This document shows positions 1 through 64,000 of a DNA stretch of 64,000 nt, in pieces. The DNA comes from Novibacillus thermophilus (lineage in GTDB: Bacteria > Bacillota > Bacilli > Thermoactinomycetales > Novibacillaceae): the NCBI RefSeq assembly GCF_002005165.1, contig NZ_CP019699.1, positions 620,001 to 684,000 on the forward strand, read 5' to 3'. The notes under the pieces were generated by a model. It was not told where the DNA came from. It saw only the letters and a program-made list of their open reading frames with translations, and made no database searches. The position numbers and the translations under genes were made by a program. How positions within the stretch are numbered: the stretch's first letter is position 1; the number at the start of each line of letters is the position of its first letter.

Positions 1-1
1 G

Positions 2-622
2 GAGGAGTTTGCCGGACTGTTGTGCGGCCCGTTCATGTCACCCGATTGGCTGGAACAGAAGAAGCCCCTCGATTTCTTTACGGTAAAAGGGTTGCTGGAG
101 GCGCTATTTCAACGGCTCGGCATCAGGGGCATCGCGTACGAACAGGCGTCACCGGAAGGTTTTCACCCTGGCCGAACAGCTGAAGTAAAGCTGGACGGCG
201 AGGGGATCGGGTACGTCGGGCAGTTGCACCCGCAACTTGCCGCACAGTACGACCTTCCCGAAAGTTACGCATTTCAGGTGAAACTGTCTCCCGTTTTGCA
301 GGCGGCAGTGGAAAATGAGGTCCGTTACCGTCCGTTACCCCGCTTCCCGGCCGTGACCCGCGATTTGGCCGTAGTCGTAGACGAAGACGTGCCGGTGAGA
401 GCACTGGAAGACACCATCTGCGACGTGGCGAAAAGATGGTTGGAATCTGTGACGGTATTCGACGTCTTTACAGGGGAAAAGATCGGGAAGGGGAAGAAGA
501 GTGTCGCTTTAGCCCTCGTATTTCGCGACCCGAACCGCACCCTTACGGACGCAGAAATTAACGAGATGCACGATCAGATCGTTCGCCAATTGCACGATAA
601 ACACGGTGCCCAATTGAGGTAA
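2..622 (+). CDS. pheT: Phenylalanyl-tRNA synthetase beta subunit, C-terminal part
   Basis: The reading frame is open from base 2, so the gene starts before the window; 206 residues remain. PheT is the beta subunit of the cytoplasmic alpha2-beta2 enzyme that charges tRNA-Phe. The visible part holds the end of the catalytic-like module (from EEFAGLLCG) and, over about the last 95 residues, the ferredoxin-fold anticodon-binding (FDX-ACB) domain, recognised from RFPAVTRDLAVVV and the closing region around FRDPNRTLTDAEI. The ATG and TTG codons inside the first lines are internal and should not be taken as starts. zapA follows after about 110 bases, the usual Bacillales order. Confidence 0.95.
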   Translation, partial: EEFAGLLCGPFMSPDWLEQKKPLDFFTVKGLLEALFQRLGIRGIAYEQASPEGFHPGRTAEVKLDGEGIGYVGQLHPQLAAQYDLPESYAFQVKLSPVLQAAVENEVRYRPLPRFPAVTRDLAVVVDEDVPVRALEDTICDVAKRWLESVTVFDVFTGEKIGKGKKSVALALVFRDPNRTLTDAEINEMHDQIVRQLHDKHGAQLR

Positions 623-642
623 CCCCGTTCGTGCGTCTATTC

Positions 643-671
643 TTGACGAAAGGGAAGGAATTGGATAGGGT
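643..671 (+). promoter_or_regulatory. Possible sigma-A promoter upstream of zapA
   Basis: TTGACG (643-648) is followed after 17 bases by TAGGGT (666-671). The -35 box matches 5 of 6 and the -10 box only 3 of 6 consensus bases. It lies in the pheT-zapA gap and would start a transcript about 55 bases before zapA. This is a pattern match only. Confidence 0.3.
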
Positions 672-733
672 AGTAGCGAACGAATAACGTGAAAAGCTCG
701 TTATGTTCTGTAGCGGGGAACGGAGGGGCAGTC

Positions 734-997
734 GTGAGCGAAGAGAAGAACCGTTTAACCGTATCCATTTATGGGAAAAATTATACAATTGTAGGAGATG
801 AAAGCCCCGAGTACATGCGTACACTGGCGGGATACGTGGATGAAGTGATGCATCGGGTCGGACAGGGGAACACCCGTTTGGATACGTCCAAATTAGCCAT
901 TTTAACAGCGTTAAACATCGCGAATGACTACTTTCGCCTGCGTCAAAAATACGAGGAATTGGAAAACAAGCTTAAGAACGGAAAAAATCGTTCGTGA
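734..997 (+). CDS. zapA: Cell division protein ZapA
   Basis: This 87-residue protein has the ZapA layout: an N-terminal beta-rich head (LTVSIYGKNYTIVGDES) and a long C-terminal helix with heptad character ending in KYEELENKLKNGK. ZapA binds FtsZ in the cytoplasm and bundles protofilaments at the division ring. I chose the GTG at 734 because GGAGGGG (723-729) stands just upstream; a longer frame from 689 has no such site. The stop abuts the start of the CvpA gene at 998, so the two are probably translated together. Confidence 0.88.
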   Translation: MSEEKNRLTVSIYGKNYTIVGDESPEYMRTLAGYVDEVMHRVGQGNTRLDTSKLAILTALNIANDYFRLRQKYEELENKLKNGKNRS

Positions 998-1543
998 ATG
1001 CCGATGAACCTACTTGACATCGTGGTGTTGTTACTGCTTGCGGGAGCCGTGTTGAACGGGTTGCGCCGCGGATTCGTCTTGCAGATCGCCAGTCTGATCG
1101 GATTTGTTTTGGCTTTAGTGATTGCTTTTCGCTTCAGTGCGGATCTCGCAAACGGACTCGGAGAAGTGGTCCCCGTCACGAGCCGTGACGGGGAGACACC
1201 GTCGTGGCTGTCATTTTTGCCGCTAGACGCCGTGTTGTACCGGGTGATCGCCTTTGTGCTCCTGTTTTTCGGAACGAAATTCCTTTTCCGCCTTATTGCC
1301 GGAATGCTTCACCATGTGGTGAAGCTGCCCGTTTTAAACACTGTGAACCGGTTGGCCGGCGTTTTCCTTGCGCTCGTTCAAATCGGGATCATTTTGGTAA
1401 TCGCCATCAACGCACTCCAATTCATCCCCGGGCCGAAAATGCAATCCCTCTTGCAAGAGTCGTGGTTTGCCACATGGGTGACGAATACAACCCCTGCCCT
1501 GACCAGCTGGTTGAAAGAGTGGATACTTTCGCCGAAAACATAA
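998..1543 (+). CDS. CvpA family membrane protein
   Basis: This 181-residue integral membrane protein has about four hydrophobic segments. The first, LLDIVVLLLLAGAVLNGLRRG, has the CvpA/colicin V production family signature of a helix followed by a GLRRGF turn. The family is widespread and its role is poorly defined; in Bacillus the homologue sits beside zapA and polX, as here. The ATG at 998 follows the zapA stop directly, and a second ATG at 1004 is also possible. Family assignment is firm and function is not. Confidence 0.85.
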   Translation: MPMNLLDIVVLLLLAGAVLNGLRRGFVLQIASLIGFVLALVIAFRFSADLANGLGEVVPVTSRDGETPSWLSFLPLDAVLYRVIAFVLLFFGTKFLFRLIAGMLHHVVKLPVLNTVNRLAGVFLALVQIGIILVIAINALQFIPGPKMQSLLQESWFATWVTNTTPALTSWLKEWILSPKT

Positions 1544-1579
1544 TATAGGTAGCCGAGCAGCCGATGGGAGGGAAGGCCT

Positions 1580-3316
1580 TTGCCCAGTCATCGCGACATC
1601 GCTGAGATGTTGTTCGAACTCGCCAACTACATGGAGATCGACGGTGAAAATCCTTACCGGGCCAATGCGTATCGCCGTGCGGGACAGGCTGTAGAACATT
1701 TAAAGCGGCCCTTAGAGGAGATAAAAGAAGACTTGCAATCGGTAGCGGGAATCGGGAAAGGCACGGCTGCTGTCATTCGCGAGATCATAGAGACCGGTGA
1801 GTCGTCGCTTTTAAACGAGTATCGCGAAAAACTGCCGAAAGGATTAATGTCTCTTCTGGAACTGCCCGGTCTCGGTCCCAAGTCAGTCAAGACGCTGTAC
1901 AAAAAGCTGAACGTTACCAATGTGTCGGAACTGGAACAGGCCATTCGCCGACAACAGGTGCGGACTCTGCCGGGATTCGGCGCGAAGTCGGAAGCCAAAC
2001 TTTTGGAAGCCATCCAACGAGCGGGAACACGACCGGAACGGCTTCCCCTGGGGCATGTTCGGCCTGTCGCTGAAGAGGTATTGACTCAGATTCAATCGAT
2101 TCCCGAAGTCGTTCAAGCGAGCCTCGCGGGCAGCATTCGCCGCATGGAGGAAACGGTCAAAGACGTGGACATCGTCGTCGCGACGGAACAGCCGGATCAC
2201 GTTGCGAGAGAAGTTGCGTCCCTCCCTGCGGTCGAGGAGGTCGTGAACCGCGGAACGACGAAAGTGAGTGTTCTCGTTGCGGCGGATTGGCTGGTACAAG
2301 TGGACGTGCGCATCGTGACACCGGAGCAGTACGCCACGGCACTTCACCACTTCACAGGGTCGAAAGAACACAATGTGCGCATCCGTCAAATCGCAAAAGA
2401 AAAAGGATGGAAAGTGAGCGAATACGGAGTCGAACAGTTGGCGGACGGCCGGACGTTGACGTTTGACGAGGAAACCCACTTTTACAACGAGTTGGGATTG
2501 CCGTATATACCACCTGAGTTGCGGCAGGGGAAGGGAGAGACAGAGGTCGGCCTAGAGCAAGGATTGCCCGACCTCGTCGCGGAGAAAGATATTCGCGGCG
2601 ATTTGCACGTGCACAGTCAGTGGAGTGACGGGCACTGTACGATTCGGGAAATGGCCGAAGCGGCAAAATCGAAAGGATACGAGTACGTTGCCGTGACCGA
2701 CCACTCCCGTTCCCTCGTCATTGCCGGCGGATTGAGCGTTGAGGACTTGATGAAGCAGCGAGAGGAGATTGATCGGGTCAACCGTGAACTGGATGGCATT
2801 ACCGTGTTAGCGGGAGTGGAAGTGGACATTCTTCCCGACGGGCGTCTAGACTATCCGGACGACGTACTCGAGCAGCTCGATGTCGTCATCGCGTCTGTGC
2901 ACAGTGCGTTCGGACAAGATGAGCGGACGATGACGAAGCGCATTTTGCGAGCGGTGGAAAACCCGTACGTCCACGTCATCGCCCATCCGACAGGACGGCT
3001 CCTCAACCGGCGTGACAGCTACGCCCTCAACTTGCCGGAAATTTTTAAACGGGCTGCCGATACAGGAACGGTGTTGGAACTGAACGCGAACCCTAATCGC
3101 CTGGATTTGAACGATCGCCATTTGAGACAGGCTGTGGAGGATTACGGAGTGACGATTGCTATCAATACCGATGCTCACCGGGCAGAACATCTCCACTTGA
3201 TAACATACGGCGTGGGAACAGCGCGCAGGGGATGGCTGACTCGGCACCACATTTTGAATACGTTGACATTGGACAAGCTGGTAAAACGGTTGAAAGGAAA
3301 AAATCATGGTTCGTAA
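1580..3316 (+). CDS. polX: DNA polymerase/3'-5' exonuclease PolX
   Basis: This 578-residue protein combines a family X polymerase core with a C-terminal PHP domain. Helix-hairpin-helix elements lie near residues 50-130. The nucleotidyltransferase signature GSIRRMEETVKDVDIVV lies near 180 and supplies the metal-binding aspartates. The PHP domain starts near 340 with DLHVHSQWSDG and continues through ITDH/AHPTGR-type histidine motifs. Bacterial PolX fills short gaps in base-excision repair, and its PHP part gives manganese-dependent 3'-5' exonuclease activity. The TTG at 1580 is preferred because GGGAGG (1566-1571) precedes it. Its end overlaps the next gene by 11 bases, implying coupled translation. 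Confidence 0.93.
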   Translation: MPSHRDIAEMLFELANYMEIDGENPYRANAYRRAGQAVEHLKRPLEEIKEDLQSVAGIGKGTAAVIREIIETGESSLLNEYREKLPKGLMSLLELPGLGPKSVKTLYKKLNVTNVSELEQAIRRQQVRTLPGFGAKSEAKLLEAIQRAGTRPERLPLGHVRPVAEEVLTQIQSIPEVVQASLAGSIRRMEETVKDVDIVVATEQPDHVAREVASLPAVEEVVNRGTTKVSVLVAADWLVQVDVRIVTPEQYATALHHFTGSKEHNVRIRQIAKEKGWKVSEYGVEQLADGRTLTFDEETHFYNELGLPYIPPELRQGKGETEVGLEQGLPDLVAEKDIRGDLHVHSQWSDGHCTIREMAEAAKSKGYEYVAVTDHSRSLVIAGGLSVEDLMKQREEIDRVNRELDGITVLAGVEVDILPDGRLDYPDDVLEQLDVVIASVHSAFGQDERTMTKRILRAVENPYVHVIAHPTGRLLNRRDSYALNLPEIFKRAADTGTVLELNANPNRLDLNDRHLRQAVEDYGVTIAINTDAHRAEHLHLITYGVGTARRGWLTRHHILNTLTLDKLVKRLKGKNHGS

Positions 3317-4565
3317 ACTTCGCGACGTCACACTTTACGTACTCCTGTTCGTACTGGCGGTCCATCCACACCGGTCGTTTGCGGAAGGGGAGGCAGGACC
3401 GCCTGAATTGCAAGCGGAAGCCGGGATACTGATGGAAGCACAGTCCGGTCAAGTGTTGTACAGTCGCAATCCGGATCGACCGATGTACCCGGCCAGTATC
3501 ACGAAAATATTGACCGGCATTATCGCCGTTGAATCGGGACGGTTGAACGAGGTGGTCACGGTATCGAAAAATGCCGTTCACGCAGGCGGTACCAGGGTCT
3601 ACCTCGAAGAAGGTGAACAGAAACCGCTCATTGATTTAGTGTACGGTATGCTCATCAACTCGGGGAACGATGCAGCGGTGGCCGTTGCCGAACATTTAGG
3701 AGGGTCGGTGGAAAAGTTTTCGGCCATGATGAACGAGAAAGCCCGGGAACTCGGTGCCACCAACTCACATTTTGTGAATCCCAGCGGGATGCCAGACGAA
3801 GATCACGTGACAACGGCCAGGGATATGGCGCTAATTTCCCGTTATGCGATGCAGAATGCGACGTTCCGAGAAATCGTCGGGACGAAAGAATACCCGTGGG
3901 AGGGAGAAAGTTGGCAGCCCGGGCACATCGTGAACCACAATCGCCTGTTGTGGGAGTACGACGGCGCGACCGGAGTGAAAAACGGCTATACCGAAGATGC
4001 ACAACAGACGTTTGTCGCCACGTCTGAACGCAACGGACAACAGCTGATTGCCGTTTTATTAAAGGTTCCGGGTTCGGCTGACAATATGTATCGCGACTTG
4101 ACGGCATTGATGGATTACGGTCACGAGACGTTTGCGACTCACCGCTTAACCGTCGATGAAGATTCCCTTGCCGGCCTGACTGTAGAAGGCCAAGAAGTGA
4201 CGGGACAGTTTAAAGAGGACAACTCCTACATCACGTTGCCGAAAGGGGCTTCAGTGGAGACGGTGGAGCAAGATTTCGTCCTGCGCCGGGTGACGCTTCC
4301 TATCGAAAAGGGGGAGGAAATCGGCGGCGTTCAACTCACGTTCGATAACGAAGTCCTTAAGAGCATCCCGGTCATTGCAGCGAACAGTGTGGCGAATGTG
4401 TCGGCGAGGAGCGAGGAAGAGACGGAGCTGGCGGGATTCCCGTGGATGCTGTGGTTCATCAGCTTGTTGGTCGTTTTTTGGTGTTTACTCTATTTCAGAA
4501 GGCAGTGGAAACAGAGACGACGCGTGCGTGCCCGTTTCCGAGATTACCGCTCTTACCGCGGTTAG
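3306..4565 (+). CDS. D-alanyl-D-alanine carboxypeptidase (PBP5/DacF type)
   Basis: This 419-residue S11-family penicillin-binding protein trims the terminal D-Ala from peptidoglycan stem peptides outside the membrane. It has an N-terminal signal segment, the nucleophile motif S64-I-T-K67, SGN at 119-121, and KNG at 225-227 in place of the usual KTG. A C-terminal beta-rich PBP5-type domain is followed by a hydrophobic anchor (WMLWFISLLVVFWCLLYF) and a basic tail. The anchor is a true membrane helix rather than the amphipathic helix of many homologues. The start overlaps polX. The next gene is sporulation-specific, so a DacF-like spore role is possible but unproven. Confidence 0.9.
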   Translation: MVRKLRDVTLYVLLFVLAVHPHRSFAEGEAGPPELQAEAGILMEAQSGQVLYSRNPDRPMYPASITKILTGIIAVESGRLNEVVTVSKNAVHAGGTRVYLEEGEQKPLIDLVYGMLINSGNDAAVAVAEHLGGSVEKFSAMMNEKARELGATNSHFVNPSGMPDEDHVTTARDMALISRYAMQNATFREIVGTKEYPWEGESWQPGHIVNHNRLLWEYDGATGVKNGYTEDAQQTFVATSERNGQQLIAVLLKVPGSADNMYRDLTALMDYGHETFATHRLTVDEDSLAGLTVEGQEVTGQFKEDNSYITLPKGASVETVEQDFVLRRVTLPIEKGEEIGGVQLTFDNEVLKSIPVIAANSVANVSARSEEETELAGFPWMLWFISLLVVFWCLLYFRRQWKQRRRVRARFRDYRSYRG

Positions 4566-4575
4566 CCCGAAAAGC

Positions 4576-4605
4576 GCATAGGAACTCCATCAACTAGGGA
4601 TAATA
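4576..4605 (+). promoter_or_regulatory. Probable forespore (sigma-G/F) promoter of sleB
   Basis: GCATA (4576-4580) is followed after 18 bases by GATAATA (4599-4605). The sigma-G pattern is roughly GHATR, N18, CATNHTA, so the -35 fits fully and the -10 fits 6 of 7. It lies 45 bases before the sleB start. SleB is made in the forespore in Bacillus, which agrees with the motif. Confidence 0.55.
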
Positions 4606-4650
4606 CTGTCATACAGTGATGTGACTTTCCTGCAAGAAAGGTTGATGTGA

Positions 4651-5448
4651 GTGGATAAGCGCAAAGTCGTTTCCAGTCTGCTGCTCGGCATATTTCTTAC
4701 TGCTTGTTTTTTGGGAGTGTACGTGAATACGAACGTAGAGTCGGCATCCGCTTTCGGCGATGAAGTGCTAAAAGTGGGAGCTGAAGGTGGCGACGTGTAC
4801 GAGTTACAGGGGAGGTTGAAACTGCTCGGGTTTTACACCGGAAAAGTCGACGGCCTGTTCGGCTGGCGAACATATTGGGCGACGCGTCATTTTCAGTACG
4901 AATTCGGATTAAATGTGGACGGTGTTGTCGGCCCTAAAACAAAACTGAAGTTGTGGCAGGCGACGAAACATTGGCGACCGAAAGAACATGAGGTGCCGCC
5001 TGAGAAACGCTGGAATGCTCCCCAAACGAACCAACAGCAGGAGCAGCAGCAACAGCAGCCGAAGAAGACGGTGCTCGAAAACAGCGCAGGCTTTTCAGCC
5101 AACGATATCCGTCTCATGGCAAATGCCGTGTACGGGGAATCGAGAGGGGAACCGTACATCGGAAAAGTGGCGGTTGCCGCTGTGATTTTAAACCGGCTGG
5201 AAAGCGAACTGTTCCCGAACAGTCCGTCGGAAGTGATCTTTGAACCGGGCGCGTTTACCGCCGTGGCAGACGGACAAATATGGTTGACGCCAGATGACGA
5301 GGCGGTAAAAGCAGTGCGCGATGCCATTAACGGTTGGGACCCGACGGACGGGGCACTGTACTACTACAACCCAGCAAAGACGACAAACAGTTGGATTTAC
5401 AATCGTCCCGTCATTAAACGCATCGGCAAGCACGTGTTTGCCAAGTAA
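4651..5448 (+). CDS. sleB: Spore cortex-lytic enzyme SleB
   Basis: This 265-residue protein has a cleavable signal peptide (about residues 1-35, ending near ESASA). A peptidoglycan-binding repeat spans about 40-110 (LQGRLKLLGFYTGKVDGLFG). A glutamine-rich linker lies near 128-140, and a C-terminal cell-wall hydrolase 2 domain has the YGESRGEP motif with the likely catalytic Glu163. SleB is a lytic transglycosylase acting on muramic-lactam cortex during germination. The GTG at 4651 has a moderate ribosome site. The usual partner ypeB is absent next door; a terminator and a convergent gene follow instead. Confidence 0.94.
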   Translation: MDKRKVVSSLLLGIFLTACFLGVYVNTNVESASAFGDEVLKVGAEGGDVYELQGRLKLLGFYTGKVDGLFGWRTYWATRHFQYEFGLNVDGVVGPKTKLKLWQATKHWRPKEHEVPPEKRWNAPQTNQQQEQQQQQPKKTVLENSAGFSANDIRLMANAVYGESRGEPYIGKVAVAAVILNRLESELFPNSPSEVIFEPGAFTAVADGQIWLTPDDEAVKAVRDAINGWDPTDGALYYYNPAKTTNSWIYNRPVIKRIGKHVFAK

Positions 5449-5460
5449 TGAAAGGCGCAA

Positions 5461-5497
5461 GAAGAAGGACACTGCATCCTCTGCAGTGTCCTTCTTT
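5461..5497. terminator. Intrinsic terminator between sleB and the convergent holin-like gene
   Basis: GAAGGACACTGCA and its complement TGCAGTGTCCTTC form a long perfect stem with a TCCTC loop, followed by TTTC. An A-rich flank on the left side suggests it can serve both converging genes. Confidence 0.85.
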
Positions 5498-5507
5498 CGG
5501 GATTGGG

Positions 5508-5867
5508 TTATTTTTCAGCCCGACTTGGCGCATCGAACCGCGCTTTCGTCGGAATGAACAAATCGATGACCCCGATCACTAGCGCCGCCAGCAACGCTCC
5601 GATGATACTGGCGCTCACGCCACCTACGATAAACTGTGTCACGTAGATCACCACGGCGCTGACGAGAAAACCGACAATACCGCGGGCGTACGGAGAAATA
5701 TCCCGTCCCAAGAACGTTTCGATTAACCAACCGAGAGCAGCGATGACGAGTGCTGCCAGAAACGCACTGCCGAAGCCGTTCACTTCGAAGCCAGGTACTA
5801 AAAACCCGACGATCCACAACACAATAGCTGCTACGATAAAGCGAACGATGTGGCGTACAATCGTCAT
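5508..5867 (-). CDS. Phage holin family 4-like membrane protein (YvlD type)
   Basis: This 119-residue protein has four hydrophobic helices and is glycine- and alanine-rich (IVLWIVGFLVPGFEVNGF, FLAALVIAALGWLIE). It matches the 'phage holin family 4, superfamily II' group, whose Bacillus member is YvlD. Most members are ordinary chromosomal genes linked to envelope-stress operons, not phage genes. The start at 5867 has GGAGGGA just upstream. The gene stands alone, convergent with sleB and divergent from mutS2. No phage genes are nearby, so I do not infer a lytic role. Confidence 0.8.
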   Translation of the reverse strand: MTIVRHIVRFIVAAIVLWIVGFLVPGFEVNGFGSAFLAALVIAALGWLIETFLGRDISPYARGIVGFLVSAVVIYVTQFIVGGVSASIIGALLAALVIGVIDLFIPTKARFDAPSRAEK

Positions 5868-5983
5868 GCAGTTCCCTCCTTTTCGTGGATGTAGCATTAT
5901 CCTTCCCTTTCCTGGAGAAATCTATGTTTTTCATTTGCCTCCCCATTTGTCTCGCATTATAATGACAGCGAGGAGTGACGCCA

Positions 5984-8359
5984 TTGGACACACGGGATTT
6001 AGACGCACTGGAGTACCAAAAAGTCATTGAACAGATTCAGCCGTTTGCCTCCTCCCGTTTAGGTCGGGAGAAAGTGAGGCAGCTGCTTCCCGTTCATGCG
6101 TTAGCGGAGGTAGAAGAGTGGCTCGCCGCGACGGAAGAGGGGGTAGAGGTGCTGCGACTCAAAGACAGCGTCCCCCTCGGCGGTATACGGGACATCCGTC
6201 CGCTTTTGAAGCGGGCGTCCATCGGCTCTGTTCTAACCCCTTCAGAATTGCTGGATATTGCCGGAACCATTTCCAGCGGAAGGCGGTTGAAGCGTTTTCT
6301 GCTAGATGTCGTGGAAAAAGAAAACGCGACACTGCCGATCATCACCCGTTTAGCAGGGCAAATAACGAACTTGAAGCATGTAGAAGAGGACATTGAACGT
6401 GTCATCGACGACCACGGCGAGATCGTCGACCACGCCAGTGAAAGGTTGCGTACAATCCGCAGCGCGATTCGCCAGACAGAGCGCGACATTCGCGACAAGC
6501 TGGAACAGATGCTGAGAAGTACCCGTTACAAAGAGATGCTGCAGGAGGCGATCGTGACGCTGCGCGGTGAACGTTATGTCGTACCGGTGAAACAGGAATA
6601 CCGTTCACAGTTTGGAGGAACGGTTCACGATCAGTCGGCTTCAGGTGCGACACTGTTTATTGAACCGGATGCAGTCGTCAGTTTGAACCACCGATTGCGT
6701 GAGTGGCGTCTTCAAGAAGAGCGGGAAGTGGAGCGGCTGTTAAAGGAACTGACGGCGAAAGTCGCAGAAGTGCACGATGAACTGCAAGGAAATGTCACAG
6801 CGTTGGGAGAGCTTGATTTCATATTTGCGAAAGCCGCATACGCTCGCCACGTGAATGCCACCCGCCCCCGTGTGAATGTAGACGGTGTCGTGCGCTTAAA
6901 ACGTGCGAGACATCCGCTCATTCCGGACGAAAATGTCGTTCCCATCGATGTGGACCTCGGGGACCAGTATACGGCCTTGGTGGTGACCGGTCCGAATACC
7001 GGAGGCAAGACTGTGACGTTGAAGACGATCGGGTTGCTGACACTCATGGCCATGTCAGGCTTGTTCATACCGGTAGAAGAAGAAAGCGAAGTCGCCGTGT
7101 TTGACAACGTGTTTGCCGACATCGGCGACGAACAGAGCATTGAACAGAACTTGAGCACCTTCTCCGGGCACATGACCAACATCGTGCGCATTCTTACGCA
7201 TTTGAGCCCCAACAGTCTGGTCTTACTTGATGAACTGGGAGCGGGTACCGATCCGACAGAGGGGGCTGCTCTCGCCATCGCTCTGTTGGACGACATTCAG
7301 CGGCGAGGGTGTCGCGTTGTCGCCACCACGCACTACAGTGAATTGAAGGCGTACGCCTACAATCGTGAGAATGTGATGAACGCTAGTGTCGAATTCGATG
7401 TTGAAACGCTCAGTCCGACATACCGTTTGCGGGTGGGTGTTCCGGGCAAGAGTAACGCCTTCGCCATCGCGGAGCGGCTCGGTCTCCCCCGACACATCAT
7501 CAAAACGGCGCAAGAACAGTTGGGCGCAGATGATAACAGCGTGGAAAACATGATTGCTGCTTTGGAATTCAACCGTAAGAAGGCAGAGGGGGAACGAGAA
7601 GCTGCCGCCGCCTTGCGCCGCGAAGCCGAAGCACTGAAAGCAAGCGTCGAACGAGCACAACGAGAGCTAGAGCGTGAACGGGAACGCTTACGTATGCAGG
7701 CTGAAATGGAAGCGCGCGAAATTGTGAAAAAAGCGAAGCGTGAAGCGGACGCCGTCATCGGCGAGTTACGGCAGTTGAAAAGTACTCCGCAAAACGTGAA
7801 AGACCACCAGCTCATCGAGGTCAAAAAGCGCTTGGATGCACAAGAGCCTGAAGTCAGCAGGCCGTGGAAAAGGGCGGAAGGAACGGGTGGAAAACGAGTG
7901 AAACACTCTCAACTGAAGCCGGGAGACGAGGTGTACGTCCGTTCGCTCAATCAAAAAGGGCACGTCGCCGACGTCTTAAGCCGCGACGACGTGCAAGTTC
8001 AACTCGGCTTGATGAAAGTGACAGTGCCCATCCACGATGTGGAACTAGTGCAAACTCCCGGCGAAAAAGAAGCGGCTCCGATGACGAGCGTCACCCGTGC
8101 GGCAGAAGATGTGCGTCCGGAACTGGATCTCCGCGGGAGTACAGTTGAAGAGGCTATTATAGAGACGGATAAGTATTTAGACGATGCTGTATTAAACGGG
8201 TTGCAGAGAGTGTCCATCATTCACGGGAAAGGCACAGGGGCTTTGAGAACAGGAATACACAACTATTTAAAGTCACACCGACACGTGAAACAGTTCCGCC
8301 TCGGCAGGCAGGGAGAAGGTGGATCGGGAGTGACGGTCGTTGAATTAGGCGAATCGTAG
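5984..8359 (+). CDS. mutS2: Endonuclease MutS2
   Basis: This 791-residue protein lacks the mismatch-recognition domain of MutS and has the MutS2 plan. A clamp/lever region comes first, then an ABC-type ATPase with Walker A GPNTGGKT (336-343) and Walker B LVLLDELGAGTDP. A long charged coiled coil (about 520-620) follows, then a KOW-like segment and a C-terminal Smr nuclease domain (LDLRGSTVEEA, IIHGKGTGALR). MutS2 acts on branched DNA and, in Bacillus, on collided ribosomes. The TTG at 5984 is preferred over the GTG at 5975 because AGGAG (5971-5975) overlaps the GTG but stands 8 bases before the TTG. The product then begins MDTRDLDALEY, like homologues. Confidence 0.94.
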   Translation: MDTRDLDALEYQKVIEQIQPFASSRLGREKVRQLLPVHALAEVEEWLAATEEGVEVLRLKDSVPLGGIRDIRPLLKRASIGSVLTPSELLDIAGTISSGRRLKRFLLDVVEKENATLPIITRLAGQITNLKHVEEDIERVIDDHGEIVDHASERLRTIRSAIRQTERDIRDKLEQMLRSTRYKEMLQEAIVTLRGERYVVPVKQEYRSQFGGTVHDQSASGATLFIEPDAVVSLNHRLREWRLQEEREVERLLKELTAKVAEVHDELQGNVTALGELDFIFAKAAYARHVNATRPRVNVDGVVRLKRARHPLIPDENVVPIDVDLGDQYTALVVTGPNTGGKTVTLKTIGLLTLMAMSGLFIPVEEESEVAVFDNVFADIGDEQSIEQNLSTFSGHMTNIVRILTHLSPNSLVLLDELGAGTDPTEGAALAIALLDDIQRRGCRVVATTHYSELKAYAYNRENVMNASVEFDVETLSPTYRLRVGVPGKSNAFAIAERLGLPRHIIKTAQEQLGADDNSVENMIAALEFNRKKAEGEREAAAALRREAEALKASVERAQRELERERERLRMQAEMEAREIVKKAKREADAVIGELRQLKSTPQNVKDHQLIEVKKRLDAQEPEVSRPWKRAEGTGGKRVKHSQLKPGDEVYVRSLNQKGHVADVLSRDDVQVQLGLMKVTVPIHDVELVQTPGEKEAAPMTSVTRAAEDVRPELDLRGSTVEEAIIETDKYLDDAVLNGLQRVSIIHGKGTGALRTGIHNYLKSHRHVKQFRLGRQGEGGSGVTVVELGES

Positions 8360-8438
8360 TGAAACGGAACCGTCGCTTTTTCGTATAAGTATTGATGAGC
8401 TGCAAATGTGAGAACAAGTGGTACGGGTGGGATTCGCA

Positions 8439-8846
8439 GTGAATACTTTTTGGGAGAATCCGTATATTGAAACGGCGGCTTTTTACTCAGTGGCCATCGT
8501 GTCACTCCTCCTGTCCCTCGCCGTGTTTGAGCTGGCGACGCGCTACCGCAATTGGCATGAAATCAAAAACGGCAACATGGCGGTTGCTTTGGCGACAGGC
8601 GGGAAAATTTTTGGCATTGCCAATGTGTTCCACTACTCGATCGCGCACAATGACACGATGTGGGAGGCCCTTGTATGGAGTATTTACGGTTTCGTTCTGC
8701 TCTTGGTCGCTTATTTCTTGTTTGAGTTTCTGACGCCTGCGTTTAAAGTTGACGAAGAAATTCAGAACGACAATCGCGCTGTCGGTCTCGTCTCCATGGT
8801 GATATCTGTGTCGCTGTCATTCGTCATCGGCGCCAGCATAAGGTGA
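8439..8846 (+). CDS. DUF350 family membrane protein
   Basis: This 135-residue protein has four hydrophobic segments and a conserved NMAVALATGGKIFGIANVF segment typical of DUF350. DUF350 proteins are small inner-membrane proteins of unknown function, usually two tandem hairpins. The GTG at 8439 is chosen because GGGTGGGA (8425-8432) lies at the right distance; an in-frame GTG at 8418 lacks a ribosome site. It is followed by a very short membrane peptide and a terminator. Confidence 0.8.
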   Translation: MNTFWENPYIETAAFYSVAIVSLLLSLAVFELATRYRNWHEIKNGNMAVALATGGKIFGIANVFHYSIAHNDTMWEALVWSIYGFVLLLVAYFLFEFLTPAFKVDEEIQNDNRAVGLVSMVISVSLSFVIGASIR

Positions 8847-8910
8847 GCCTATTCTGTCGGCTGGTGCCGTCAGCATGTCAGCGCGTATTTTCAAGAAAGC
8901 AGGGATACTG

Positions 8911-8994
8911 GTGAAAAGACTGCCTCGTATACTAGGGTTGATCGCACTCATTTTTTTCGTAGTCGGATTTCTGTACTTCCTCCTCAACGGTTAA
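8911..8994 (+). CDS. Small single-span membrane peptide (27 aa)
   Basis: A GTG at 8911 preceded by AGGGA (8901-8905) opens a 27-residue frame: a basic start (MKRLPRI), then one hydrophobic helix (LGLIALIFFVVGFLYFLL) and a stop just before a terminator. An in-frame ATG at 8875 would give 39 residues but has a poorer ribosome site. It resembles many short Bacillales membrane peptides of unknown role. Placement between DUF350 and the terminator suggests cotranscription. I recognise no family. Confidence 0.45.
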   Translation: MKRLPRILGLIALIFFVVGFLYFLLNG

Positions 8995-9016
8995 TTGATG
9001 TGACAGTGATGAAAAC

Positions 9017-9048
9017 GGCAGCCTTTACTTGAGAGGCTGTTTTTTTTG
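9017..9048 (+). terminator. Intrinsic terminator after DUF350/small peptide
   Basis: CAGCCT (9019-9024) pairs with AGGCTG (9034-9039), followed by a run of eight T residues. Confidence 0.75.
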
Positions 9049-9052
9049 CGCC

Positions 9053-9082
9053 GAATGAGGGTGGGGACGTTCGGTCATACTG
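9053..9082 (+). promoter_or_regulatory. Probable sigma-G promoter of spoVAF
   Basis: GAATG (9053-9057) is followed after exactly 18 bases by CATACTG (9076-9082). It matches the sigma-G pattern GHATR-N18-CATNHTA except for the last base. It lies 35 bases before the start of a spore-specific gene, which strengthens the call. Confidence 0.6.
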
Positions 9083-9117
9083 ACAAGATAGACGAATGCG
9101 AAAAAAGGGGAATGGAC

Positions 9118-10593
9118 ATGAGTGATCAGCGAACGAAGTGGCAGCAACAGAAGATTGTCCCCACGTTAGCGGAAAATGTGAACAAACTCAACCGCATGCT
9201 CGCCGTCGACCAAAACTTTGACGTCGTACATAGGGAATTCATGTTCGCCGGGCGCCCGTTCTCGATGTACTTCGTGGACGGGTTCGTCAAAGACGACATT
9301 ATGAACCGCATCATTACCTACCTGAACAAGTTGAAACCGAATGAGTTGGATGACGACACAATTCAGACAATGCTGGAGACGCATCTCGGTTACATCGAGG
9401 TCGATACCACTGACAATTTGGGGGATGTTGTCAATCAAGTACTGGCCGGGCCGTTGGCTTTGCTCATGGACGGAGCCGAAAAAGCGATCATCATCGACGT
9501 CCGCACGTATCCTGTTCGCAACCCGGAAGAGCCCGATATTGAACGCGTCGTCCGCGGGGCGCGAGACGGGTTTACTGAAACCATCGTTTTTAATACCGCC
9601 CTCACGCGACGCCGCCTGCGGGACCCTTCGCTGCGCATGGAGTACATGCAAGTGGGGAAGCGCTCAAAAACAGATATCGCCTTGTCGTATATGGAAGACG
9701 TCGCGAATCCGGACACAGTGCGCCTGTTGCGGGAAAAAATTGAGGCCATCGATGTGGACGGCCTTCCGATGGCCGAAAAAAGTCTAGAGGAGTTTGTGTT
9801 TGGGAACAATTGGAACCCTTATCCGCTGGTTCGTTATACGGAACGACCCGACGTGGCGGCGGTCCATTTGTTGGAAGGGCACATTCTCATATACGTCGAC
9901 ACGTCCCCCAGCGTCATGATTGCACCGTCTACGTTGTTCCACCACGTTCAGCACGCAGAGGAGTACCGTCAAAAACCGGTTGTCGGTGCTTACTTGCGCT
10001 GGGTCCGGTTTTTGGCGATGGCTTTGTCCGTCATTTTGTTGCCCCTTTGGTACTTGTTTGCCACGCATCCGGAACACTTGCCCGAGGCCTTGTCTTTTAT
10101 CGGAATTGACGACCCGTCAGGAGTGCCGCTCCTTGTCCAGTTTATACTGGCGGAGTTGGGAGCGGATATTTTACGCATGGCGTCGATCCACACTCCTTCT
10201 CCCCTAGCGTCGGCCCTGGGCCTCGTCTCTGCCATCCTCATTGGGCAAGTGGCGGTGGAAGTCGGTTTGTTTGTCAACGAAGTGCTCCTGTACTTGGCCA
10301 TTGCGGTCATCGGGACGTTTGCGACACCTAGTTACGAACTGGGCTTGGCCAACAAATTTGTCCGCCTCTTTCTGTTGTTGACTTCATGGGCGTTCGGATG
10401 GATTGGCTTTGTCGCCGGCATCGTGCTTTGGTTTGCATTGCTGTGGCGGACGCGCTCCCTCGACGTGCCGTACTTGTGGCCCTTTGTGCCGTTCAATAAA
10501 AAAGCTTTCTGGGACGTGTTGGTCCGTTCTCCCATTCCAGTCAAACACAATCGTCCCAGTATACTCTCCCCTGAAGATCCAGACCGGGAGTAA
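9118..10593 (+). CDS. spoVAF: Spore protein SpoVAF (GerA family)
   Basis: This 491-residue protein is of the GerA/SpoVAF family: a soluble N-terminal half of about 290 residues followed by about five membrane helices. The stretch LVRYTERPDVAAVHLLEGH and the HHVQHAEEYRQKP region are typical of SpoVAF rather than of germinant receptor A subunits. SpoVAF sits in the spore inner membrane and is thought to help amplify ion release during germination. I chose the ATG at 9118, with AAAGGGG (9104-9110) upstream; an ATG at 9112 is also in frame. In Bacillus it is the last gene of the spoVA operon, whereas here it stands alone with its own forespore-type promoter. Confidence 0.85.
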   Translation: MSDQRTKWQQQKIVPTLAENVNKLNRMLAVDQNFDVVHREFMFAGRPFSMYFVDGFVKDDIMNRIITYLNKLKPNELDDDTIQTMLETHLGYIEVDTTDNLGDVVNQVLAGPLALLMDGAEKAIIIDVRTYPVRNPEEPDIERVVRGARDGFTETIVFNTALTRRRLRDPSLRMEYMQVGKRSKTDIALSYMEDVANPDTVRLLREKIEAIDVDGLPMAEKSLEEFVFGNNWNPYPLVRYTERPDVAAVHLLEGHILIYVDTSPSVMIAPSTLFHHVQHAEEYRQKPVVGAYLRWVRFLAMALSVILLPLWYLFATHPEHLPEALSFIGIDDPSGVPLLVQFILAELGADILRMASIHTPSPLASALGLVSAILIGQVAVEVGLFVNEVLLYLAIAVIGTFATPSYELGLANKFVRLFLLLTSWAFGWIGFVAGIVLWFALLWRTRSLDVPYLWPFVPFNKKAFWDVLVRSPIPVKHNRPSILSPEDPDRE

Positions 10594-10642
10594 AGGAAAA
10601 TCCGCAGCATAGATATACATCATGCCGGTCACATCATATACA

Positions 10643-10660
10643 TGAATGAGTCGCCATTCA
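10643..10660. promoter_or_regulatory. FadR operator in front of lcfA
   Basis: TGAATGAGTCGCCATTCA is an 18-bp inverted repeat matching the Bacillus FadR site (TGAATGA, four bases, TCATTCA) with one mismatch in the right arm. It lies 24 bases before lcfA, where bound repressor would block transcription until long-chain acyl-CoA is present. Confidence 0.75.
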
Positions 10661-10683
10661 TTTACAGGGAGGGGATTCATTCG

Positions 10684-12378
10684 ATGTCTGCCGGCATTCC
10701 ACCGTGGCTGTCCCACTATGAGAAAGAAGTGCCCGCCTCTTTGGACTACCCCGACATTCCGCTACACACTTATTTGGAGAATGCGTACAAGTGCTACCCG
10801 GATCACACGGCCATCTATTTCATGGGGAAGACCATGACATACCGTGAACTGTTTCACGACATGCAGTTGTTTTCCAGGGTGTTACAGCAACTAGGCGTCA
10901 AGAAAGGAGACCGTGTGGCGATTATGTTGCCGAACTGCCCGCAGGCGGTGATCGCGTACTATGCTGTTTTGCACATTGGCGCCGTCGCCGTCCTGACGAA
11001 TCCGATGTACAAAAAACGCGAACTAGAGCACCAGCTCGCAGATTCGGGGGCGAAAATTATCGTCTGTCTCGACCTCGTCTATAGCAACGTCGTTTCTGTA
11101 TTGCCTAGAACGGACCTCGAACACATCGTCGTGACCGCAATAAAAGATTACCTCCCGTTTCCAAAAAATGTGATGTACCCCCTTAAACTGCGTAAAGAAG
11201 GTGTCAAACTCCACATTCCGCGGGAACCGTACGTTTCCTACTGGGACGACTTGATGAAACAGCCTGATCTTCCGGAACTGGAAAAGCCCTACATCGACTC
11301 TAAAGAAGATTTGGCCCTCTTGCAGTACACCGGAGGGACGACAGGTCTTTCCAAAGGGGTGATGCTCACTCACGCCAATTTAGTCGCCAATGTAGAACAA
11401 GCGAGGGCATGGTTTCACCGTTCCCGCCGAGGCGCAGAGTGTATATTGGCCGTGTTGCCCTTTTTCCACGTGTACGGCATGACGGCGGTGATGAATTTCG
11501 CCATTCTCCTCGCTGCGAAGATGGTTTTAATTCCGAAATTTGACCTCGCCACAGTGTTAAAAACTGTTAATCGGCTGCGTCCAACGATGTTTCCCGGTGC
11601 ACCGCCCATGTACGTCGCACTCATTAACCATCCCGATTTAAAAAAGTACGACATTCGCTCCATTAAAGCGTGTATTAGCGGGGCAGCCCCTCTGCCGCGG
11701 GAAGTACAGGAAAGATTCGAAGCGATCACAGGTGGCCGCTTGGTGGAAGGTTACGGGTTGACGGAAGCATCACCGGTCACACATGCGAATCCGATCTGGG
11801 GAAGGCGAAAAAACGGGAGCATCGGCCTGCCGTTTCCGGATACGGAAGCTAAAGTCGTCGATTCGGAGACAGGGGAGGAAGTGCCGCAGGGAGAAGTCGG
11901 GGAGTTGATCGTACGCGGACCGCAAGTGATGCGGGGTTACTGGAACCAACCTGAAGAGAGTGACAACGCTTTGCGAGACGGATGGCTGTACACGGGGGAC
12001 ATGGCGACGATGGACGAAGACGGGTACTTTTACATCGTCGAACGCAAAAAAGACGTGATTGTGGCGAGCGGTTTTAACGTGTACCCCCGCGAAGTGGAGG
12101 AAGTGCTTTACGAACATGAGGCCGTAAAAGAGTGCACTGTGGCCGGGATTCCAGACGAGTATCGCGGTGAAACAGTCAAAGCGTACATCGTGTTGAAAGA
12201 AAAAAAGGACGTGAGTGCAGAGGAGTTGGAAGCATTTTGCCGCGAACGCCTGGCAGCGTTTAAAGTTCCCCGCAAGTACGAATTCCGCGATGAACTGCCA
12301 AAAGCACTCACAGGTAAAGTGTTGCGGCGTGTGCTAGTCGAGGAAGAAAAGAAACGAATGCAAGAGACAAGAGACTGA
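10684..12378 (+). CDS. lcfA: Long-chain-fatty-acid--CoA ligase
   Basis: This 564-residue ANL-superfamily enzyme activates long-chain fatty acids to acyl-CoA with ATP, the entry step of beta-oxidation. The AMP-binding P-loop YTGGTTGLSKGVM, the YGLTEASP motif, the YTGD motif and the C-terminal lysine region (PKALTGKVLRR) are all present. The ATG at 10684 follows AGGGAGGGG, whereas the upstream ATG at 10642 overlaps the operator. The order lcfA-fadR-fadB-etfB-etfA is that of the Bacillus subtilis fatty-acid degradation operon. A 350-base gap to fadR contains a second promoter/operator. Confidence 0.92.
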   Translation: MSAGIPPWLSHYEKEVPASLDYPDIPLHTYLENAYKCYPDHTAIYFMGKTMTYRELFHDMQLFSRVLQQLGVKKGDRVAIMLPNCPQAVIAYYAVLHIGAVAVLTNPMYKKRELEHQLADSGAKIIVCLDLVYSNVVSVLPRTDLEHIVVTAIKDYLPFPKNVMYPLKLRKEGVKLHIPREPYVSYWDDLMKQPDLPELEKPYIDSKEDLALLQYTGGTTGLSKGVMLTHANLVANVEQARAWFHRSRRGAECILAVLPFFHVYGMTAVMNFAILLAAKMVLIPKFDLATVLKTVNRLRPTMFPGAPPMYVALINHPDLKKYDIRSIKACISGAAPLPREVQERFEAITGGRLVEGYGLTEASPVTHANPIWGRRKNGSIGLPFPDTEAKVVDSETGEEVPQGEVGELIVRGPQVMRGYWNQPEESDNALRDGWLYTGDMATMDEDGYFYIVERKKDVIVASGFNVYPREVEEVLYEHEAVKECTVAGIPDEYRGETVKAYIVLKEKKDVSAEELEAFCRERLAAFKVPRKYEFRDELPKALTGKVLRRVLVEEEKKRMQETRD

Positions 12379-12726
12379 CAATAGTGGAGTAGGCCTGCCT
12401 TTTAGGCACTGCTTCGATGCCGGTTGTTCGCCGCAGCGGGAGAGGGAGTTGCCTTCGGATTTTTCCCGATCGGGTGACTACTGCGTGACCAGTCCGTTGA
12501 TGCCCATGCCCCCTTCGGCGTTTTGTGTGGATCCCCTGAGACACCTTCCTCTCCCACCCGTAGTGCGTATCATTTTGCTGGTGCCGCTACGCCGCACGAG
12601 CGTTATTCGGAAACAGGAGACGGAAATGTCGAGTGTTTGACAACGGGCAGCGGTACGTATTACATTAATAGTGAATGAACATTCATTCACAACTTTTTGA
12701 ATAATGGGTGAAAAGTGAGGCTGACT
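12379..12726. other. lcfA-fadR intergenic region
   Basis: The first 250 bases hold no convincing gene; short frames here lack ribosome sites and family resemblance. The last 90 bases carry the fadR promoter and operator. Confidence 0.6.
12637..12689 (+). promoter_or_regulatory. fadR promoter with overlapping FadR operator
   Basis: TTGACA (12637-12642) and TACATT (12661-12666) are separated by 18 bases. Immediately downstream TGAATGAACATTCATTCA (12672-12689) is a perfect FadR-type palindrome placed over the expected transcription start. This predicts autoregulation of fadR together with fadB and etfBA. Confidence 0.8.
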
Positions 12727-13314
12727 ATGGTAAAATCAACAGGTGAAAAATACGAAGCGATTATCGATGCAGCTGTCAAGGTCATCGCCCGTCACGGTTA
12801 CCACCATGCCCAAGTGGCCAAGATCGCCCGTGAAGCGGACGTGGCCGACGGCACGATTTACTTGTATTTCGAGAACAAAGACGATATCCTAACCTCACTG
12901 TTCCGGGAAAAAATGGGGCGGTTTATTCGAGAAGTCGAACAGGCGCTCGAAAGTGTTCAAAGCCCGGCGGAACAGCTAAAAACGTTAGTTGAAATGCACC
13001 TGCGCCACTTAGAAGAAGATCCGGAACTGGCGATCGTCACACAAATCGAATTGCGCCAATCCAACCCCCTGGTGCGCAAAGTCATTGGCCAAATTTTGAA
13101 GAAATATTTAAACGTCATTGACCGCATCGTGACGTCTGGTCAAGAAAGCGGCGTATTCCGGCCCCATATCGATGTCAAAATCGCGCGCAAAATGATCTTC
13201 GGCACGTTGGACGAAACGGTGACCTCGTGGATCATGAACGGACGCAAGTACTCTCTCACTAGCATGGCCAAAGCGATACACGATCTGTTTTTACACGGTT
13301 TAAAGGCCGACTGA
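12727..13314 (+). CDS. fadR: TetR-family fatty-acid degradation repressor FadR
   Basis: This 195-residue TetR-type regulator has an N-terminal helix-turn-helix (about residues 8-55: GYHHAQVAKIAREADVADG, TIYLYFENKDDIL) closely resembling Bacillus FadR, which represses beta-oxidation genes and is released by long-chain acyl-CoA. The ATG at 12727 has GTGAGG (12715-12720) seven bases upstream; a GTG at 12715 overlaps that site. Two matching operators lie at 10643 and 12672. Confidence 0.93.
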   Translation: MVKSTGEKYEAIIDAAVKVIARHGYHHAQVAKIAREADVADGTIYLYFENKDDILTSLFREKMGRFIREVEQALESVQSPAEQLKTLVEMHLRHLEEDPELAIVTQIELRQSNPLVRKVIGQILKKYLNVIDRIVTSGQESGVFRPHIDVKIARKMIFGTLDETVTSWIMNGRKYSLTSMAKAIHDLFLHGLKAD

Positions 13315-13447
13315 TTTAGAGAGATATGGCGGCAACCCTTCTAGTGCAGCCGGACCGGGCGGGTATTTTCTCGAAAAACTGGTTATATCCTGTCAGGACT
13401 ACCAATTAACGACATCATTTTGCGATCAAACTAAGGGAGGAGAAAAG

Positions 13448-14224
13448 ATGAACGATTTGGTAGCGTATCGCGTGTCCCATCACGTCGCGTATTTGGAAAT
13501 CAGGCATCCGCCGGCCAACACTTTAAGTGAGGCGGCACTGAAATCGCTCACACAGGCCGTCGAACGGGTTGAAGAAGATGCTGCTGTTCGCGCAGCTGTC
13601 ATCACCGGTGCTGGGAAATTTTTTGTGTCCGGGGCAGATATTAAGGAAATGGCGCAAAAAGCGACGGAAGATGAAGGATTCTCTTTTGCCGCGTTAGGTC
13701 AGGACCTTTTCAACCGGATTGAGGGTGGGACGAAGCCGTTTATCGCCGCCATCAACGGAGCTTGTTTCGGCGGCGGGCTCGAGTTGGCAATGGCTTGCCA
13801 TTTACGGTATGCGGCAAAGGGAGCCAAACTCGGACAGCCTGAGATCAACTTGGGGCTTATCCCCGGGTTCGGCGGAACCCAGCGTCTGCCCCGCCTCATC
13901 GGGAGATCCGCAGCTCTCGAGATGTTGTTGACAGGGGAAGCGATTACGGCAGAAGAGGCCCGCAACTTAGGTTTGATCCACCGGGTCGTCTCCGCTGACG
14001 ACCTGCTCCCGGCTGTTGCGGACTTAGCCGAACAGCTGGCTCAAAAGGGGAGGTTAGCGACGAAATTCGTGTTGGAGGCTGTCTGCAAGGGAAATACACT
14101 GCCTTTTGAGGAAGGGTTGCGGCTGGAGGCCCAAAACTTTGGCCGGGCGTTTGCCTCAGATGAGAAACGGGAGGGAGTGGCAGCTTTTTTGGAAAAGCGA
14201 AAACCCCGATTTCACGATGTTTAA
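13448..14224 (+). CDS. fadB: Enoyl-CoA hydratase FadB
   Basis: This 258-residue crotonase hydrates trans-2-enoyl-CoA in beta-oxidation. Both catalytic glutamates are present: E112 in GGGLELAMAC and E132 in GQPEINLG. The oxyanion-hole segments (SGADIKEM and the GGG loop) are intact. A strong AGGGAGGAG ribosome site precedes the ATG. It lies in the fadR-fadB-etfB-etfA operon. This gene is a useful contrast to the crotonase-like protein at 58718, which lacks the second glutamate. Confidence 0.92.
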   Translation: MNDLVAYRVSHHVAYLEIRHPPANTLSEAALKSLTQAVERVEEDAAVRAAVITGAGKFFVSGADIKEMAQKATEDEGFSFAALGQDLFNRIEGGTKPFIAAINGACFGGGLELAMACHLRYAAKGAKLGQPEINLGLIPGFGGTQRLPRLIGRSAALEMLLTGEAITAEEARNLGLIHRVVSADDLLPAVADLAEQLAQKGRLATKFVLEAVCKGNTLPFEEGLRLEAQNFGRAFASDEKREGVAAFLEKRKPRFHDV

Positions 14225-14252
14225 AAGACTACATAACAGGAGGGAACACGTC

Positions 14253-15020
14253 ATGAACATTGTCGTATGTGTCAAGCAGACATTTGACACGGAAGAGCGC
14301 ATCGTGATTGAAGACGGACACATTAGCGAGGACGGCGTAGAATTCGTCATCAACCCGTATGACGAATACGCGGTAGAAGAAGCGATTAAATTGAAAGAAA
14401 CCCACGGCGGAGAAGTAACCGTCGTCACGGTCGGACCTGAGCGGGCGGAACAGGCGTTGAGAACTGCCATGGCCATGGGAGCGGACAGAGGAATCATCGT
14501 CAACGACGAGAGTTTGTTCGGTGACGAACATACGACGGCGAAAGTGTTGGCCGCCGTGATCAAAGATTTAGATTACGACATCATTTTGAGCGGGTATATG
14601 GCCGTCGATGACGGTTCGGCACAAGTTGGTCCCCGTCTCGCAGAGGAACTCGGCATCCCGCACATTTCTACGATTACGAAACTTGAAGTCAACGGGGACG
14701 AGGTTCATGTGGAAAAAGACGTAGAAGGAGATGTAGCCCGTGTCAAAACCTCACTTCCCGTGTTGTTGACCGCTCAACAGGGGTTGAACGAACCGCGTTA
14801 CCCTTCTCTTCCGGGCATTATGAAAGCGAAGAAAAAGCCGCTGGAGCGGGTGGAAGCCGACGACATGGATGTGGATGCCAGTGCCGTTGGAGCGAAAACA
14901 GAAACGCTGGACGTATTTTTGCCGCCGGAGAAGTCGGCAGGCCGCATTTTGGAAGGTGAACTCGACGAACAAGTGAATGCTTTAGTGGATCTGTTGAAAA
15001 ACGAAAAGAAAGTTATTTAA
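14253..15020 (+). CDS. etfB: Electron transfer flavoprotein beta subunit
   Basis: This 255-residue ETF beta subunit has the standard opening MNIVVCVKQTFDTEERI and the ADP-binding-type core (AMAMGADRGIIVND, GYMAVDDGSAQVGP). With EtfA it forms the FAD- and AMP-binding heterodimer that accepts electrons from acyl-CoA dehydrogenases. The ATG at 14253 has CAGGAGGGA upstream. It is part of the fad operon; no acyl-CoA dehydrogenase is in this operon, but one lies at 30713. Confidence 0.94.
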   Translation: MNIVVCVKQTFDTEERIVIEDGHISEDGVEFVINPYDEYAVEEAIKLKETHGGEVTVVTVGPERAEQALRTAMAMGADRGIIVNDESLFGDEHTTAKVLAAVIKDLDYDIILSGYMAVDDGSAQVGPRLAEELGIPHISTITKLEVNGDEVHVEKDVEGDVARVKTSLPVLLTAQQGLNEPRYPSLPGIMKAKKKPLERVEADDMDVDASAVGAKTETLDVFLPPEKSAGRILEGELDEQVNALVDLLKNEKKVI

Positions 15021-15094
15021 GGATGACCGGTTTCTCGAAATTACGTTGGCATGAGTATGTTCAGGACAGAAAAAGGAGAGGAGAGCGAAATTCG

Positions 15095-16081
15095 ATGAGT
15101 CGACATGTTTTAGTGATGACCGAGTTGCGGAGCGGAACTTTGCGGCAAGTTTCGTATGAGGCCTTGACCGCGGCGCGCAAGTTGGCGGAAGGAGGCGACA
15201 TTATAGCCGCTGTTTTTGGGAGGGACCTGCCCGATGTTACTGCAGAACTCCAACGGTACGGTGCGAACAACGTGCTGTACGTCGATCACGAACAGTTGAA
15301 AGACTATGCGACAGACGCGTATTTGGAAGCGTGGACATACGTGATCGAGGAGAAAAACCCGAGCGTTATTTTAGCCCCCTACACCGCCATCGGGAAAGAC
15401 GTCAGCCCGCGGGTGGCGTCCAGGCTCGGGATTGGGCTTATATCCGATTGTACCGATGTAGAACTGCTGAACGGCCGCATCGTGTTCACGCGACCGATTT
15501 ACGCCGGTAAGGCTTTTGTGAAAAAAACGTTCAGAGAGGAATCGCGTGTTTTCGCCACTCTCAGGCCCAACAACATCTCGGCGGAAGAAGCGTCTGATGC
15601 GAGGGCGGCGACGGTGGACAAGGTCTCCGTCGACATTTCTCCCAAATCGCTCCGAACAGTGGTCGAAGACATTGTACAGAAGACGTCTTCCGGGGTGGAC
15701 TTGAGCGAAGCACGGATTGTCGTCGCCGGAGGGCGTGGAGTCAAAAGTGCAGAAGGGTTTAACGTACTGCAAGAACTGGCAGATGTGCTGGGAGGGGCGG
15801 TCGGCGCTTCCCGCGGGGCGTGTGATGCCGGTTATTGCGATTACGCTTTGCAGATCGGACAGACCGGGAAAGTCGTCACCCCTGATCTGTACATTGCGTG
15901 CGGCATTTCCGGCGCCATCCAGCACTTGGCCGGGATGTCTAACTCGAAAGTGATTGTTGCGATTAATAAAGATCCGGAAGCGAACATTTTTAAAGTGGCG
16001 GATTACGGGATTGTCGGTGATTTGTTTGAGGTTGTGCCGAAATTGACAGAAGCGTTCAAAAAAACACTCAGCTCGGTGTAG
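15095..16081 (+). CDS. etfA: Electron transfer flavoprotein alpha subunit
   Basis: This 328-residue ETF alpha subunit has a divergent N-terminal half and the conserved C-terminal FAD domain: [50 protein letters not shown] and [22 protein letters not shown]. The ATG at 15095 follows AAAAGGAGAGGAG. It is the last gene of the fad operon, closed by a terminator. Confidence 0.95.
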
Positions 16082-16101
16082 CACGGTTAGGAGCGTTTGC
16101 G

Positions 16102-16129
16102 CCCGCCCGGAAGAAGAGGCGGGTTTTTT
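16102..16129 (+). terminator. Terminator of the fad/etf operon
   Basis: CCCGCC (16102-16107) and GGCGGG (16118-16123) form the stem, followed by six T residues. Confidence 0.85.
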
Positions 16130-16447
16130 GTGTTGCATAGATTTTCCTTATATTGGCGATTCTATATTTATATGAGTGCAAGAGGGGATTCTTTCGCCGT
16201 TTTAAGAAAGGTTAACAGAGTATATAACAGTTTATTTATACAAGGTATAACAGATTTCCCTTTTCATTTCTGATTGTAACGCTTATAATAGGACCTGGAA
16301 CTGAATTATGCGTTTATCAACATAAGGCGTGATCGACTGAAGGCCTTCGCACTTGGAGGAAATGAATTGAACAGCTTATTTTTTGCGTATAAGACAGGAT
16401 AGTTCCCGTCTTCTCGACGCTCAAAAAAGGATGAGAGGTGACGATGG
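16130..16447 (+). other. AT-rich promoter and leader region of the pdh operon
   Basis: This stretch has no full-length gene. It contains a promoter at 16261-16289 and about 150 bases of leader. Within the leader GGAGGA (16355-16360) is followed six bases later by a TTG that opens an 11-codon frame (16367-16402, MNSLFFAYKTG), a possible leader peptide. Confidence 0.45.
16261..16289 (+). promoter_or_regulatory. Probable sigma-A promoter of pdhABCD
   Basis: TTTTCA (16261-16266, 4 of 6) is followed after 17 bases by a perfect TATAAT (16284-16289). The implied start near 16296 gives a leader of about 150 bases. Confidence 0.55.
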
Positions 16448-17530
16448 ATGGATGTGATCAATCCCGATTTGAATGTAAACAGGCAACAAATACTGTCCGA
16501 GGACGGTAAAGTCCTCGACGGACAGAACGTTCCAGATTTAAGTGACGACGAACTGAAAGACATGTACCGGTGGATGCTAAAGCTTCGCGTTTTTGACGGA
16601 CGTGCCATTAAGTTAAACCGCCAAGGACGCCTCGGATTTTACGCCCCCCTCGGCGGACAGGAAGCGTGCCAGATTGCGTCGATGGCGGCGTTAGACAAGA
16701 GCGACTGGCTCTTTCCGAGTTACCGCGATATCGGAGCTGCCATGTACCACGGCATGCCGCTCCATCAAGCGTTTCTGTACTCCCGTGGTCAAATCGGCGG
16801 GGGTCGCATACCGGATGACGTCAACATGTTTCCGCCGCAAATCATTATTGCCGGACACTTGTTGCATGCCACCGGTGCGGCGATGGCAGGGCAAATGCGA
16901 GGTGAAGATTTCGTCACGATTTCGTTTTTCGGCGACGGCGCCACTTCCCAGGGTGACTTTCACGAAGCGTTGAATTTTGCTTCCGTGTTTAAATTGCCGA
17001 CGATTTTCTTCTGCCAGAACAACCATTACGCCATCAGCGTGCCGCTGGAGCGCCAGATGAACAGCAAGACCATCGCCCAAAAAGCCCTTGCTTACGACAT
17101 GGCCGGGATTCAGATCGACGGCAACGATCCGTTGGCCGTATATCAAGCGACGAAAGAGGCGGCCGCCCGCGCCCGTCGTGGGGAAGGCCCGACCTTGATC
17201 GAAGCGGTCACTTACCGCCTCGGCCCGCACACGATGGCGGGGGACGATCCGAAACGCTACCGCGAGAAGTCCGAAGAAGAAGAGTGGCGTGAAAAGCGAG
17301 ACCCGCTGAAGCGTTTCAGAGCTTATTTGGAAAGCAAGAACTTGTGGAGCGACACCGAAGAAGAAAAGACGGTACAAGAGATGATGGACGCCATTGCCGA
17401 AGGTATTCAAAAAGTGGAGAAAATGGATAAAGGCTCGGTCGTCCAACTGTTAGACGACGTGTACAAAGACATGCCGCCGCACGTTGCGGAGCAGAAGAAA
17501 GCTCTGGCCGAAACAGGAGGGGAATTGTAA
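16448..17530 (+). CDS. pdhA: Pyruvate dehydrogenase E1 component, alpha subunit
   Basis: This 360-residue ThDP-dependent E1 alpha subunit decarboxylates pyruvate and passes the acetyl group to the E2 lipoyl arm. The thiamine diphosphate motif runs from GDGATSQGDFHEALNFA to the QNN after IFFC. The FYAPLGGQEACQIAS and HTMAGDDPKRYR regions fit Bacillus PdhA. GAGAGGTGA (16432-16440) supports the ATG at 16448. Its stop overlaps the pdhB start in TAATG, so E1 subunits are translationally coupled. Branched-chain E1 is less likely because of the close PdhA-like sequence and the PdhA-B-C-D order. Confidence 0.93.
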   Translation: MDVINPDLNVNRQQILSEDGKVLDGQNVPDLSDDELKDMYRWMLKLRVFDGRAIKLNRQGRLGFYAPLGGQEACQIASMAALDKSDWLFPSYRDIGAAMYHGMPLHQAFLYSRGQIGGGRIPDDVNMFPPQIIIAGHLLHATGAAMAGQMRGEDFVTISFFGDGATSQGDFHEALNFASVFKLPTIFFCQNNHYAISVPLERQMNSKTIAQKALAYDMAGIQIDGNDPLAVYQATKEAAARARRGEGPTLIEAVTYRLGPHTMAGDDPKRYREKSEEEEWREKRDPLKRFRAYLESKNLWSDTEEEKTVQEMMDAIAEGIQKVEKMDKGSVVQLLDDVYKDMPPHVAEQKKALAETGGEL

Positions 17531-18513
17531 TGGCGAAAATGACCATGGTGCAAGCTGTGCGAGATGCGATGCGGGTCGCGATGGAGCAGGACGAACGCGT
17601 CGTCGTTTTCGGCGAAGACGTCGGACCGAACGGCGGGGTCTTCCGAGCGACAGACGGCTTGCACAAGGAGTATGGGGAGAAACGCATTTTCGACACCCCG
17701 CTGGCAGAGTCGGCGATCATCGGGCATGCCGTCGGCATGGCCGCTCTCGGGATGAAGCCGATCGCTGAAATCCAGTTTATGGGCTTTATATACGAAGCAA
17801 TGGACCAAATCGCTTCCCAGGCAGGGCGGTTGCGTTCCCGTTCCGGCGGAAGGTTTAACATCCCAATGGTCCTCCGCACGCCCTTCGGCGGCGGCGTGAA
17901 AACCCCTGAACTGCACTCCGACAGTTTGGAGACGATCTTTATGCACAGTCCGGGGTGGAAAATCGCCATTCCCAGCAACCCTTACGATGCGAAAGGAATG
18001 CTGCTTGCGGCCATTGAAGACCCTGATCCGGTGTTATTTATGGAATCGATGCCGCTTTACCGCTCAGTGAAGCAAGAAGTGCCAGAAGAGGCCTACACCG
18101 TTCCCCTGGGGCAGGCGAATATTGTAAAAGAAGGGCAAGACGCGACGATTTTGACGTACGGCAACATGGTGCGCGTCTCGCAAAGAGCCGTGGAACAATT
18201 GGAAAAAGAGCGGGATGCGTCGATAGAGATTGTCGATTTAAGAACGTTGATCCCGCTGGACATGGAGACGATCGCGTCTTCGGTGGAAAAGACGGGACGG
18301 GTGGTCGTCGTCACGGAGCACGTGCGCACGGCCGGCGCTGCATCAGAAATTATTACGCGTATTAACGAGCGATCCATTTTGCACGTGAAGGCCCCAATTC
18401 AACGTGTGACCGGCCTCGATACGCCGTACCCGATATCTGCGTTGGAAGACGACTGGCTCCCATCCCCGAAACGCATCCAAGAAGCCCTTGCGGATGTTTT
18501 GGATTTTGATTAA
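17530..18513 (+). CDS. pdhB: Pyruvate dehydrogenase E1 component, beta subunit
   Basis: This 327-residue E1 beta subunit completes the heterotetrameric E1 of the pyruvate dehydrogenase complex. Recognisable blocks are the N-terminal FGEDVGPNGGVFRATDGL, the PIAEIQFMGFIYEA stretch, MVLRTPFGGGVKTPELHSDS, and the C-terminal transketolase domain with VVVTEHVRTAG. The start overlaps the pdhA stop by one base. The gene is intact. Confidence 0.94.
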   Translation: MAKMTMVQAVRDAMRVAMEQDERVVVFGEDVGPNGGVFRATDGLHKEYGEKRIFDTPLAESAIIGHAVGMAALGMKPIAEIQFMGFIYEAMDQIASQAGRLRSRSGGRFNIPMVLRTPFGGGVKTPELHSDSLETIFMHSPGWKIAIPSNPYDAKGMLLAAIEDPDPVLFMESMPLYRSVKQEVPEEAYTVPLGQANIVKEGQDATILTYGNMVRVSQRAVEQLEKERDASIEIVDLRTLIPLDMETIASSVEKTGRVVVVTEHVRTAGAASEIITRINERSILHVKAPIQRVTGLDTPYPISALEDDWLPSPKRIQEALADVLDFD

Positions 18514-18530
18514 ACAAAGGAGGGACACAC

Positions 18531-19798
18531 GTGGCATACGAATTTAAGCTGCCAGATATCGGCGAAGGCATTCACGAAGCAGAAATCGTCAAACTTCACG
18601 TGAAAGAGGGGGACGATGTCCAGGAGGACGACGTATTCGCCGAAGTGGAGACGGACAAGGCGGTCGTAGAAATTCCCGTCCCGATTAACGGAAAAGTCAG
18701 CACCCTGAACATTCAAGAGGGAGACACGGTAGAGGTTGGGAGTGTCGTCGCCACGTTTGCCACAGACGAGGATCCGGAGGAGGCGAGCGAAGACGCCAGA
18801 GCGGCAGCAGAAGAACCGGATGCAAAGAGAGAAGATCAAGAGACAGTGGAACAGACACCAAGGGCGGTACGACAACCGGCTGCCGACTCGAAAAAAGTGC
18901 TCGCCATGCCTTCTGTGCGCAAACTCGCCCGGGAGTTGGGCGTCGACATCACCCAAGTGAAACCGACGGGAAACCGAGGTCAAGTGACGGCAAACGACGT
19001 GCAGGCCTTCGCCGACAGCCCTCTGCCAGAGCGGGAACAGCAGCCTGACAGAGATGCCGAAGGGCGAGAGGCAGTCGAAGAGGTAAAGGTTGGGACAGAA
19101 GAGCGCCTACCGCTAAAAGGAATTCGTAAAGTGATTGCCGAGCGGATGGTGGAGTCGAAGTTTACAGCCCCACACGTCACGGCGATGGATGAAGTGGACG
19201 TGACGGCGCTCGTGGAGCTCAGACATTCGGCGAAGCCCCTTGCGGAAGAAAAAGGCATTAAACTGACGTACTTACCGTATATCATCAAAGCAGTCATTGC
19301 GGGACTGCGCCAGTACCCGACGTTGAACGCGTCCATCGACCAAGAAGCCGGTGAAATTGTGATTAAGCATTACTACCACATCGGCATCGCCACGGCGACG
19401 GAAGAAGGTTTGATGGTACCGGTCGTAAAAAACGCCGATCAGAAGACCATGTGGCAATTGGCTGACGAGATTGGTAAACTAGTGGAAGAGACGCGAACGC
19501 GAAAAATAGCACCGGATAAACTAAAAGGCAGCACGATCAGTATCTCGAATATGGGGTCTGTCGGCGGGGGATGTTCTTCACGCCGATCATCAACTATCCG
19601 GAAGTGGCCATTGTCGGCATCGGGACTATATCCGAGAAGCCGGTCGTCCGAAACGGCGAGATTGTCGCCCGCAAAATGATGGGATTGAACGTCACGTTTG
19701 ACCATCGGCTCGTGGACGGCGATGTAGCTGCGCGTTTTCTAAACGTTGTGAAACACTATTTGGAAAACCCCCAACTTTTACTGATGGAGTTGAAATAA
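18531..19798 (+). pseudogene. pdhC: Dihydrolipoamide acetyltransferase E2, frameshifted as written
   Basis: The first frame encodes a lipoyl domain (K43 in EVETDKA is the lipoylation site), an acidic linker, a peripheral subunit-binding domain (PSVRKLARELGVDI, PTGNRGQV) and most of the catalytic domain up to SISNMGSVGG. From about 19563-19571 the match continues in another frame (MFFTPIINYPEVAIVG to the stop at 19798), which holds the active-site motif DHRLVDG. One extra G in the GGGGG run would restore a 422-residue protein. E2 is the essential core of the complex, so a sequencing or assembly error is more likely than true loss. Both flanks are well conserved. Confidence 0.88.
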
Positions 19799-19799
19799 C

Positions 19800-21215
19800 A
19801 TGGTCGTTGGAGATTTTGCGAACGAAGTGGACGTGTTGGTTGTGGGTGGCGGACCAGGCGGTTACGTCGCAGCCATTCGCGCTGCCCAACTCGGTCGGGA
19901 TGTCACTCTCGTAGAAAAAGGGGCACTAGGTGGAGTATGTCTCAATGTCGGGTGTATACCGTCTAAAGCGTTAATCTCCGCTGCAGAATTGGCAGAGAGA
20001 ATGAAACAAGCGGGCAACATGGGGGTTGTAGCGGAGAACGTATCCGTTGACTTTTTGAAAATGCAGGAATGGAAGAACGGCGTCGTGAAGCAGTTGACGA
20101 AAGGCGTCGGGCAATTGCTGAAAAGCAACAAAATTACCGTTGTCCAAGGAGAAGCGTATTTCTCCGGAACGGACCAGGTGAGGGTCGCAACAGAAGAGAG
20201 CAGTGAAACGTACAAGTTTAACGACTGCATTGTCGCGACTGGTTCGTCATCGGCTGAACTGAAAGCATTGCCGTTTGACGGCGAACGCATTATTTCCTCC
20301 ACTGAAGCGCTGAACCTTCAACAAGTACCGAAGAACATGATCGTCGTCGGCGGCGGTTACATCGGGCTTGAACTCGGAACAGCGTATGCCAAACTGGGGA
20401 GCGACGTCACGATCCTGGAAGGCATGGACCAGCTTCTGCCCGGAACGGATCCGAAAGTCGTGCGCATCATCACGAAAAATTTGAAGAAACAGAAAGTCAC
20501 ATTTAAGACGAACGCTTTTGTGAAAAAGGCAGACGTTCACGGTGACAGCGTGACCGTGACAGCCGACGTGAAGGGAGAAGAGCAGACGTTTACCGCCGAC
20601 GTCGTCCTCGTGTCCGTCGGACGGCACCCAAACACGAGCGACTTAGGTTTGGAACAGATCGGCGTAGAACTAGACGACAAAGGGTTTGTCAAAGTAAACG
20701 AAAAAATGCAGACGAACGTCGACCACATTTACGCCATCGGTGACATAACAGGCCCACCGATGCTGGCGCACAAAGCGAGCTACGAAGGGAAAGTGGCGGC
20801 AGAAGTGATCGCCGGCGAAGCGAGCGCCGTCGACTACCGGGCGATGCCGTACGTCGTGTTCAGCGACCCTGAAATTGCCTATACCGGGCTCTCGGAAGAG
20901 GAAGCGAAAGCCGAAGGTTATGACGTTACTTCCTTCCGTTTTCCTTTCCCGGCAAACGGGCGGGCCTTGTCGATGAATGCGGCAGACGGATTTGTCAATG
21001 TCGTCGCTGACAGAGAGACACAGCGCATCCTCGGCGTGCAAATCGTCGGCCCTGAAGCGTCATCCCTCATTGCAGAAGCGGTCATGGCCATCGAATTCGG
21101 CGCAACAGCCGAAGACATTGCCCTGACGATTCACGCCCATCCCACCTTGCCGGAGGTGATCCAGGAAGCAGCCGAAGGCATATTAGGTCACGCCATTCAC
21201 ACGGCGAACAGGTAA
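19800..21215 (+). CDS. pdhD: Dihydrolipoamide dehydrogenase E3
   Basis: This 471-residue FAD flavoprotein reoxidises the dihydrolipoyl group of E2 with NAD+. It has the FAD dinucleotide fold (VVGGGPGGYVAAIRAA), the redox disulfide C47-LNVG-C52, the NAD-binding motif VVGGGYIGLELG near 180, and the C-terminal dimer motif HAHPTLPE with catalytic His and Glu. It starts two bases after the pdhC stop. It ends the operon, followed by a strong hairpin. Confidence 0.95.
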   Translation: MVVGDFANEVDVLVVGGGPGGYVAAIRAAQLGRDVTLVEKGALGGVCLNVGCIPSKALISAAELAERMKQAGNMGVVAENVSVDFLKMQEWKNGVVKQLTKGVGQLLKSNKITVVQGEAYFSGTDQVRVATEESSETYKFNDCIVATGSSSAELKALPFDGERIISSTEALNLQQVPKNMIVVGGGYIGLELGTAYAKLGSDVTILEGMDQLLPGTDPKVVRIITKNLKKQKVTFKTNAFVKKADVHGDSVTVTADVKGEEQTFTADVVLVSVGRHPNTSDLGLEQIGVELDDKGFVKVNEKMQTNVDHIYAIGDITGPPMLAHKASYEGKVAAEVIAGEASAVDYRAMPYVVFSDPEIAYTGLSEEEAKAEGYDVTSFRFPFPANGRALSMNAADGFVNVVADRETQRILGVQIVGPEASSLIAEAVMAIEFGATAEDIALTIHAHPTLPEVIQEAAEGILGHAIHTANR

Positions 21216-21250
21216 ACGTAAGGATGTTATAGACCGGACCCCTCTGACCT

Positions 21251-21292
21251 CAAAAGCCCCGAACTACTTTCAAGTGGTTACGGGGCCTTTAA
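21251..21292. terminator. Hairpin between pdhD and the convergent peptidase gene
   Basis: AAAAGCCCCG and CGGGGCCTTT form the outer stem, with AACTAC/GTGGTT partly pairing inside. A-rich and T-rich flanks on either side allow bidirectional use for the two convergent genes. Confidence 0.75.
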
Positions 21293-21310
21293 CTTTAGCA
21301 GGAACACATA

Positions 21311-22060
21311 TTATTCAGATTGAGAGCGTTTATACTGAATGGCGGCCTGGCGGAGCTGAGCAAAAAATTTGGTCCAATAAGCATAGGTGCGCCACAATTG
21401 TTCCGGGTGAAATTGCAACCCAATCAGCCATGGGTGGTCTACACCTTCAAACACTTCGATCACTCCGTCCTCTTCAGACCATCCTACCGCTTTTAACCCT
21501 GTTCCAAGCCTAGATACGGCTTGGCGGTGAAACGAGTTCACTTCAATGCGATGGAGGCCGATCCAGTTGGCGATTCGGCTGGCGGGCGACAGGCGAACCG
21601 CATGAGTCGCCTGATCGCCTGAAATCCCCTTTCTCCCTTGGTGGTGTTCAGCCGTCGTCTTCCCGTCCAAATTTGTGAGCGTCCCTCCCCGTACGTCGTT
21701 GATCATTTGGGCGCCGCGGCATATCCCCAATATCGGGGCGCCTTTGGGTATCATCGCTTGAAGAAGTGCCCGTTCAAAGGCATACCGCCCAGAGCCAGTG
21801 CCTTTAAGTCCAGGCAGCGGTTGGGGAGTAGGGTGTAACCTTAAAAAACCTCCGCCAGTTAAAACGAGGCCGTCCAGTTTGCCCACAAGGTGTCGAATGA
21901 AATCCCCATCTTGCACAACAGGTACCAGGATGGGGGACATGCCGTGGTGTACTATCGTGTCGACGTAGTGGCGTTCTACGTAAAGTAGGGGGTGACCCGG
22001 GTACAGATCACCGGACGCTCCTCGATCTGCGTGCACTGTCAAACCAATCGCCGGTTTCAT
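21311..22060 (-). CDS. Class I glutamine amidotransferase-like hydrolase (peptidase C26, PuuD-like)
   Basis: This 249-residue protein is of the gamma-glutamyl hydrolase/PuuD group. The nucleophile C114 lies in LGICRGAQMIND and the catalytic H218 and E220 in GLQFHPEQ. PuuD removes glutamate from gamma-glutamyl-GABA, but other members act on different gamma-glutamyl compounds, so the substrate is open. It lies 10 bases downstream of a two-gene transporter unit on the same strand, suggesting that the imported compound may be its substrate. No signal peptide is seen, so it should be cytoplasmic. Confidence 0.82.
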   Translation of the reverse strand: MKPAIGLTVHADRGASGDLYPGHPLLYVERHYVDTIVHHGMSPILVPVVQDGDFIRHLVGKLDGLVLTGGGFLRLHPTPQPLPGLKGTGSGRYAFERALLQAMIPKGAPILGICRGAQMINDVRGGTLTNLDGKTTAEHHQGRKGISGDQATHAVRLSPASRIANWIGLHRIEVNSFHRQAVSRLGTGLKAVGWSEEDGVIEVFEGVDHPWLIGLQFHPEQLWRTYAYWTKFFAQLRQAAIQYKRSQSE

Positions 22061-22070
22061 AGGCTAACTC

Positions 22071-22352
22071 CTAATCAACTGGCGGGGATGGCGAACGGTT
22101 TTCCGCCTTCATACTCAGCGTGTGCTCTTTGTTGAAGTAAATGCAAACCAATCCGATTAAGATCGCACAGGCTGCGAGACGAATGCCCCAGTTCATAAGT
22201 GTTCCCGCTGCTGATGCGAGAGCGGCACCGACCTCACCTCCTATGATGAAAGCAGCGCAAAACATGAGAAAGACGAAAAATCCCAAAGCCATCGTCAGCA
22301 TTGCCATCCATCCGTAAACGTTTTGCATTCCAGTTGACATTTTGTGAAACAT
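22071..22352 (-). CDS. Small two-span membrane protein, TRAP-like transporter partner
   Basis: This 93-residue protein has two hydrophobic helices (YGWMAMLTMALGFFVFLMF and IRLAACAILIGLVCIYF) and a polar C-terminus. It lies 12 bases after the large TRAP-like permease gene. Its place suggests a small subunit comparable to DctQ, although it is shorter than a typical four-helix DctQ. The ATG at 22352 has AGGAGGG six bases upstream; the ATG six bases earlier is too close to that site. Family not recognised. Confidence 0.6.
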   Translation of the reverse strand: MFHKMSTGMQNVYGWMAMLTMALGFFVFLMFCAAFIIGGEVGAALASAAGTLMNWGIRLAACAILIGLVCIYFNKEHTLSMKAENRSPSPPVD

Positions 22353-22364
22353 GGACATCCCTCC

Positions 22365-23735
22365 TTACAATCCCAGTACGGGCAACATCCCTGTCAAGAG
22401 CAACATACTGAGCAATACGTGACACGCGACCCAAATGATCGTTAATTTGGCTGTTTCCTTAAAACCGGAGCCGGCGATGCCCATCGCCACGTACATGCCA
22501 AGGGCCAAAGGCGGCGTCATCCCTTCCAGCGCCCCGGTCATCGCCGGGAGCAGAGCCGCGAAGAGAACGGGATCTCCGCCTAAAGCGGCAAAGGAGGCGA
22601 TCGTGGCACCCCCCAAAATGGCGATTTGCGATGATCCGGGCAGTATCATGCCCAGCAACATAAAGAATAACGGGAGTACAACGATCAGTACTGTCGTCGT
22701 CAGCCCGAGGGAGACAAACCAGTCCCGCACCGCATCCTCCATGCCTAATTCTACGAACACTTGCGATGTGGCGTACGCCATATAAATGGTAACGCTGATG
22801 GGGACGACGCGGTTTAACGAATGTCGAAACATGTCGTTCAAAGCGGACCTGTTAATTTTTCCGGAAGACATCGCCTTCCTCCCGATCCACAACGCGTAAG
22901 CGGCAGCCATGCCTGGCGTAAACATGAGAACGGAGAAAGAAAAAGCCTCGGCACCTGCTTCGCCAATGCGCCCTTTAATCCAGTTTTGCATTTGCGCGTC
23001 CATAAATAAAGGGATGAAAATAAGGGCAGGCAGTATGAGGGCTGGCCAGCCGAGTTTGAAACTTTGGCGAAAACGGGGGCGTTCTTCCTCTGGAATCGGC
23101 TGTACGTCGTAGTACTTACAAAACCCCCACAGTGTCAACCACCGTTGGACAAAAAACCACAACCCGATTCCGTAAGCTGCGATCATCCAGCTGCTGAGCG
23201 CAATACTTCCGGGATGGAGTTCTTCCAGAATGCCGAATGTCAAGATGACAATTCCTGAAGGGGGAATGAGGTTTCCCAGCATACTGGCCGACATTTCCGT
23301 CGTGGCGGCGAGGGGGGAGGGAAAGCCCGTTTTTTTCATCGTCGGAATGGTGAAGACACCGGTTGCTGCTACATTGCCTGGTCCAGTGCCTGACAACGCA
23401 GCCATAAACGTACTCCCCAACAGTGAAACGTAACCGGCACCACCGCGAAACCGTCCGACGACAGACAAGATGAGACGAATAATGCGCTGAACGACTTTCG
23501 TCTCATCGAACACGACCGCCACTACCATAAACGCAAAAATCGCGTAAAACAAACTGCTCGTTGACGGATACAACAGCGAAGACCAAAACAAGTCGAACTT
23601 TCCCGTGATGACAATGGTAAAGACGAAAGAAAGCGCCATTACTTCGTACATCGGTCGTTTTAAAACGACGAACAAAATGGCGACGAAAACGAGAAGAGTG
23701 ATTAAATACCAGATTGGCAAAGGAACGCCTAACAT
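22365..23735 (-). CDS. TRAP-type transporter large permease (DctM-like)
   Basis: This 456-residue protein has about 11-12 membrane helices and DctM/ion-transporter superfamily features: GTGPGNVAATGVFTIPTMKKTG and GNLIPPSGIVIL in the first half, and ILPGSSQIAILGGATIASF in the second. DctM permeases import organic acids with sodium. No periplasmic-type binding protein is encoded here, which is unusual for a true TRAP system. The ATG at 23735 has AAGGTGGG at the right distance; the GTG at 23747 overlaps it. A regulator of the GntR family lies upstream on the same strand. Confidence 0.82.
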   Translation of the reverse strand: MLGVPLPIWYLITLLVFVAILFVVLKRPMYEVMALSFVFTIVITGKFDLFWSSLLYPSTSSLFYAIFAFMVVAVVFDETKVVQRIIRLILSVVGRFRGGAGYVSLLGSTFMAALSGTGPGNVAATGVFTIPTMKKTGFPSPLAATTEMSASMLGNLIPPSGIVILTFGILEELHPGSIALSSWMIAAYGIGLWFFVQRWLTLWGFCKYYDVQPIPEEERPRFRQSFKLGWPALILPALIFIPLFMDAQMQNWIKGRIGEAGAEAFSFSVLMFTPGMAAAYALWIGRKAMSSGKINRSALNDMFRHSLNRVVPISVTIYMAYATSQVFVELGMEDAVRDWFVSLGLTTTVLIVVLPLFFMLLGMILPGSSQIAILGGATIASFAALGGDPVLFAALLPAMTGALEGMTPPLALGMYVAMGIAGSGFKETAKLTIIWVACHVLLSMLLLTGMLPVLGL

Positions 23736-23913
23736 AATCCATCCCACCTTGCAAAAAGAATCAGGATGGTTTCTCCCACTTTAACCGCTTACAAACGTCA
23801 TCCATTCAACGGTGTCCTAAAAATGTTATGTTTTTATCTGTTTCATCGGTATTGCAGCGTGATGTCGAGATTAGAGAGCTCCGACAGGTTACATAACGCT
23901 GTAATATGAAAAC

Positions 23914-23963
23914 ATAACCATGGAGCAAATAAAAGTCTTTTTGGCATTACAGGTTATGACCAT
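23914..23963. promoter_or_regulatory. ATAACCAT-type operator candidates upstream of the TRAP-like genes
   Basis: ATAACCAT (23914-23921) and the opposed GGTTATGACCAT (23952-23963) lie in the 275-base gap before the permease gene. The same 8-mer ATAACCAT occurs in the inverted repeats in front of the DUF1446 gene, so one regulator may bind both. Confidence 0.4.
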
Positions 23964-24010
23964 AAAATGTATTTAAAATGGTAATGGATCATTTTGCAAT
24001 GTCCATCCTG

Positions 24011-24766
24011 TTAGTTTTTCAATTCTAACTGTCTTGTAATAAAAAACTTGTATTTATCCCCACGATAAAAGGCTTCCCGGTATTCTATCGGCTTGTCATG
24101 TGCGTACACGATAGATGTGACGCTGAAAATAGGGGATCTTTGGGGCACCTTTAAAACGTCTGACAGCGATTCATCGGAGACGGTTGCTTCATATGTTTGT
24201 TCGATTTGGGTCGGAGTTACATCTGATTGGCTGTCATACAGATCGAGCGTTGAAAAAGGTTTATTTTTTTGGGACGTATCGAGGGCAGTTTTGTGCATTT
24301 TTTGCCCGAGGTCGTAAGAAAAATAACTGTTGTAATAGACAATGGGTTCTTCATCGCCCAATCCCATTAATTGCAAGTTGAAGATTTTCTCCGAAATCGG
24401 TATGTCCAGCAATTTGGCCAAATAAATACTGTTGGGTGTCGCTTCTGCTTTTAAAAGTTTAGTCGAAGCGACGAATCCGTGTTGTGCCAGGGACGTTTCA
24501 AACGTGTTGACCCGAGTTAATTCTTGTTTAATTTTCGGCTTAGCCACGAAGGTTCCCATCCCTTGGGACCGGTAAAGCAACCCTTCGTTTTCAGCCAAAG
24601 CAATCGCTTGTCGGACAGTAATTCTACTGACATCGTAAATTTCGCACAGTTCCCTTTCGGACGGAATTTTTTCCCCTTCTTTCAACTCGCCATTCTTAAT
24701 CTGCTGCTCAATGATATTTTTAATTTGTTCATATAGAGGGACTGATCCTTTCCGATCTAACAACAT
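24011..24766 (-). CDS. GntR family regulator, HutC/UTRA type
   Basis: This 251-residue regulator has an N-terminal winged helix (residues about 8-75: PLYEQIKNIIEQQI, GEKIPSERELCEIYDVSRITVRQAIALAENEGLLYRSQG) and a C-terminal UTRA effector domain ending in EYREAFYRGDKYKFFITRQ. UTRA domains bind small carboxylates, amino acids or sugars. I chose the ATG at 24766 because GGTGGTGG precedes it; a longer frame would run through a Trp/Cys-rich stretch with no family likeness. A perfect palindrome lies 30 bases upstream. It probably controls the flanking TRAP-like and DUF1446/DUF4387 units. Confidence 0.88.
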   Translation of the reverse strand: MLLDRKGSVPLYEQIKNIIEQQIKNGELKEGEKIPSERELCEIYDVSRITVRQAIALAENEGLLYRSQGMGTFVAKPKIKQELTRVNTFETSLAQHGFVASTKLLKAEATPNSIYLAKLLDIPISEKIFNLQLMGLGDEEPIVYYNSYFSYDLGQKMHKTALDTSQKNKPFSTLDLYDSQSDVTPTQIEQTYEATVSDESLSDVLKVPQRSPIFSVTSIVYAHDKPIEYREAFYRGDKYKFFITRQLELKN

Positions 24767-24795
24767 ACAGTGCCACCACCAACATTCTGTTAACG

Positions 24796-24809
24796 TATAA
24801 CATGTTATA
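24796..24809. promoter_or_regulatory. Palindromic operator candidate before the GntR gene
   Basis: TATAACATGTTATA is a perfect 14-bp palindrome 30 bases before the GntR gene start. Its position suits autoregulation. Confidence 0.5.
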
Positions 24810-24954
24810 AGATGTATATGGAACACATTATACGTTTCTTTTGGGCAAATGGCAATTCATTGACTAGACACTGAAGGATATGCACCTCCCATCACCTGTT
24901 CACACTTTGTTTAGAGACTTTAACCTTTTTTCGGGAAGCCTTCGCGGAACGATG

Positions 24955-25299
24955 TCACCCTTTTTTTGGCATAGGAATTTCCACATCAAACAGGACAGGG
25001 TACTGCTGACTGCCCATTACGTCATGCTCGCCTGGACTGCCGCTTGGCCGCATCCGTCGAATCGTAAACTTGATTGCCATGGCCGGGTCAAAGGCGACGA
25101 AGTGTACAATCCGCTCCACCGGGATTTTGTACAGGGAAGATAGGAAAGATTTATTCAATACGCCGCTGTTTTTGACGGCCTCGTAATGTTCCGCGTTCTT
25201 GAATAAGATGTCAAAGGTGATATGGTCAGGACCGGCGTTTTTGCTTCGAATGGTTGAAGCTAATTCAACCAGTTTCCGCATTGGACGGTTGTGCGACAT
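24955..25299 (-). CDS. DUF4387 family protein
   Basis: This 114-residue soluble protein begins MSHNRPMRKLVELASTIRSKNAGPDHITFDILF, matching DUF4387. Members are small proteins of unknown activity encoded next to, or fused with, DUF1446 (AtuA-like) proteins. That is the arrangement here, 25 bases downstream of the DUF1446 gene. The ATG has CGGAGG upstream. No catalytic residues are known to me. Confidence 0.85.
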   Translation of the reverse strand: MSHNRPMRKLVELASTIRSKNAGPDHITFDILFKNAEHYEAVKNSGVLNKSFLSSLYKIPVERIVHFVAFDPAMAIKFTIRRMRPSGSPGEHDVMGSQQYPVLFDVEIPMPKKG

Positions 25300-25324
25300 G
25301 TTCTAGCCTCCGTTTCTACTTTCA

Positions 25325-26710
25325 TTATGAGTGTGTCCCAACTTTTTGTTGGTGGGTGATGCGTTCAATTTTTAACTCAAACCATTCCATCGGATCAGCC
25401 GGAATGGCGTGATTCATCGTCCACTCGTAGCCGGGTCTCGCCACTAGTACTTCATCGGACAGAAAAGCTGCCGCTCCGGCGGTACCGCGAATATTTTTTA
25501 ACCGGGCATACATGAAGTTGCGAGCGGCTAAATTCGTCAACTCTTTCGCTACCTCTAATGTAGGAGCTACTCCTTCCACGACGATGCCGAGTTCGTGGGA
25601 ACGAATGTCAGTGATCGGTTCAAGTTCGCCCATGACCCCGTTCTTTCCGTATACATGGTAGTACACATCATAACCTGTATCACCAAAGCGTTCTTTCACT
25701 TTTTTTCTAGACCACGCAATCGCCTCATCGAGGTGGGTAATGACATACGGGTCGCGGATACCGACGACCATGAGACAGCGTTCGCCGACTTTTCCTGCGC
25801 CTTCCAATTTCACCGTGTACTGTTCAGAAGTGACAAATTTTGAACCTGTCACACGCGTTCGACGCTCGTCTACTGCCTCGTATACACACGCGCTCATGTC
25901 CACGTATCCCCCCGGTACGTATTCCCGGTAGGGGTCGATGCGTTCGTACATCGCGTGGCTGGCGACAGAGCTGGGAGTACAGCGCTGGTAATCGCTCATC
26001 GGTTCCACGACAATGTAGTCTCCCCCCACGGTTCCGATGACCGTTTCCTTTCCGGCGAAAGGCTCTGCACAGAACGAGGCGCATTCCAGCACTTTTCCGG
26101 CGTAGTAGGCGATATCTTTCGGGTACGATTCTTTGATGAGCGGTGCGGCAAACAGGCAAGCGTCACTGGAACGTCCGCAAATGACGACATCGGCACCCTG
26201 TTCCAACGCGTGGACAATGGGCTCAGCCCCCATTACGGCGACAATAGTATCCGTACGTTCCAACTGCTCAACAGTGAGATTTTCCCGTCCGTCCAAGCCG
26301 ATCACTTGCACTTGGCTGTTCATTTTGTTCAACAATTGCTGTTTGTCGACTTCAGAGTAGATTTTAGCAATTGTAAGTTCGCGGATGCCCATATCACGGG
26401 CTAACTTTTTGATATAATCGGCATACTGGTCTACCCCTCTGTTCGTCCCGGTGTCAGAAGCGGAACCGACGATCATGGGGACATTCAGCTGTCGCGATGC
26501 ACGGAACATCAATTCCAAATCGTGTTCTTGCCATGTGGCGGGGCTGCACGATTCGTCAGCTCCCAACGGGTGCGGGCCGATATCGCTGCTCCCGGAATCT
26601 GCGATGATGTAGTCGGGTTTTTGTTCGACTCCTTTCCAAAAGCTTTCTTGTTCAATCGGGGTGAACCCCAAATGGCCCGTCGGCGACATCAGTTTCATCG
26701 GTTTCGGCAT
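25325..26710 (-). CDS. DUF1446/AtuA-like protein
   Basis: This 461-residue protein is of the acyclic-terpene-utilisation AtuA-like family (DUF1446): MSPTGHLGFTPIEQESF, IADSGSSDIGPHPLGADES, GADVVICGRSSDACLFAAP and GGDYIVVEP are characteristic glycine-rich blocks. The biochemical role is undefined; homologues sit in terpene, branched-chain and organic-acid degradation clusters. GAGGAGG supports the ATG. It is first of a two-gene unit with DUF4387, with conspicuous inverted repeats in front. Confidence 0.85.
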   Translation of the reverse strand: MPKPMKLMSPTGHLGFTPIEQESFWKGVEQKPDYIIADSGSSDIGPHPLGADESCSPATWQEHDLELMFRASRQLNVPMIVGSASDTGTNRGVDQYADYIKKLARDMGIRELTIAKIYSEVDKQQLLNKMNSQVQVIGLDGRENLTVEQLERTDTIVAVMGAEPIVHALEQGADVVICGRSSDACLFAAPLIKESYPKDIAYYAGKVLECASFCAEPFAGKETVIGTVGGDYIVVEPMSDYQRCTPSSVASHAMYERIDPYREYVPGGYVDMSACVYEAVDERRTRVTGSKFVTSEQYTVKLEGAGKVGERCLMVVGIRDPYVITHLDEAIAWSRKKVKERFGDTGYDVYYHVYGKNGVMGELEPITDIRSHELGIVVEGVAPTLEVAKELTNLAARNFMYARLKNIRGTAGAAAFLSDEVLVARPGYEWTMNHAIPADPMEWFELKIERITHQQKVGTHS

Positions 26711-26757
26711 ACCAGTTCCTCCTCGTTTTATGTAAGCGCATTAATGTATTATACATT

Positions 26758-26820
26758 ATAACCATTAGACAAAATAATGAAGGATATCACGTACAAAATC
26801 TCTAATGGTTATTACCATTA
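26758..26820. promoter_or_regulatory. Nested inverted repeats upstream of the DUF1446 operon
   Basis: ATAACCATTAGA (26758-26769) is perfectly inverted as TCTAATGGTTAT (26801-26812). The second arm is itself half of TAATGGTTATTACCATTA (26803-26820, arms of 7 with a 4-base centre). The set lies 48-110 bases before the start codon and looks like a cooperative operator. Confidence 0.55.
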
Positions 26821-26979
26821 AGTCTAATTATGATTATAAGGATTTATCATGTAATGTCAAATAAATTGTTCAAAGCAAATGACTTTCGGCACCTAAAAAG
26901 CAGGGAGACACGGGTAATAGTTGTAGATACGGGTGCATACCGTTGTTAGTAAGGCTCAATTAAACGAATATGAAAGCGG

Positions 26980-27036
26980 TTCAAATTAGTGACGGAGTCA
27001 TTTATAATATAGTAACACTATTATCAATATAGGAAC
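26980..27036 (+). promoter_or_regulatory. Promoter with IclR-type half operator for the APC permease
   Basis: TTCAAA (26980-26985), 17 bases, TATAAT (27003-27008) is followed by TAGGAAC (27030-27036) with a degenerate left arm. The arrangement and most bases repeat at 29374-29430 in front of the CoA-transferase gene. Confidence 0.7.
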
Positions 27037-27059
27037 AAATGGTGTGAAGGAGGTCGAAA

Positions 27060-28473
27060 ATGGAAGAACGGAAATTTATCAAAGTGCTGGGGAATAAGGA
27101 TGTACTCGCTCTTGCGTTTGGCGCGATGATCGGCTGGGGATGGGTTGTCACGACCGGTTTGTGGATAACAGAAGCGGGATCATTGGGGGCTATTCTCGCC
27201 TTTGTCATTGGAGGGGTTCTCGTAGTATTCGTCGGCCTCACGTATGCTGAATTAGCTTCCGCTCTGCCGCTGGCAGGGGGAGAGTACGTCTACAGCTATA
27301 AGGCAATGGGAAGGGGTGCTTCCTTTATCACGACATGGGCTATTATCCTCGGTTACGTGTCGGTTGTCGCTTTTGAAGCAGTTGCGCTCCCGACGGTATT
27401 CGAATACTTGATTCCCAATTACAGCATGGGTTATCTGTACACTATCGCCGGTTGGGATGTGACAGCGACGTGGGTCGGGGTTGGCGTACTCGGCTCAATC
27501 ATCGTAGCTTGGATCAACTACCGGGGCATTAAACTGACGACGACTATTAATCTAGTATTCACATTACTCATTGTCATCGCCGGGATTTTATTAGTTACAG
27601 GGAGTTCCGTATCCGGGAGCACTCACAACATGGAACCGCTTTTTGAGAAGGGAATGGGCGGATTATTGAGCGTCGTCATCATGACACCCTTTATGTTTGT
27701 CGGGTTTGACGTCATTCCGCAAGCATCTGAAGAGATTCAGTTGTCCCGGAGAAAGATCGGTCAGTTGCTCGTTTTTTCTGTCGTTTTAGCCATCACGTGG
27801 TATATCGCCGTTATTTTTGGTGTGTCCCGTGTGATGAGCCCGGCAGAAATGAGCGAATCGAATTTGGTTACGGCTGATGCCATGGCGAAAGCGTTTGGCG
27901 GGAGTCAATTGATGGGGAATCTTCTAGTGCTCGGGGAATCGGAGGAATTGTCACGAGCTGGATCGGTTTCTACGTCGGCGGGAGCCGGGCAATATACGCC
28001 CTTGCCCGTGCTGGTATGCTCCCAAAAGTTCTGGGAGAACTGCACCCGAAGTACCGGACTCCTTACAAAGCCATTGTGTTAATTGGAGTCCTTTCCACGC
28101 TTGCCCCGTTCTTCGGGCGTCCTGCACTCGTCTGGCTGGTCGACGCAGGGGATTGGGGTTAGTTGTCGCCTGGTTCATGGTCGCCGTATCGTTTATCATC
28201 CTGCGGAAGAAAAATTCCGACATGGAGCGGCCGTTTCACCTTCCAGGCGGTACGAGTATCGGTTGGATTGCCGTGGTCATGTCGCTTGGGGTATGTGTGC
28301 TCTACATGCCAGGGATGCCGTCCTCGCTCGTTTGGCCTTATGAATGGATCATCGTGTTCTTATGGATGATTTTGGGAGCTGTCTTATACAGGTTGTCAAC
28401 GTTTAAGTACGGAACTGACTATTCAGATCAGTATATGGAACAAGAGATCGGGCGTGTGTTGAAACAAAAATAG
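27060..28473 (+). pseudogene. APC-family amino acid permease, two frameshifts as written
   Basis: The first frame encodes GAMIGWGWVVTTGLWI and some nine membrane helices of an APC-superfamily amino-acid transporter, then breaks near 27938. The next frame continues with GGIVTSWIGFYVGGSRAIYALARAG up to VDAG, and a second break near 28150 returns it to a frame ending at 28473. Each break is repaired by adding one G to a four-G run, giving about 471 residues. The flanking sequence is otherwise undamaged, so consensus errors are likely. AGGAGGTC precedes the ATG. The promoter resembles that of the IclR-linked CoA-transferase operon, so the permease probably feeds that pathway. Confidence 0.85.
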
Positions 28474-28497
28474 TTGTGGAAAGGCCTTCATCAGAGA

Positions 28498-28526
28498 TCC
28501 GCTCATGTGAGGGTGAGCGGGTTTTT
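28498..28526 (+). terminator. Terminator after the APC permease
   Basis: CCGCTCA (28499-28505) pairs with TGAGCGG (28514-28520), followed by GTTTTT. It separates the permease from the convergent IclR gene. Confidence 0.8.
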
Positions 28527-28534
28527 GTATCAAC

Positions 28535-29317
28535 TCATTCAGGGGCGCCAAGTTGTTGGGACAGTTTGCGGGCACTGCGGCACGTCCACTCCGTCAGTTG
28601 TTGCAGCCTCTGTTCATCTGTGCGGAATCGCGGTCCGGAAACGGTTAATCCCGCAACGATGGAGCCGGATGCGTCAAAAACGGGTGCGGATATCGCGAAG
28701 GCATCAGGGTCCACTTCCCCCTCGCTGACTGCGTAACCTCTCTCGCGGATCGCGTTCAGTTCTTTTTCCAACTGCATCATCTCGTCCGGTGATAGCGTTG
28801 TGCCGATCGCTGATGGATCGAGATAAAGCTGACGTTCGGCGGAATCAAGATACGCCAACAGTATTTTGCGTGAGGCTCCCCGGTGCAGCGGACCGACGTT
28901 ACCAATACGAGTTGTCAACTTAATGGGTTGCGAACTTTCAACCGTCTCGATACAGATTCCCGCGCGGTCGACGGCGTCGAGCACCGTCAAGTTGACCGTT
29001 TCATTGGTGCCGGCCGCCAGTTCTTTCATAATCGGAAGGGCTACTTGTCTGAGCTCGATTTGAGAAGCGGCGACGACCCCGAGCTCAAACACTTTCAACC
29101 CTAACCGGTATTTCCGGTTCTCCGGGTTTTGAGTCAGAAAGCCGAGTTTCTCCAGCGTGGCGACGATCCGGTAGACGATCGTTTTGGACAAGTTCATGCG
29201 CATAGCCATTTCAGTGATGCCGAGTTCTGGGTGCCGGTCGTCGAAACAACTGAGTAAACGCAACCCGCGTTCCAATGTTTGTAACGTTTGTCTCTGTTTT
29301 GCCGTTGGTTGTGCCAT
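28535..29317 (-). CDS. IclR family transcriptional regulator
   Basis: This 260-residue regulator has an N-terminal winged helix (TLERGLRLLSCF, LGITEMAMRMNLSKTIVYRIVATLEKLGFL) and the C-terminal IclR ligand-binding domain (IGNVGPLHRGASRKILLAYL, GYAVSEGEVDPDAFAISAPVFD). GGAG in AAAGGAGACGG supports the ATG at 29317; the codon at 29341 has no ribosome site. It is divergent from the CoA-transferase operon, whose promoter carries a perfect GTTCC/GGAAC palindrome as expected for this family. Repressor or activator action cannot be told. Confidence 0.9.
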   Translation of the reverse strand: MAQPTAKQRQTLQTLERGLRLLSCFDDRHPELGITEMAMRMNLSKTIVYRIVATLEKLGFLTQNPENRKYRLGLKVFELGVVAASQIELRQVALPIMKELAAGTNETVNLTVLDAVDRAGICIETVESSQPIKLTTRIGNVGPLHRGASRKILLAYLDSAERQLYLDPSAIGTTLSPDEMMQLEKELNAIRERGYAVSEGEVDPDAFAISAPVFDASGSIVAGLTVSGPRFRTDEQRLQQLTEWTCRSARKLSQQLGAPE

Positions 29318-29373
29318 GTGAACCGTCTCCTTTGCGTTCACTATCCATCATATCACATTTTTTCCGAAAGTGG

Positions 29374-29430
29374 TTCAAACGGACAACTCAATAATTTATA
29401 ATATAGTAACAGAGTTCCTAATATAGGAAC
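29374..29430 (+). promoter_or_regulatory. Promoter and IclR operator of the CoA-transferase operon
   Basis: TTCAAA (29374-29379), 17 bases, TATAAT (29397-29402) is followed by the perfect palindrome GTTCCTAATATAGGAAC (29414-29430). The palindrome sits over the expected start and lies between divergent genes. The core repeats at 26980-27036. Confidence 0.75.
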
Positions 29431-29455
29431 AATATGGCGAGGAAGGAGGGGAAAC

Positions 29456-30670
29456 GTGAAACAAGCACTGGAAGGAGTCCGGGTCATCGACTTGTCCCGC
29501 GTGTTAGCCGGTCCGTATTGCACGATGATGATGGGGGACCTGGGAGCTGATGTCATTAAAGTGGAAGCGCCCGGCGGAAGTGACGAAACGCGGAGATGGG
29601 GACCTCCGTACATCGGAAGCTTAAGTGCTTACTACTTGACAGCCAATCGGAACAAACGGGCGATCGCACTCAATTTAAAGTCGAAAGAAGGACAAATGAT
29701 TCTCCACGAGCTTGTGAAAGAAGCGGATGTCGTCGTCGAGAATTGGCGCCCGGGAAAAGCGGCGCAACTTGGGGCAGGGTACGAGCAGTTACAGGAGATC
29801 AATCCCGCTCTCGTCTATTGCTCGATCAGCGGTTTCGGTCAGGATGGTCCGTACCGGGATTTGCCCGGTTACGATTTCGTGGTTCAAGCGATGGGCGGGT
29901 TGATGAGTATTACCGGTGAAAAAGGGGGAGAGCCGTTAAAAGTCGGCGTGGCCGTTGCCGACCTTTTTGCAGGGTTTGCCGCCTTTAGCAGTATACTGGC
30001 TGCCTTGCGGGTGAAAGAAAAGACCGGCGAAGGACAGCAAATTGACATTTCCCTGCTGGACAGTCAGGTGGCCATGCTCGCGAACGTGGCGATGAACTAT
30101 CTCGTCGGGCAAAAGGTGCCGGAGCGGCTCGGGAACCAGCATGCCAATATTGTTCCGTACCAAACGTTCGAGGCGAAAGACGGCCTGTTCGTCGTGGCCG
30201 TCGGGAACGACCGCCAGTTCCGCCGTTTGTGCGAGGCCATCGACCATGCAGAATGGGCGGAAGATCCGCGGTTTAAGACAAATGACGGGCGCGTGCGACA
30301 CCGGGACGAGATCGTTCCATTACTGGCGGATGTCTTTCTGACGAAAGAACGGTCCTATTGGATGAAAGAGTTGACCCGACGCGATATTCCTTGCGGTCCG
30401 ATTCATACGGTCGAGCAAGTGTTTCAAGATCCCCACGTCAACTACCGTCAGATGCTTGTCCGCATGCGTCATCCGGAAGTTGGCGATTTACCCCTCGTCG
30501 GGAGTCCGATTAAAATGTCCCGCACACCGGTCAAGTTCAAACGGTATCCGCCGTCTGCAGGAGAACATACCGAAGACGTTTTGCGGGAAGCCGGTTTTAC
30601 AGCAGAACAAATTGATGTATGGAAGTCGAACGGCGTGATCGGACAGACAGGGGAGACGGTGGAAAAGTGA
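29456..30670 (+). CDS. Class III CoA-transferase (CaiB/BaiF family)
   Basis: This 404-residue family III CoA-transferase is recognised from VRVIDLSRVLAGPYCTMMMGDLGADVIKVEAPGGSDETR, ANRNKRAIALNLK and YCSISGFGQDGPYRDLPGYDFVVQAMGG. The aspartate in LPGYD is the expected covalent CoA-carrying residue. These enzymes move CoA between dicarboxylates or other acids without ATP. The GTG start has AAGGAGGGG upstream. It is first in an operon with an acyl-CoA dehydrogenase; such pairs often handle glutarate-type or branched acids, but the substrate is not shown here. Confidence 0.9.
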   Translation: MKQALEGVRVIDLSRVLAGPYCTMMMGDLGADVIKVEAPGGSDETRRWGPPYIGSLSAYYLTANRNKRAIALNLKSKEGQMILHELVKEADVVVENWRPGKAAQLGAGYEQLQEINPALVYCSISGFGQDGPYRDLPGYDFVVQAMGGLMSITGEKGGEPLKVGVAVADLFAGFAAFSSILAALRVKEKTGEGQQIDISLLDSQVAMLANVAMNYLVGQKVPERLGNQHANIVPYQTFEAKDGLFVVAVGNDRQFRRLCEAIDHAEWAEDPRFKTNDGRVRHRDEIVPLLADVFLTKERSYWMKELTRRDIPCGPIHTVEQVFQDPHVNYRQMLVRMRHPEVGDLPLVGSPIKMSRTPVKFKRYPPSAGEHTEDVLREAGFTAEQIDVWKSNGVIGQTGETVEK

Positions 30671-30712
30671 TGAGCCATCATTTAGTACGTGAAAAAGGAG
30701 GAGAATGGTATC

Positions 30713-31909
30713 ATGCATTTTGGATTAAGTGAAGAGCAAAAAGCCGTTCGCAACATGGTGCGCGATTTTACAGAGAAAGAAATTTTGCCTTATATTCAGG
30801 AATGGGACGCGAAAGGCCACTTTGAAATGTCGATTATCGAAAAGTTGGCTGATCTAGGTCTTATGGGAGTTTGCATCCCGGAACAGTACGGCGGAGCCGG
30901 AATGGATTACAACACGTTGGCCATCGTGTGTGAGGAATTGGAGTACGGCGACACAGCGTTCCGCACCGCGGTATCCGTTCACACGGGGTTAAACAGCATG
31001 ACCCTCCTGCAGTGGGGAAACGAGGAGCAGAAAGCGCGTTATCTCGTTCCCCAGGCCAAAGGAGAGAAAATCGGGGCCTTCGGGTTGACGGAACCGGATG
31101 CAGGGTCTGACGTGGCCGGCATGAAGTCGACGGCTGTCCGCGACGGGGACGAGTACGTGCTGAACGGCACGAAAACGTGGATTTCCCTCGCCGACCACGC
31201 CGATCATTTTCTCATCTTTGCATACACCGATACGGAGAAGAAACATCACGGCATCTCCGCGTTTATCGTCGAGCGGACGTTCCCCGGTGTGACGACCCGG
31301 CCGATCAAGGGGAAATTAGGAATTCGCGCGGGGAATACAGGAGAAGTCATGATGGAAGATGTCCGGGTGCCGAAGGAAAACTTGCTCGGAGAAGAAGGAG
31401 AAGGATTCAAAATCGCCATGAGCGCACTGGACAACGGGCGGTTTACCGTGGCGGCAGGGGCGGCGGGATTGACGCGGGCGTGTCTCGACGCTTCGGTCAA
31501 ATACGCCAACGAACGCAAAACGTTTGGCAAAGAGATCGGCCGCTATCAGCTGGTTCAGCAGATGATTGCGAATATGGTGGCCGGATATGAAACGTCCCAG
31601 CTCCTCGTCTACCGGGCCGGATGGCTGAAAAACAGAGGGAAACGGAACACGCGGGAGACGTCCCTGGCGAAGTGGTACGCATGTGACGTCGCTTTTCGTT
31701 CGGCGTGTGACGCTGTGCAAGTCCACGGCGCTTACGGATACTCAAGCGAATACCCAGTGGAGCGGTTTATGCGCAATGCGAAAGCGCCGGTCATTTACGA
31801 AGGAACGCGCGAAGTGCACACTATCATGCAAGGAGAGTACGCCCTCGGTTACCGCCGGGACAAACCGCTCCGACAGATGCTCCCCTCCTGGCCGTTTGAT
31901 CGTTCATGA
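30713..31909 (+). CDS. Acyl-CoA dehydrogenase
   Basis: This 398-residue FAD enzyme of the acyl-CoA dehydrogenase family shows FGLTEPDAGSD and LNGTKTWIS near the flavin site, GRFTVAAGAAGLTRACLDASVKYANERKTFG in the C-terminal helical domain, and the catalytic glutamate in VIYEGTREVHTIMQG. It oxidises an acyl-CoA and would pass electrons to EtfAB encoded at 14.2-16.1 kb. AAGGAGGAG precedes the ATG at 30713. The closing LGYRRDKPLR is unusual in detail. Glutaryl-, isovaleryl- or short-chain specificity cannot be decided by eye. Confidence 0.9.
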   Translation: MHFGLSEEQKAVRNMVRDFTEKEILPYIQEWDAKGHFEMSIIEKLADLGLMGVCIPEQYGGAGMDYNTLAIVCEELEYGDTAFRTAVSVHTGLNSMTLLQWGNEEQKARYLVPQAKGEKIGAFGLTEPDAGSDVAGMKSTAVRDGDEYVLNGTKTWISLADHADHFLIFAYTDTEKKHHGISAFIVERTFPGVTTRPIKGKLGIRAGNTGEVMMEDVRVPKENLLGEEGEGFKIAMSALDNGRFTVAAGAAGLTRACLDASVKYANERKTFGKEIGRYQLVQQMIANMVAGYETSQLLVYRAGWLKNRGKRNTRETSLAKWYACDVAFRSACDAVQVHGAYGYSSEYPVERFMRNAKAPVIYEGTREVHTIMQGEYALGYRRDKPLRQMLPSWPFDRS

Positions 31910-31925
31910 TCGTTTTTATATCCGT

Positions 31926-31964
31926 TAAAAAACAGATCCCGCCTTTTTTTGAGAGGCGGGATCT
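31926..31964 (-). terminator. Terminator of the DUF6179 gene
   Basis: AGATCCCGCC (31934-31943) and GGCGGGATCT (31955-31964) form a perfect 10-bp stem. Read on the minus strand it is followed by TGTTTTTT, so it ends the DUF6323/DUF6179 transcript. On the plus strand it may also stop read-through from the dehydrogenase gene. Confidence 0.8.
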
Positions 31965-32044
31965 CATTGGGGTGTTCTTACAATGTTCGGCTGTCTTCCC
32001 GTGATTGACCACATGGACGAACGAATTTGTCGGCGGCCCATAGT

Positions 32045-33484
32045 CTAATCAAACGAGATGTCCTCAATGTCAATATCGTGTATACAGGCTTCGATAGCGG
32101 TCAACTGATCTAGAGAGAGGTTCTGCAAAAATGCGACGTAATGCTGTTCCCATTCGCTGTCAGGCATTTTCTCTTGAAAGACGAGGGACGAAAAATGACA
32201 GGATTGATCTCGCAAATCCTCGTAAAATACCCTTTTGGCGAGTATAGCCAGTTCGATGTGGCTCAACGACCCAAAGAGCGTCTGAAACTCGTTGCCGAAG
32301 AAGCAACCGGCCCTCAGCACATCGACGTAATCTGCCAGTGAATGAACATTTTTCTGAATGAGGTCGACTTTTTCTTCCGTTTTTTCGCAAGCTGTGATAC
32401 GGTCGACGAGTAACCGAAAGGAACTGTCGGTCATTTGGTCCCCTCTGTTTAATGAAATGACGTGGGGCTTCTGCCTTTTTTCCATTTCCTTTATGATGAC
32501 GGTTTCCAGGCGGTGATGGTGGGCTGCGTTGACAACCCTTTGCGCCAGGTGGCGCGTACATTGGTGCATGTAATCGTTCAGCCGGGAATTGCTTATGTTT
32601 AAACGGGATGGTAACTCGTCCGCCGCTTCATGAAGCAAGGTTTGGATTTGGGCGGCACTGGCAAGGGTGAACCGCCGTGTGAGCACTTCAAATTGACCGG
32701 GTGAAATGTTGATCTTGCGGGCATCTCCTCCCGACAAAATTGAAAAAACCGCGTTGTTTAACACCAACTCGAATATGTTAAACAATTCGATGCGGTAATC
32801 GAACCGGCAAACTTGTCCGAAGTGAACTAACAGCGCTTCAAGGTCTCGTTGGCTGAACAAGCGGCAAAAATCGGTCTCCATCTTTAGGTGCTCTACATAT
32901 TCCCTGATGTAAAAGACGCCCTCCATTTGTATGTCATCCACGGCCAAAGGGTAATCGATGCTTGCCATCGTGTTGTGTGCATCAAACAGAATGCCGTATT
33001 GGTTTAAAAATGCCGGCAACGATTCGTCGATCGTGGTGTGATAGGCCTCAACGGCAACATCTAGTTTGTTTTGTTTCACGACCGTGTAGAGGCGTTTCGT
33101 TTCGTCCAAGCACTGGCGGAGCAGGTCAACGCCCTCGCCGTAAATTTTCCTTATATCAGCAGTTGTTAAATAATCGACGGCACGTAACGGGTCAGCAAAG
33201 CGACGCAAATTTGCGTCAACGGCGTACAAAATGGAGGACAGGATGCGTTCGGCCGTGTCACTCGTCACGGAAGAACTCTTTCCTTGTGTATACCGCTTAA
33301 TCAAATCGCTCAGAATGGACATGAACCCCCTCTGGATACGGTGAACCTCCTGGCTGTCGAGCCATCCTGTACAGAGAGCTTCGTTTAATAGGGAAAGGGT
33401 ATACTGTTTTTTGGAGAGGCGGGAGGGTCTTATGTTTCCTTGTGTCTGCCGTGCTGGAACGGGGTTTCGTCGCTCTGATGCCAT
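32045..33484 (-). CDS. DUF6179 domain protein
   Basis: This 479-residue soluble, largely helical protein is of the DUF6179 type (QYTLSLLNEALCTGWLD, QGKSSSVTSDTAERILSSILYAVD, ASIDYPLAVDDIQMEGVFYIREYVEHLKMETDFCRLF). I know it as a family of unknown function found mostly in Clostridia beside DUF6323. There is no signal peptide, membrane helix or familiar catalytic motif. The frame overlaps the upstream DUF6323 gene by 55 bases, and no later in-frame start is available before residue 54. AAAGGG upstream of 33484 is a modest ribosome site. Tight coupling to DUF6323 suggests a complex. Confidence 0.7.
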   Translation of the reverse strand: MASERRNPVPARQTQGNIRPSRLSKKQYTLSLLNEALCTGWLDSQEVHRIQRGFMSILSDLIKRYTQGKSSSVTSDTAERILSSILYAVDANLRRFADPLRAVDYLTTADIRKIYGEGVDLLRQCLDETKRLYTVVKQNKLDVAVEAYHTTIDESLPAFLNQYGILFDAHNTMASIDYPLAVDDIQMEGVFYIREYVEHLKMETDFCRLFSQRDLEALLVHFGQVCRFDYRIELFNIFELVLNNAVFSILSGGDARKINISPGQFEVLTRRFTLASAAQIQTLLHEAADELPSRLNISNSRLNDYMHQCTRHLAQRVVNAAHHHRLETVIIKEMEKRQKPHVISLNRGDQMTDSSFRLLVDRITACEKTEEKVDLIQKNVHSLADYVDVLRAGCFFGNEFQTLFGSLSHIELAILAKRVFYEDLRDQSCHFSSLVFQEKMPDSEWEQHYVAFLQNLSLDQLTAIEACIHDIDIEDISFD

Positions 33485-33951
33485 TCACCTTCATCCCTTT
33501 CGTACAGAGAACCTTTAAGTAACGCATCACTTCTGTAATCTCCGACAAATGTTTCCATCTTACTTTTGAGCAGTTCCAATGAACCGCCGCAAGCACTGTC
33601 AAAGTAATCCTTCATCTTCTCGATGATCGTAATATCCCCGATAGCGTCCTCGGTTTCGTTTTTGACGTAATAAAAAATTTCATGCAAGTCGTGTAGCACT
33701 GAGGTGACATTTTCACGGTCGATGTAAGGAGACGTACAAAAGGTTTCGGCCAGCCGCTTCGTTACGTCAACGCCGAGTTCCACACGCCCGTAACTGTGTA
33801 ACAGCTGTTCCCGATCGTCTATCAAATGGCGGATGTCTTCGGCGGTTAATTGAACACCGTATTTTTTCGTCTTTTGATTCACTGCAAGTAACTCGGTCAC
33901 GAGCGTTTCCCGCATTGAAGTATGGATTGAACGGAACAAACGCGGCAACAT
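33430..33951 (-). CDS. DUF6323 family protein
   Basis: This 173-residue soluble protein matches the DUF6323 pattern: QKTKKYGVQLTAEDIRHLID, a GRVELGVDVTKRLAETFCTSPYI block, and LHDLHEIFYYVKNETEDAIGD, ending with CGGSLELLKSKMETF. The function is unknown. It is the first gene of a two-gene unit with DUF6179, sharing a 55-base overlap. The tail beyond the conserved part is charged (YERDEGEWHQSDETP). The start near 33951 is the first good methionine. Confidence 0.65.
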   Translation of the reverse strand: MLPRLFRSIHTSMRETLVTELLAVNQKTKKYGVQLTAEDIRHLIDDREQLLHSYGRVELGVDVTKRLAETFCTSPYIDRENVTSVLHDLHEIFYYVKNETEDAIGDITIIEKMKDYFDSACGGSLELLKSKMETFVGDYRSDALLKGSLYERDEGEWHQSDETPFQHGRHKET

Positions 33952-34422
33952 GTCATCAACCCCCCTTGTATATTATGTTTAAAGCCTATTGATCCTTGAT
34001 AATTGAATAGCTTTACCTGTTGTTGGCGGGCAGAGCTTCGTAATGAGTGTTCGCTTGCGTAGCAATCGAACACGAATTAGAAGGAGCAAACGTAAGCGCG
34101 CTGGTCATTATATCGGTGTTTACGATCTTGGGCTGTCTTTGGGAAAATAGCCTTAGGTGTCTACCAAGGGAATGTTCCGATTTCCCCCTGTTGCCCCTTT
34201 ATAGGGTGTCTTCCGAAAAAAGAGTGTTCCCCTGGCCCCATGATATAGACCTACACGCTGACTGTTTCCCAGCCGATCATCCCTCCTGAGAAGCAGAGGG
34301 AGGCACGTGCACCGATGATCCCTGGTGTATTCCAATAGCTCGCAAGGCTGTCGTTCATGGGTTTCCCAGGGACATCCCAGGATCGTAGGCACTGTGATCT
34401 TCATGCGAAGGAGGTGATCGAT
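33952..34422. other. Region upstream of the IS110 remnant, possible bridge-RNA segment
   Basis: No reliable gene is seen. Hairpins are visible: GTGTTCG/CGAACAC (34047-34053 with 34067-34073, with TTGC/GCAA continuing inside) and CCCTCC/GGGAGG (34281-34286 with 34298-34303). In IS110-group elements the non-coding DNA before the transposase encodes a structured bridge RNA, and the stretch from about 34150 to 34420 is the right place for one. Confidence 0.35.
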
Positions 34423-35665
34423 ATGACTTCCCCCTTGTTTGTCGGAATCGATGTAGGCAGCGAAAGCAACGTGGTTTGCTGTCTGACCCGGGACGAGGAG
34501 AAACGGCCCCTCAGCCGGTTTAGCATCACCAACAATCGCCCCGGTTCCTGGAATTACAAGAGCGTATCTTGTGCAAAAGCATGGCTTTGAGCAGATCCTG
34601 TTTGGCTTGGAACACACGGGGTGCTATTCGACTCACGCGGCCATGTACATCCACCGCCACTTGGATTTTGGCGTCCTCAGCAAAAATGTCTATGTCTTTA
34701 ATCCCAGTCTCATCAAGGAATTCAAGAAGGCGCATTACTTGGACGCCCCCAAAAACGATCGGGTCGATGCCTGGTTCATTGCCGCCAAGCTTCGTGTCGG
34801 TCATCTCCCCCATCCCTTCACGTGGAGCGAACCGCTCATGGCCCTGCAGCGCCTGACACGGGCTCGTTACCACCTGGTACAGGATCTCACCCGGAGAGTA
34901 ATTTCCTCATGACCAACTTGTATCTAAAGTTCAGCGACTTTTGCCTCACTGGACCGTTTCGCAGAAACCAGTTTCAGCTACCTCGCTGGCCGTCATGGAG
35001 GAACTTGAATCGGTAGAAGCCTTGGCCGATATGTCTTTGGACAAGCTAATGGACTTCCTTGTCCTGCGCGGCAAGAACCGCTTTGATGATCCGGAAGCGT
35101 TGCCCGTGCGTTACAAAAGGCAGCCCGTTCTTCGTACCGTTTGCCTCAGTCCATGGCAGACTCCGTGAATCTGGCCATGGCTTCCAGCATCCGCGTCATC
35201 CGTACGGTGCAGGAACAACTCAAATCTCTGAAAAAGGCGATTAAGGATCATCTCGAAACCATTCCCCAGACCTTGGATTCGGTTCCGGGTATCGGTCCCA
35301 TCCTCGCCTCCGGCATTCTGGCTGAAGTGGACATCAACCAGTTTAAAAGCCATAAAGAATTGGCGAAGTATGGCGGCCTGGCCTGGACCGAAAACCAGTC
35401 TGGGAAATTTACAGCAAACCGAACCCGGCTCATTCGTTCCGGCAACCGCTATCTCAAGTACTACCTGATCGAAGCGGCAAACAGTGTCCGGGTGTACGAC
35501 CCTGTTTTTGCTGAGTACTATGCGAAAAAAAAAGCGGAGCCGAAGGAATTTGCCGAGAAACGTGCCCTTGCGCTTACAGCCCGTAAACTGGTGCGATTGG
35601 TCTTTTATCTGCTGAAGACCAATCGACTTTACGAACCCCAAGGAGGGAGCCAACAACAGGCATAA
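34423..35665 (+). pseudogene. IS110 family transposase, multiply frameshifted
   Basis: The fragments together give an IS110 transposase of about 410 residues. The RuvC-like N-terminus MTSPLFVGIDVGSES comes first. Middle pieces follow in two other frames (HGFEQILFGLEHTGCYSTHAA, DAPKNDRVDAWFIAAKLR and ESNFLMTNLYLKFSDF). The last part carries the transposase_20 domain (LDSVPGIGPILASGILAEVD, RSGNRYLKYYLIEAA). The frame changes at least four times (near 34560, 34905, 34940 and 35130), so it cannot make an active enzyme. A perfect AAGGAGGTGATC stands before the start codon. The element has degenerated in place next to the DUF6323/6179 unit. Confidence 0.85.
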
Positions 35666-36019
35666 ACATATTTGCGTTTTACGTCCACCAGTTCCTGATT
35701 TCTGGTAATAAATGGTATACAGGTAGGGTGGGCTTGGTTGAGTATGGCCATTTTTAACAACACCACCAGTAAAAAAGTCATTAACTTTAAATTAGGGTCT
35801 AGACATCATACCGCTGCTCTTTTTCTAAATCAAAGCCTGTTGACAACCAGCTTATAATGTGGTATGTTATTATGGGGCTTTTCAACTACATAATATTTCG
35901 ATACGTATATGATATACCTTTTTTTTCTGTTGTTGTCAAATGGTAAAACAGGACCGCTTGAGCAGAAAAGCGGTCCCCCAAACCTGTAAATCAAAAAAAT
36001 GAATGTTCGCCGAATAAGC
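35666..36019. other. AT-rich intergenic region after the IS110 remnant
   Basis: No gene is seen. It holds the right flank of the IS110 remnant and a minus-strand terminator at 35945-35976. I see no clear terminal repeats, which agrees with IS110 elements usually lacking them. Confidence 0.5.
35945..35976 (-). terminator. Terminator of the DUF1128 gene
   Basis: GGACCGCTT (35951-35959) and AAGCGGTCC (35968-35976) form a 9-bp stem. On the minus strand it is followed by TGTTTTA. It lies 45 bases past the DUF1128 stop. Confidence 0.7.
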
Positions 36020-36247
36020 CTATTTTCTTTTTCTCAGTTCACCGAGTTCTGTCAATACCCCTTCTAATTGCATCGTGGTCAATTGTGGACGGCTCACCAC
36101 CATTTCGTAAATGTCCCGCACTTCTGCGTAATCGTCCAGGCGAAAGTCCTCGGGGTCAATCAGAGAAACGTTTACCATCCTTAACCGCTTTTTCAGATCG
36201 TTGAGCATAAAAGCCATGTTTTCGTAAGTGGCTTCTTTCAAATTCAC
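36020..36247 (-). CDS. DUF1128/UPF0435 family protein (YfkK-like)
   Basis: This 75-residue acidic soluble protein contains YENMAFMLNDLKKRLRMVN, LIDPEDFRLDDYAEVRDIYEMV and a closing ELGELRKRK, the pattern of UPF0435. These small proteins occur through Bacillales without a known role. It is a single gene with its own terminator. Confidence 0.85.
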   Translation of the reverse strand: MNLKEATYENMAFMLNDLKKRLRMVNVSLIDPEDFRLDDYAEVRDIYEMVVSRPQLTTMQLEGVLTELGELRKRK

Positions 36248-36375
36248 GCTTTCTCACTCCTTTCCCAACGCTTTAAGCTGATCGACGTGTTCATTGTATC
36301 GTATTTGCGGACACGTGTTAACTTGCCGCTTTCTTTTGGTATGATAAGAGAAAATGGGCGGTTGGAGGTTGGCGC

Positions 36376-36804
36376 ATGAGATGGCCGCTGCCGGATGAAT
36401 ACCCGCATTTGTACGTTGAATTTCTTTATTTGTTTAACAAGAAGCGGGATTACTACGAATGTCACGAAGTGCTGGAGGACCTGTGGCTGGAAGAAGGGCG
36501 ACACCCGCTGTACCAAGGTTTGCTGCAAGTTGCCGTCGCCTTGCATCATTTCCGAAACGACAACGTAAACGGTGCTGTGAAGTTATTTCGCTCGGCTTTG
36601 GCAAAGCTGAGACCGTTTCCCGACGACAGTCTGGGGATTGACTTGGGGAAGGTGAAGGGGGATGTGCAAGAGTACCTTGCGCATCTGGAACAGTACGACC
36701 GCCAGCCGATTGATTTTTACGACTTGACGATCGCCATACACGATGCAAAACTGAAAGAATTGGTGGGTGAGGTTGCTATCAGAGAACGGCGGACGGCGGA
36801 TTAG
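36376..36804 (+). CDS. DUF309 family protein (YpuF-like)
   Basis: This 142-residue helical protein has the DUF309 core: FNKKRDYYECHEVLEDLWLEE followed by YQGLLQVAVALHHFRNDN. The paired His/Glu residues in CHEVLEDLW suggest a metal-binding four-helix fold, but no activity is known. In Bacillus the homologue YpuF is near the scpAB region; that context is not seen here. The ATG at 36376 has GGTTGG-type purines only. Confidence 0.85.
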   Translation: MRWPLPDEYPHLYVEFLYLFNKKRDYYECHEVLEDLWLEEGRHPLYQGLLQVAVALHHFRNDNVNGAVKLFRSALAKLRPFPDDSLGIDLGKVKGDVQEYLAHLEQYDRQPIDFYDLTIAIHDAKLKELVGEVAIRERRTAD

Positions 36805-37088
36805 AAGTCAAGCAGTAGTAAGTCATCGGCTCTTTCCCAGAAACGGCATGCTTCCCCGAGGGAAGGCCGCGGGGTCGATTTACATCACCCTACGCTCAAG
36901 ATTGGCTCATGAACGCCAAGGGTAAACAGAGTGATGAACGCACCCCATCGGACACTTGCCGTTTGGACAGCAGACGACCAAGCCACAGGAGGACGATAGC
37001 TAAAGAGGGTCGGGGCGTGAGGGGTTAAGTTGTCATGGTTGACCAAAGGATGCGAGCTGTCACGCACTGCGGAGTCGCCCACTGTTCG

Positions 37089-37439
37089 TCACCTGTTTGA
37101 ACAGCATGCAGTGTGGTCCGGTTGGTACGACCGGTGGATGAATTCGAGTTTCCCGCTTTGACGGTTTAGATCGATCGCAAGGCCATCTAAAAGTGGAAGG
37201 TCGTCCTTGGTGTAACTGAACGGGATGTCTTTTATCCAGACGATGTGGTCCCCGTCCCGTTTTTCAGTCAGGGTGAGCTGGAACGCCGTACTGCCGCACC
37301 CGCTTGTCACGGGAACCACGCGGTAACACAACCGTTCCGCGTCCGGTTCGTCCAACAGGATCATTTTGAGCTTTAACGCCGCGAGTTGTGAGAGGTTCAC
37401 GGCCGGCCGTTCACTCGTTGGACCCAATGTCTGACCCAT
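37089..37439 (-). CDS. HesB/IscA-like fold protein
   Basis: This 116-residue protein resembles the HesB-like (Fe-S biosynthesis) family: AALKLKMILLDEPDAERLCYRVVPVTSGCGSTAFQLTLTE, then DLPLLDGLAIDLNRQSGKLEFIHR. Only one of the three IscA cluster cysteines (SGCG) is in the expected place; two more are at the extreme C-terminus (HTACC), so A-type carrier function is uncertain. The ATG at 37439 has GAGGAGG upstream. A GTG at 37400 overlapping the previous stop in GTGA is an alternative start. Confidence 0.65.
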   Translation of the reverse strand: MGQTLGPTSERPAVNLSQLAALKLKMILLDEPDAERLCYRVVPVTSGCGSTAFQLTLTEKRDGDHIVWIKDIPFSYTKDDLPLLDGLAIDLNRQSGKLEFIHRSYQPDHTACCSNR

Positions 37440-37765
37440 GCTTGCCATTCCTCCTCTGTTTCCATCTCCATGATCTCTTCGTACAGCTTCTCTAAAACTG
37501 TCTGGTCGTCGTCATCGAGAGTGTCAGCTGGTTTTCCGTGAAAATACGATTCCACCCTGCGCTTTTCTTCAAGCTGTTTTCGATAAAGCGGTATGATCGG
37601 CTGTGCATACTGGTGCAACGCGTGCCATTCCGCTTTCGGGTTCCGTTCGATGCGCCCTTCGAACCGTTTCACGTATTCCGGTTGCGTCAGAGGCGGAAGG
37701 GAACGGCGCGATTTCCCCGTGAACAGGATGGCCCTTAATTCTTCTAAGGCATCTGCCAGACGCAA
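37397..37765 (-). CDS. Hypothetical protein, 122 aa
   Basis: I do not recognise this protein. It is soluble, helical and highly charged (EYVKRFEGRIERNPKAEWHALHQYAQ, LDDDDQTVLEKLYEEIMEMETEEEWQAW), with no signal or membrane segment. The TTG at 37765 is preferred because GAGGTG stands six bases upstream; the longer frame to 37963 runs into the antiporter gene region and lacks a site. It overlaps the HesB-like gene by 43 bases, so the two are likely coupled. Confidence 0.6.
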   Translation of the reverse strand: MRLADALEELRAILFTGKSRRSLPPLTQPEYVKRFEGRIERNPKAEWHALHQYAQPIIPLYRKQLEEKRRVESYFHGKPADTLDDDDQTVLEKLYEEIMEMETEEEWQAWVRHWVQRVNGRP

Positions 37766-37826
37766 ACCTAACACCTCACAAAACAGTATACGTTTATTGT
37801 AACACATCCGCAGCTCCGCCTGACAG

Positions 37827-39656
37827 CTACTCCAATTCCTTCCGCATTTGTTGGATGTGTTCCGGACTTCCGGAGACGAGCAGCCGGTCACCGCTCTTAA
37901 TCTGTGTGTCTCCGTGGGGAATGACCGAATCTTCCCCTCGGTAAATGCGTAGGACGAGCGCATCGCCGAGGAACGGGAGATGGCGCAGCAACAGCTCGTT
38001 GTAACGCTCGTTGTTCACAGTAATTTCTTGGATAGAATCCCCTTTTTGCGTCAACAGCCGCACAGATGCCGGGAATACGATCAACCCTTTTAACAGGGTG
38101 TGGGTGGCGAACAGACTGGAGAAGGCCGTAATCCCTTGCTCTGTCAGTTCGTCCTGAATGGACGGGTCGTCGGTGAGAACGATGACGCGGAGCCGGTCGT
38201 CTTGTTCCTTGGCGTACTGGGCAACGGCGCGGTTAAACTCGTCTGTGCCCGTTGCCAGAACGAGCACGTCCGTGTCAAAGGCGTTGTGCTTCTCGAGTTC
38301 GGACAGTTCCATCTGATCCAGCTCGACCATCGGGAACTTGACTTCTTCCTGAACCGCTTGGGGCGTGAGCTTCGGTTGGGAACGGGAGTACATCGTCACC
38401 CGGTAGCCTTCTTTTTTTAATTCCAGTCCCACCGGAATGGTGGACCCGTTCACCCCGACGATCGATATTTTGGGCGGTAGCTCCTCTGGCACGTCTGGCT
38501 TCATCCGGTTAAACAGGATCGGGGAGATGACGCATGTGAGCACGGCGACGAGAATAAAGGCGTCGTGGACGTTTCGCTCGATTAAATCCAACTCCAACGC
38601 GACAGTTGCCGCCGCGATGACGAGACTCAGCGTTGACGACAGGAGGACTCCCGACGAAAGGGTTTCCCGCCACGAAAACCATTTTCGCAACATGAGGGAG
38701 GGAACGATTTTGGCGGCGTACAGGGCGACAAGGAGATAAGGGACGAGCAGGAGCACTGACGGATCGCTGAATAACGCCCGTAGATCGAGGTTCACTCCGA
38801 CCATGACCATGAAAATCGGAATTAAAAAACCGTACCCGAACGAGTCGAGTTTGTGTACGAGTTCCGGTTTCGGTGCGAGCAACGACAAAATCGCACCAGC
38901 CAGAAACGCGCCCAGAATGTTTTCCGCCCCGACTGATTCCGACAGCGCGACGAAGAACAAAATGAGGGTGAAAGCGCCGCGTGTCCCGATTTGCACAGTG
39001 CCTTTGGACAGTTTTTGAAACCACTCTACTTTCGAGAGAGGCTTCAAGATGTGGTACGTCATGAAGAAAGCCAAAAACAGAGTGAATATGAGGAGCGGGT
39101 GGGAGCCTGTGTCCGTGGACAGGGAGACAAACACGGCGAGTAAAATCATCGTCACGAAATCGGAAATGACGGCGATTAATAGAACAGTCTGACCGTAAGG
39201 AGTGCTGGTCATATGGTTTTCCTTCAGGACTGGCATCACGATGCTGAGTGAAATGGTTGCGATGATGATCGCCATTAAGTACGGCTGGTCCGTTAGACCG
39301 AGGGGCACCATCCACATGCCGAACATCGCCGATACGGCGAGGATTAACACAAACACAGCGACGGCGATCTTCAACGGATTCACATTTCCTTGTCTTTGCT
39401 TCGATGTGAGCATGCCAAAGTCGACTTCTAGACCGCTTAAAAACAGAAGGTAAATCAACCCGAGCGTAGACAACAGCTGCAGCGTGGCATCGTCTGCCAC
39501 GAGGTTCAGACCGGTTTTCCCAACGACAATTCCAGCCACGATTTCAGCCACGACGACCGGGACGAATGTCCAGCGCAGACGGTTGATCATAATCGGGACG
39601 AGAAAAGATATGGTCACGACGATCATGAGCGATGTTAAGGATACGTGGTTCTCCAA
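37827..39656 (-). CDS. CPA2 cation:proton antiporter with RCK domains (KefB-like)
   Basis: This 609-residue protein has about 12 membrane helices in the first 390 residues (VAEIVAGIVVGKTGL, YLLFLSGLEVDF, LSESVGAENILGAFLAGAILSLL) and then a TrkA-N type nucleotide fold (ISIVGVNGSTIPVGLELKKEGY) and a TrkA-C domain (near 545-605: GDALVLRIYRGEDSVIPHGDTQIKSGDRLLVSG). Such proteins exchange K+ or Na+ for protons and respond to nucleotides through the RCK part. The TTG start follows AAGGAGGGG. It is divergent from the inositol-phosphatase-like gene. Ion specificity is open. Confidence 0.9.
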   Translation of the reverse strand: MENHVSLTSLMIVVTISFLVPIMINRLRWTFVPVVVAEIVAGIVVGKTGLNLVADDATLQLLSTLGLIYLLFLSGLEVDFGMLTSKQRQGNVNPLKIAVAVFVLILAVSAMFGMWMVPLGLTDQPYLMAIIIATISLSIVMPVLKENHMTSTPYGQTVLLIAVISDFVTMILLAVFVSLSTDTGSHPLLIFTLFLAFFMTYHILKPLSKVEWFQKLSKGTVQIGTRGAFTLILFFVALSESVGAENILGAFLAGAILSLLAPKPELVHKLDSFGYGFLIPIFMVMVGVNLDLRALFSDPSVLLLVPYLLVALYAAKIVPSLMLRKWFSWRETLSSGVLLSSTLSLVIAAATVALELDLIERNVHDAFILVAVLTCVISPILFNRMKPDVPEELPPKISIVGVNGSTIPVGLELKKEGYRVTMYSRSQPKLTPQAVQEEVKFPMVELDQMELSELEKHNAFDTDVLVLATGTDEFNRAVAQYAKEQDDRLRVIVLTDDPSIQDELTEQGITAFSSLFATHTLLKGLIVFPASVRLLTQKGDSIQEITVNNERYNELLLRHLPFLGDALVLRIYRGEDSVIPHGDTQIKSGDRLLVSGSPEHIQQMRKELE

Positions 39657-39806
39657 GGAGAGCCCCTCCTTCTTCCGATGAACCCAAAAAAGAATACGGT
39701 CATTATAACATTAAAAAAAGGATGAACGACAGGAATTTTGTTAAGATGTGTTATTTGCTATAGTTAAATAAGACGGAGTAATGGATGAAAGGATGCACAG
39801 AGCAGA

Positions 39807-40634
39807 ATGGAAGCAAAGAGGAAACGCGATGTTGCCATTGCCGCTGCCCGAGAAGCCGGAGCATTGATTCGGGAAAACGCCCACCGCGTGAAAAAAGTGG
39901 CGTTTAAAACGTCCGAAAGTGATCTCGTCACGGACATTGACAAGCGATCCGAGGAGATTATTCGCCGACACATCTTACAGTCTTTTCCCGATCACGACAT
40001 TCTCGGCGAAGAAGGGGTGGAACCCGGCCCAGCTGCATCGTCCGACGCTTTAGCTGAGATGCGGGATGCGGAACACTTGTGGATTGTCGACCCGATTGAC
40101 GGGACGACGAACTTCGTACACGGGTTTCCATTCTTTTGTGTCTCAATCGCACTGGCGGAAATGGGCGAAGTCACACTCGGCATCGTTTACGACCCGATGA
40201 GGGAGGAATGGTTTATAGCGGAAAAGGGCAAGGGTGCGACCGTAAACGGTGAACGCATGCGAGTTTCGAGAGATGAAAAACTGTCCGAGTGTCTTATGTC
40301 CAGCGGCTTTCCGTCTGAGTCTCATAAGGGAGCGGGTTTATTTGCCTTGAGACCGCGAGTGCGCAATGTCCGCATTGCAGGATCAGCAGCACTGCAACTG
40401 GCGCACGTAGCGGCAGGCCGTGTGAGCGGGTATTGGGAATGGGATGTCAATGCGTGGGATGTCGCAGCAGGCGTACTGCTCGTCGAGGAAGCAGGTGGAC
40501 GGGTAACCGATACGGCGGGGCGTCCGTACGATTTAAGTGTAAGTCATATTTTGGCAACAAACGGCCATATTCATGATAAAGTGGCAGACATCTTGGCAAA
40601 AGCACACAAAGCACCATCGAATGACTGCACATGA
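39807..40634 (+). CDS. Inositol monophosphatase family protein
   Basis: This 275-residue metal-dependent phosphatase has both family motifs: DPIDGTTNFVHGFPFFCVSIAL with the metal aspartates, and WDVNAWDVAAGVLLVEEAGG near the C-terminus; GEEG supplies the metal glutamates. Bacterial members hydrolyse inositol phosphates, other sugar phosphates or 3'-phosphoadenosine phosphate, so the substrate is not fixed. The ribosome site is weak (AAAGGA about 15 bases upstream). A dipeptidase gene follows after 27 bases. Confidence 0.9.
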   Translation: MEAKRKRDVAIAAAREAGALIRENAHRVKKVAFKTSESDLVTDIDKRSEEIIRRHILQSFPDHDILGEEGVEPGPAASSDALAEMRDAEHLWIVDPIDGTTNFVHGFPFFCVSIALAEMGEVTLGIVYDPMREEWFIAEKGKGATVNGERMRVSRDEKLSECLMSSGFPSESHKGAGLFALRPRVRNVRIAGSAALQLAHVAAGRVSGYWEWDVNAWDVAAGVLLVEEAGGRVTDTAGRPYDLSVSHILATNGHIHDKVADILAKAHKAPSNDCT

Positions 40635-40661
40635 CTTTAAAATGAAGGAGGGAAGATTCAC

Positions 40662-42083
40662 GTGTCCGTTCAATGGAGAAATGAAGTGGAGAAACAGTAC
40701 GACACTTACTTGGAAAAAGTGAAGGAATTTTTGAGCATCCCCAGCGTACACGACGAAACGAGTGTGAAAGACGGAGCGCCTTTCGGCCAGCCGGTTGCCG
40801 ACGCGCTGGAGTACATATTGAACTATTGCGAAGAAATTGGCTTTACGACACACAATGTCGGCGGGTATGCCGCTCACGCCGAGTACGGTACAGGAGAGGA
40901 GATCATTGGCGTATTGTGCCACGTCGATGTAGTGCCTGCCGGAGACGGGTGGACGTGGGACCCGTTCAAACCGGAGCTCAGGGACGGGAAGTTGTACGCC
41001 CGCGGAGCCATCGACGACAAAGGCCCGACGATGGCGGCCGTGTTTGCCTTGAAGATCATCAAAGAGCTCGGGTTACCGCTGAGAAGGCGGGTGAGAATTA
41101 TTTTTGGCACCGATGAAGAGAGCGGAGACTGGGTCGGATTGCGGCGATACTTTGCCGAACAGCCGATGCCGCTCATGGGATTTGCGCCGGATGCCGAGTT
41201 TCCGATTATTACGGCTGAGAAGGGAATACTCATTTGCCACCTCGTACAAGATGTCGGGACCCTGTCGGCGCAGCGTGAATCCGGTTGGACGTTAGCGTCG
41301 TTTCAAGCCGGAAACCGCGAAAATATGGTGGCGGACAAGGCGGAAGCCGTGCTGACAGGTGACGGAGATGTGTTCGCCGTCAAGGAACAGTTCCAGTCGT
41401 ACTTGATGAAGCGCCGTATTCGCGGTTACGCCGAAGAGCAAAACGACGGCGTGCGGCTCGTATTGGAGGGAATCTCTCACCACGGCATGGAGCCGCACAA
41501 AGGGTTGAACGCAGGTCTGGAACTGGCGCGTTTTCTCCATGCGCTAGACCTGGACGAACGGGGAAGGCAACTGATCCGGCTTATCCATGACTACTTTGTG
41601 GACAGCTTTTTCGGCGAGAAGTTAGGCATCGATATCGAAGACGACATAAACGGAAAATTAACCGTCAATGTCGGGACGTTCAGCTACGTGCAGGACGGAC
41701 AAGCGAAATTAGGAGTGAACATCCGCTACCCGGTGAAGGCCGGTACGTCCGAAATTATGGGCAAGCTGAAGGCGGCGGCACAAGCGTTTGGTTACACAGT
41801 CGCCCCGAACGTGATTGACCAAAAACCGCACTATGTCAAACACGATCACGAATTGGTGAAAACTTTGCAACGAGTGTACGAAGCCCACACCGGAGAAGAA
41901 GCGACATTGCTGGCCATCGGCGGTGGAACGTACGGCCGCGCCCTCGACACCGGTGTCGCTTTCGGTCCTCTCTTCCCGGGGGAAGAAGAGACCGCGCACC
42001 AGAAAGATGAGTATTTTAATGTGGAAAACATGAAGAGAGCGATGGCGATTTACGCCGAAGCGATTTATGAATTGGCCAAGTAA
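40662..42083 (+). CDS. pepV: Dipeptidase PepV (M20 family)
   Basis: This 473-residue cytoplasmic zinc dipeptidase of family M20 has metal ligands in [31 protein letters not shown] and APDAEFP, and a C-terminal [17 protein letters not shown]. PepV cleaves a wide range of dipeptides including Xaa-His. The length matches the family. The GTG start has AAGGAGGG upstream. It may be cotranscribed with the preceding phosphatase gene. Confidence 0.93.
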
Positions 42084-42239
42084 TTTGAGCTGAAACGGGA
42101 CTCCTCCCTCCTGCTCCCCTCCCCTCTCCCCTCCTTACATGCGAGGAAAGGGGGGAGGCTCACACGTTTAACGACCATTCCCCGGGAAATACTATCCTTA
42201 AACCATTTATGGACTTTATAGGCAAGGGGGAATTTCCTC

Positions 42240-42407
42240 ATGGAGAGTACCGGATATGAAGATCAGCGAGATCCGCGTGTAGATGCCACATTCGTAGACG
42301 GATTCGATATGGAGGACGAGGAAGAAGACCGTTGGGAAGGCCCTTTTGACTCTGTCTTTCCAAACCGGATACACCGTACGGGAACGAGCTTCTGGCGTGG
42401 GCGATGA
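42240..42407 (+). CDS. Small acidic hypothetical protein (55 aa)
   Basis: An ATG at 42240 with AAGGGGG (about 9 bases upstream) opens a 55-residue frame rich in Asp and Glu (GFDMEDEEEDRWEGPFD) with a basic end. No membrane helix or family likeness is seen. It lies between pepV and the NfeD-like gene. Evidence is the ribosome site and biased composition only. Confidence 0.4.
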   Translation: MESTGYEDQRDPRVDATFVDGFDMEDEEEDRWEGPFDSVFPNRIHRTGTSFWRGR

Positions 42408-42590
42408 CGAAATCTTTCAAGGAGTTGGAAAGCTGTCAAAGCGGCAGCTTGTTATGATTGAATTCGGTGCACGCGGAAACGCAGACCGAAACCGAACGCA
42501 TACATATTTTCGGTTTACTGCTATAGTGATCAGGAAAAAGAGAACGGATTGTTCATCTTGAACACCCCTTTTAAACGGGAGGTGATGGGA

Positions 42591-43229
42591 GTGTTCAGTG
42601 CACTACTTGACTCTACCGCTGTTATCTTATTGCTTGTTTACGTTGGCATGGCGTTAATCGCGACTGAATTTTTTGTAAAAGCGCGAGGCATCGCCGGATT
42701 GCTCGGATTAGTTTCGATGGTGTTGTACTTTACAGCCGCCGTCGAACACTTGTCACTGTGGATGGTGGGGTTGTTTGTGGTTGGTCTCACGATGATGATT
42801 GTCGATGGGAAATTCGTGCAGGATGGGACGATGGCAGCCATTGGTGTCCTGCTCATGCTCGTCGGGCTAGTGATGCCGACGAATGATTTCCTGCTGGGGA
42901 CAGGAGTGGCGTGTGCGTTAATCCTCGGTTTGTTGTCGAGTTTGCTGTCGTTTCGCTTCTTGCCGAAAAGAGATATTTGGGAAAAACTGACGTTACGTGA
43001 CCGATTTACGAGCGAAGCCGGTTACTCTTCTATAAACGTAACGTATCAATCGCTCGTCGGACAAAAAGGGCGAACACTAACGGATATGCGCCCCTCTGGC
43101 ACGATTGAAGTTGGCGGTAAAACATACAGTGCTGTTACGAACGGTACCTGGTTAAAGAAGGGATCTAAAGTCAAGGTCGAATCTGTCAACGGAACGCGCA
43201 TTATGGTTGTGGAAGTTAAAGAAGGGTAA
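42591..43229 (+). CDS. NfeD-like membrane protein
   Basis: This 212-residue protein has several N-terminal hydrophobic helices (ALLDSTAVILLLVYVGMALIATEFF and others, to about residue 130) and a C-terminal OB-fold of the NfeD type (LVGQKGRTLTDMRPSGTIEVGGKTYSAV to VESVNGTRIMVVEV). NfeD proteins pair with flotillin-like scaffolds or membrane proteases; no such partner is next to it here. The GTG at 42591 has GGGAGGTG at best distance, and an ATG at 42585 directly follows that site. A hydrophobic leader and the OB-fold support the family strongly. Confidence 0.85.
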   Translation: MFSALLDSTAVILLLVYVGMALIATEFFVKARGIAGLLGLVSMVLYFTAAVEHLSLWMVGLFVVGLTMMIVDGKFVQDGTMAAIGVLLMLVGLVMPTNDFLLGTGVACALILGLLSSLLSFRFLPKRDIWEKLTLRDRFTSEAGYSSINVTYQSLVGQKGRTLTDMRPSGTIEVGGKTYSAVTNGTWLKKGSKVKVESVNGTRIMVVEVKEG

Positions 43230-43262
43230 ATCGCCCACCGATTTTAACGTGGGCTATTCCGG

Positions 43263-43985
43263 TTACAACACTTTATCTAAGAAAGCTTTTGTGCGCTCCG
43301 ATTGCGGTTCTGTAAAAATGCGCTCCGGCTCTCCTTCTTCTACGATGACCCCTTCGTCCATAAACATCACCCGGTCGGCCACTTCCCGCGCAAATCCCAT
43401 CTCATGGGTGACGACGACCATCGTCATCCCTTCAAGGGCCAATTGCTTCATGACCCCCAGGACTTCTCCGACGAGTTCAGGGTCCAAAGCGGAGGTCGGT
43501 TCATCAAACAACATCACTTTCGGTTCCATCGCAAGCGCTCGGGCGATGGCGACGCGTTGCTGCTGTCCACCGGACAACTGCCGAGGATAACTGTCCGCCT
43601 TGTCCCTTAATCCTACTTTTTCCAACAGCGCTAAGGCGCGTACACGGGCGTCCTCTCGGCTGACTTTTCGCACTTTAAGTGGTGCCAGCATAATGTTCTC
43701 GATGACCGATTTATGGGGAAACAAGTTAAACTGCTGGAACACCATGCCCACTTCAGTGCGCAACAAGTTGATGTCCGTTTGCGGATCGCGTAAATTGTGT
43801 CCGTCGACGACGACATCTCCGCTCGTTATCTCCTCCAGCATGTTCAAACAGCGCAGAAACGTACTCTTTCCAGAACCGCTCGGGCCGATGACACAGACGA
43901 CTTCTGACTTTTGAACGTCGCAGTCAATCCCTTTTAAAACTTCTGACTGACCGAAACTTTTGTGTAGGTTGCGAACTTGAATCAT
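43263..43985 (-). CDS. Polar amino acid ABC transporter, ATP-binding protein (GlnQ-like)
   Basis: This 240-residue ABC ATPase has Walker [11 protein letters not shown]-loop [10 protein letters not shown], signature LSGGQQQR, Walker [15 protein letters not shown] and the H-loop VVVTHEM. It closely follows the GlnQ/polar amino acid uptake group. It overlaps the permease gene by four bases (ATGA). With the next two genes it makes a complete importer. Confidence 0.94.
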
Positions 43986-44644
43986 GCGTTATCCAACCTC
44001 TTTTCCAACCTGCGCAAGGCTATCGACAGGCTTAAGGTAATGGCGAGATAAAACGCTGCGACCGTGGTGTAAATTTCGACGGCGTTAAAGTGATTGGCGA
44101 CGATGAGACGACCTTGAAAGATGAGTTCCGGGACGAGGATGACGGATAAGAGAGACGTATCTTTGATACTGATAATAAATTGATTGCCCATGGGCGGAAT
44201 CATGCGCTTAAAGGCCTGGGGCCAAATAATGTAGCGCATCGTTTGTCCATGGCTCAAACCGAGCGAACGCCCGGCTTCCATCTGCCCTTTTTCGATCGAC
44301 TGGACCGCTCCACGGACAATTTCAGCGATGTACGCGCCGGAGTTGATCGCGATGACAATGATCCCGGCGACGACAGGGTCTAATGTGTACTGGATAATTA
44401 GGGGAAGTGCGAAATAGATCCAAATGGCTTGGACTAAAATGGGGGTTCCGCGAATTACTTCGACGTAAACCGTTGCGATGCCGTACAACAGTTTGTTTGT
44501 TGAGATCCGACCCAGACCGAACACAGCGCCCAGGACGTATCCGAACAGCAGTCCGACCACCGAGATGATGAGGGTGTAGTACAGACCTGTCATCAGCTCT
44601 GGGAAGAATTCTGTCACGCCAACCCAGTTAAATCTCCCAACCAT
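43982..44644 (-). CDS. Polar amino acid ABC transporter, permease
   Basis: This 220-residue permease of the His/Glu/Gln/Arg family has about five helices and the EAA loop (ESGR-type: [35 protein letters not shown]). AGAGGTG supports the ATG at 44644; the frame extends 11 codons further up without a site and into a hairpin. One permease gene suggests a homodimeric channel. Confidence 0.92.
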
Positions 44645-44663
44645 TGTTTCACCTCTCACGTAA

Positions 44664-44696
44664 AGAGGGTGTAACATGTTGAAGGTTACACCCTCT
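44664..44696 (-). promoter_or_regulatory. Perfect hairpin between the binding-protein and permease genes
   Basis: AGAGGGTGTAAC (44664-44675) and GTTACACCCTCT (44685-44696) form a 12-bp perfect stem with a 9-base loop. On the transcribed strand only a short CTCTTTA follows, so it is probably a partial terminator or mRNA stabiliser that keeps binding-protein transcript in excess. Confidence 0.6.
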
Positions 44697-44720
44697 ATGC
44701 CGATTGTTTTCCCGTTTTTG

Positions 44721-45566
44721 TTAATTCGGCGTTTCGCCGAACCATTTTTCGTAAATTTCGTCGTACGTGCCGTTTTCCTTTAGTGTAGCCAGTGCGTCGT
44801 TCACTTTTTCCACGAGCTCTCCCTGACCTTTAGCAAAGGTTATGCCGTAGTTTTCAGCCTGGTACAAGTCTCCAACCATTTTCAGGGTGTCTTTCCCTTT
44901 CGTTTGAATGTAGTAGGCAACGTTGGGAGCGTCGTACAGAATGGCATCGGCACTGCCGTTTTCGACTGCTAAGTAGGCTTGGTCCAGTTGTTCATACTCG
45001 TTCGGGATGGCGCCTTCAATGTTCTCCTTTATGAAGTCAGAACTCGTCGAACCGAGGCGCGTCGCAATCGTCTTTCCTTCGAGATCTTTAATTCCGTTGA
45101 TCGTGTCGTTGTCAATGGGCACGCCGATACGGAGACCGGATTCGTAGTACGGATCGCTGAAATCAACTTTTTGCTTCCGGTCTTCTTTTATACTGATTCC
45201 GGCGATGGCCATATCAAATGAACCGGTTTGCAATCCAGGTATAATGCCGTCAAAGTTCGTCGTTTTCAAATCGATGTCAAACCCGACTTCATCTGCGATG
45301 GCGTTGATAAGATCAATATCAAACCCGACGTACTCACCGTTTTCCTTAAACTCAAACGGTACGAACGACGTGTCACTGGCCACGACGTACGTATCTTTTA
45401 GCCCGTTATCGCCGTCTCCGCTAGCGGAGGATTCGGCATTCCCTGTGCCACCGCTGCCAGATCCTTCTGCATCAGATGTGTCAGCCGTGCCACAGGCCGT
45501 TAGTCCGATCAAGAGGATGAGAGAAAACATCAGGACGGCTAGCAATCTGCCCTTACGGTCTGTCAC
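44721..45566 (-). CDS. Amino acid ABC transporter substrate-binding lipoprotein (GlnH-like)
   Basis: This 281-residue lipoprotein has a signal ending in the lipobox LTAC (Cys25), a Gly/Ser/Asp-rich spacer of about 30 residues, then a bacterial extracellular solute-binding protein family 3 domain (FVPFEFKENGEYVGFDIDLINAIADEVGF, DMAIAGISIKEDRKQKVDFSDPYYESG). It captures a polar amino acid, probably glutamine or similar, outside the membrane. A GTG start with AAGGAGG is chosen. It is the first gene of the importer operon. Confidence 0.92.
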   Translation of the reverse strand: MTDRKGRLLAVLMFSLILLIGLTACGTADTSDAEGSGSGGTGNAESSASGDGDNGLKDTYVVASDTSFVPFEFKENGEYVGFDIDLINAIADEVGFDIDLKTTNFDGIIPGLQTGSFDMAIAGISIKEDRKQKVDFSDPYYESGLRIGVPIDNDTINGIKDLEGKTIATRLGSTSSDFIKENIEGAIPNEYEQLDQAYLAVENGSADAILYDAPNVAYYIQTKGKDTLKMVGDLYQAENYGITFAKGQGELVEKVNDALATLKENGTYDEIYEKWFGETPN

Positions 45567-45707
45567 TTCATGACCTCCTTTTTAAGATTACGTCAATTAC
45601 TATTTATTCTTTAATTGACTCAATTATACGTAAAGGTATATGACAGAACTATCAGGCAATTTGTATGAATTTCGATGTTTTTGTCTATACAGTTTTTCTA
45701 TCATCCC

Positions 45708-45736
45708 TTGTAACAATAGTAAAATCACGGTATAAT
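45708..45736 (+). promoter_or_regulatory. tRNA-Ala promoter
   Basis: TTGTAA (45708-45713), 17 bases, then a perfect TATAAT (45731-45736), 23 bases before the tRNA. Confidence 0.6.
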
Positions 45737-45758
45737 TTCAGATAGGGCTAGGTATTTA

Positions 45759-45834
45759 GGGGCTGTAGCTCAGTTGGGAGAGCGCTTCGTTCGCAACGAA
45801 GAGGTCGGCGGTTCGAGCCCGCTCAGCTCCACCA
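45759..45834 (+). tRNA. tRNA-Ala (anticodon CGC)
   Basis: This 76-base cloverleaf starts with acceptor GGGGCTG, paired with CAGCTCC, including the G3-U70 pair that marks alanine tRNAs. It has a D-arm GCTC/GAGC, anticodon stem CTTCG/CGAAG around loop TTCGCAA (CGC at 45792-45794) and a T-arm with TTCGAGC. The discriminator A and CCA are encoded. It reads GCG codons. It stands alone with its own promoter. Confidence 0.95.
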
Positions 45835-45939
45835 AACACGACCTAAGTCACCGTTATAGGGCGATTGCGTATCTCGCTGACTTGTCCGCAGCAGAAGCGG
45901 CGGCCCAAAATTTTTGCAACGAAGTGATAAGAGCAAGCA

Positions 45940-45986
45940 AACCGCCTCTTGATCGATACACAGTCGAAAAAGGAGGCGGTTTTTAT
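45940..45986 (+). terminator. Terminator downstream of tRNA-Ala
   Basis: ACCGCCTC (45941-45948) pairs with GAGGCGGT (45973-45980), followed by TTTTT. It lies about 105 bases past the tRNA. Confidence 0.75.
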
Positions 45987-45997
45987 TGTGGAGAAAA

Positions 45998-46023
45998 CCC
46001 GGAATACGTGGACGTATTCCGGG
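45998..46023. repeat. 26-base perfect inverted repeat
   Basis: CCCGGAATACGT and ACGTATTCCGGG are perfect arms of 12 bases around GG. It has no T-tract, so it is not a plain terminator. A second short hairpin GTACC-TGA-GGTAC follows at about 46027-46039. Confidence 0.7.
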
Positions 46024-46231
46024 ACACGTACCTGAGGTACAATGTTTGACGGACGCCCAAGATGTTCGAGACTAGAAGCAATCCTACAAATAGAGCGATT
46101 GGCTCTCAACCTTTTTTTGTCGGGGCTATAACTGATGTAGATTGTCGCGAAGTCCGGCTGCCCGGTTTTAGGACACAATGTGGTAAACTCGGGACAAAAT
46201 AGTCTCGGTCTGGATCCTTTCGCGTTAAAAT

Positions 46232-46264
46232 AAAAAACCATGGCCTAAGGCACATGGTTTTCTT
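46232..46264 (+). terminator. Terminator hairpin used as intron target
   Basis: AAAACCATG (46234-46242) pairs with CATGGTTTT (46253-46261), with GCC/GGC inside the loop, followed by TCTT. The group II intron begins about five bases later. Confidence 0.75.
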
Positions 46265-46268
46265 CTCG

Positions 46269-48146
46269 GTACGCCCAGCATGGGCGTCATCTATAGGGTG
46301 AAAGTCCCGAACGGGGGCTGGCGAGCGCCTACCGTAGTCAAAGGCAAGGGTGTCCGTCGCGAGGCGGAATCTGAAGGAAGCCGGAGACAAACGCACGGGT
46401 CAAGGTACACGAACTGGATTTGAGGCAGGATTAGTTGGATGAGTTGCCAGAACACAACGAAATCCAAAGCCGCCAAGGGCTCATCCTGTAAACTCCAGTG
46501 ATCGCGGGCGGAAAGATGACGCTCTTATCTGGGGAGGCCTGCGGAACACGCGAAGTAACATCGTAACCGCAGTCGAGAGGCTGCGCTGAATCCGCAGGAG
46601 TCAGCAGAGGCCATAGTACGCAAGTACGGGGCGCCGGAAAGCGGAAGGGCCGAACCGAAAGGAGAGAGGAAACCGATGCGTTCGAGAGAAGAGCGCAGAC
46701 AGCAGAATATCCCGCAAGGGAGCTGCCAACAGAGAGCAGCGGTGAAGCCGCGAGGGTATGTTGGAGCGCCGAGCTCTTCTCCGGCACAAGTCGCCCCTTC
46801 CTCTCGCGAAGACCATAACGACTTGCTGGACAGGATGCTTGAGAGAGAAAATCTCTTGCTCGCATAACAAGCGAGTGGTCCGAAACGGAGGAGCGCCCGG
46901 AGTGGACGGAGTAACGGTAGCTGAACTGCAGGCTTACCTGAACACACACTGGGCACAGGTGAAAGCAGAGCTCCTAGCGGGAACCTACAAACCCGCGCCA
47001 GTCAAACGGGTGGAAATCCCCAAACCTGGAGGCGGCGTGAGGCTTCTAGGGATCCCGACCGCGATGGACCGGCTCCTCCAGCAAGCCCTGCTGCAAGTGA
47101 TGCATCCGATCTTCGATGCTCACTTCTCATGGGACAGCTACGGCTTCCGACCAGGGAAGCGAGCCCATGATGCGGTCCTTCAAGCCCAGCGCTATATCCA
47201 GAGTGGATACAGATGGGTTGTGGACTTGGACTTAGAGAAGTGCTTTGACCGAGTAAACCACGACATGCTCATGGCGAGGGTAGCAAGAAGGGAGAAGGAC
47301 AAGCGAGACCTGAAACTCATCCGGGTGTACCTCAACGCCGGAGTCATGGTCAACGGAGTATGCCAACGGACAGAGGAAGGGACGCCGCAAGGCGGACCGC
47401 TGAGTCCGCTTCTGGCCAACATCTTGTTGGACGACCTGGACAAAGAACGAAAGAAACGCGGGTTGCAATTCGCACGTTATGCGGACGATTGTAACATCTT
47501 TGTCGCTAGCAAGCGCGCAGGGGAACGCGTCATGGAATCGGTGATTCGCTTTGTAGAGGGAAAGCTGAAACTGAAAGTGAACCGAGACAAAAGTGCGGTA
47601 GACCGCCCCTGGAACCGGAAATTCCTAGGGTTCAGTTTTCTGCCGGACAAACAAGCAACGATTCGGTTAGCCCCGAAGACCATCTCCCGATTCAAAGATA
47701 GAATACGTGAGATGACGAGTCGTTCACGGGCGATCTCCATGGAAGAGCGAATTAAACGGCTCAACCGCTACATCATCGGTTGGGTCAGGTACTTTCGACT
47801 GGCATCGATGAAGACGCACTGTGAAAGATTCGACCAATGGATTCGGCGCAGACTGAGGATGTGCCTATGGAAACAATGGAAACGGGTCAGAACCCGTCTT
47901 CGTGAACTTAGGGCCCTTGGCGTACCAGAATGGGCCTGCTTCATGATGGCCAATTCCCGCCGAGGACCATGGGAAATGTCCCGGAACACAAACAATGCCC
48001 TTCCGACTTCCTACTGGGAAGCGAAAGGGCTGAAGAGTATGCTTTCTCGTTATATGGAACTTCGTCAACCTTTTGGAACCGCCTAGTGCGGACCCGCATG
48101 CTAGGTGGTGTGAGAGGACGGAGGCTAGCCGCCCCTCCTACTCGAT
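46269..48146 (+). mobile_element. Group IIC intron
   Basis: The 5' end GTACGCCCAGCATGGGCG opens domain I; a long structured stretch precedes the maturase frame. Domain V lies near 48077-48110: an ACCGCC start with the CGC triad typical of group IIC, and CCTAG/CTAGG plus TGCGG/CCGCA stems. Domain VI follows, ending in CCTACTCGAT near 48146. The encoded protein resembles the thermostable Geobacillus group IIC reverse transcriptase and lacks an endonuclease domain. Insertion just past a terminator hairpin fits the class. Exact ends are estimated from pattern. Confidence 0.88.
46676..48086 (+). pseudogene. Group IIC intron reverse transcriptase/maturase, frameshifted
   Basis: The frame from 46676 (MRSREERRQQ...) runs to ENLLLA and stops at 46867; the following RT sequence (KRVVRNGGAPGVDGVTVAEL) continues in another frame to 48086. 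Removing one A from GCATAAC would join them into about 469 residues. Domains are RT0-RT7 with the YADD active site (47478-47489), the EGTPQGGPLSPLLANILLDDLD block, then the maturase X domain (IGWVRYFRLASMKTHCERFDQWIRRRLR), with no HNH. If the extra A is real the intron cannot help its own splicing or move; if it is an error the element is intact. Confidence 0.85.
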
Positions 48147-48415
48147 TTATTTACATGATGTCCTTAGTTTTTTATAGAGGGTTAAGCTAAGAACCTCTCA
48201 CGTTTGTAAACAGAATAAATATAAGTATAATGATTCTCTTTCTAGCACCAGTATATAGAGGGAGGGGGGAGGATGTCAAGGAGGGGAAGGATACAAAACT
48301 TAGTCCCCTTTATTATAGTACGCTTAATATTATAATTATATGAAATAAATTGATAAACTTTTCAATTTTAATATAAAATAAAGTTAATATATTAAAAAAA
48401 CAAGGAGGCATTATA
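48147..48415. other. AT-rich promoter region before the secreted asparaginase-like gene
   Basis: This region of about 270 bases is very AT-rich after 48290. No gene is seen. Several TATAAT-like strings occur, so I do not pick one promoter. Confidence 0.4.
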
Positions 48416-49711
48416 ATGGGTCAAGCCGCTTTGAAGCGTTGGAGCGTTTGCGCGTTTGTGGTCGTTTTGTTGTTTTCGTTGATTGCTGTCAGCAGTGTGC
48501 CTGACACAGCAGATGCCACGAAACATAAAGGCAACGTCGTATTAGCCGTACATGGCGGTGCAGGTGGAGGAAGTATTGCAGAAGATCAACGGGAAGCGTA
48601 TCAAAAGGAAGTTCGCGCCGCTTTAGAAACTGGGAAAAAGATTCTCGATTCAGGGGGGAGCAGTGTCGATGCAGTAGAAGCAGCAGTGAGGGTGTTAGAG
48701 GATTCGCCTTTATTTAACGCCGGTAAAGGGGCTGTTTTCAACGACGATGCGGCTCACGAACTGGATGCGTCCATCATGAATGGGGAGAATTTGGAAGCAG
48801 GCGCGGTTGCTGGCTCGAAACACGCCAAAAACCCGATTACTTTGGCCCGAACCATTATGGAGGAGTCTCCCCATGTGTTGTTGAGTGGAGATTCTGCCGA
48901 TTGGTTTGGGATGGAACACGGTGTGGAAATGGTCACTCAAGATTATTACTATACGCAGGAACGTTGGGACGAACTGATGCGATCGAAAGAGAAGGAAAAT
49001 GATGCGGAAGCTTTTGGGACTGTCGGTGCAGTGGCGAGTGACCGGTCAGGAAATCTGGCGGCAGCAACGTCGACGGGCGGCCTAACAAACAAACACCGGG
49101 GTAGGATTGGAGATTCGCCGATCGTCGGGGCGGGGATGTATGCCAACAACGACAGCGTCGCCGTGTCAGCTACGGGCAAAGGGGAAGTGTTCATCCGCGG
49201 TACGGCAGCTGTGGACATTTCCGCATTAGTGCAATACAAAGGTTTGCCCGTGGAGGAAGCGGCGAGAACAGTTATAGAAGAGAAGCTTCTTCCCCTCGGC
49301 GGAACAGGGGGCGTCATTGCGTTGGATAAAAACGGGAATTTTGCCGCTCCCTATTCGACGGAGAGAATGATTTACGGATACGTAACCGAGGACGGACAGT
49401 ATACGATTGTTCTCTCCCCTGAAGATGAACCCGATGACGTACCTCCCCCCAGTGCTACTGACATTAGAGCACGTGTCGAGCAGTTCAAAAAAGAGGGGGA
49501 GTTCAAGAACAGTGAGGCTGCCCGGTCCTTGACAAATCTATTAACTGTAGTGGAGCGTTTTGAGGAGCGAAGAGAAGCGGACAAAGTCGTCAAACACATG
49601 GAAAACTTTAAATCTCTGCTTATCCGACAGAACGAAGATGCATTGATTTCCGACAAGGCGTACAACGTGCTTTACGCCGACGCTGTAGCTTTGATTCAAA
49701 AGTGGCGGTAG
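48416..49711 (+). CDS. Secreted isoaspartyl peptidase/L-asparaginase with C-terminal FIMAH-type domain
   Basis: This 431-residue protein has a signal peptide (about residues 1-35). Next comes an Ntn-hydrolase asparaginase_2 domain (VVLAVHGGAGGGS, SSVDAVEAAVRVLEDSPLFNAGKGAVF, LDASIMNG) with the autocleavage site before T202 in GTVGAVASDRSG and the TSTGG motif. The last 80 residues (from about 345) form a FIMAH-type helical domain (VEQFKKEGEFKNSEAARSLTNLL, KVVKHMENFKSLLIRQ). Such hydrolases remove isoaspartyl residues or asparagine amide. Export is unusual for this family. AAGGAGG precedes the ATG. A strong terminator follows. Confidence 0.88.
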   Translation: MGQAALKRWSVCAFVVVLLFSLIAVSSVPDTADATKHKGNVVLAVHGGAGGGSIAEDQREAYQKEVRAALETGKKILDSGGSSVDAVEAAVRVLEDSPLFNAGKGAVFNDDAAHELDASIMNGENLEAGAVAGSKHAKNPITLARTIMEESPHVLLSGDSADWFGMEHGVEMVTQDYYYTQERWDELMRSKEKENDAEAFGTVGAVASDRSGNLAAATSTGGLTNKHRGRIGDSPIVGAGMYANNDSVAVSATGKGEVFIRGTAAVDISALVQYKGLPVEEAARTVIEEKLLPLGGTGGVIALDKNGNFAAPYSTERMIYGYVTEDGQYTIVLSPEDEPDDVPPPSATDIRARVEQFKKEGEFKNSEAARSLTNLLTVVERFEERREADKVVKHMENFKSLLIRQNEDALISDKAYNVLYADAVALIQKWR

Positions 49712-49753
49712 ATGGGAAGTCAGTTTACATTACACTAGTTGAAAAACGCGGTG

Positions 49754-49795
49754 AAGGCCATTTATTACATGCACGATGTAATAAATGGCCTTTGC
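49754..49795 (+). terminator. Terminator after the asparaginase-like gene
   Basis: AAGGCCATTTATTACAT (49754-49770) and its complement (49776-49792) form a 17-bp perfect stem ending in TTT. Confidence 0.85.
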
Positions 49796-49921
49796 TGTAT
49801 ACAAGGAAATGATAAACATAATTGTCAGATGAATCACATAAAATGTGCATTAATCCAGTCTTGATGTATGTCAAAACGCATATGAAAAAATTTTGTGAGC
49901 TGGGACAAAGGAGAAGCGATA

Positions 49922-51226
49922 ATGAGCAGGTGGTTTCATTTACTTGTGGGAGTCGTATCATTAGTTTTCGTATTGTCTGCGTGTTCGGGTAGTGTTTCTC
50001 CAGGAGCAGGTAGTGAAGAAGATGTTGAGATACCTGAAGGTGCTACCGAAGTCGTGATGTGGAATCTGTTTGGCGGTGGTGACGCCGAATACATGCAGGC
50101 CATCGTCGATAAGTTTAACGAAAGTCAATCGGAATTTTTTGTTAATAACGTGATGCAAGAATTTGATGAATACTATACAAAGTTACTGACAAGTGTCGCC
50201 GCTGGCAAAGGGCCGGATTTAGCCATTGCCCATTCGCATGTCTTACCCGAACTAGTTAACCAAGGGTTATTAATGGAATTAGACGATTACGCGTCAAAAA
50301 GCGGTATGGACTTTGCTGACTTCAATCAAAATGTTTTAGATGTAACAGTTTATGACGGCAAACATTACGCCGTTCCCATCGACACACATCCCCAAATCAT
50401 GTACATCAACAATGATCTTGTCAGAGATGCAGGCCTTCTGAGTGATGACGGTTCAGTGGAAATGGAAGAGAGCCCAGAAGGATTTGTCAAGTTTTTAACG
50501 ACTTTGAAGGAAGAATTACCAGAAGATAAGATGGCTTTTGCCTTTTCAAGTGCTGGAGAAGATCCTTACCGAATATGGTGGGCACTTTATACGCAAATGG
50601 GCGGTGAACACTTGCTCTCGGAGGACCTTGAAAATCCGGATTATGTTCTGGATGAAGAAAAAGCCATCAAGGCAGCGAATTACATTAAAGACCTTTACCA
50701 CAAACATGAAGTCGTTCCGTTAAATCTAGCTGATTTTTATTCGGATTTCCAATCTGGTCAGGCAGCCGTAATGAGTACCGGCGTATGGGCGACAGGTATA
50801 TGGGAAAGGACAGAAGGCCTTGATTTCACGGCCATGCCCTTTCCTAACATGTACGAGCGTGAGGGCGCCTGGGCCAATTCCCATACGTTTATATTGCCTT
50901 ATTATGCGGACGCTGACGAAGAAAAACAGCGAGCCGCCGTCGAATTCATGAACTTCGCAACAGAAAACGGCCTGATGTGGGCTGAAGCAGGTCACATACC
51001 GGCCAAAGATACAGTCGTTAAGTCAGAAGAGTTTAATGAAATGCCTTATCGAAGTGAATATGCAGAAGTTGCGAATTACGTCAATTTTGCAGATCGCACG
51101 ATTTATGCACGAGGCGTTCAGGAGATTGTCATTCGTAATCTGGATCTGGTCTGGTCTAACAAAGTCACTGCAGAAGAGGCTTTTGCGACAATTGAACAGG
51201 AGGTCACCGAACTAATTGGCAACTAA
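49922..51226 (+). CDS. Sugar ABC transporter substrate-binding lipoprotein
   Basis: This 434-residue family 1 extracellular solute-binding protein has a signal ending in LSAC (lipobox, Cys20) and an acidic spacer. The maltose-type fold follows (VVMWNLFGGGDAEYMQAIVDKFNESQ, AGKGPDLAIAHSHVLPELV, FQSGQAAVMSTGVWATGIW). It would bind an oligosaccharide at the membrane surface. AAAGGAG supports the ATG at 49922. It is first in the order binding protein, two permeases, GH2, GH43, which suggests uptake of the products of these hydrolases. No ATPase gene is in the cluster. Confidence 0.92.
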   Translation: MSRWFHLLVGVVSLVFVLSACSGSVSPGAGSEEDVEIPEGATEVVMWNLFGGGDAEYMQAIVDKFNESQSEFFVNNVMQEFDEYYTKLLTSVAAGKGPDLAIAHSHVLPELVNQGLLMELDDYASKSGMDFADFNQNVLDVTVYDGKHYAVPIDTHPQIMYINNDLVRDAGLLSDDGSVEMEESPEGFVKFLTTLKEELPEDKMAFAFSSAGEDPYRIWWALYTQMGGEHLLSEDLENPDYVLDEEKAIKAANYIKDLYHKHEVVPLNLADFYSDFQSGQAAVMSTGVWATGIWERTEGLDFTAMPFPNMYEREGAWANSHTFILPYYADADEEKQRAAVEFMNFATENGLMWAEAGHIPAKDTVVKSEEFNEMPYRSEYAEVANYVNFADRTIYARGVQEIVIRNLDLVWSNKVTAEEAFATIEQEVTELIGN

Positions 51227-51333
51227 AACGTCCAGAGACAACACATATTAGGTCTGACCAGCGCTGAACGTTATCAGGGTCCGTCTCTTTGTTTGAGGGG
51301 CATTCATGTTTCTTCGCGAAGGAGGGCAGTGAT

Positions 51334-52206
51334 ATGAAGAAGGTATTACAAGATATAAAACCTATTCCTTTTCTGTTGCCATTCTTTGTCGCATACGTCA
51401 TCTTTACCATTTTTCCCATATTTAAAGGGCTTGAAATGAGCTTATACGATTGGACTTTGGTGCGTAAAATGGAATTTGTCGGGTTTGAAAATTATCAAAA
51501 AATGTTTGCTGATTCTCACTTTTGGCATACCCTCTGGAATACGACGCTTTTCGTTATCTTAACGACGCCCACGATGGTGATTTTAGCTTTGGTATTGGCA
51601 TTAATCGCTAATATGCAAACGAAGCTGAAAACGTTTTTTCGCGGGGCGTTTTTTCTTCCGAGCATATTGTCTGTTTCAGTCATTTCGTTTTTGGCGATCT
51701 TTATGCTTCAGCCGTACAACGGATTTGTAAACACTTTCATTCACGCGATCGGGATTGACTTAGAGCCGTTTTGGATGGCTGATGAGACGCTTGCTTGGGT
51801 CACGATTGTCGTTGTGACGTTGTGGTGGACGGTTGGTTTTAATATGGTTTTATTTCTTGCTGCTTTGCAAGAAATACCAGAAACGTTGTATGAGGCAAGT
51901 GAAATTGACGGCGCAAGTCGTTCGGACATGTTTCGACATATCACGTTGCCACATCTCATTCCGATTGGAAAGGTGATCCTACTACTTCAAATTTTAGCTT
52001 CGTACAAAGTTTTTGCACAAATCCTATTAATCACGGGTGGTGGACCGGGTGGCGCAACCAGACCTTTGATTCAATACATTTATGAGGTCGGTTTCACGCA
52101 AAGTAACCTAAGTTACGCCGCCACGATGTCCTATGCGCTGTTCTTTATTTTGTTGATTCTTTCCATCATTCAACTGAGAATGCAAAGATCGGAGGAAAGT
52201 CAGTAA
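51334..52206 (+). CDS. Sugar ABC transporter permease (MalF/UgpA type)
   Basis: This 290-residue inner-membrane permease has six helices and the EAA loop (LYEASEIDGASRSDMFRHITLPHLIP). AAGGAGGGC precedes the ATG at 51334. It pairs with the next gene, which starts directly after its stop. It is part of a CUT1-type importer. Confidence 0.92.
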   Translation: MKKVLQDIKPIPFLLPFFVAYVIFTIFPIFKGLEMSLYDWTLVRKMEFVGFENYQKMFADSHFWHTLWNTTLFVILTTPTMVILALVLALIANMQTKLKTFFRGAFFLPSILSVSVISFLAIFMLQPYNGFVNTFIHAIGIDLEPFWMADETLAWVTIVVVTLWWTVGFNMVLFLAALQEIPETLYEASEIDGASRSDMFRHITLPHLIPIGKVILLLQILASYKVFAQILLITGGGPGGATRPLIQYIYEVGFTQSNLSYAATMSYALFFILLILSIIQLRMQRSEESQ

Positions 52207-53064
52207 ATGAGTCCGGTAGGGGAAAAGAACTTTATGCTCAGGCGGAATCGTGATCCGAAGTTGGGAATTAAAGTAGCGTTCGGTTTCGTTATGGCTGTTT
52301 TATTTATTTTTCCAATTGTGTGGATGTTATTTGTCTCGATCAAGCCAGATGGCTATGTAACCACTCAACCTCTAAAGTGGTTTTTGCCGCCCTACACGTT
52401 TTCAAACTACACCACGCTACTGTTTGACAGCCTCATATTACGCTGGTTAGTCAACAGTTTGATCGTCGCGGCTATGACTACAATCCTCACGTTAATTGTG
52501 ACTTCTTTAGCGGCATATGCCATATCACAAATGAAGTTTCGGTACAAAAACTTCATTTTCATCTTCTTTTTGTTAGGTTTGATGGTGCCCGGAGAGGCGA
52601 CAATCATTCCCCTTTATGAAGTTGCCAAAAGCCTCAATCTCTTAGACACTTACGCGGGGTTGATTTTGCCGATGATTGCGTCCCCCTTGGGTGTCATTAT
52701 TTTAAAAAGTTTTTTTGATGGAGTGCCTAAAGAGGTGATTGAAAGCGGTGTGATGGATGGGTGCTCGCATTTTAAGCTGTATTACAAAATTGTGTGTCCT
52801 TTAGCAAAACCGGCACTGTCGGCGATCGGTATTTTTACGTTCATCGGTTCTTGGAATAACTTTTTATGGCCCTATATCTCGATTTTGTCTGAGACCCTGT
52901 ATACGTTGCCCGTAGGACTTCCAGTCTTTAATTCTGCCTACTCCCAAGCCTATGTCTTGCCGATGACCGCCAATGCCATCGCTTCCATTCCCGTTATTAT
53001 TGCCTTTCTAATCTTTGAGAAGCAAATCGTGAGAGGCATTAGTTTTACAGGCATTAAGGGATGA
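52207..53064 (+). CDS. Sugar ABC transporter permease (MalG/UgpE type)
   Basis: This 285-residue second permease has six helices and the EAA loop VIESGVMDGCSHFKLYYKIVCPLAKPA. CGGAGGAAAG, inside the end of the previous gene, supports the ATG at 52207; an ATG nine codons later is possible. With the binding protein it lacks a partner ATPase here, so it probably uses a shared MsmX-type ATPase elsewhere, as many Bacillales CUT1 systems do. Confidence 0.92.
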   Translation: MSPVGEKNFMLRRNRDPKLGIKVAFGFVMAVLFIFPIVWMLFVSIKPDGYVTTQPLKWFLPPYTFSNYTTLLFDSLILRWLVNSLIVAAMTTILTLIVTSLAAYAISQMKFRYKNFIFIFFLLGLMVPGEATIIPLYEVAKSLNLLDTYAGLILPMIASPLGVIILKSFFDGVPKEVIESGVMDGCSHFKLYYKIVCPLAKPALSAIGIFTFIGSWNNFLWPYISILSETLYTLPVGLPVFNSAYSQAYVLPMTANAIASIPVIIAFLIFEKQIVRGISFTGIKG

Positions 53065-53112
53065 CCGTGATTCGAGAGCAGCCACTTTTTAAGAAGAAGG
53101 AGAGTGTCATCA

Positions 53113-54876
53113 ATGTCAGCTGAACGCACTTACCACCGCACAGAATACCCGCGACCGCAATTTCGCCGACAGGCTTGGGTGAACTTGAATGGTGCTTGGA
53201 ATTTTTCGTTCGACGATGAAAACGCAGGGGAAAAGGAGGAGTGGTATCGCAACCCCAATTTTTCGGCACACATTCAAGTGCCCTTTACGTATGAAACGAA
53301 AGCGAGTGGAATCGGAGACGAGTCGTTTCATCCTTATGTCTGGTATCACAGAACTTTTGAGATCCCAAATACGGAAATCGGAAAACGAGTCATACTCAGA
53401 TTTCAAGCGTCAGATTATTTAACGAAAGTTTGGGTGAACGGTGTTTTTGTAGGAGAGCACGTAGGCGGAAATGCGGCCTTTTCATTTGATATTACACATG
53501 CTGTGACACATGACCGAACAAACAGTTTGGTGGTGAAAGTGGAAGACAGCCAAAGCTGTCATCAGCCGAGAGGAAAGCAGCGCTGGACAGATGAAAACTT
53601 CGGCTGTTGGTATGTGCAAACCACCGGTATTTGGCAAACAGTTTGGTTGGAGTTTCTGCCTGAAGAACACATTGAACATGTCAAAATAACACCGAAGATA
53701 GATGAAAATAGTGTTGCTTTTGATTTTATACTTAACGGATTGTACGACAAGCCTTTAAGAGTGGAGGCCAATATTCGCTTCGACGGAAAGCCAGTGAAAC
53801 AATTTTCATTTACCTCTGATCGTCCCCATATGCATGTTGAAGTCAATCTTTTGTCCGAAATACATGAATGGAAAGTCATGCACTGGTCTCCAGAGCATCC
53901 GCATCTGTATGATGTCACTTTCCGCTTGTTCAAAGAGGACACACTGCAAGATGAAGTGGATGCGTACTTTGGCATGAGAAAGATATCGATTAAAAATGGG
54001 CAGGTCTTGTTGAATAACAGACCGATCTATCAAAAGCTTCTGCTGGATCAAGGGTATTGGCCGGATACGTTGCTGACTCCGCCCTCTGACGAAGCGATGT
54101 TAGAGGATATTGAGAAAACGTTGGCAATGGGATTCAACGGCGTTCGCAAGCATCAAAAAATAGAAGATGAACGTTTCTTGTACTGGTGTGACAAAAAAGG
54201 ATTGCTCGTATGGTCTGAAATGGCGTCGGCTTACGAATTTTCAGATGAGGCGGTCGTGAATTTTACAAACGAGTGGTTAGAAGTGATTCAGCAGCACTAC
54301 AATCATCCTTCTATTGTCACTTGGGTGCCATTTAACGAATCTTGGGGTATTCCTAATGTTTTGTCGGATGCCAAACAACAAGCCTTTACAGAATCGATTT
54401 ATTATTTAACGAAATCTTTGGACTCCATGCGGCCAGTCATCGTCAATGACGGCTGGGAGCATACAATTTCAGACATTGTGACCCTTCATGACTATGAAGA
54501 GTATAAAGAAGCGTTTCTGGATCGCTACAGCAATCAAGATAAAATATTGACGAATGAGATACCGCATAACAATCATAAGTACGCATTTGCAGAAGGCTAT
54601 CAATATGAAGGGCAGCCTGTCATTATTTCCGAGTACGGCGGCATTGCCTTTAAAGACGGTGAAGGTTGGGGCTACGGCAATCGAGTTGAGTCAGAGGAAG
54701 CATTTTTAGACCGGTACCGCCGTGTCACCGAAGCGATACAATCACTTCCGTACGTTACCGGTTACTGCTATACACAAATGACTGACGTGCAGCAAGAAGT
54801 TAACGGATTATTGAGGGAAGATCGAACACCTAAAATTCCGTTGGAAAAAATAAGACGCGTTAACGATTCTGTTTAG
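53113..54876 (+). CDS. Glycoside hydrolase family 2 protein
   Basis: This 587-residue cytoplasmic enzyme (no signal peptide) has GH2 architecture: sugar-binding jelly roll (NLNGAWNFSFDDEN, YHRTFEIPN, VWVNGVFVGEHVGGNAAFSFDIT), an immunoglobulin-like domain, and a TIM barrel with the acid/base E409 in FNESWG and the probable nucleophile E507 in SEYGG. GH2 includes beta-galactosidases, glucuronidases, mannosidases and arabinosidases. The specificity is not evident, and the short, divergent barrel argues against LacZ itself. AAGGAG precedes the ATG at 53113. It likely cleaves the imported oligosaccharide. Confidence 0.88.
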   Translation: MSAERTYHRTEYPRPQFRRQAWVNLNGAWNFSFDDENAGEKEEWYRNPNFSAHIQVPFTYETKASGIGDESFHPYVWYHRTFEIPNTEIGKRVILRFQASDYLTKVWVNGVFVGEHVGGNAAFSFDITHAVTHDRTNSLVVKVEDSQSCHQPRGKQRWTDENFGCWYVQTTGIWQTVWLEFLPEEHIEHVKITPKIDENSVAFDFILNGLYDKPLRVEANIRFDGKPVKQFSFTSDRPHMHVEVNLLSEIHEWKVMHWSPEHPHLYDVTFRLFKEDTLQDEVDAYFGMRKISIKNGQVLLNNRPIYQKLLLDQGYWPDTLLTPPSDEAMLEDIEKTLAMGFNGVRKHQKIEDERFLYWCDKKGLLVWSEMASAYEFSDEAVVNFTNEWLEVIQQHYNHPSIVTWVPFNESWGIPNVLSDAKQQAFTESIYYLTKSLDSMRPVIVNDGWEHTISDIVTLHDYEEYKEAFLDRYSNQDKILTNEIPHNNHKYAFAEGYQYEGQPVIISEYGGIAFKDGEGWGYGNRVESEEAFLDRYRRVTEAIQSLPYVTGYCYTQMTDVQQEVNGLLREDRTPKIPLEKIRRVNDSV

Positions 54877-54942
54877 ACAATTGACGTTAACGGGACGTGA
54901 AGCACGCGGTTTAAGTTATACGTAAACGGGAGTGAGCAGCGC

Positions 54943-57153
54943 ATGAAAAGAAGTGTGGAGCCTCATAAAGTACTACGAGGTTGGCTGTGTGTCACATTCG
55001 TGTTTGCCTTCACGCCAGCTCACGTAACCGCAAATGAAGACGTCTTTCAGTACCAGATTATGAATGGAGCGGCTGACCCGTTTGTCACGTATCACGACGG
55101 ATATTACTATATGACCTTTACTCAAGTGGATCGCATTGACATTTATAAGTCGGCATCGTTGGCGGATATTGCGAACGGGGAGGTCACGAGGGCATTCACA
55201 CCGCCAGCTGACGGATGGGGGAGCCAAAATATTTGGGCGCCCAAGCTTCATCACATCGATGGGAAGTGGTACTTGTATTACACGGCTGACGATGGCGTGG
55301 ATGCTAATCACCACATGTACGTGTTAGAGAACACATCGTCAGATCCAATGTCCGACTCATGGGTAAACAAAGGGCAAATAGAGAACATGCCCGATATTTT
55401 CGCGATTGACGGGAATACGTTTGAGAACGACGGAACGCGGTATTTTGTTTGGTCGACGCGAACAGATGGCATCATGGAATTGTGGATGGACGAAATGATC
55501 AATCCCTGGACCGTGCGTGGTGACCCGGTGATCATTTCATCTCCGACTTACGATTGGGAGAAAGTGGATGGTGCAGTGAATGAAGGTCCAGCCATTTTAA
55601 AGCGCAATGGACGGATATTTATGACGTACTCTGCCACCGGGTGTCAATCAGAAGATTATGCGATCGGCCTGTTAACCGCCTGGGATACATCAGATTTAAT
55701 GGACCCTGCGTCATGGGAGAAATCACCTGAACCTGTGTTTAGCAAAAACCCGGAAAACGATGTGTACGGACCGGGTCATAATAGCTTTACCACTTCTCCC
55801 GACGGAAAGGAAGATTGGATGGTTTACCACGCGAACTCTCGTCCCGATGCGGGATGTTCGGGCGAGCGTGGGGCCCGTGTGCAAAAAATAGAGTGGAATG
55901 AGGACGGAACGCCTGACTTCGGCACACCGGCCAAAGTGCAAATACTAGTCGACTGCATTCCCGGCCGATACGAGGCCCAGGATGCGATTGTCCACAACGC
56001 GAAAGTCATAAGCTACAGTCGAAATGTTTCTTGCGGCAAACATGTGGGCTACATTGATTTTGAAGATAGTTATGTAGAGTTTCCATACGTTTATGCTCCG
56101 TATTCGGGCGTATATAAAATGACGATTAATTATGCGCACGGCATGCCGCATGCCAGCCACCAAGTGACGGTGAACCAAGGAGAGACTTTCGAAGTGCAGT
56201 ATCCGCAGACGGGTTGGGGCAACTTTACGGATATGGACATCGATGTCCAACTTAGGAGAGGGTTGAATACAATCCGAATCGCCAAAGGGGAAAATTTCAG
56301 CGAACTCAACTATATTGCGATTCAGGAAAAACTTCCGCCAGAAGGCCCGCTGAAAGGTCCCTTGCAGGCGAAAATAGATCGGGTTGAATCTTTGCCGGAG
56401 GAAGCCTACACGGCAGAAAGCTGGGCTACTTTACAAAGGGTGCTTGAAGAGACAGAGGTGATGTTGGCTGACCCTGATGCATCGCAACAGCAGTTGGATA
56501 CAGCCTTTGGCGCTTTGACTCTAGCCGTCGATCAACTGCAGTTTGATCGTGAACCTTCGGAGGACGGTGCCCCGAAAGTCGCGTCTATGGAGATTGCAGA
56601 AGATGCACCTGATCGATTGACTTTGACATTTGATCAAGCGATCGACTTGGATTATGCCAACGGCTTTTTCTTACTTGGAACAGAAGGACCGATCATGATA
56701 ACATCTGTTAATTACAAATTGAGTAGTGAGAACCACCGTCTAACACTCAATTTGGCTCGCGAAGCGCGAGCAAATGAAAGATTGAGCTTGTCATATGACG
56801 ACACTGTAGGAAGTGTGAAGGCAGAGGACAGTGAGCAGCCCTTACCCGGATTTTTCGGAAAAAAAGTTCATCATCCATTCGCTCCAAAAGTGAGCCCGGA
56901 ATCTATTCGAAAAGGGGTTCATCTTTTGGGGAAAGAAGGGTTGATATACGATCGAAATGCGACCCATTCTTTAAAGCGACACATGACAGCTGTCGATCAC
57001 TTCGCACAACAAAAAGAGTCCGAAAAAGTGATCAAGCACTTGAAAGGATTTCTATCTTTAATCCATCACCAGAAAGACAATGGCTTAATATCTAATGTGG
57101 CGTACATCGTTCTCAAGTCCGATGCTGAAACATTGCTAGCGGAATGGGAATGA
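54943..57153 (+). CDS. Secreted modular GH43 glycosidase with CBM, FIVAR-like and FIMAH-type domains
   Basis: This 736-residue exported enzyme has a signal peptide (about 1-28). A GH43 five-bladed propeller spans about 35-335 (GAADPFVTYHDGYYYMTFT, WAPKLHHIDGKWYLYYTA, DGAVNEGPAILKRNGRIFMTYSA, YGPGHNSFTTSPDGKEDWMVYHA). A CBM6/35-like module (GRYEAQDAIVHNAKVI to LNYIAIQE) lies at about 340-465, and a FIVAR-like three-helix repeat at about 475-535. A beta-rich region follows, and then a FIMAH-type domain in the last 85 residues, as in the asparaginase-like protein at 48416. GH43 enzymes act mainly on arabinan and xylan side chains. GGGAGTGAG supports the start. Confidence 0.9.
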   Translation: MKRSVEPHKVLRGWLCVTFVFAFTPAHVTANEDVFQYQIMNGAADPFVTYHDGYYYMTFTQVDRIDIYKSASLADIANGEVTRAFTPPADGWGSQNIWAPKLHHIDGKWYLYYTADDGVDANHHMYVLENTSSDPMSDSWVNKGQIENMPDIFAIDGNTFENDGTRYFVWSTRTDGIMELWMDEMINPWTVRGDPVIISSPTYDWEKVDGAVNEGPAILKRNGRIFMTYSATGCQSEDYAIGLLTAWDTSDLMDPASWEKSPEPVFSKNPENDVYGPGHNSFTTSPDGKEDWMVYHANSRPDAGCSGERGARVQKIEWNEDGTPDFGTPAKVQILVDCIPGRYEAQDAIVHNAKVISYSRNVSCGKHVGYIDFEDSYVEFPYVYAPYSGVYKMTINYAHGMPHASHQVTVNQGETFEVQYPQTGWGNFTDMDIDVQLRRGLNTIRIAKGENFSELNYIAIQEKLPPEGPLKGPLQAKIDRVESLPEEAYTAESWATLQRVLEETEVMLADPDASQQQLDTAFGALTLAVDQLQFDREPSEDGAPKVASMEIAEDAPDRLTLTFDQAIDLDYANGFFLLGTEGPIMITSVNYKLSSENHRLTLNLAREARANERLSLSYDDTVGSVKAEDSEQPLPGFFGKKVHHPFAPKVSPESIRKGVHLLGKEGLIYDRNATHSLKRHMTAVDHFAQQKESEKVIKHLKGFLSLIHHQKDNGLISNVAYIVLKSDAETLLAEWE

Positions 57154-57333
57154 TCCGCAAGTGTAGGTCTGCGACTTCTGACTTTATTACTGCTACTCAG
57201 GCTCCCTTAAAGATGTTGATCGCTTACACAACTTATTGCATGATCGTGATATACTGATTGGAAGGAAGGTCGAGCGATACCGAACGTGATCGATGACCTT
57301 GTTCAGTAATCACAACAGCCAGGAGGAAACAGA

Positions 57334-58596
57334 TTGGCGCAGCAAAAAGACAGACAGCGGACGTTCTTGGTCGGGTTGGAAACGAAATCTCCGGCGACAG
57401 GTTGGAGCGCCAGTGAATCACTTGACGAACTGGCGCGCCTCATTGATACAGCTGGAGGCACGGTTGTCGGGCGCGATATTCAAAAACTGAACAGACCGGA
57501 CAGTGCCACTTATATCGGTCGCGGTAAAGCAGAAGAACTTCATCAGATCGCACAGGAAGCGGAGGTCGATCTCATCGTCTTTGACGGAGAACTGTCACCG
57601 GTTCAGCAACGCAATTTGGAAGCAATCGTTCAATGTGTCGTCATCGACCGTACGGCTGTCATTTTAGACATTTTTGCCCTTCGCGCCCGTTCCCGTGAAG
57701 CGAAGCTGCAAGTCGAGCTCGCGCAATTAAACTATATGTTGCCTCGCATGACAGGGAGAGGAGTGGATCTTTCGCGCCTCGGGGGCGGGATTGGCACGAG
57801 AGGTCCGGGAGAAACCAAGTTGGAAGTCGACCGGCGCAAAATTCGCAATCGCATCGCAAACGTCAAAAAAGAGTTGTTAGAGGTAAAGGCGCACCGGGCC
57901 AGGTTAAGGCAGAGTCGCGCCAGCCAACCGCTGCCGGTGGTCGCTCTCACCGGCTACACGAATGCCGGTAAATCGACCTTGCACCGGGCATTGGCGGGGT
58001 CCGACGTGTTAGCCGAAAATCGTCTCTTTGCCACGTTCGACGCAACGACGAGAAGAGTGGACCCTCCCAACGGAGAGCCCTTTCTTCTCGTTGACACAGT
58101 CGGTTTCATTCACAAGTTACCGACTTTTTTAGTCGCTGCATTTCGTTCCACACTGGAAGAAGTGAAGGAAGCGGACTTGTTGTTACACGTCGTCGATGCC
58201 GGGCATCCGAAACGAGACGAACAGATGGAAACGGTGCAATCCGTGTTGGACGAAATAGGAGCCGCGAACAAACCAATGCTTCTCGTGTACAACAAGTGGG
58301 ATCAAATGGCCGGTAGCGATTATCCGCATCCGTTCCGTCAAACAAATACGGTCGCCGTCTCGGCACTTACCGGTGAGAACATGGATGCATTGCAACATGC
58401 CATCCAACAGGCCCTCTCGGCTCGACGTGTCACTGTGGAAGTGACAATTCCGTTTGACAAGACGGAGTGGGTGTCCTGGATTTTCGACCACGGTCGCATG
58501 CTCGCACATCAGCACCGGTTAGATGGTACTTATATTAAAGTAGAGCTGGAAAAAAACCTCGCTAACAAATTGTCGAGGCAATTGAAAGATATGTGA
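57334..58596 (+). CDS. hflX: GTPase HflX
   Basis: This 420-residue GTPase rescues stalled or heat-damaged 70S ribosomes by splitting subunits. The N-terminal glycine-rich domain includes GGTVVGRDIQKLNRPDSATYIGRGKAEEL and the RGPGETKLE linker. The G domain has G1 GYTNAGKST, G3 DTVGF and G4 NKWD; a short C-terminal domain ends in NLANKLSRQLKDM. A TTG start with AGGAGG upstream is chosen. It appears to be a single gene. Confidence 0.93.
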   Translation: MAQQKDRQRTFLVGLETKSPATGWSASESLDELARLIDTAGGTVVGRDIQKLNRPDSATYIGRGKAEELHQIAQEAEVDLIVFDGELSPVQQRNLEAIVQCVVIDRTAVILDIFALRARSREAKLQVELAQLNYMLPRMTGRGVDLSRLGGGIGTRGPGETKLEVDRRKIRNRIANVKKELLEVKAHRARLRQSRASQPLPVVALTGYTNAGKSTLHRALAGSDVLAENRLFATFDATTRRVDPPNGEPFLLVDTVGFIHKLPTFLVAAFRSTLEEVKEADLLLHVVDAGHPKRDEQMETVQSVLDEIGAANKPMLLVYNKWDQMAGSDYPHPFRQTNTVAVSALTGENMDALQHAIQQALSARRVTVEVTIPFDKTEWVSWIFDHGRMLAHQHRLDGTYIKVELEKNLANKLSRQLKDM

Positions 58597-58717
58597 CGCT
58601 CCTGCACCCTCAAGATGTCCATACCGAAAAACTTGTAGGACATACTTCGATGAGGGCTACAACTTGGGAGAGCCGATGGACATCCCTTGGGGGCGATAAG
58701 GTCTATGTGTTTAAAGG

Positions 58718-59506
58718 TTATTGATGGCGTGAAACTCCGTCATCCCACGTCGGCTCTTTCTTCTCTAAAAAAGCCGATATGCCTTTTATTGTCTCTCGAT
58801 GCTTACTGTTGCGGACAATCACCTCCGTGGCATAGTGGAGGGCAGACCAATCGTCCATTTGGAGTTGCCGGTAAAACAAGCGCTTTCCAAGCTCGATCAC
58901 TTGTAAGCTGTGTTTTGCTACTTCGTTGGCCAGTTTTTCTGTTTCCTTATCAAGCTGGTCATCCGGGACCACCCGATTAACCAGCTCCATCGCTTCCGCT
59001 TCTCGAGCTGTATACAGTTTTCCCGTAAACAACATTTCTGCCGCCTTTTTTCTGCTAATGTTACGGCTTAAAAAGACGGCCGGAGTGCTACAAAAGAGTC
59101 CCCAGTTAATACCCGTTGCACCGAATTGAGCACGTTCTGAAGCTACAGCCAGATCGGAAACGGCGACCAATTCAAGTCCAGCTGCAACCGCGACACCTTG
59201 AACCTTAGCAATCACAACTTGTGGCAGATCTCGGATCAACTGTTTAACCCGGAAACTTTGTTCAAACAACGCGTGTACGGTTTCTGTATCTGACTCTTGT
59301 ATTTCTTGAAAGTGGTGACCAAGGCAAAATATGTTTGGTGCCCCTTGGAGCACCACGACAGCCACTTCACGAGTATTGGCAATAGTTTTGAGCTGTTTCT
59401 CCATATCCTTCATTGCTTTCAGCGTAAGAGTTAAATTTTCATTAACGTTGTTTAGAGTCACCCATCCTACAGGACCACGACGTTCATAAAGAATCACTTG
59501 ACTCAA
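58718..59506 (-). CDS. Crotonase-fold enoyl-CoA hydratase/isomerase-like protein (ECHDC3-like)
   Basis: This 262-residue crotonase-superfamily protein keeps the first catalytic glutamate (E112 in AAGLELVAV) but has glycine at position 132, where fadB in this window has the second glutamate. The segment GINWGLFCSTPAVFLSRNISRKKAAEMLFTGK closely resembles the ECHDC3-like branch, whose reaction is not settled. Simple hydratase activity is therefore doubtful; a thioesterase, isomerase or other acyl-CoA role is possible. It is the last gene of the riboswitch-controlled operon, 22 bases after the ligase gene. Confidence 0.85.
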   Translation of the reverse strand: MSQVILYERRGPVGWVTLNNVNENLTLTLKAMKDMEKQLKTIANTREVAVVVLQGAPNIFCLGHHFQEIQESDTETVHALFEQSFRVKQLIRDLPQVVIAKVQGVAVAAGLELVAVSDLAVASERAQFGATGINWGLFCSTPAVFLSRNISRKKAAEMLFTGKLYTAREAEAMELVNRVVPDDQLDKETEKLANEVAKHSLQVIELGKRLFYRQLQMDDWSALHYATEVIVRNSKHRETIKGISAFLEKKEPTWDDGVSRHQ

Positions 59507-59528
59507 AGCACGTCCTCCTTACAACCCT

Positions 59529-61160
59529 TTAGTTGGTGTTTAACTGCTTCTCTCGCTCTTTTTCACGAAGCAAATGTTTTTGTACTTTACCTGTGTTAGT
59601 TTTTGGCAACTCACAGAATTCAATCTCTTTGGGACACTTAAAGTGGGCGAGTCGTTTGCGGCAAAATGTTTGCAGTTCCTCCACACTCACGCATTCCCCG
59701 GGTTGAACTGTAATGAACGCTTTCGGGACCTCTCCCCATTTGCGGTCGGGGATGCCGATCACGGCTACCTCTAATACTGAAGGGTGTTCCAAAAGGACCC
59801 GCTCCACTTCTACTGAACTGATATTCTCACCTCCTGAGATAATGATGTCCTTTTGCCGATCCTTCAGCTCTATGTAACCGTCCGCGTGCCACACCGCTAA
59901 ATCGCCTGTATGAAACCACCCGCCGTGAAAAGCTTGAGCAGTAGCTTCCTCATCTTTGTAGTAGCCAAGCATGACCCCGTTCCCGCGCATGAGGACTTCA
60001 CCCATCGTGAGGCCGTCTTTAGGAACCTGGCGCATCTTGTCGTCGACAACAGTCAGTTCGCCTAGTCCGATATACGGAATACCTTGCCGTGCTTTTAATT
60101 CCGCCCGTTGATTGTCTGGAAGTGCATCCCACTCTTTTCGCCATTCATTGATCGTGAACGGGCCGTACACTTCCGTCAGGCCGTACACATGGGTGACCTT
60201 TGCTCCAAAAGACTCTAATTTGCGCAGCAAAGCTGGGCTCGGAGGGGCAGCAGCTGTAATAATGTGGACGGTGCCAGGCAATCCAGTTCTCTCACTCTCT
60301 AGATATTGGGAAATCATCGTCAGCACTGGGGGTGCCGCACAGAAGTGCGTGATGCCTTCTGATTCAATCAACTGAACGATTCGGGATGCCTCTACTTTGC
60401 GCAAAAGGACATGTGTGGCGCCAACTGCCGTCGCGGCCCAGGGGAAACACCAACCTGCGGCGTGAAACATTGGGAGTGTCCACAGGTACACGCTGTCAGG
60501 CGAAAGATTCATTTCTACGATTTCACTAAAGGCATTTATGAATGCTCCTCGATGGTGCAGCATGACCCCTTTTGGACGTCCAGTAGTTCCACTGGTGTAA
60601 TGAATAGAAATCAAATCCCACTCATCTTGAACACTTACCGACATCGGGTCAAAGGGCACCGAGTGGAGCCAGCTTTCGTACGGAAGCACGTCCACGGGCT
60701 GTTCAATGTGGCGTGTAGTCGGGAAATGTTTATCCGTGCCATCGACGATGAGGACGCGGACACTTGGGACTTCTTCAAGACAAGGAACCAGTCGTTCAGC
60801 GTACGTGTCGTCCACAAAAAGGACAACTGCTTCAGAGTGATTGAGGATGTAGGACATTTCCTTTGATTTCAAACGAACGTTGATGGGAACGAGTACAGCT
60901 CCCATCAGAGGAACCGCCAGGTGAAGCTCGAGGGCAAGTTTGGTATTCGGAACGACTGCCGCAACACGGTCACCCCGCTGTACGCCGAGACGGTAGAGAC
61001 CTCGCGCCAGACGGTGGACTCTTTCGTACAATGTCCGGTAAGTGTAGCGAGTGTTTCCTTCGACAACCGCTACGCGATCTGGAAAAGCCACTACCGTCCT
61101 TTCTAAAAACGACGCGGGGGTAAGGGGCGCTTGAAACGGTTGATGATACAAACTTGACAT
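59529..61160 (-). CDS. Acyl-CoA ligase (AMP-binding, DmdB/medium-chain type)
   Basis: This 543-residue ANL enzyme has the P-loop HYTSGTTGRPKGVML, PMFHAAGWCFPWAATAVGATHV, YGLTEVYGP, WFHTGDLAVWHADGYIELKDRQKDIIISGGENIS, and the catalytic lysine in PKTNTGKVQKH. The closest group by pattern is the one holding medium/short-chain acid ligases and DmdB, the 3-methylthiopropionate--CoA ligase; the two cannot be separated by eye. AAAGGTGG supports the ATG at 61160. It lies between the transporter and the crotonase-like gene, under the S-box riboswitch. Confidence 0.88.
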   Translation of the reverse strand: MSSLYHQPFQAPLTPASFLERTVVAFPDRVAVVEGNTRYTYRTLYERVHRLARGLYRLGVQRGDRVAAVVPNTKLALELHLAVPLMGAVLVPINVRLKSKEMSYILNHSEAVVLFVDDTYAERLVPCLEEVPSVRVLIVDGTDKHFPTTRHIEQPVDVLPYESWLHSVPFDPMSVSVQDEWDLISIHYTSGTTGRPKGVMLHHRGAFINAFSEIVEMNLSPDSVYLWTLPMFHAAGWCFPWAATAVGATHVLLRKVEASRIVQLIESEGITHFCAAPPVLTMISQYLESERTGLPGTVHIITAAAPPSPALLRKLESFGAKVTHVYGLTEVYGPFTINEWRKEWDALPDNQRAELKARQGIPYIGLGELTVVDDKMRQVPKDGLTMGEVLMRGNGVMLGYYKDEEATAQAFHGGWFHTGDLAVWHADGYIELKDRQKDIIISGGENISSVEVERVLLEHPSVLEVAVIGIPDRKWGEVPKAFITVQPGECVSVEELQTFCRKRLAHFKCPKEIEFCELPKTNTGKVQKHLLREKEREKQLNTN

Positions 61161-61192
61161 AATGTTAACCACCTTTCTCCCAGGAAATAAAC

Positions 61193-62473
61193 CTAAAGTT
61201 CCTTCAGTTTGAGGGCACCTATAAGTCCGAGAAGGGCCAAGGAGATCAAATAAGTACTGACAGCAAACGCAGAATCAAAGTTGTCGACTAAAAAGGTGCT
61301 GATCATCGGTGCGATGCCACCCCCGAGGACCGCTCCGATTGCATAAGCAACCGATGAACCGCTGTACCGCAGGCGGGCTGGAAACGAACTTGCGACAAAT
61401 GATGCGAGGGGGCCGTACATGGCACCAAACGTGAAAAACGCGAACGCTACCGCAGTCACAATGAGGAAAGGCTGTTTGCTGTTGACCAGGACAAAATATG
61501 GAAATGCCCATACCACCAAAGAGAGGACACCGACGACATACACGTTCTTGGCTCCGACGATGTCTGAAAAGTGTCCGAAAAGGACTACGGCAAGTGCCGC
61601 CGCAATGCCGCCGAGCACAGTGGCATTGGTTAGCAGATTCTGATCGAGGTTTAAATACGTCGATCCATACCCGATAAAAAACGTACTGAACGTGTAAAAC
61701 GCAGCGAACATCACAATGTTCACTAAGATGGCCCAGAGGATCGTTTTAGGGTAGGTGCGAAGCGATTCGAGCACAGGAGCTTGGGACACATTTTCGTCTT
61801 TTAGAACTTTTTGAAACTCTGGTGATTCCAGAACGCGTAAACGGGCGTACAGTCCGACGATGACTAGGCCCAAGCTGAAAAGGAACGGAATGCGCCATGC
61901 CCACGAAAAAAAGGCGTCACCGGATACCGTGAGTAAGAGTGAAACAACGGTTGAAGAGAGTACTAAGCCGAAGGGTGAACCCAGCTGTGGGAGGCTTGCA
62001 AAAAATCCGCGTCGATCACGCCCTGCCCACTCCATAGAGAGCAAGACAGCACCTCCCCACTCTCCGCCTGCTGAGAGACCCTGTAAAAAGCGGAGAATCG
62101 ACAACAAGAGCGGAGCCCATATGCCAATTGTTTCATAAGTCGGTAAAAGCCCCATAGTCGTTGTCGCGATTCCCATCATCAGTAATGTGAAAATGAGTGT
62201 CGTCTTTCTTCCAAAGCGATCGCCAAAGTGACTAAAGATAAAACTGCCAACAGGTCGTGCCACAAACCCGATGGCAAAGATTAAGAACGTCTGCATCAAC
62301 CCTGCGTAAGGGTCAGAATCCGGGAAAAACAAAGTAGGAAATACGAGGGCTCCCACTGTTCCGTAAATAAAGAAGTCGTACCATTCGATGGTTGTTCCGA
62401 TCACGCTCGAGATGGCGGCCCGACGTCGGTGAAGGGATGTTTCGGAAACTTCAACTGATACATCATAACTCAT
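61193..62473 (-). CDS. MFS transporter, metabolite:H+ symporter family
   Basis: This 426-residue 12-helix transporter is of the MHS branch (ShiA/ProP/KgtP-like): SVIGTTIEWYDFFIYGTVGALVFP, FVARPVGSFIFSHFGDRFGRKTTL and LQGLSAGGEWGGAVLLSMEW are diagnostic. Such carriers import small organic acids or betaines with protons. GGAGAGGAGAG precedes the ATG. It is the first gene after the SAM-I riboswitch, so its expression should rise when SAM is low. This points to an organic substrate useful for sulfur or methyl supply. Confidence 0.9.
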   Translation of the reverse strand: MSYDVSVEVSETSLHRRRAAISSVIGTTIEWYDFFIYGTVGALVFPTLFFPDSDPYAGLMQTFLIFAIGFVARPVGSFIFSHFGDRFGRKTTLIFTLLMMGIATTTMGLLPTYETIGIWAPLLLSILRFLQGLSAGGEWGGAVLLSMEWAGRDRRGFFASLPQLGSPFGLVLSSTVVSLLLTVSGDAFFSWAWRIPFLFSLGLVIVGLYARLRVLESPEFQKVLKDENVSQAPVLESLRTYPKTILWAILVNIVMFAAFYTFSTFFIGYGSTYLNLDQNLLTNATVLGGIAAALAVVLFGHFSDIVGAKNVYVVGVLSLVVWAFPYFVLVNSKQPFLIVTAVAFAFFTFGAMYGPLASFVASSFPARLRYSGSSVAYAIGAVLGGGIAPMISTFLVDNFDSAFAVSTYLISLALLGLIGALKLKEL

Positions 62474-62519
62474 TCACACTCTCTCCTCTCCTGTCACTAT
62501 TTCTAGGCTCGACACATAC

Positions 62520-62550
62520 AAAAACCCCCTCTTCGATAAGAAGAGGGGTT
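62520..62550 (-). terminator. Riboswitch expression-platform terminator
   Basis: On the minus strand CCCCTCTTC pairs with GAAGAGGGG around TTATC, followed by GTTTTTG. Its left arm includes CTTCTTATC, a copy of the 5' P1 strand, so it can alternatively pair with the 3' P1 strand as antiterminator. Confidence 0.9.
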
Positions 62551-62569
62551 CGCTCTGTAGCGAAACGCT

Positions 62570-62693
62570 CTTCTTATCTCTCGGAACGAGTTAAACTCAT
62601 CCCGCAGGAGTTGGCACCTTTTTTGCACTGCGCGAGTGCAAAGAGGTTGCCGGGCTTCATTGGGCCAGTCCCTCCGCCTCTCTTGATAAGAAG
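62570..62693 (-). promoter_or_regulatory. SAM-I (S-box) riboswitch aptamer
   Basis: On the minus strand the aptamer reads CTTCTTATCAAGAGAGGCGG, GGGACTGGCCC, AATGAAGCCCGGCAACC, a TTTGCACT/AGTGCAAA P3 hairpin, AAGGTGCCAACTCCTGC, a P4 GAGTTTAACTC-type element and GAGAGATAAGAAG closing P1. This is the S-box consensus almost throughout. With SAM bound, P1 closes and the terminator at 62520-62550 forms; without SAM, the 3' P1 strand pairs with the terminator arm and the operon is read. It controls the transporter, ligase and crotonase-like genes. Confidence 0.95.
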
Positions 62694-62999
62694 CATTCAC
62701 TATGAATATGTAATTGAAAAAACTTGTAATTATCCTACAACTCTATTCTCACATTGTCAAGGGGAATACGCCGTTCAGTTTAGAAAATTTTTTCTGAACT
62801 ACTTTGTCCGCACCTTACAAAATTGTAAGTTTTGGTAGTTAAAATGTAAGACCAATCAATGTCAATCAGTTTCAAATTTTTCTACGATAAAAGAAGAGCC
62901 GAAAGATCGTGATACTTAAATGGCTTTTGGGAAAAAAGCGTGTGTGGTACGGGTACTAGAAATGCGTGAACGTGTTTAGGGGGAAGGGGATGTGAGCAC
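62694..62999. other. Divergent intergenic region between riboswitch and DoxX-like gene
   Basis: AT-rich with no gene. It contains the riboswitch promoter at 62732-62760 on the minus strand. I see no confident promoter for the plus-strand gene. Confidence 0.5.
62732..62760 (-). promoter_or_regulatory. Promoter of the S-box operon
   Basis: Read on the minus strand: perfect TTGACA (62755-62760), 17 bases, then TAGGAT (62732-62737, 4 of 6). The transcript would start about 30 bases before the aptamer. Confidence 0.6.
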
Positions 63000-63458
63000 A
63001 TGGATACGGGTCGGTTTATTTGTGTCCTTCAACACTCAATTCCTGCGACGTTTCGTCTCTTTTTGGCAGTGAACTTTCTGATTTACGGAGCTGCTAAACT
63101 GACGTTCGGACAATTTGGCGTACCAACAGAAGAAATTGCCGCCATGCGAGGAGAAGGTTTTACGTTAGCTTGGACATTTTTTGGATATTCGCGCTTATAT
63201 GAAATGTTTATCGGGTTAGGGGAAGTCATAGCCGCTGTCTTAATCGCGATTCCGAGGACGGCAACGTTGGGTGCCATCTGTTATTTTCCAATTGCCGTTA
63301 ATATTATGATGGTCAATTATGCTTTTGATATTGGTGTTCAAGACCTCAGTACTGTTTTGATGGTTATGTGTCTCATCTTACTGTGGCTGGATCGCAAGAA
63401 ACTTCTTTTGATTTTTGTAAAATCACACGATGTGGCAGAAAGAGTGAAAAAGTTATGA
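63000..63458 (+). CDS. DoxX-like membrane protein
   Basis: This 152-residue protein has four hydrophobic helices (ATFRLFLAVNFLIYGAAKLTFGQFG, YEMFIGLGEVIAAVLIAI, ATLGAICYFPIAVNIMMVNY, STVLMVMCLILLWLD), as in DoxX/DUF417-like proteins. The GAAKL and GLGEVIAAVLI segments fit that group. The function is unknown; some relatives take part in redox or respiratory complexes. AAGGGGA is upstream of the ATG. The stop overlaps the next small gene in ATGA. Confidence 0.7.
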   Translation: MDTGRFICVLQHSIPATFRLFLAVNFLIYGAAKLTFGQFGVPTEEIAAMRGEGFTLAWTFFGYSRLYEMFIGLGEVIAAVLIAIPRTATLGAICYFPIAVNIMMVNYAFDIGVQDLSTVLMVMCLILLWLDRKKLLLIFVKSHDVAERVKKL

Positions 63459-63556
63459 CAAGCTTTGTCGTTTCGGAATTAATTGTGATCTTCGTTCTTA
63501 CGACGTTGTATTATTTTATTAAGGATATCAAAAGCGACCATAAGAAAAAAGTATGA
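63455..63556 (+). CDS. Small coupled membrane peptide (33 aa)
   Basis: An ATG overlapping the stop of the DoxX-like gene (ATGA) starts a 33-residue frame: one hydrophobic helix (ELIVIFVLTTLYYFI) and a basic tail (KSDHKKKV). The overlap implies translation by re-initiation, and the peptide could be a subunit of the DoxX-like protein. No family is recognised. Confidence 0.5.
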   Translation: MTSFVVSELIVIFVLTTLYYFIKDIKSDHKKKV

Positions 63557-63887
63557 GTTTGTCCAAGGATAAAGGAGTGTGCGATTAGTTTTGTCATTGC
63601 GGTAGGGGAAATCAACCGCACGTATAAGGATTATAGATGATACAGCAGTTTCAGTATTGTGAGAACTTCCGAGAGAAACTCCCAATTTTTTGCTGGTACT
63701 GATCATTTTGGGAGGTTACCGACCGCCTTATACGATGCCTTCCTTTAGCTATGTCATGATGGATCAGTCATTGAGAACGTGTTGATAAGCGTAAGACACT
63801 CTATCAGACAGAAGCGTAAAGTCTCACTTGATGACACGGTCATTTTGTATAATATTGACGAAAATGTATTTAGTGAGAGGTGGGAAG
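63557..63887. other. Intergenic region before the LevR-like gene
   Basis: No clear gene. A short hydrophobic frame around 63680-63785 lacks a start and ribosome site. Close to the next gene are ATGAC-ACG-GTCAT (63831-63843), a palindrome, and TATAAT (63848-63853) without a good -35 box. Confidence 0.4.
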
Positions 63888-64000
63888 TTGAGTAATCAGT
63901 TGTGGGATACGTTGTGTCAAATGTGTGACGAGGCGCGAGACAAGTGGGGGGTAAGCGCACAAGAAATAGCGGATACATTGCAACAGCATCGCAGTAACGT
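63888..64000 (+). CDS. Start of a LevR-like sigma-54-interacting regulator (partial)
   Basis: A TTG preceded by GAGAGGTGGG opens a frame that runs off the window (37 residues seen). The peptide MSNQLWDTLCQMCDEARDKWGVSAQEIADTLQQHRSNV matches the N-terminal helix-turn-helix of LevR-family activators, where GVSAQEIA..L...RSNVSR is typical. Full proteins have an AAA+ sigma-54 domain and PTS regulation domains, controlling PTS sugar operons. Only the first domain is visible, so the call rests on that. Confidence 0.65.
   Translation, partial: MSNQLWDTLCQMCDEARDKWGVSAQEIADTLQQHRSN

Follow-up and report, generated by a model that had tools for sequence, protein, structure and literature searches.

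A predicted SAM-I riboswitch-controlled operon of Novibacillus thermophilus for a transporter, an acyl-CoA ligase and an ECHDC3-like crotonase, and its probable place in organosulfur scavenging

A three-gene operon of Novibacillus thermophilus, which stands behind a SAM-I (S-box) riboswitch in the 64-kb stretch of DNA analysed here (64,000 nucleotides, hereafter the window), is probably an undescribed way of scavenging sulfur for methionine. We read its genes as an S-box-controlled, CoA-dependent route for scavenging organosulfur acids, with a probability of roughly 0.58. An earlier note on this DNA had suggested that a sulfur-bearing organic acid is imported and activated with CoA when SAM is scarce, and this is supported by the recurrence of such genes beside S-boxes in other Bacilli and by the composition of the S-box regulon in the same genome. 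Membership in a riboswitch regulon reliably points to what a gene does, and in three Bacilli families such membership connects methionine supply with an ECHDC3-like crotonase, a CoA-activating enzyme and a transporter.

The leader lies on the minus strand, where a covariance search with the Rfam SAM model, as the earlier note had proposed, finds a full-length aptamer at 62571-62692 (RF00162, model positions 1-108 of 108; E 6e-20) whose 89.3 bits exceed the gathering score of 44.4. An antiterminator hairpin of 11 pairs with an inner 6-pair hairpin (62535-62578, minus strand; -23.5 kcal/mol, z -6.0) and an intrinsic terminator hairpin of 9 pairs followed by a T run (62526-62548, minus strand; -18.1 kcal/mol, z -4.0) are mutually exclusive. 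In the predicted folding, the antiterminator arises when the 3' strand of P1 pairs with the terminator's 5' half, and the whole leader folds much more strongly than its shuffles (z -5.3). The full-length match and the exclusive hairpins thus bear out the arrangement of aptamer, antiterminator and terminator that had been claimed for this leader. A promoter-like site upstream (TTGACA-17-TAGGAT, 62732-62760, minus strand; 10/12 in a consensus scan) begins at 62760, where the range noted earlier ends; such sites are no commoner here than in shuffled sequences, and a consensus match alone is not proof of function. In the S-box mode of control, bound SAM keeps P1 closed and transcription stops, and when SAM is scarce the operon is read. 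Judged by its sequence and folding, the riboswitch belongs to the known SAM-I kind, is unremarkable within it and has a predicted response to SAM. It shares aptamer, antiterminator and terminator with the textbook S-box system (RF00162) of Bacilli and differs from it in its cargo: as the earlier note had pointed out, the three genes downstream are not the usual methionine genes.

These genes follow each other on the minus strand with intergenic gaps of only 20 and 22 bases, and the family matches agree with the identities first given to their products. The first encodes an MHS-family metabolite/H+ symporter of 426 aa (61193-62473), for which TIGR00883 is the best NCBIfam model with 388.9 bits (E 3e-116; cutoff 443.5) and for which the PDB holds only distant MFS matches. 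The second encodes an AMP-forming acyl-CoA ligase of 547 aa (59529-61172; PF00501 and PF13193), which lies above the NCBIfam cutoff of the PRK08162 subfamily (692 vs 677 bits) and far below that of the DmdB equivalog NF005426 (323.9 vs 822 bits). Its best PDB match is the long-chain fatty acid-CoA ligase 1ult (314 bits), and 6ihk, which we take to be a DmdB, scores 240 bits. The third gene (58718-59506) encodes the crotonase of 262 aa, assigned by NCBIfam, PDB match and residue mapping. A DmdC-like acyl-CoA dehydrogenase is absent from the operon and from the other S-box operons that were read.

The crotonase has its best NCBIfam match in PRK08139 (NF006008), with 270.5 bits below the cutoff of 313, and its best PDB match in human ECHDC3 (2vx2), with 3myb also close. 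The ECHDC3 / PRK08139 crotonases are its closest sequence family, and the literature searched gave no function for them, the reaction of human ECHDC3 included. In DmdD, Glu121 is essential, while Glu141 is required for thioester hydrolysis and fast hydration, an E141A exchange lowering methanethiol release about 88,000-fold and abolishing hydrolysis (PMC3660561). The window crotonase has Glu112 at the position of the former and Gly132 at that of the latter, so that the two catalytic glutamates are not both present. The absence of the second glutamate, on which the earlier note had dwelt, is therefore confirmed as such but is not special to this protein, because all 33 compared family members have glycine there. 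Glutamate at the first position is found only in a subclade of four genomes (the window's, G064, G083 and H. schlegelii) and replaces the glutamine of all others, so that the Gln/Gly pattern of 2vx2 and 3myb has become Glu/Gly. As far as residue comparison goes, the unusual point of the protein is the retained first glutamate and not the missing second.

Related genes recur near S-boxes in other families of Bacilli. Genome G083, a Hydrogenibacillus congeneric with H. schlegelii, encodes the closest relative of the window's MHS protein found among 399 genomes of the class, with identities to the window proteins of 59% for the symporter, 56% for the ligase and 65% for the crotonase. Its locus L137 starts with an S-box (75.5 bits), followed on one strand and with close spacing by genes for a MetF-like protein, MetE (1015 bits vs 541), a frame-broken MetY-like protein, the MHS symporter, the ligase and MetY; the S-box lies about 5.6 kb upstream of the MHS gene, and the crotonase gene is found outside this operon, elsewhere in the genome. 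In G170 an S-box of 88.6 bits (L276) is located immediately upstream of the crotonase gene on the same strand. In G180 (L272:747-7619) the crotonase gene is divergent from an S-box operon and about 130 bases from its S-box (83.8 bits). This operon encodes subunits A and B of a CoA-transferase (3-oxoacid-type) and a thioredoxin-like protein, then an ABC substrate-binding protein, ATPase and permease, and MetY, with the CoA-transferase in place of the window's ligase and the ABC transporter in place of its MHS symporter. The set of CoA-transferase, thioredoxin-like protein, ABC transporter and MetY is an unusual S-box unit by itself. The crotonases of the window, G170 and G180 belong to the same supported clade (n=14; 95/91), separate from the 'GHDL'-motif group that contains human ECHDC3, and those of G170 and G180 pass the NF006008 cutoff with 313.4 and 324.8 bits.

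The loci in G083, G170 and G180 therefore indicate that import, CoA activation and this crotonase, and MetY as well, turn up repeatedly near S-boxes while individual parts are exchanged. The survey of neighbourhoods that had been suggested for this gene set thus finds, in further families of Bacilli, genes of the same kinds in the company of S-boxes and of genes for methionine. At an S-box density of about 0.0022 per gene, the chance of two S-box neighbours is about 0.0014 among the 13 other clade members and about 0.008 among all 30 relatives, the latter being the fairer figure because the clade was examined after the S-boxes had been seen. The estimate lends moderate statistical support to the proximity of crotonase and S-box, and the fitting roles of the neighbouring genes strengthen it.

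Most relatives of each of the three genes stand alone with no S-box nearby, and the ligase-crotonase pair occurs without an S-box in five genomes (G001, G002, G003, G016, G064). Given these solitary relatives and S-box-free pairs, ordinary acids may be the substrates of the enzymes. A motif search of 80 ligase loci from Desulfobacterota, Proteobacteria, Actinobacteria and others found no S-box near the ligase and hardly any crotonase, so the ligase alone is uninformative. MHS relatives were examined in 29 further loci and have no S-box within 1.5 kb. In H. schlegelii the ligase gene is followed by a peroxidase-related gene, the crotonase gene and a gene of the acrylyl-CoA-reductase family (L026); an IS element and the end of the contig cut this locus off on its 5' side, so that it gives no reading on an S-box, and the window's genome holds no close relative of the reductase. 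Clostridial ligases in two other families of the phylum (L224, L231, L232) adjoin S-box-led genes that resemble DUF39/ferredoxin homocysteine-biosynthesis genes; these loci were rejected as co-regulated cases and left out of the count because the ligase gene is convergent to the S-box-led genes.

The N. thermophilus genome (one contig, 3.63 Mb) contains nine S-boxes, the operon's own included. The genes downstream of each were read by eye and their products then scanned against families. The eight further S-boxes head genes for MetY, MetN, MetQ, an SsuA-family transporter, SfnG and two DmoA-family monooxygenases. The dimethylsulfone monooxygenase SfnG matches its equivalog with 587 bits (cutoff 383) and is flanked by an OsmC-like gene before and a flavin reductase-like gene after it. 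The best PDB matches of the two NtaA/DmoA-family monooxygenases are 6ak1, a DMS monooxygenase, and 3b9n, an alkane monooxygenase. The regulon also includes an SsuE-type FMN reductase, a MetN-type ABC system and, behind an SSS-type symporter, a MetQ-type ABC system. As predicted from these families, the S-box regulon serves methionine supply and the scavenging of organosulfur compounds, and the class of substrate to be expected for the operon is accordingly a sulfur-bearing acid. Two complete tandem S-boxes precede the SsuA-family ABC transporter (L020; C1:880347 and C1:880521), and tandem S-boxes also occur in H. schlegelii, ahead of a MetX-like gene (L208). The OsmC-like gene is the first of the S-box operon with SfnG (L024:508-2820; S-box at C1:2896432). 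In Ca. Pelagibacter osmC likewise stands behind a SAM riboswitch, there of the SAM-V kind (PMC5069961), so that OsmC may play a part when sulfur is short.

In the route that we propose, low SAM would lead to read-through of the SAM-I leader and expression of the operon, the MHS symporter would import a small sulfur-bearing carboxylate, and the ligase would turn it into its CoA thioester. The ECHDC3-like crotonase would then break the C-S bond by way of the acidified alpha-carbon of the thioester, preferably by a beta-elimination, the simplest chemistry for a beta-thio acyl-CoA, that yields an enoyl-CoA (e.g., acryloyl-CoA) and a thiol without the need of a dehydrogenase. The thiol or sulfide so released would be caught by MetY, which is itself under its own S-box, and the enoyl-CoA would pass into central metabolism. 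We infer the sulfur in the acid, the inward direction of transport and the elimination chemistry from this context, and 3-methylthiopropionate is a possible substrate, one of several candidates. Direct elimination is preferred because no dehydrogenase accompanies the genes; as a predicted reaction of the crotonase itself it is held with low confidence. Slightly more doubtful is the fuller proposal that the protein is a CoA-dependent C-S lyase, releasing the thiol from a 4-thia-acyl-CoA such as 3-methylthiopropionyl-CoA, within a SAM-controlled Bacilli module with interchangeable transporter and CoA-activating enzyme. Thioether elimination by a crotonase cannot be taken as given, since DmdD releases no methanethiol from 3-methylthiopropionyl-CoA (PMC3660561).

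Closest to known enzymes would be a pathway like that of DmdB, DmdC and DmdD in DMSP demethylation, in which the ligase forms 3-methylthiopropionyl-CoA, a dehydrogenase encoded elsewhere converts it to methylthioacryloyl-CoA, and hydration by the crotonase frees methanethiol for MetY. DmdB and DmdC enzymes are broad and common to fatty acid metabolism (PMC5395565), an acyl-CoA dehydrogenase-like gene was recognised by eye at 30689-31909 of the window, and the glutamate essential in DmdD is kept. The earlier note had pointed to the kinship with DmdB and DmdD, which holds for the superfamilies of the ligase and the crotonase but not beyond them: the ligase fails the DmdB equivalog, the catalytic pair of DmdD is lost with a glycine at the very position whose exchange cripples that enzyme, and the S-box operons are without a dehydrogenase. 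We consider this pathway unlikely. A sulfonated or sulfinated acid, similar to 3-sulfo- or 3-sulfinopropionate, whose CoA ester would lose sulfite for reduction to sulfide and capture by MetY, is less likely again; the SsuA-family transporter behind another S-box of the genome is of a sulfonate type, yet we know of no sulfonate transport in the MHS family. Desulfination of 3-sulfinopropionyl-CoA after CoA activation does take place in Variovorax (PMC6370202), but the known desulfinase is an acyl-CoA-dehydrogenase homologue and not a crotonase.

The acid may also be free of sulfur and useful during methionine shortage for another reason, for example as a supply of carbon or acyl-CoA, the S-box having been recruited for that purpose. 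The ligase subfamily is broad, most of its relatives lack a link to sulfur genes, and some MHS relatives adjoin ligases and other genes in loci without an S-box (by eye); against this, the fact that such genes turn up again under S-boxes, beside MetY, MetE and MetF, in further Bacilli families leaves such a role as improbable as the sulfonate one. That a chance rearrangement placed an S-box before a metabolically unrelated operon would fit the many relatives without one, but recurrence in three Bacilli families in differing arrangements and the low chance estimate make this very improbable indeed.

The organosulfur route proposed here has partial counterparts in known systems. YoaB of Bacillus subtilis is presumably an MHS-type transporter. 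The yoaDCB genes form an S-box unit whose function is debated (PMC2743287, PMC2885750). The ATP-dependent DMSP lyase DddX cleaves DMSP-CoA to DMS and acryloyl-CoA (PMC8163506) and follows the same logic of ATP-driven CoA activation before C-S cleavage, although DddX is a single protein of the ACD superfamily and the operon encodes an AMP-forming ligase and a crotonase. In Variovorax paradoxus TBEA6, two enoyl-CoA hydratases are essential for the use of the thioether acid 3,3'-thiodipropionate after a postulated CoA activation (PMC6370202). That route likewise joins activation to enoyl-CoA hydratases, but it serves a carbon source, has no riboswitch and involves more enzymes, with the exact cleavage reaction unproven there.

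A literature search that lacked most subscription papers, older surveys of the S-box regulon among them, brought up no report of a SAM riboswitch linked to methylthiopropionate, and none linked to a crotonase or an acyl-CoA ligase was noticed. As far as our searches could tell, the gene set is an undescribed extension of the S-box regulon with variable parts in three Bacilli families; with lower probability, the reaction of the crotonase is new as well. If correct, the proposal would reveal sulfur sources of a new class, together with a route of C-S cleavage in these bacteria, and would give a testable function to crotonases related to human ECHDC3; a true C-S lyase would be the first function for part of this widespread family.

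Divergent from the S-box operon, a 152-aa ORF (63000-63458, plus strand) apparently codes for a membrane protein and matches no family of Pfam or NCBIfam. Elsewhere in the window, a tRNA gene (45759-45831) stands just before the RNA domains of a group II intron (RF02001, RF01998; 46353-46650), which are followed by an intron-encoded reverse transcriptase-like ORF (46758-48086). A PreQ1 riboswitch match of 47.6 bits (threshold 39) lies at 48158-48203 on the minus strand, with the neighbouring ORFs on the opposite strand.
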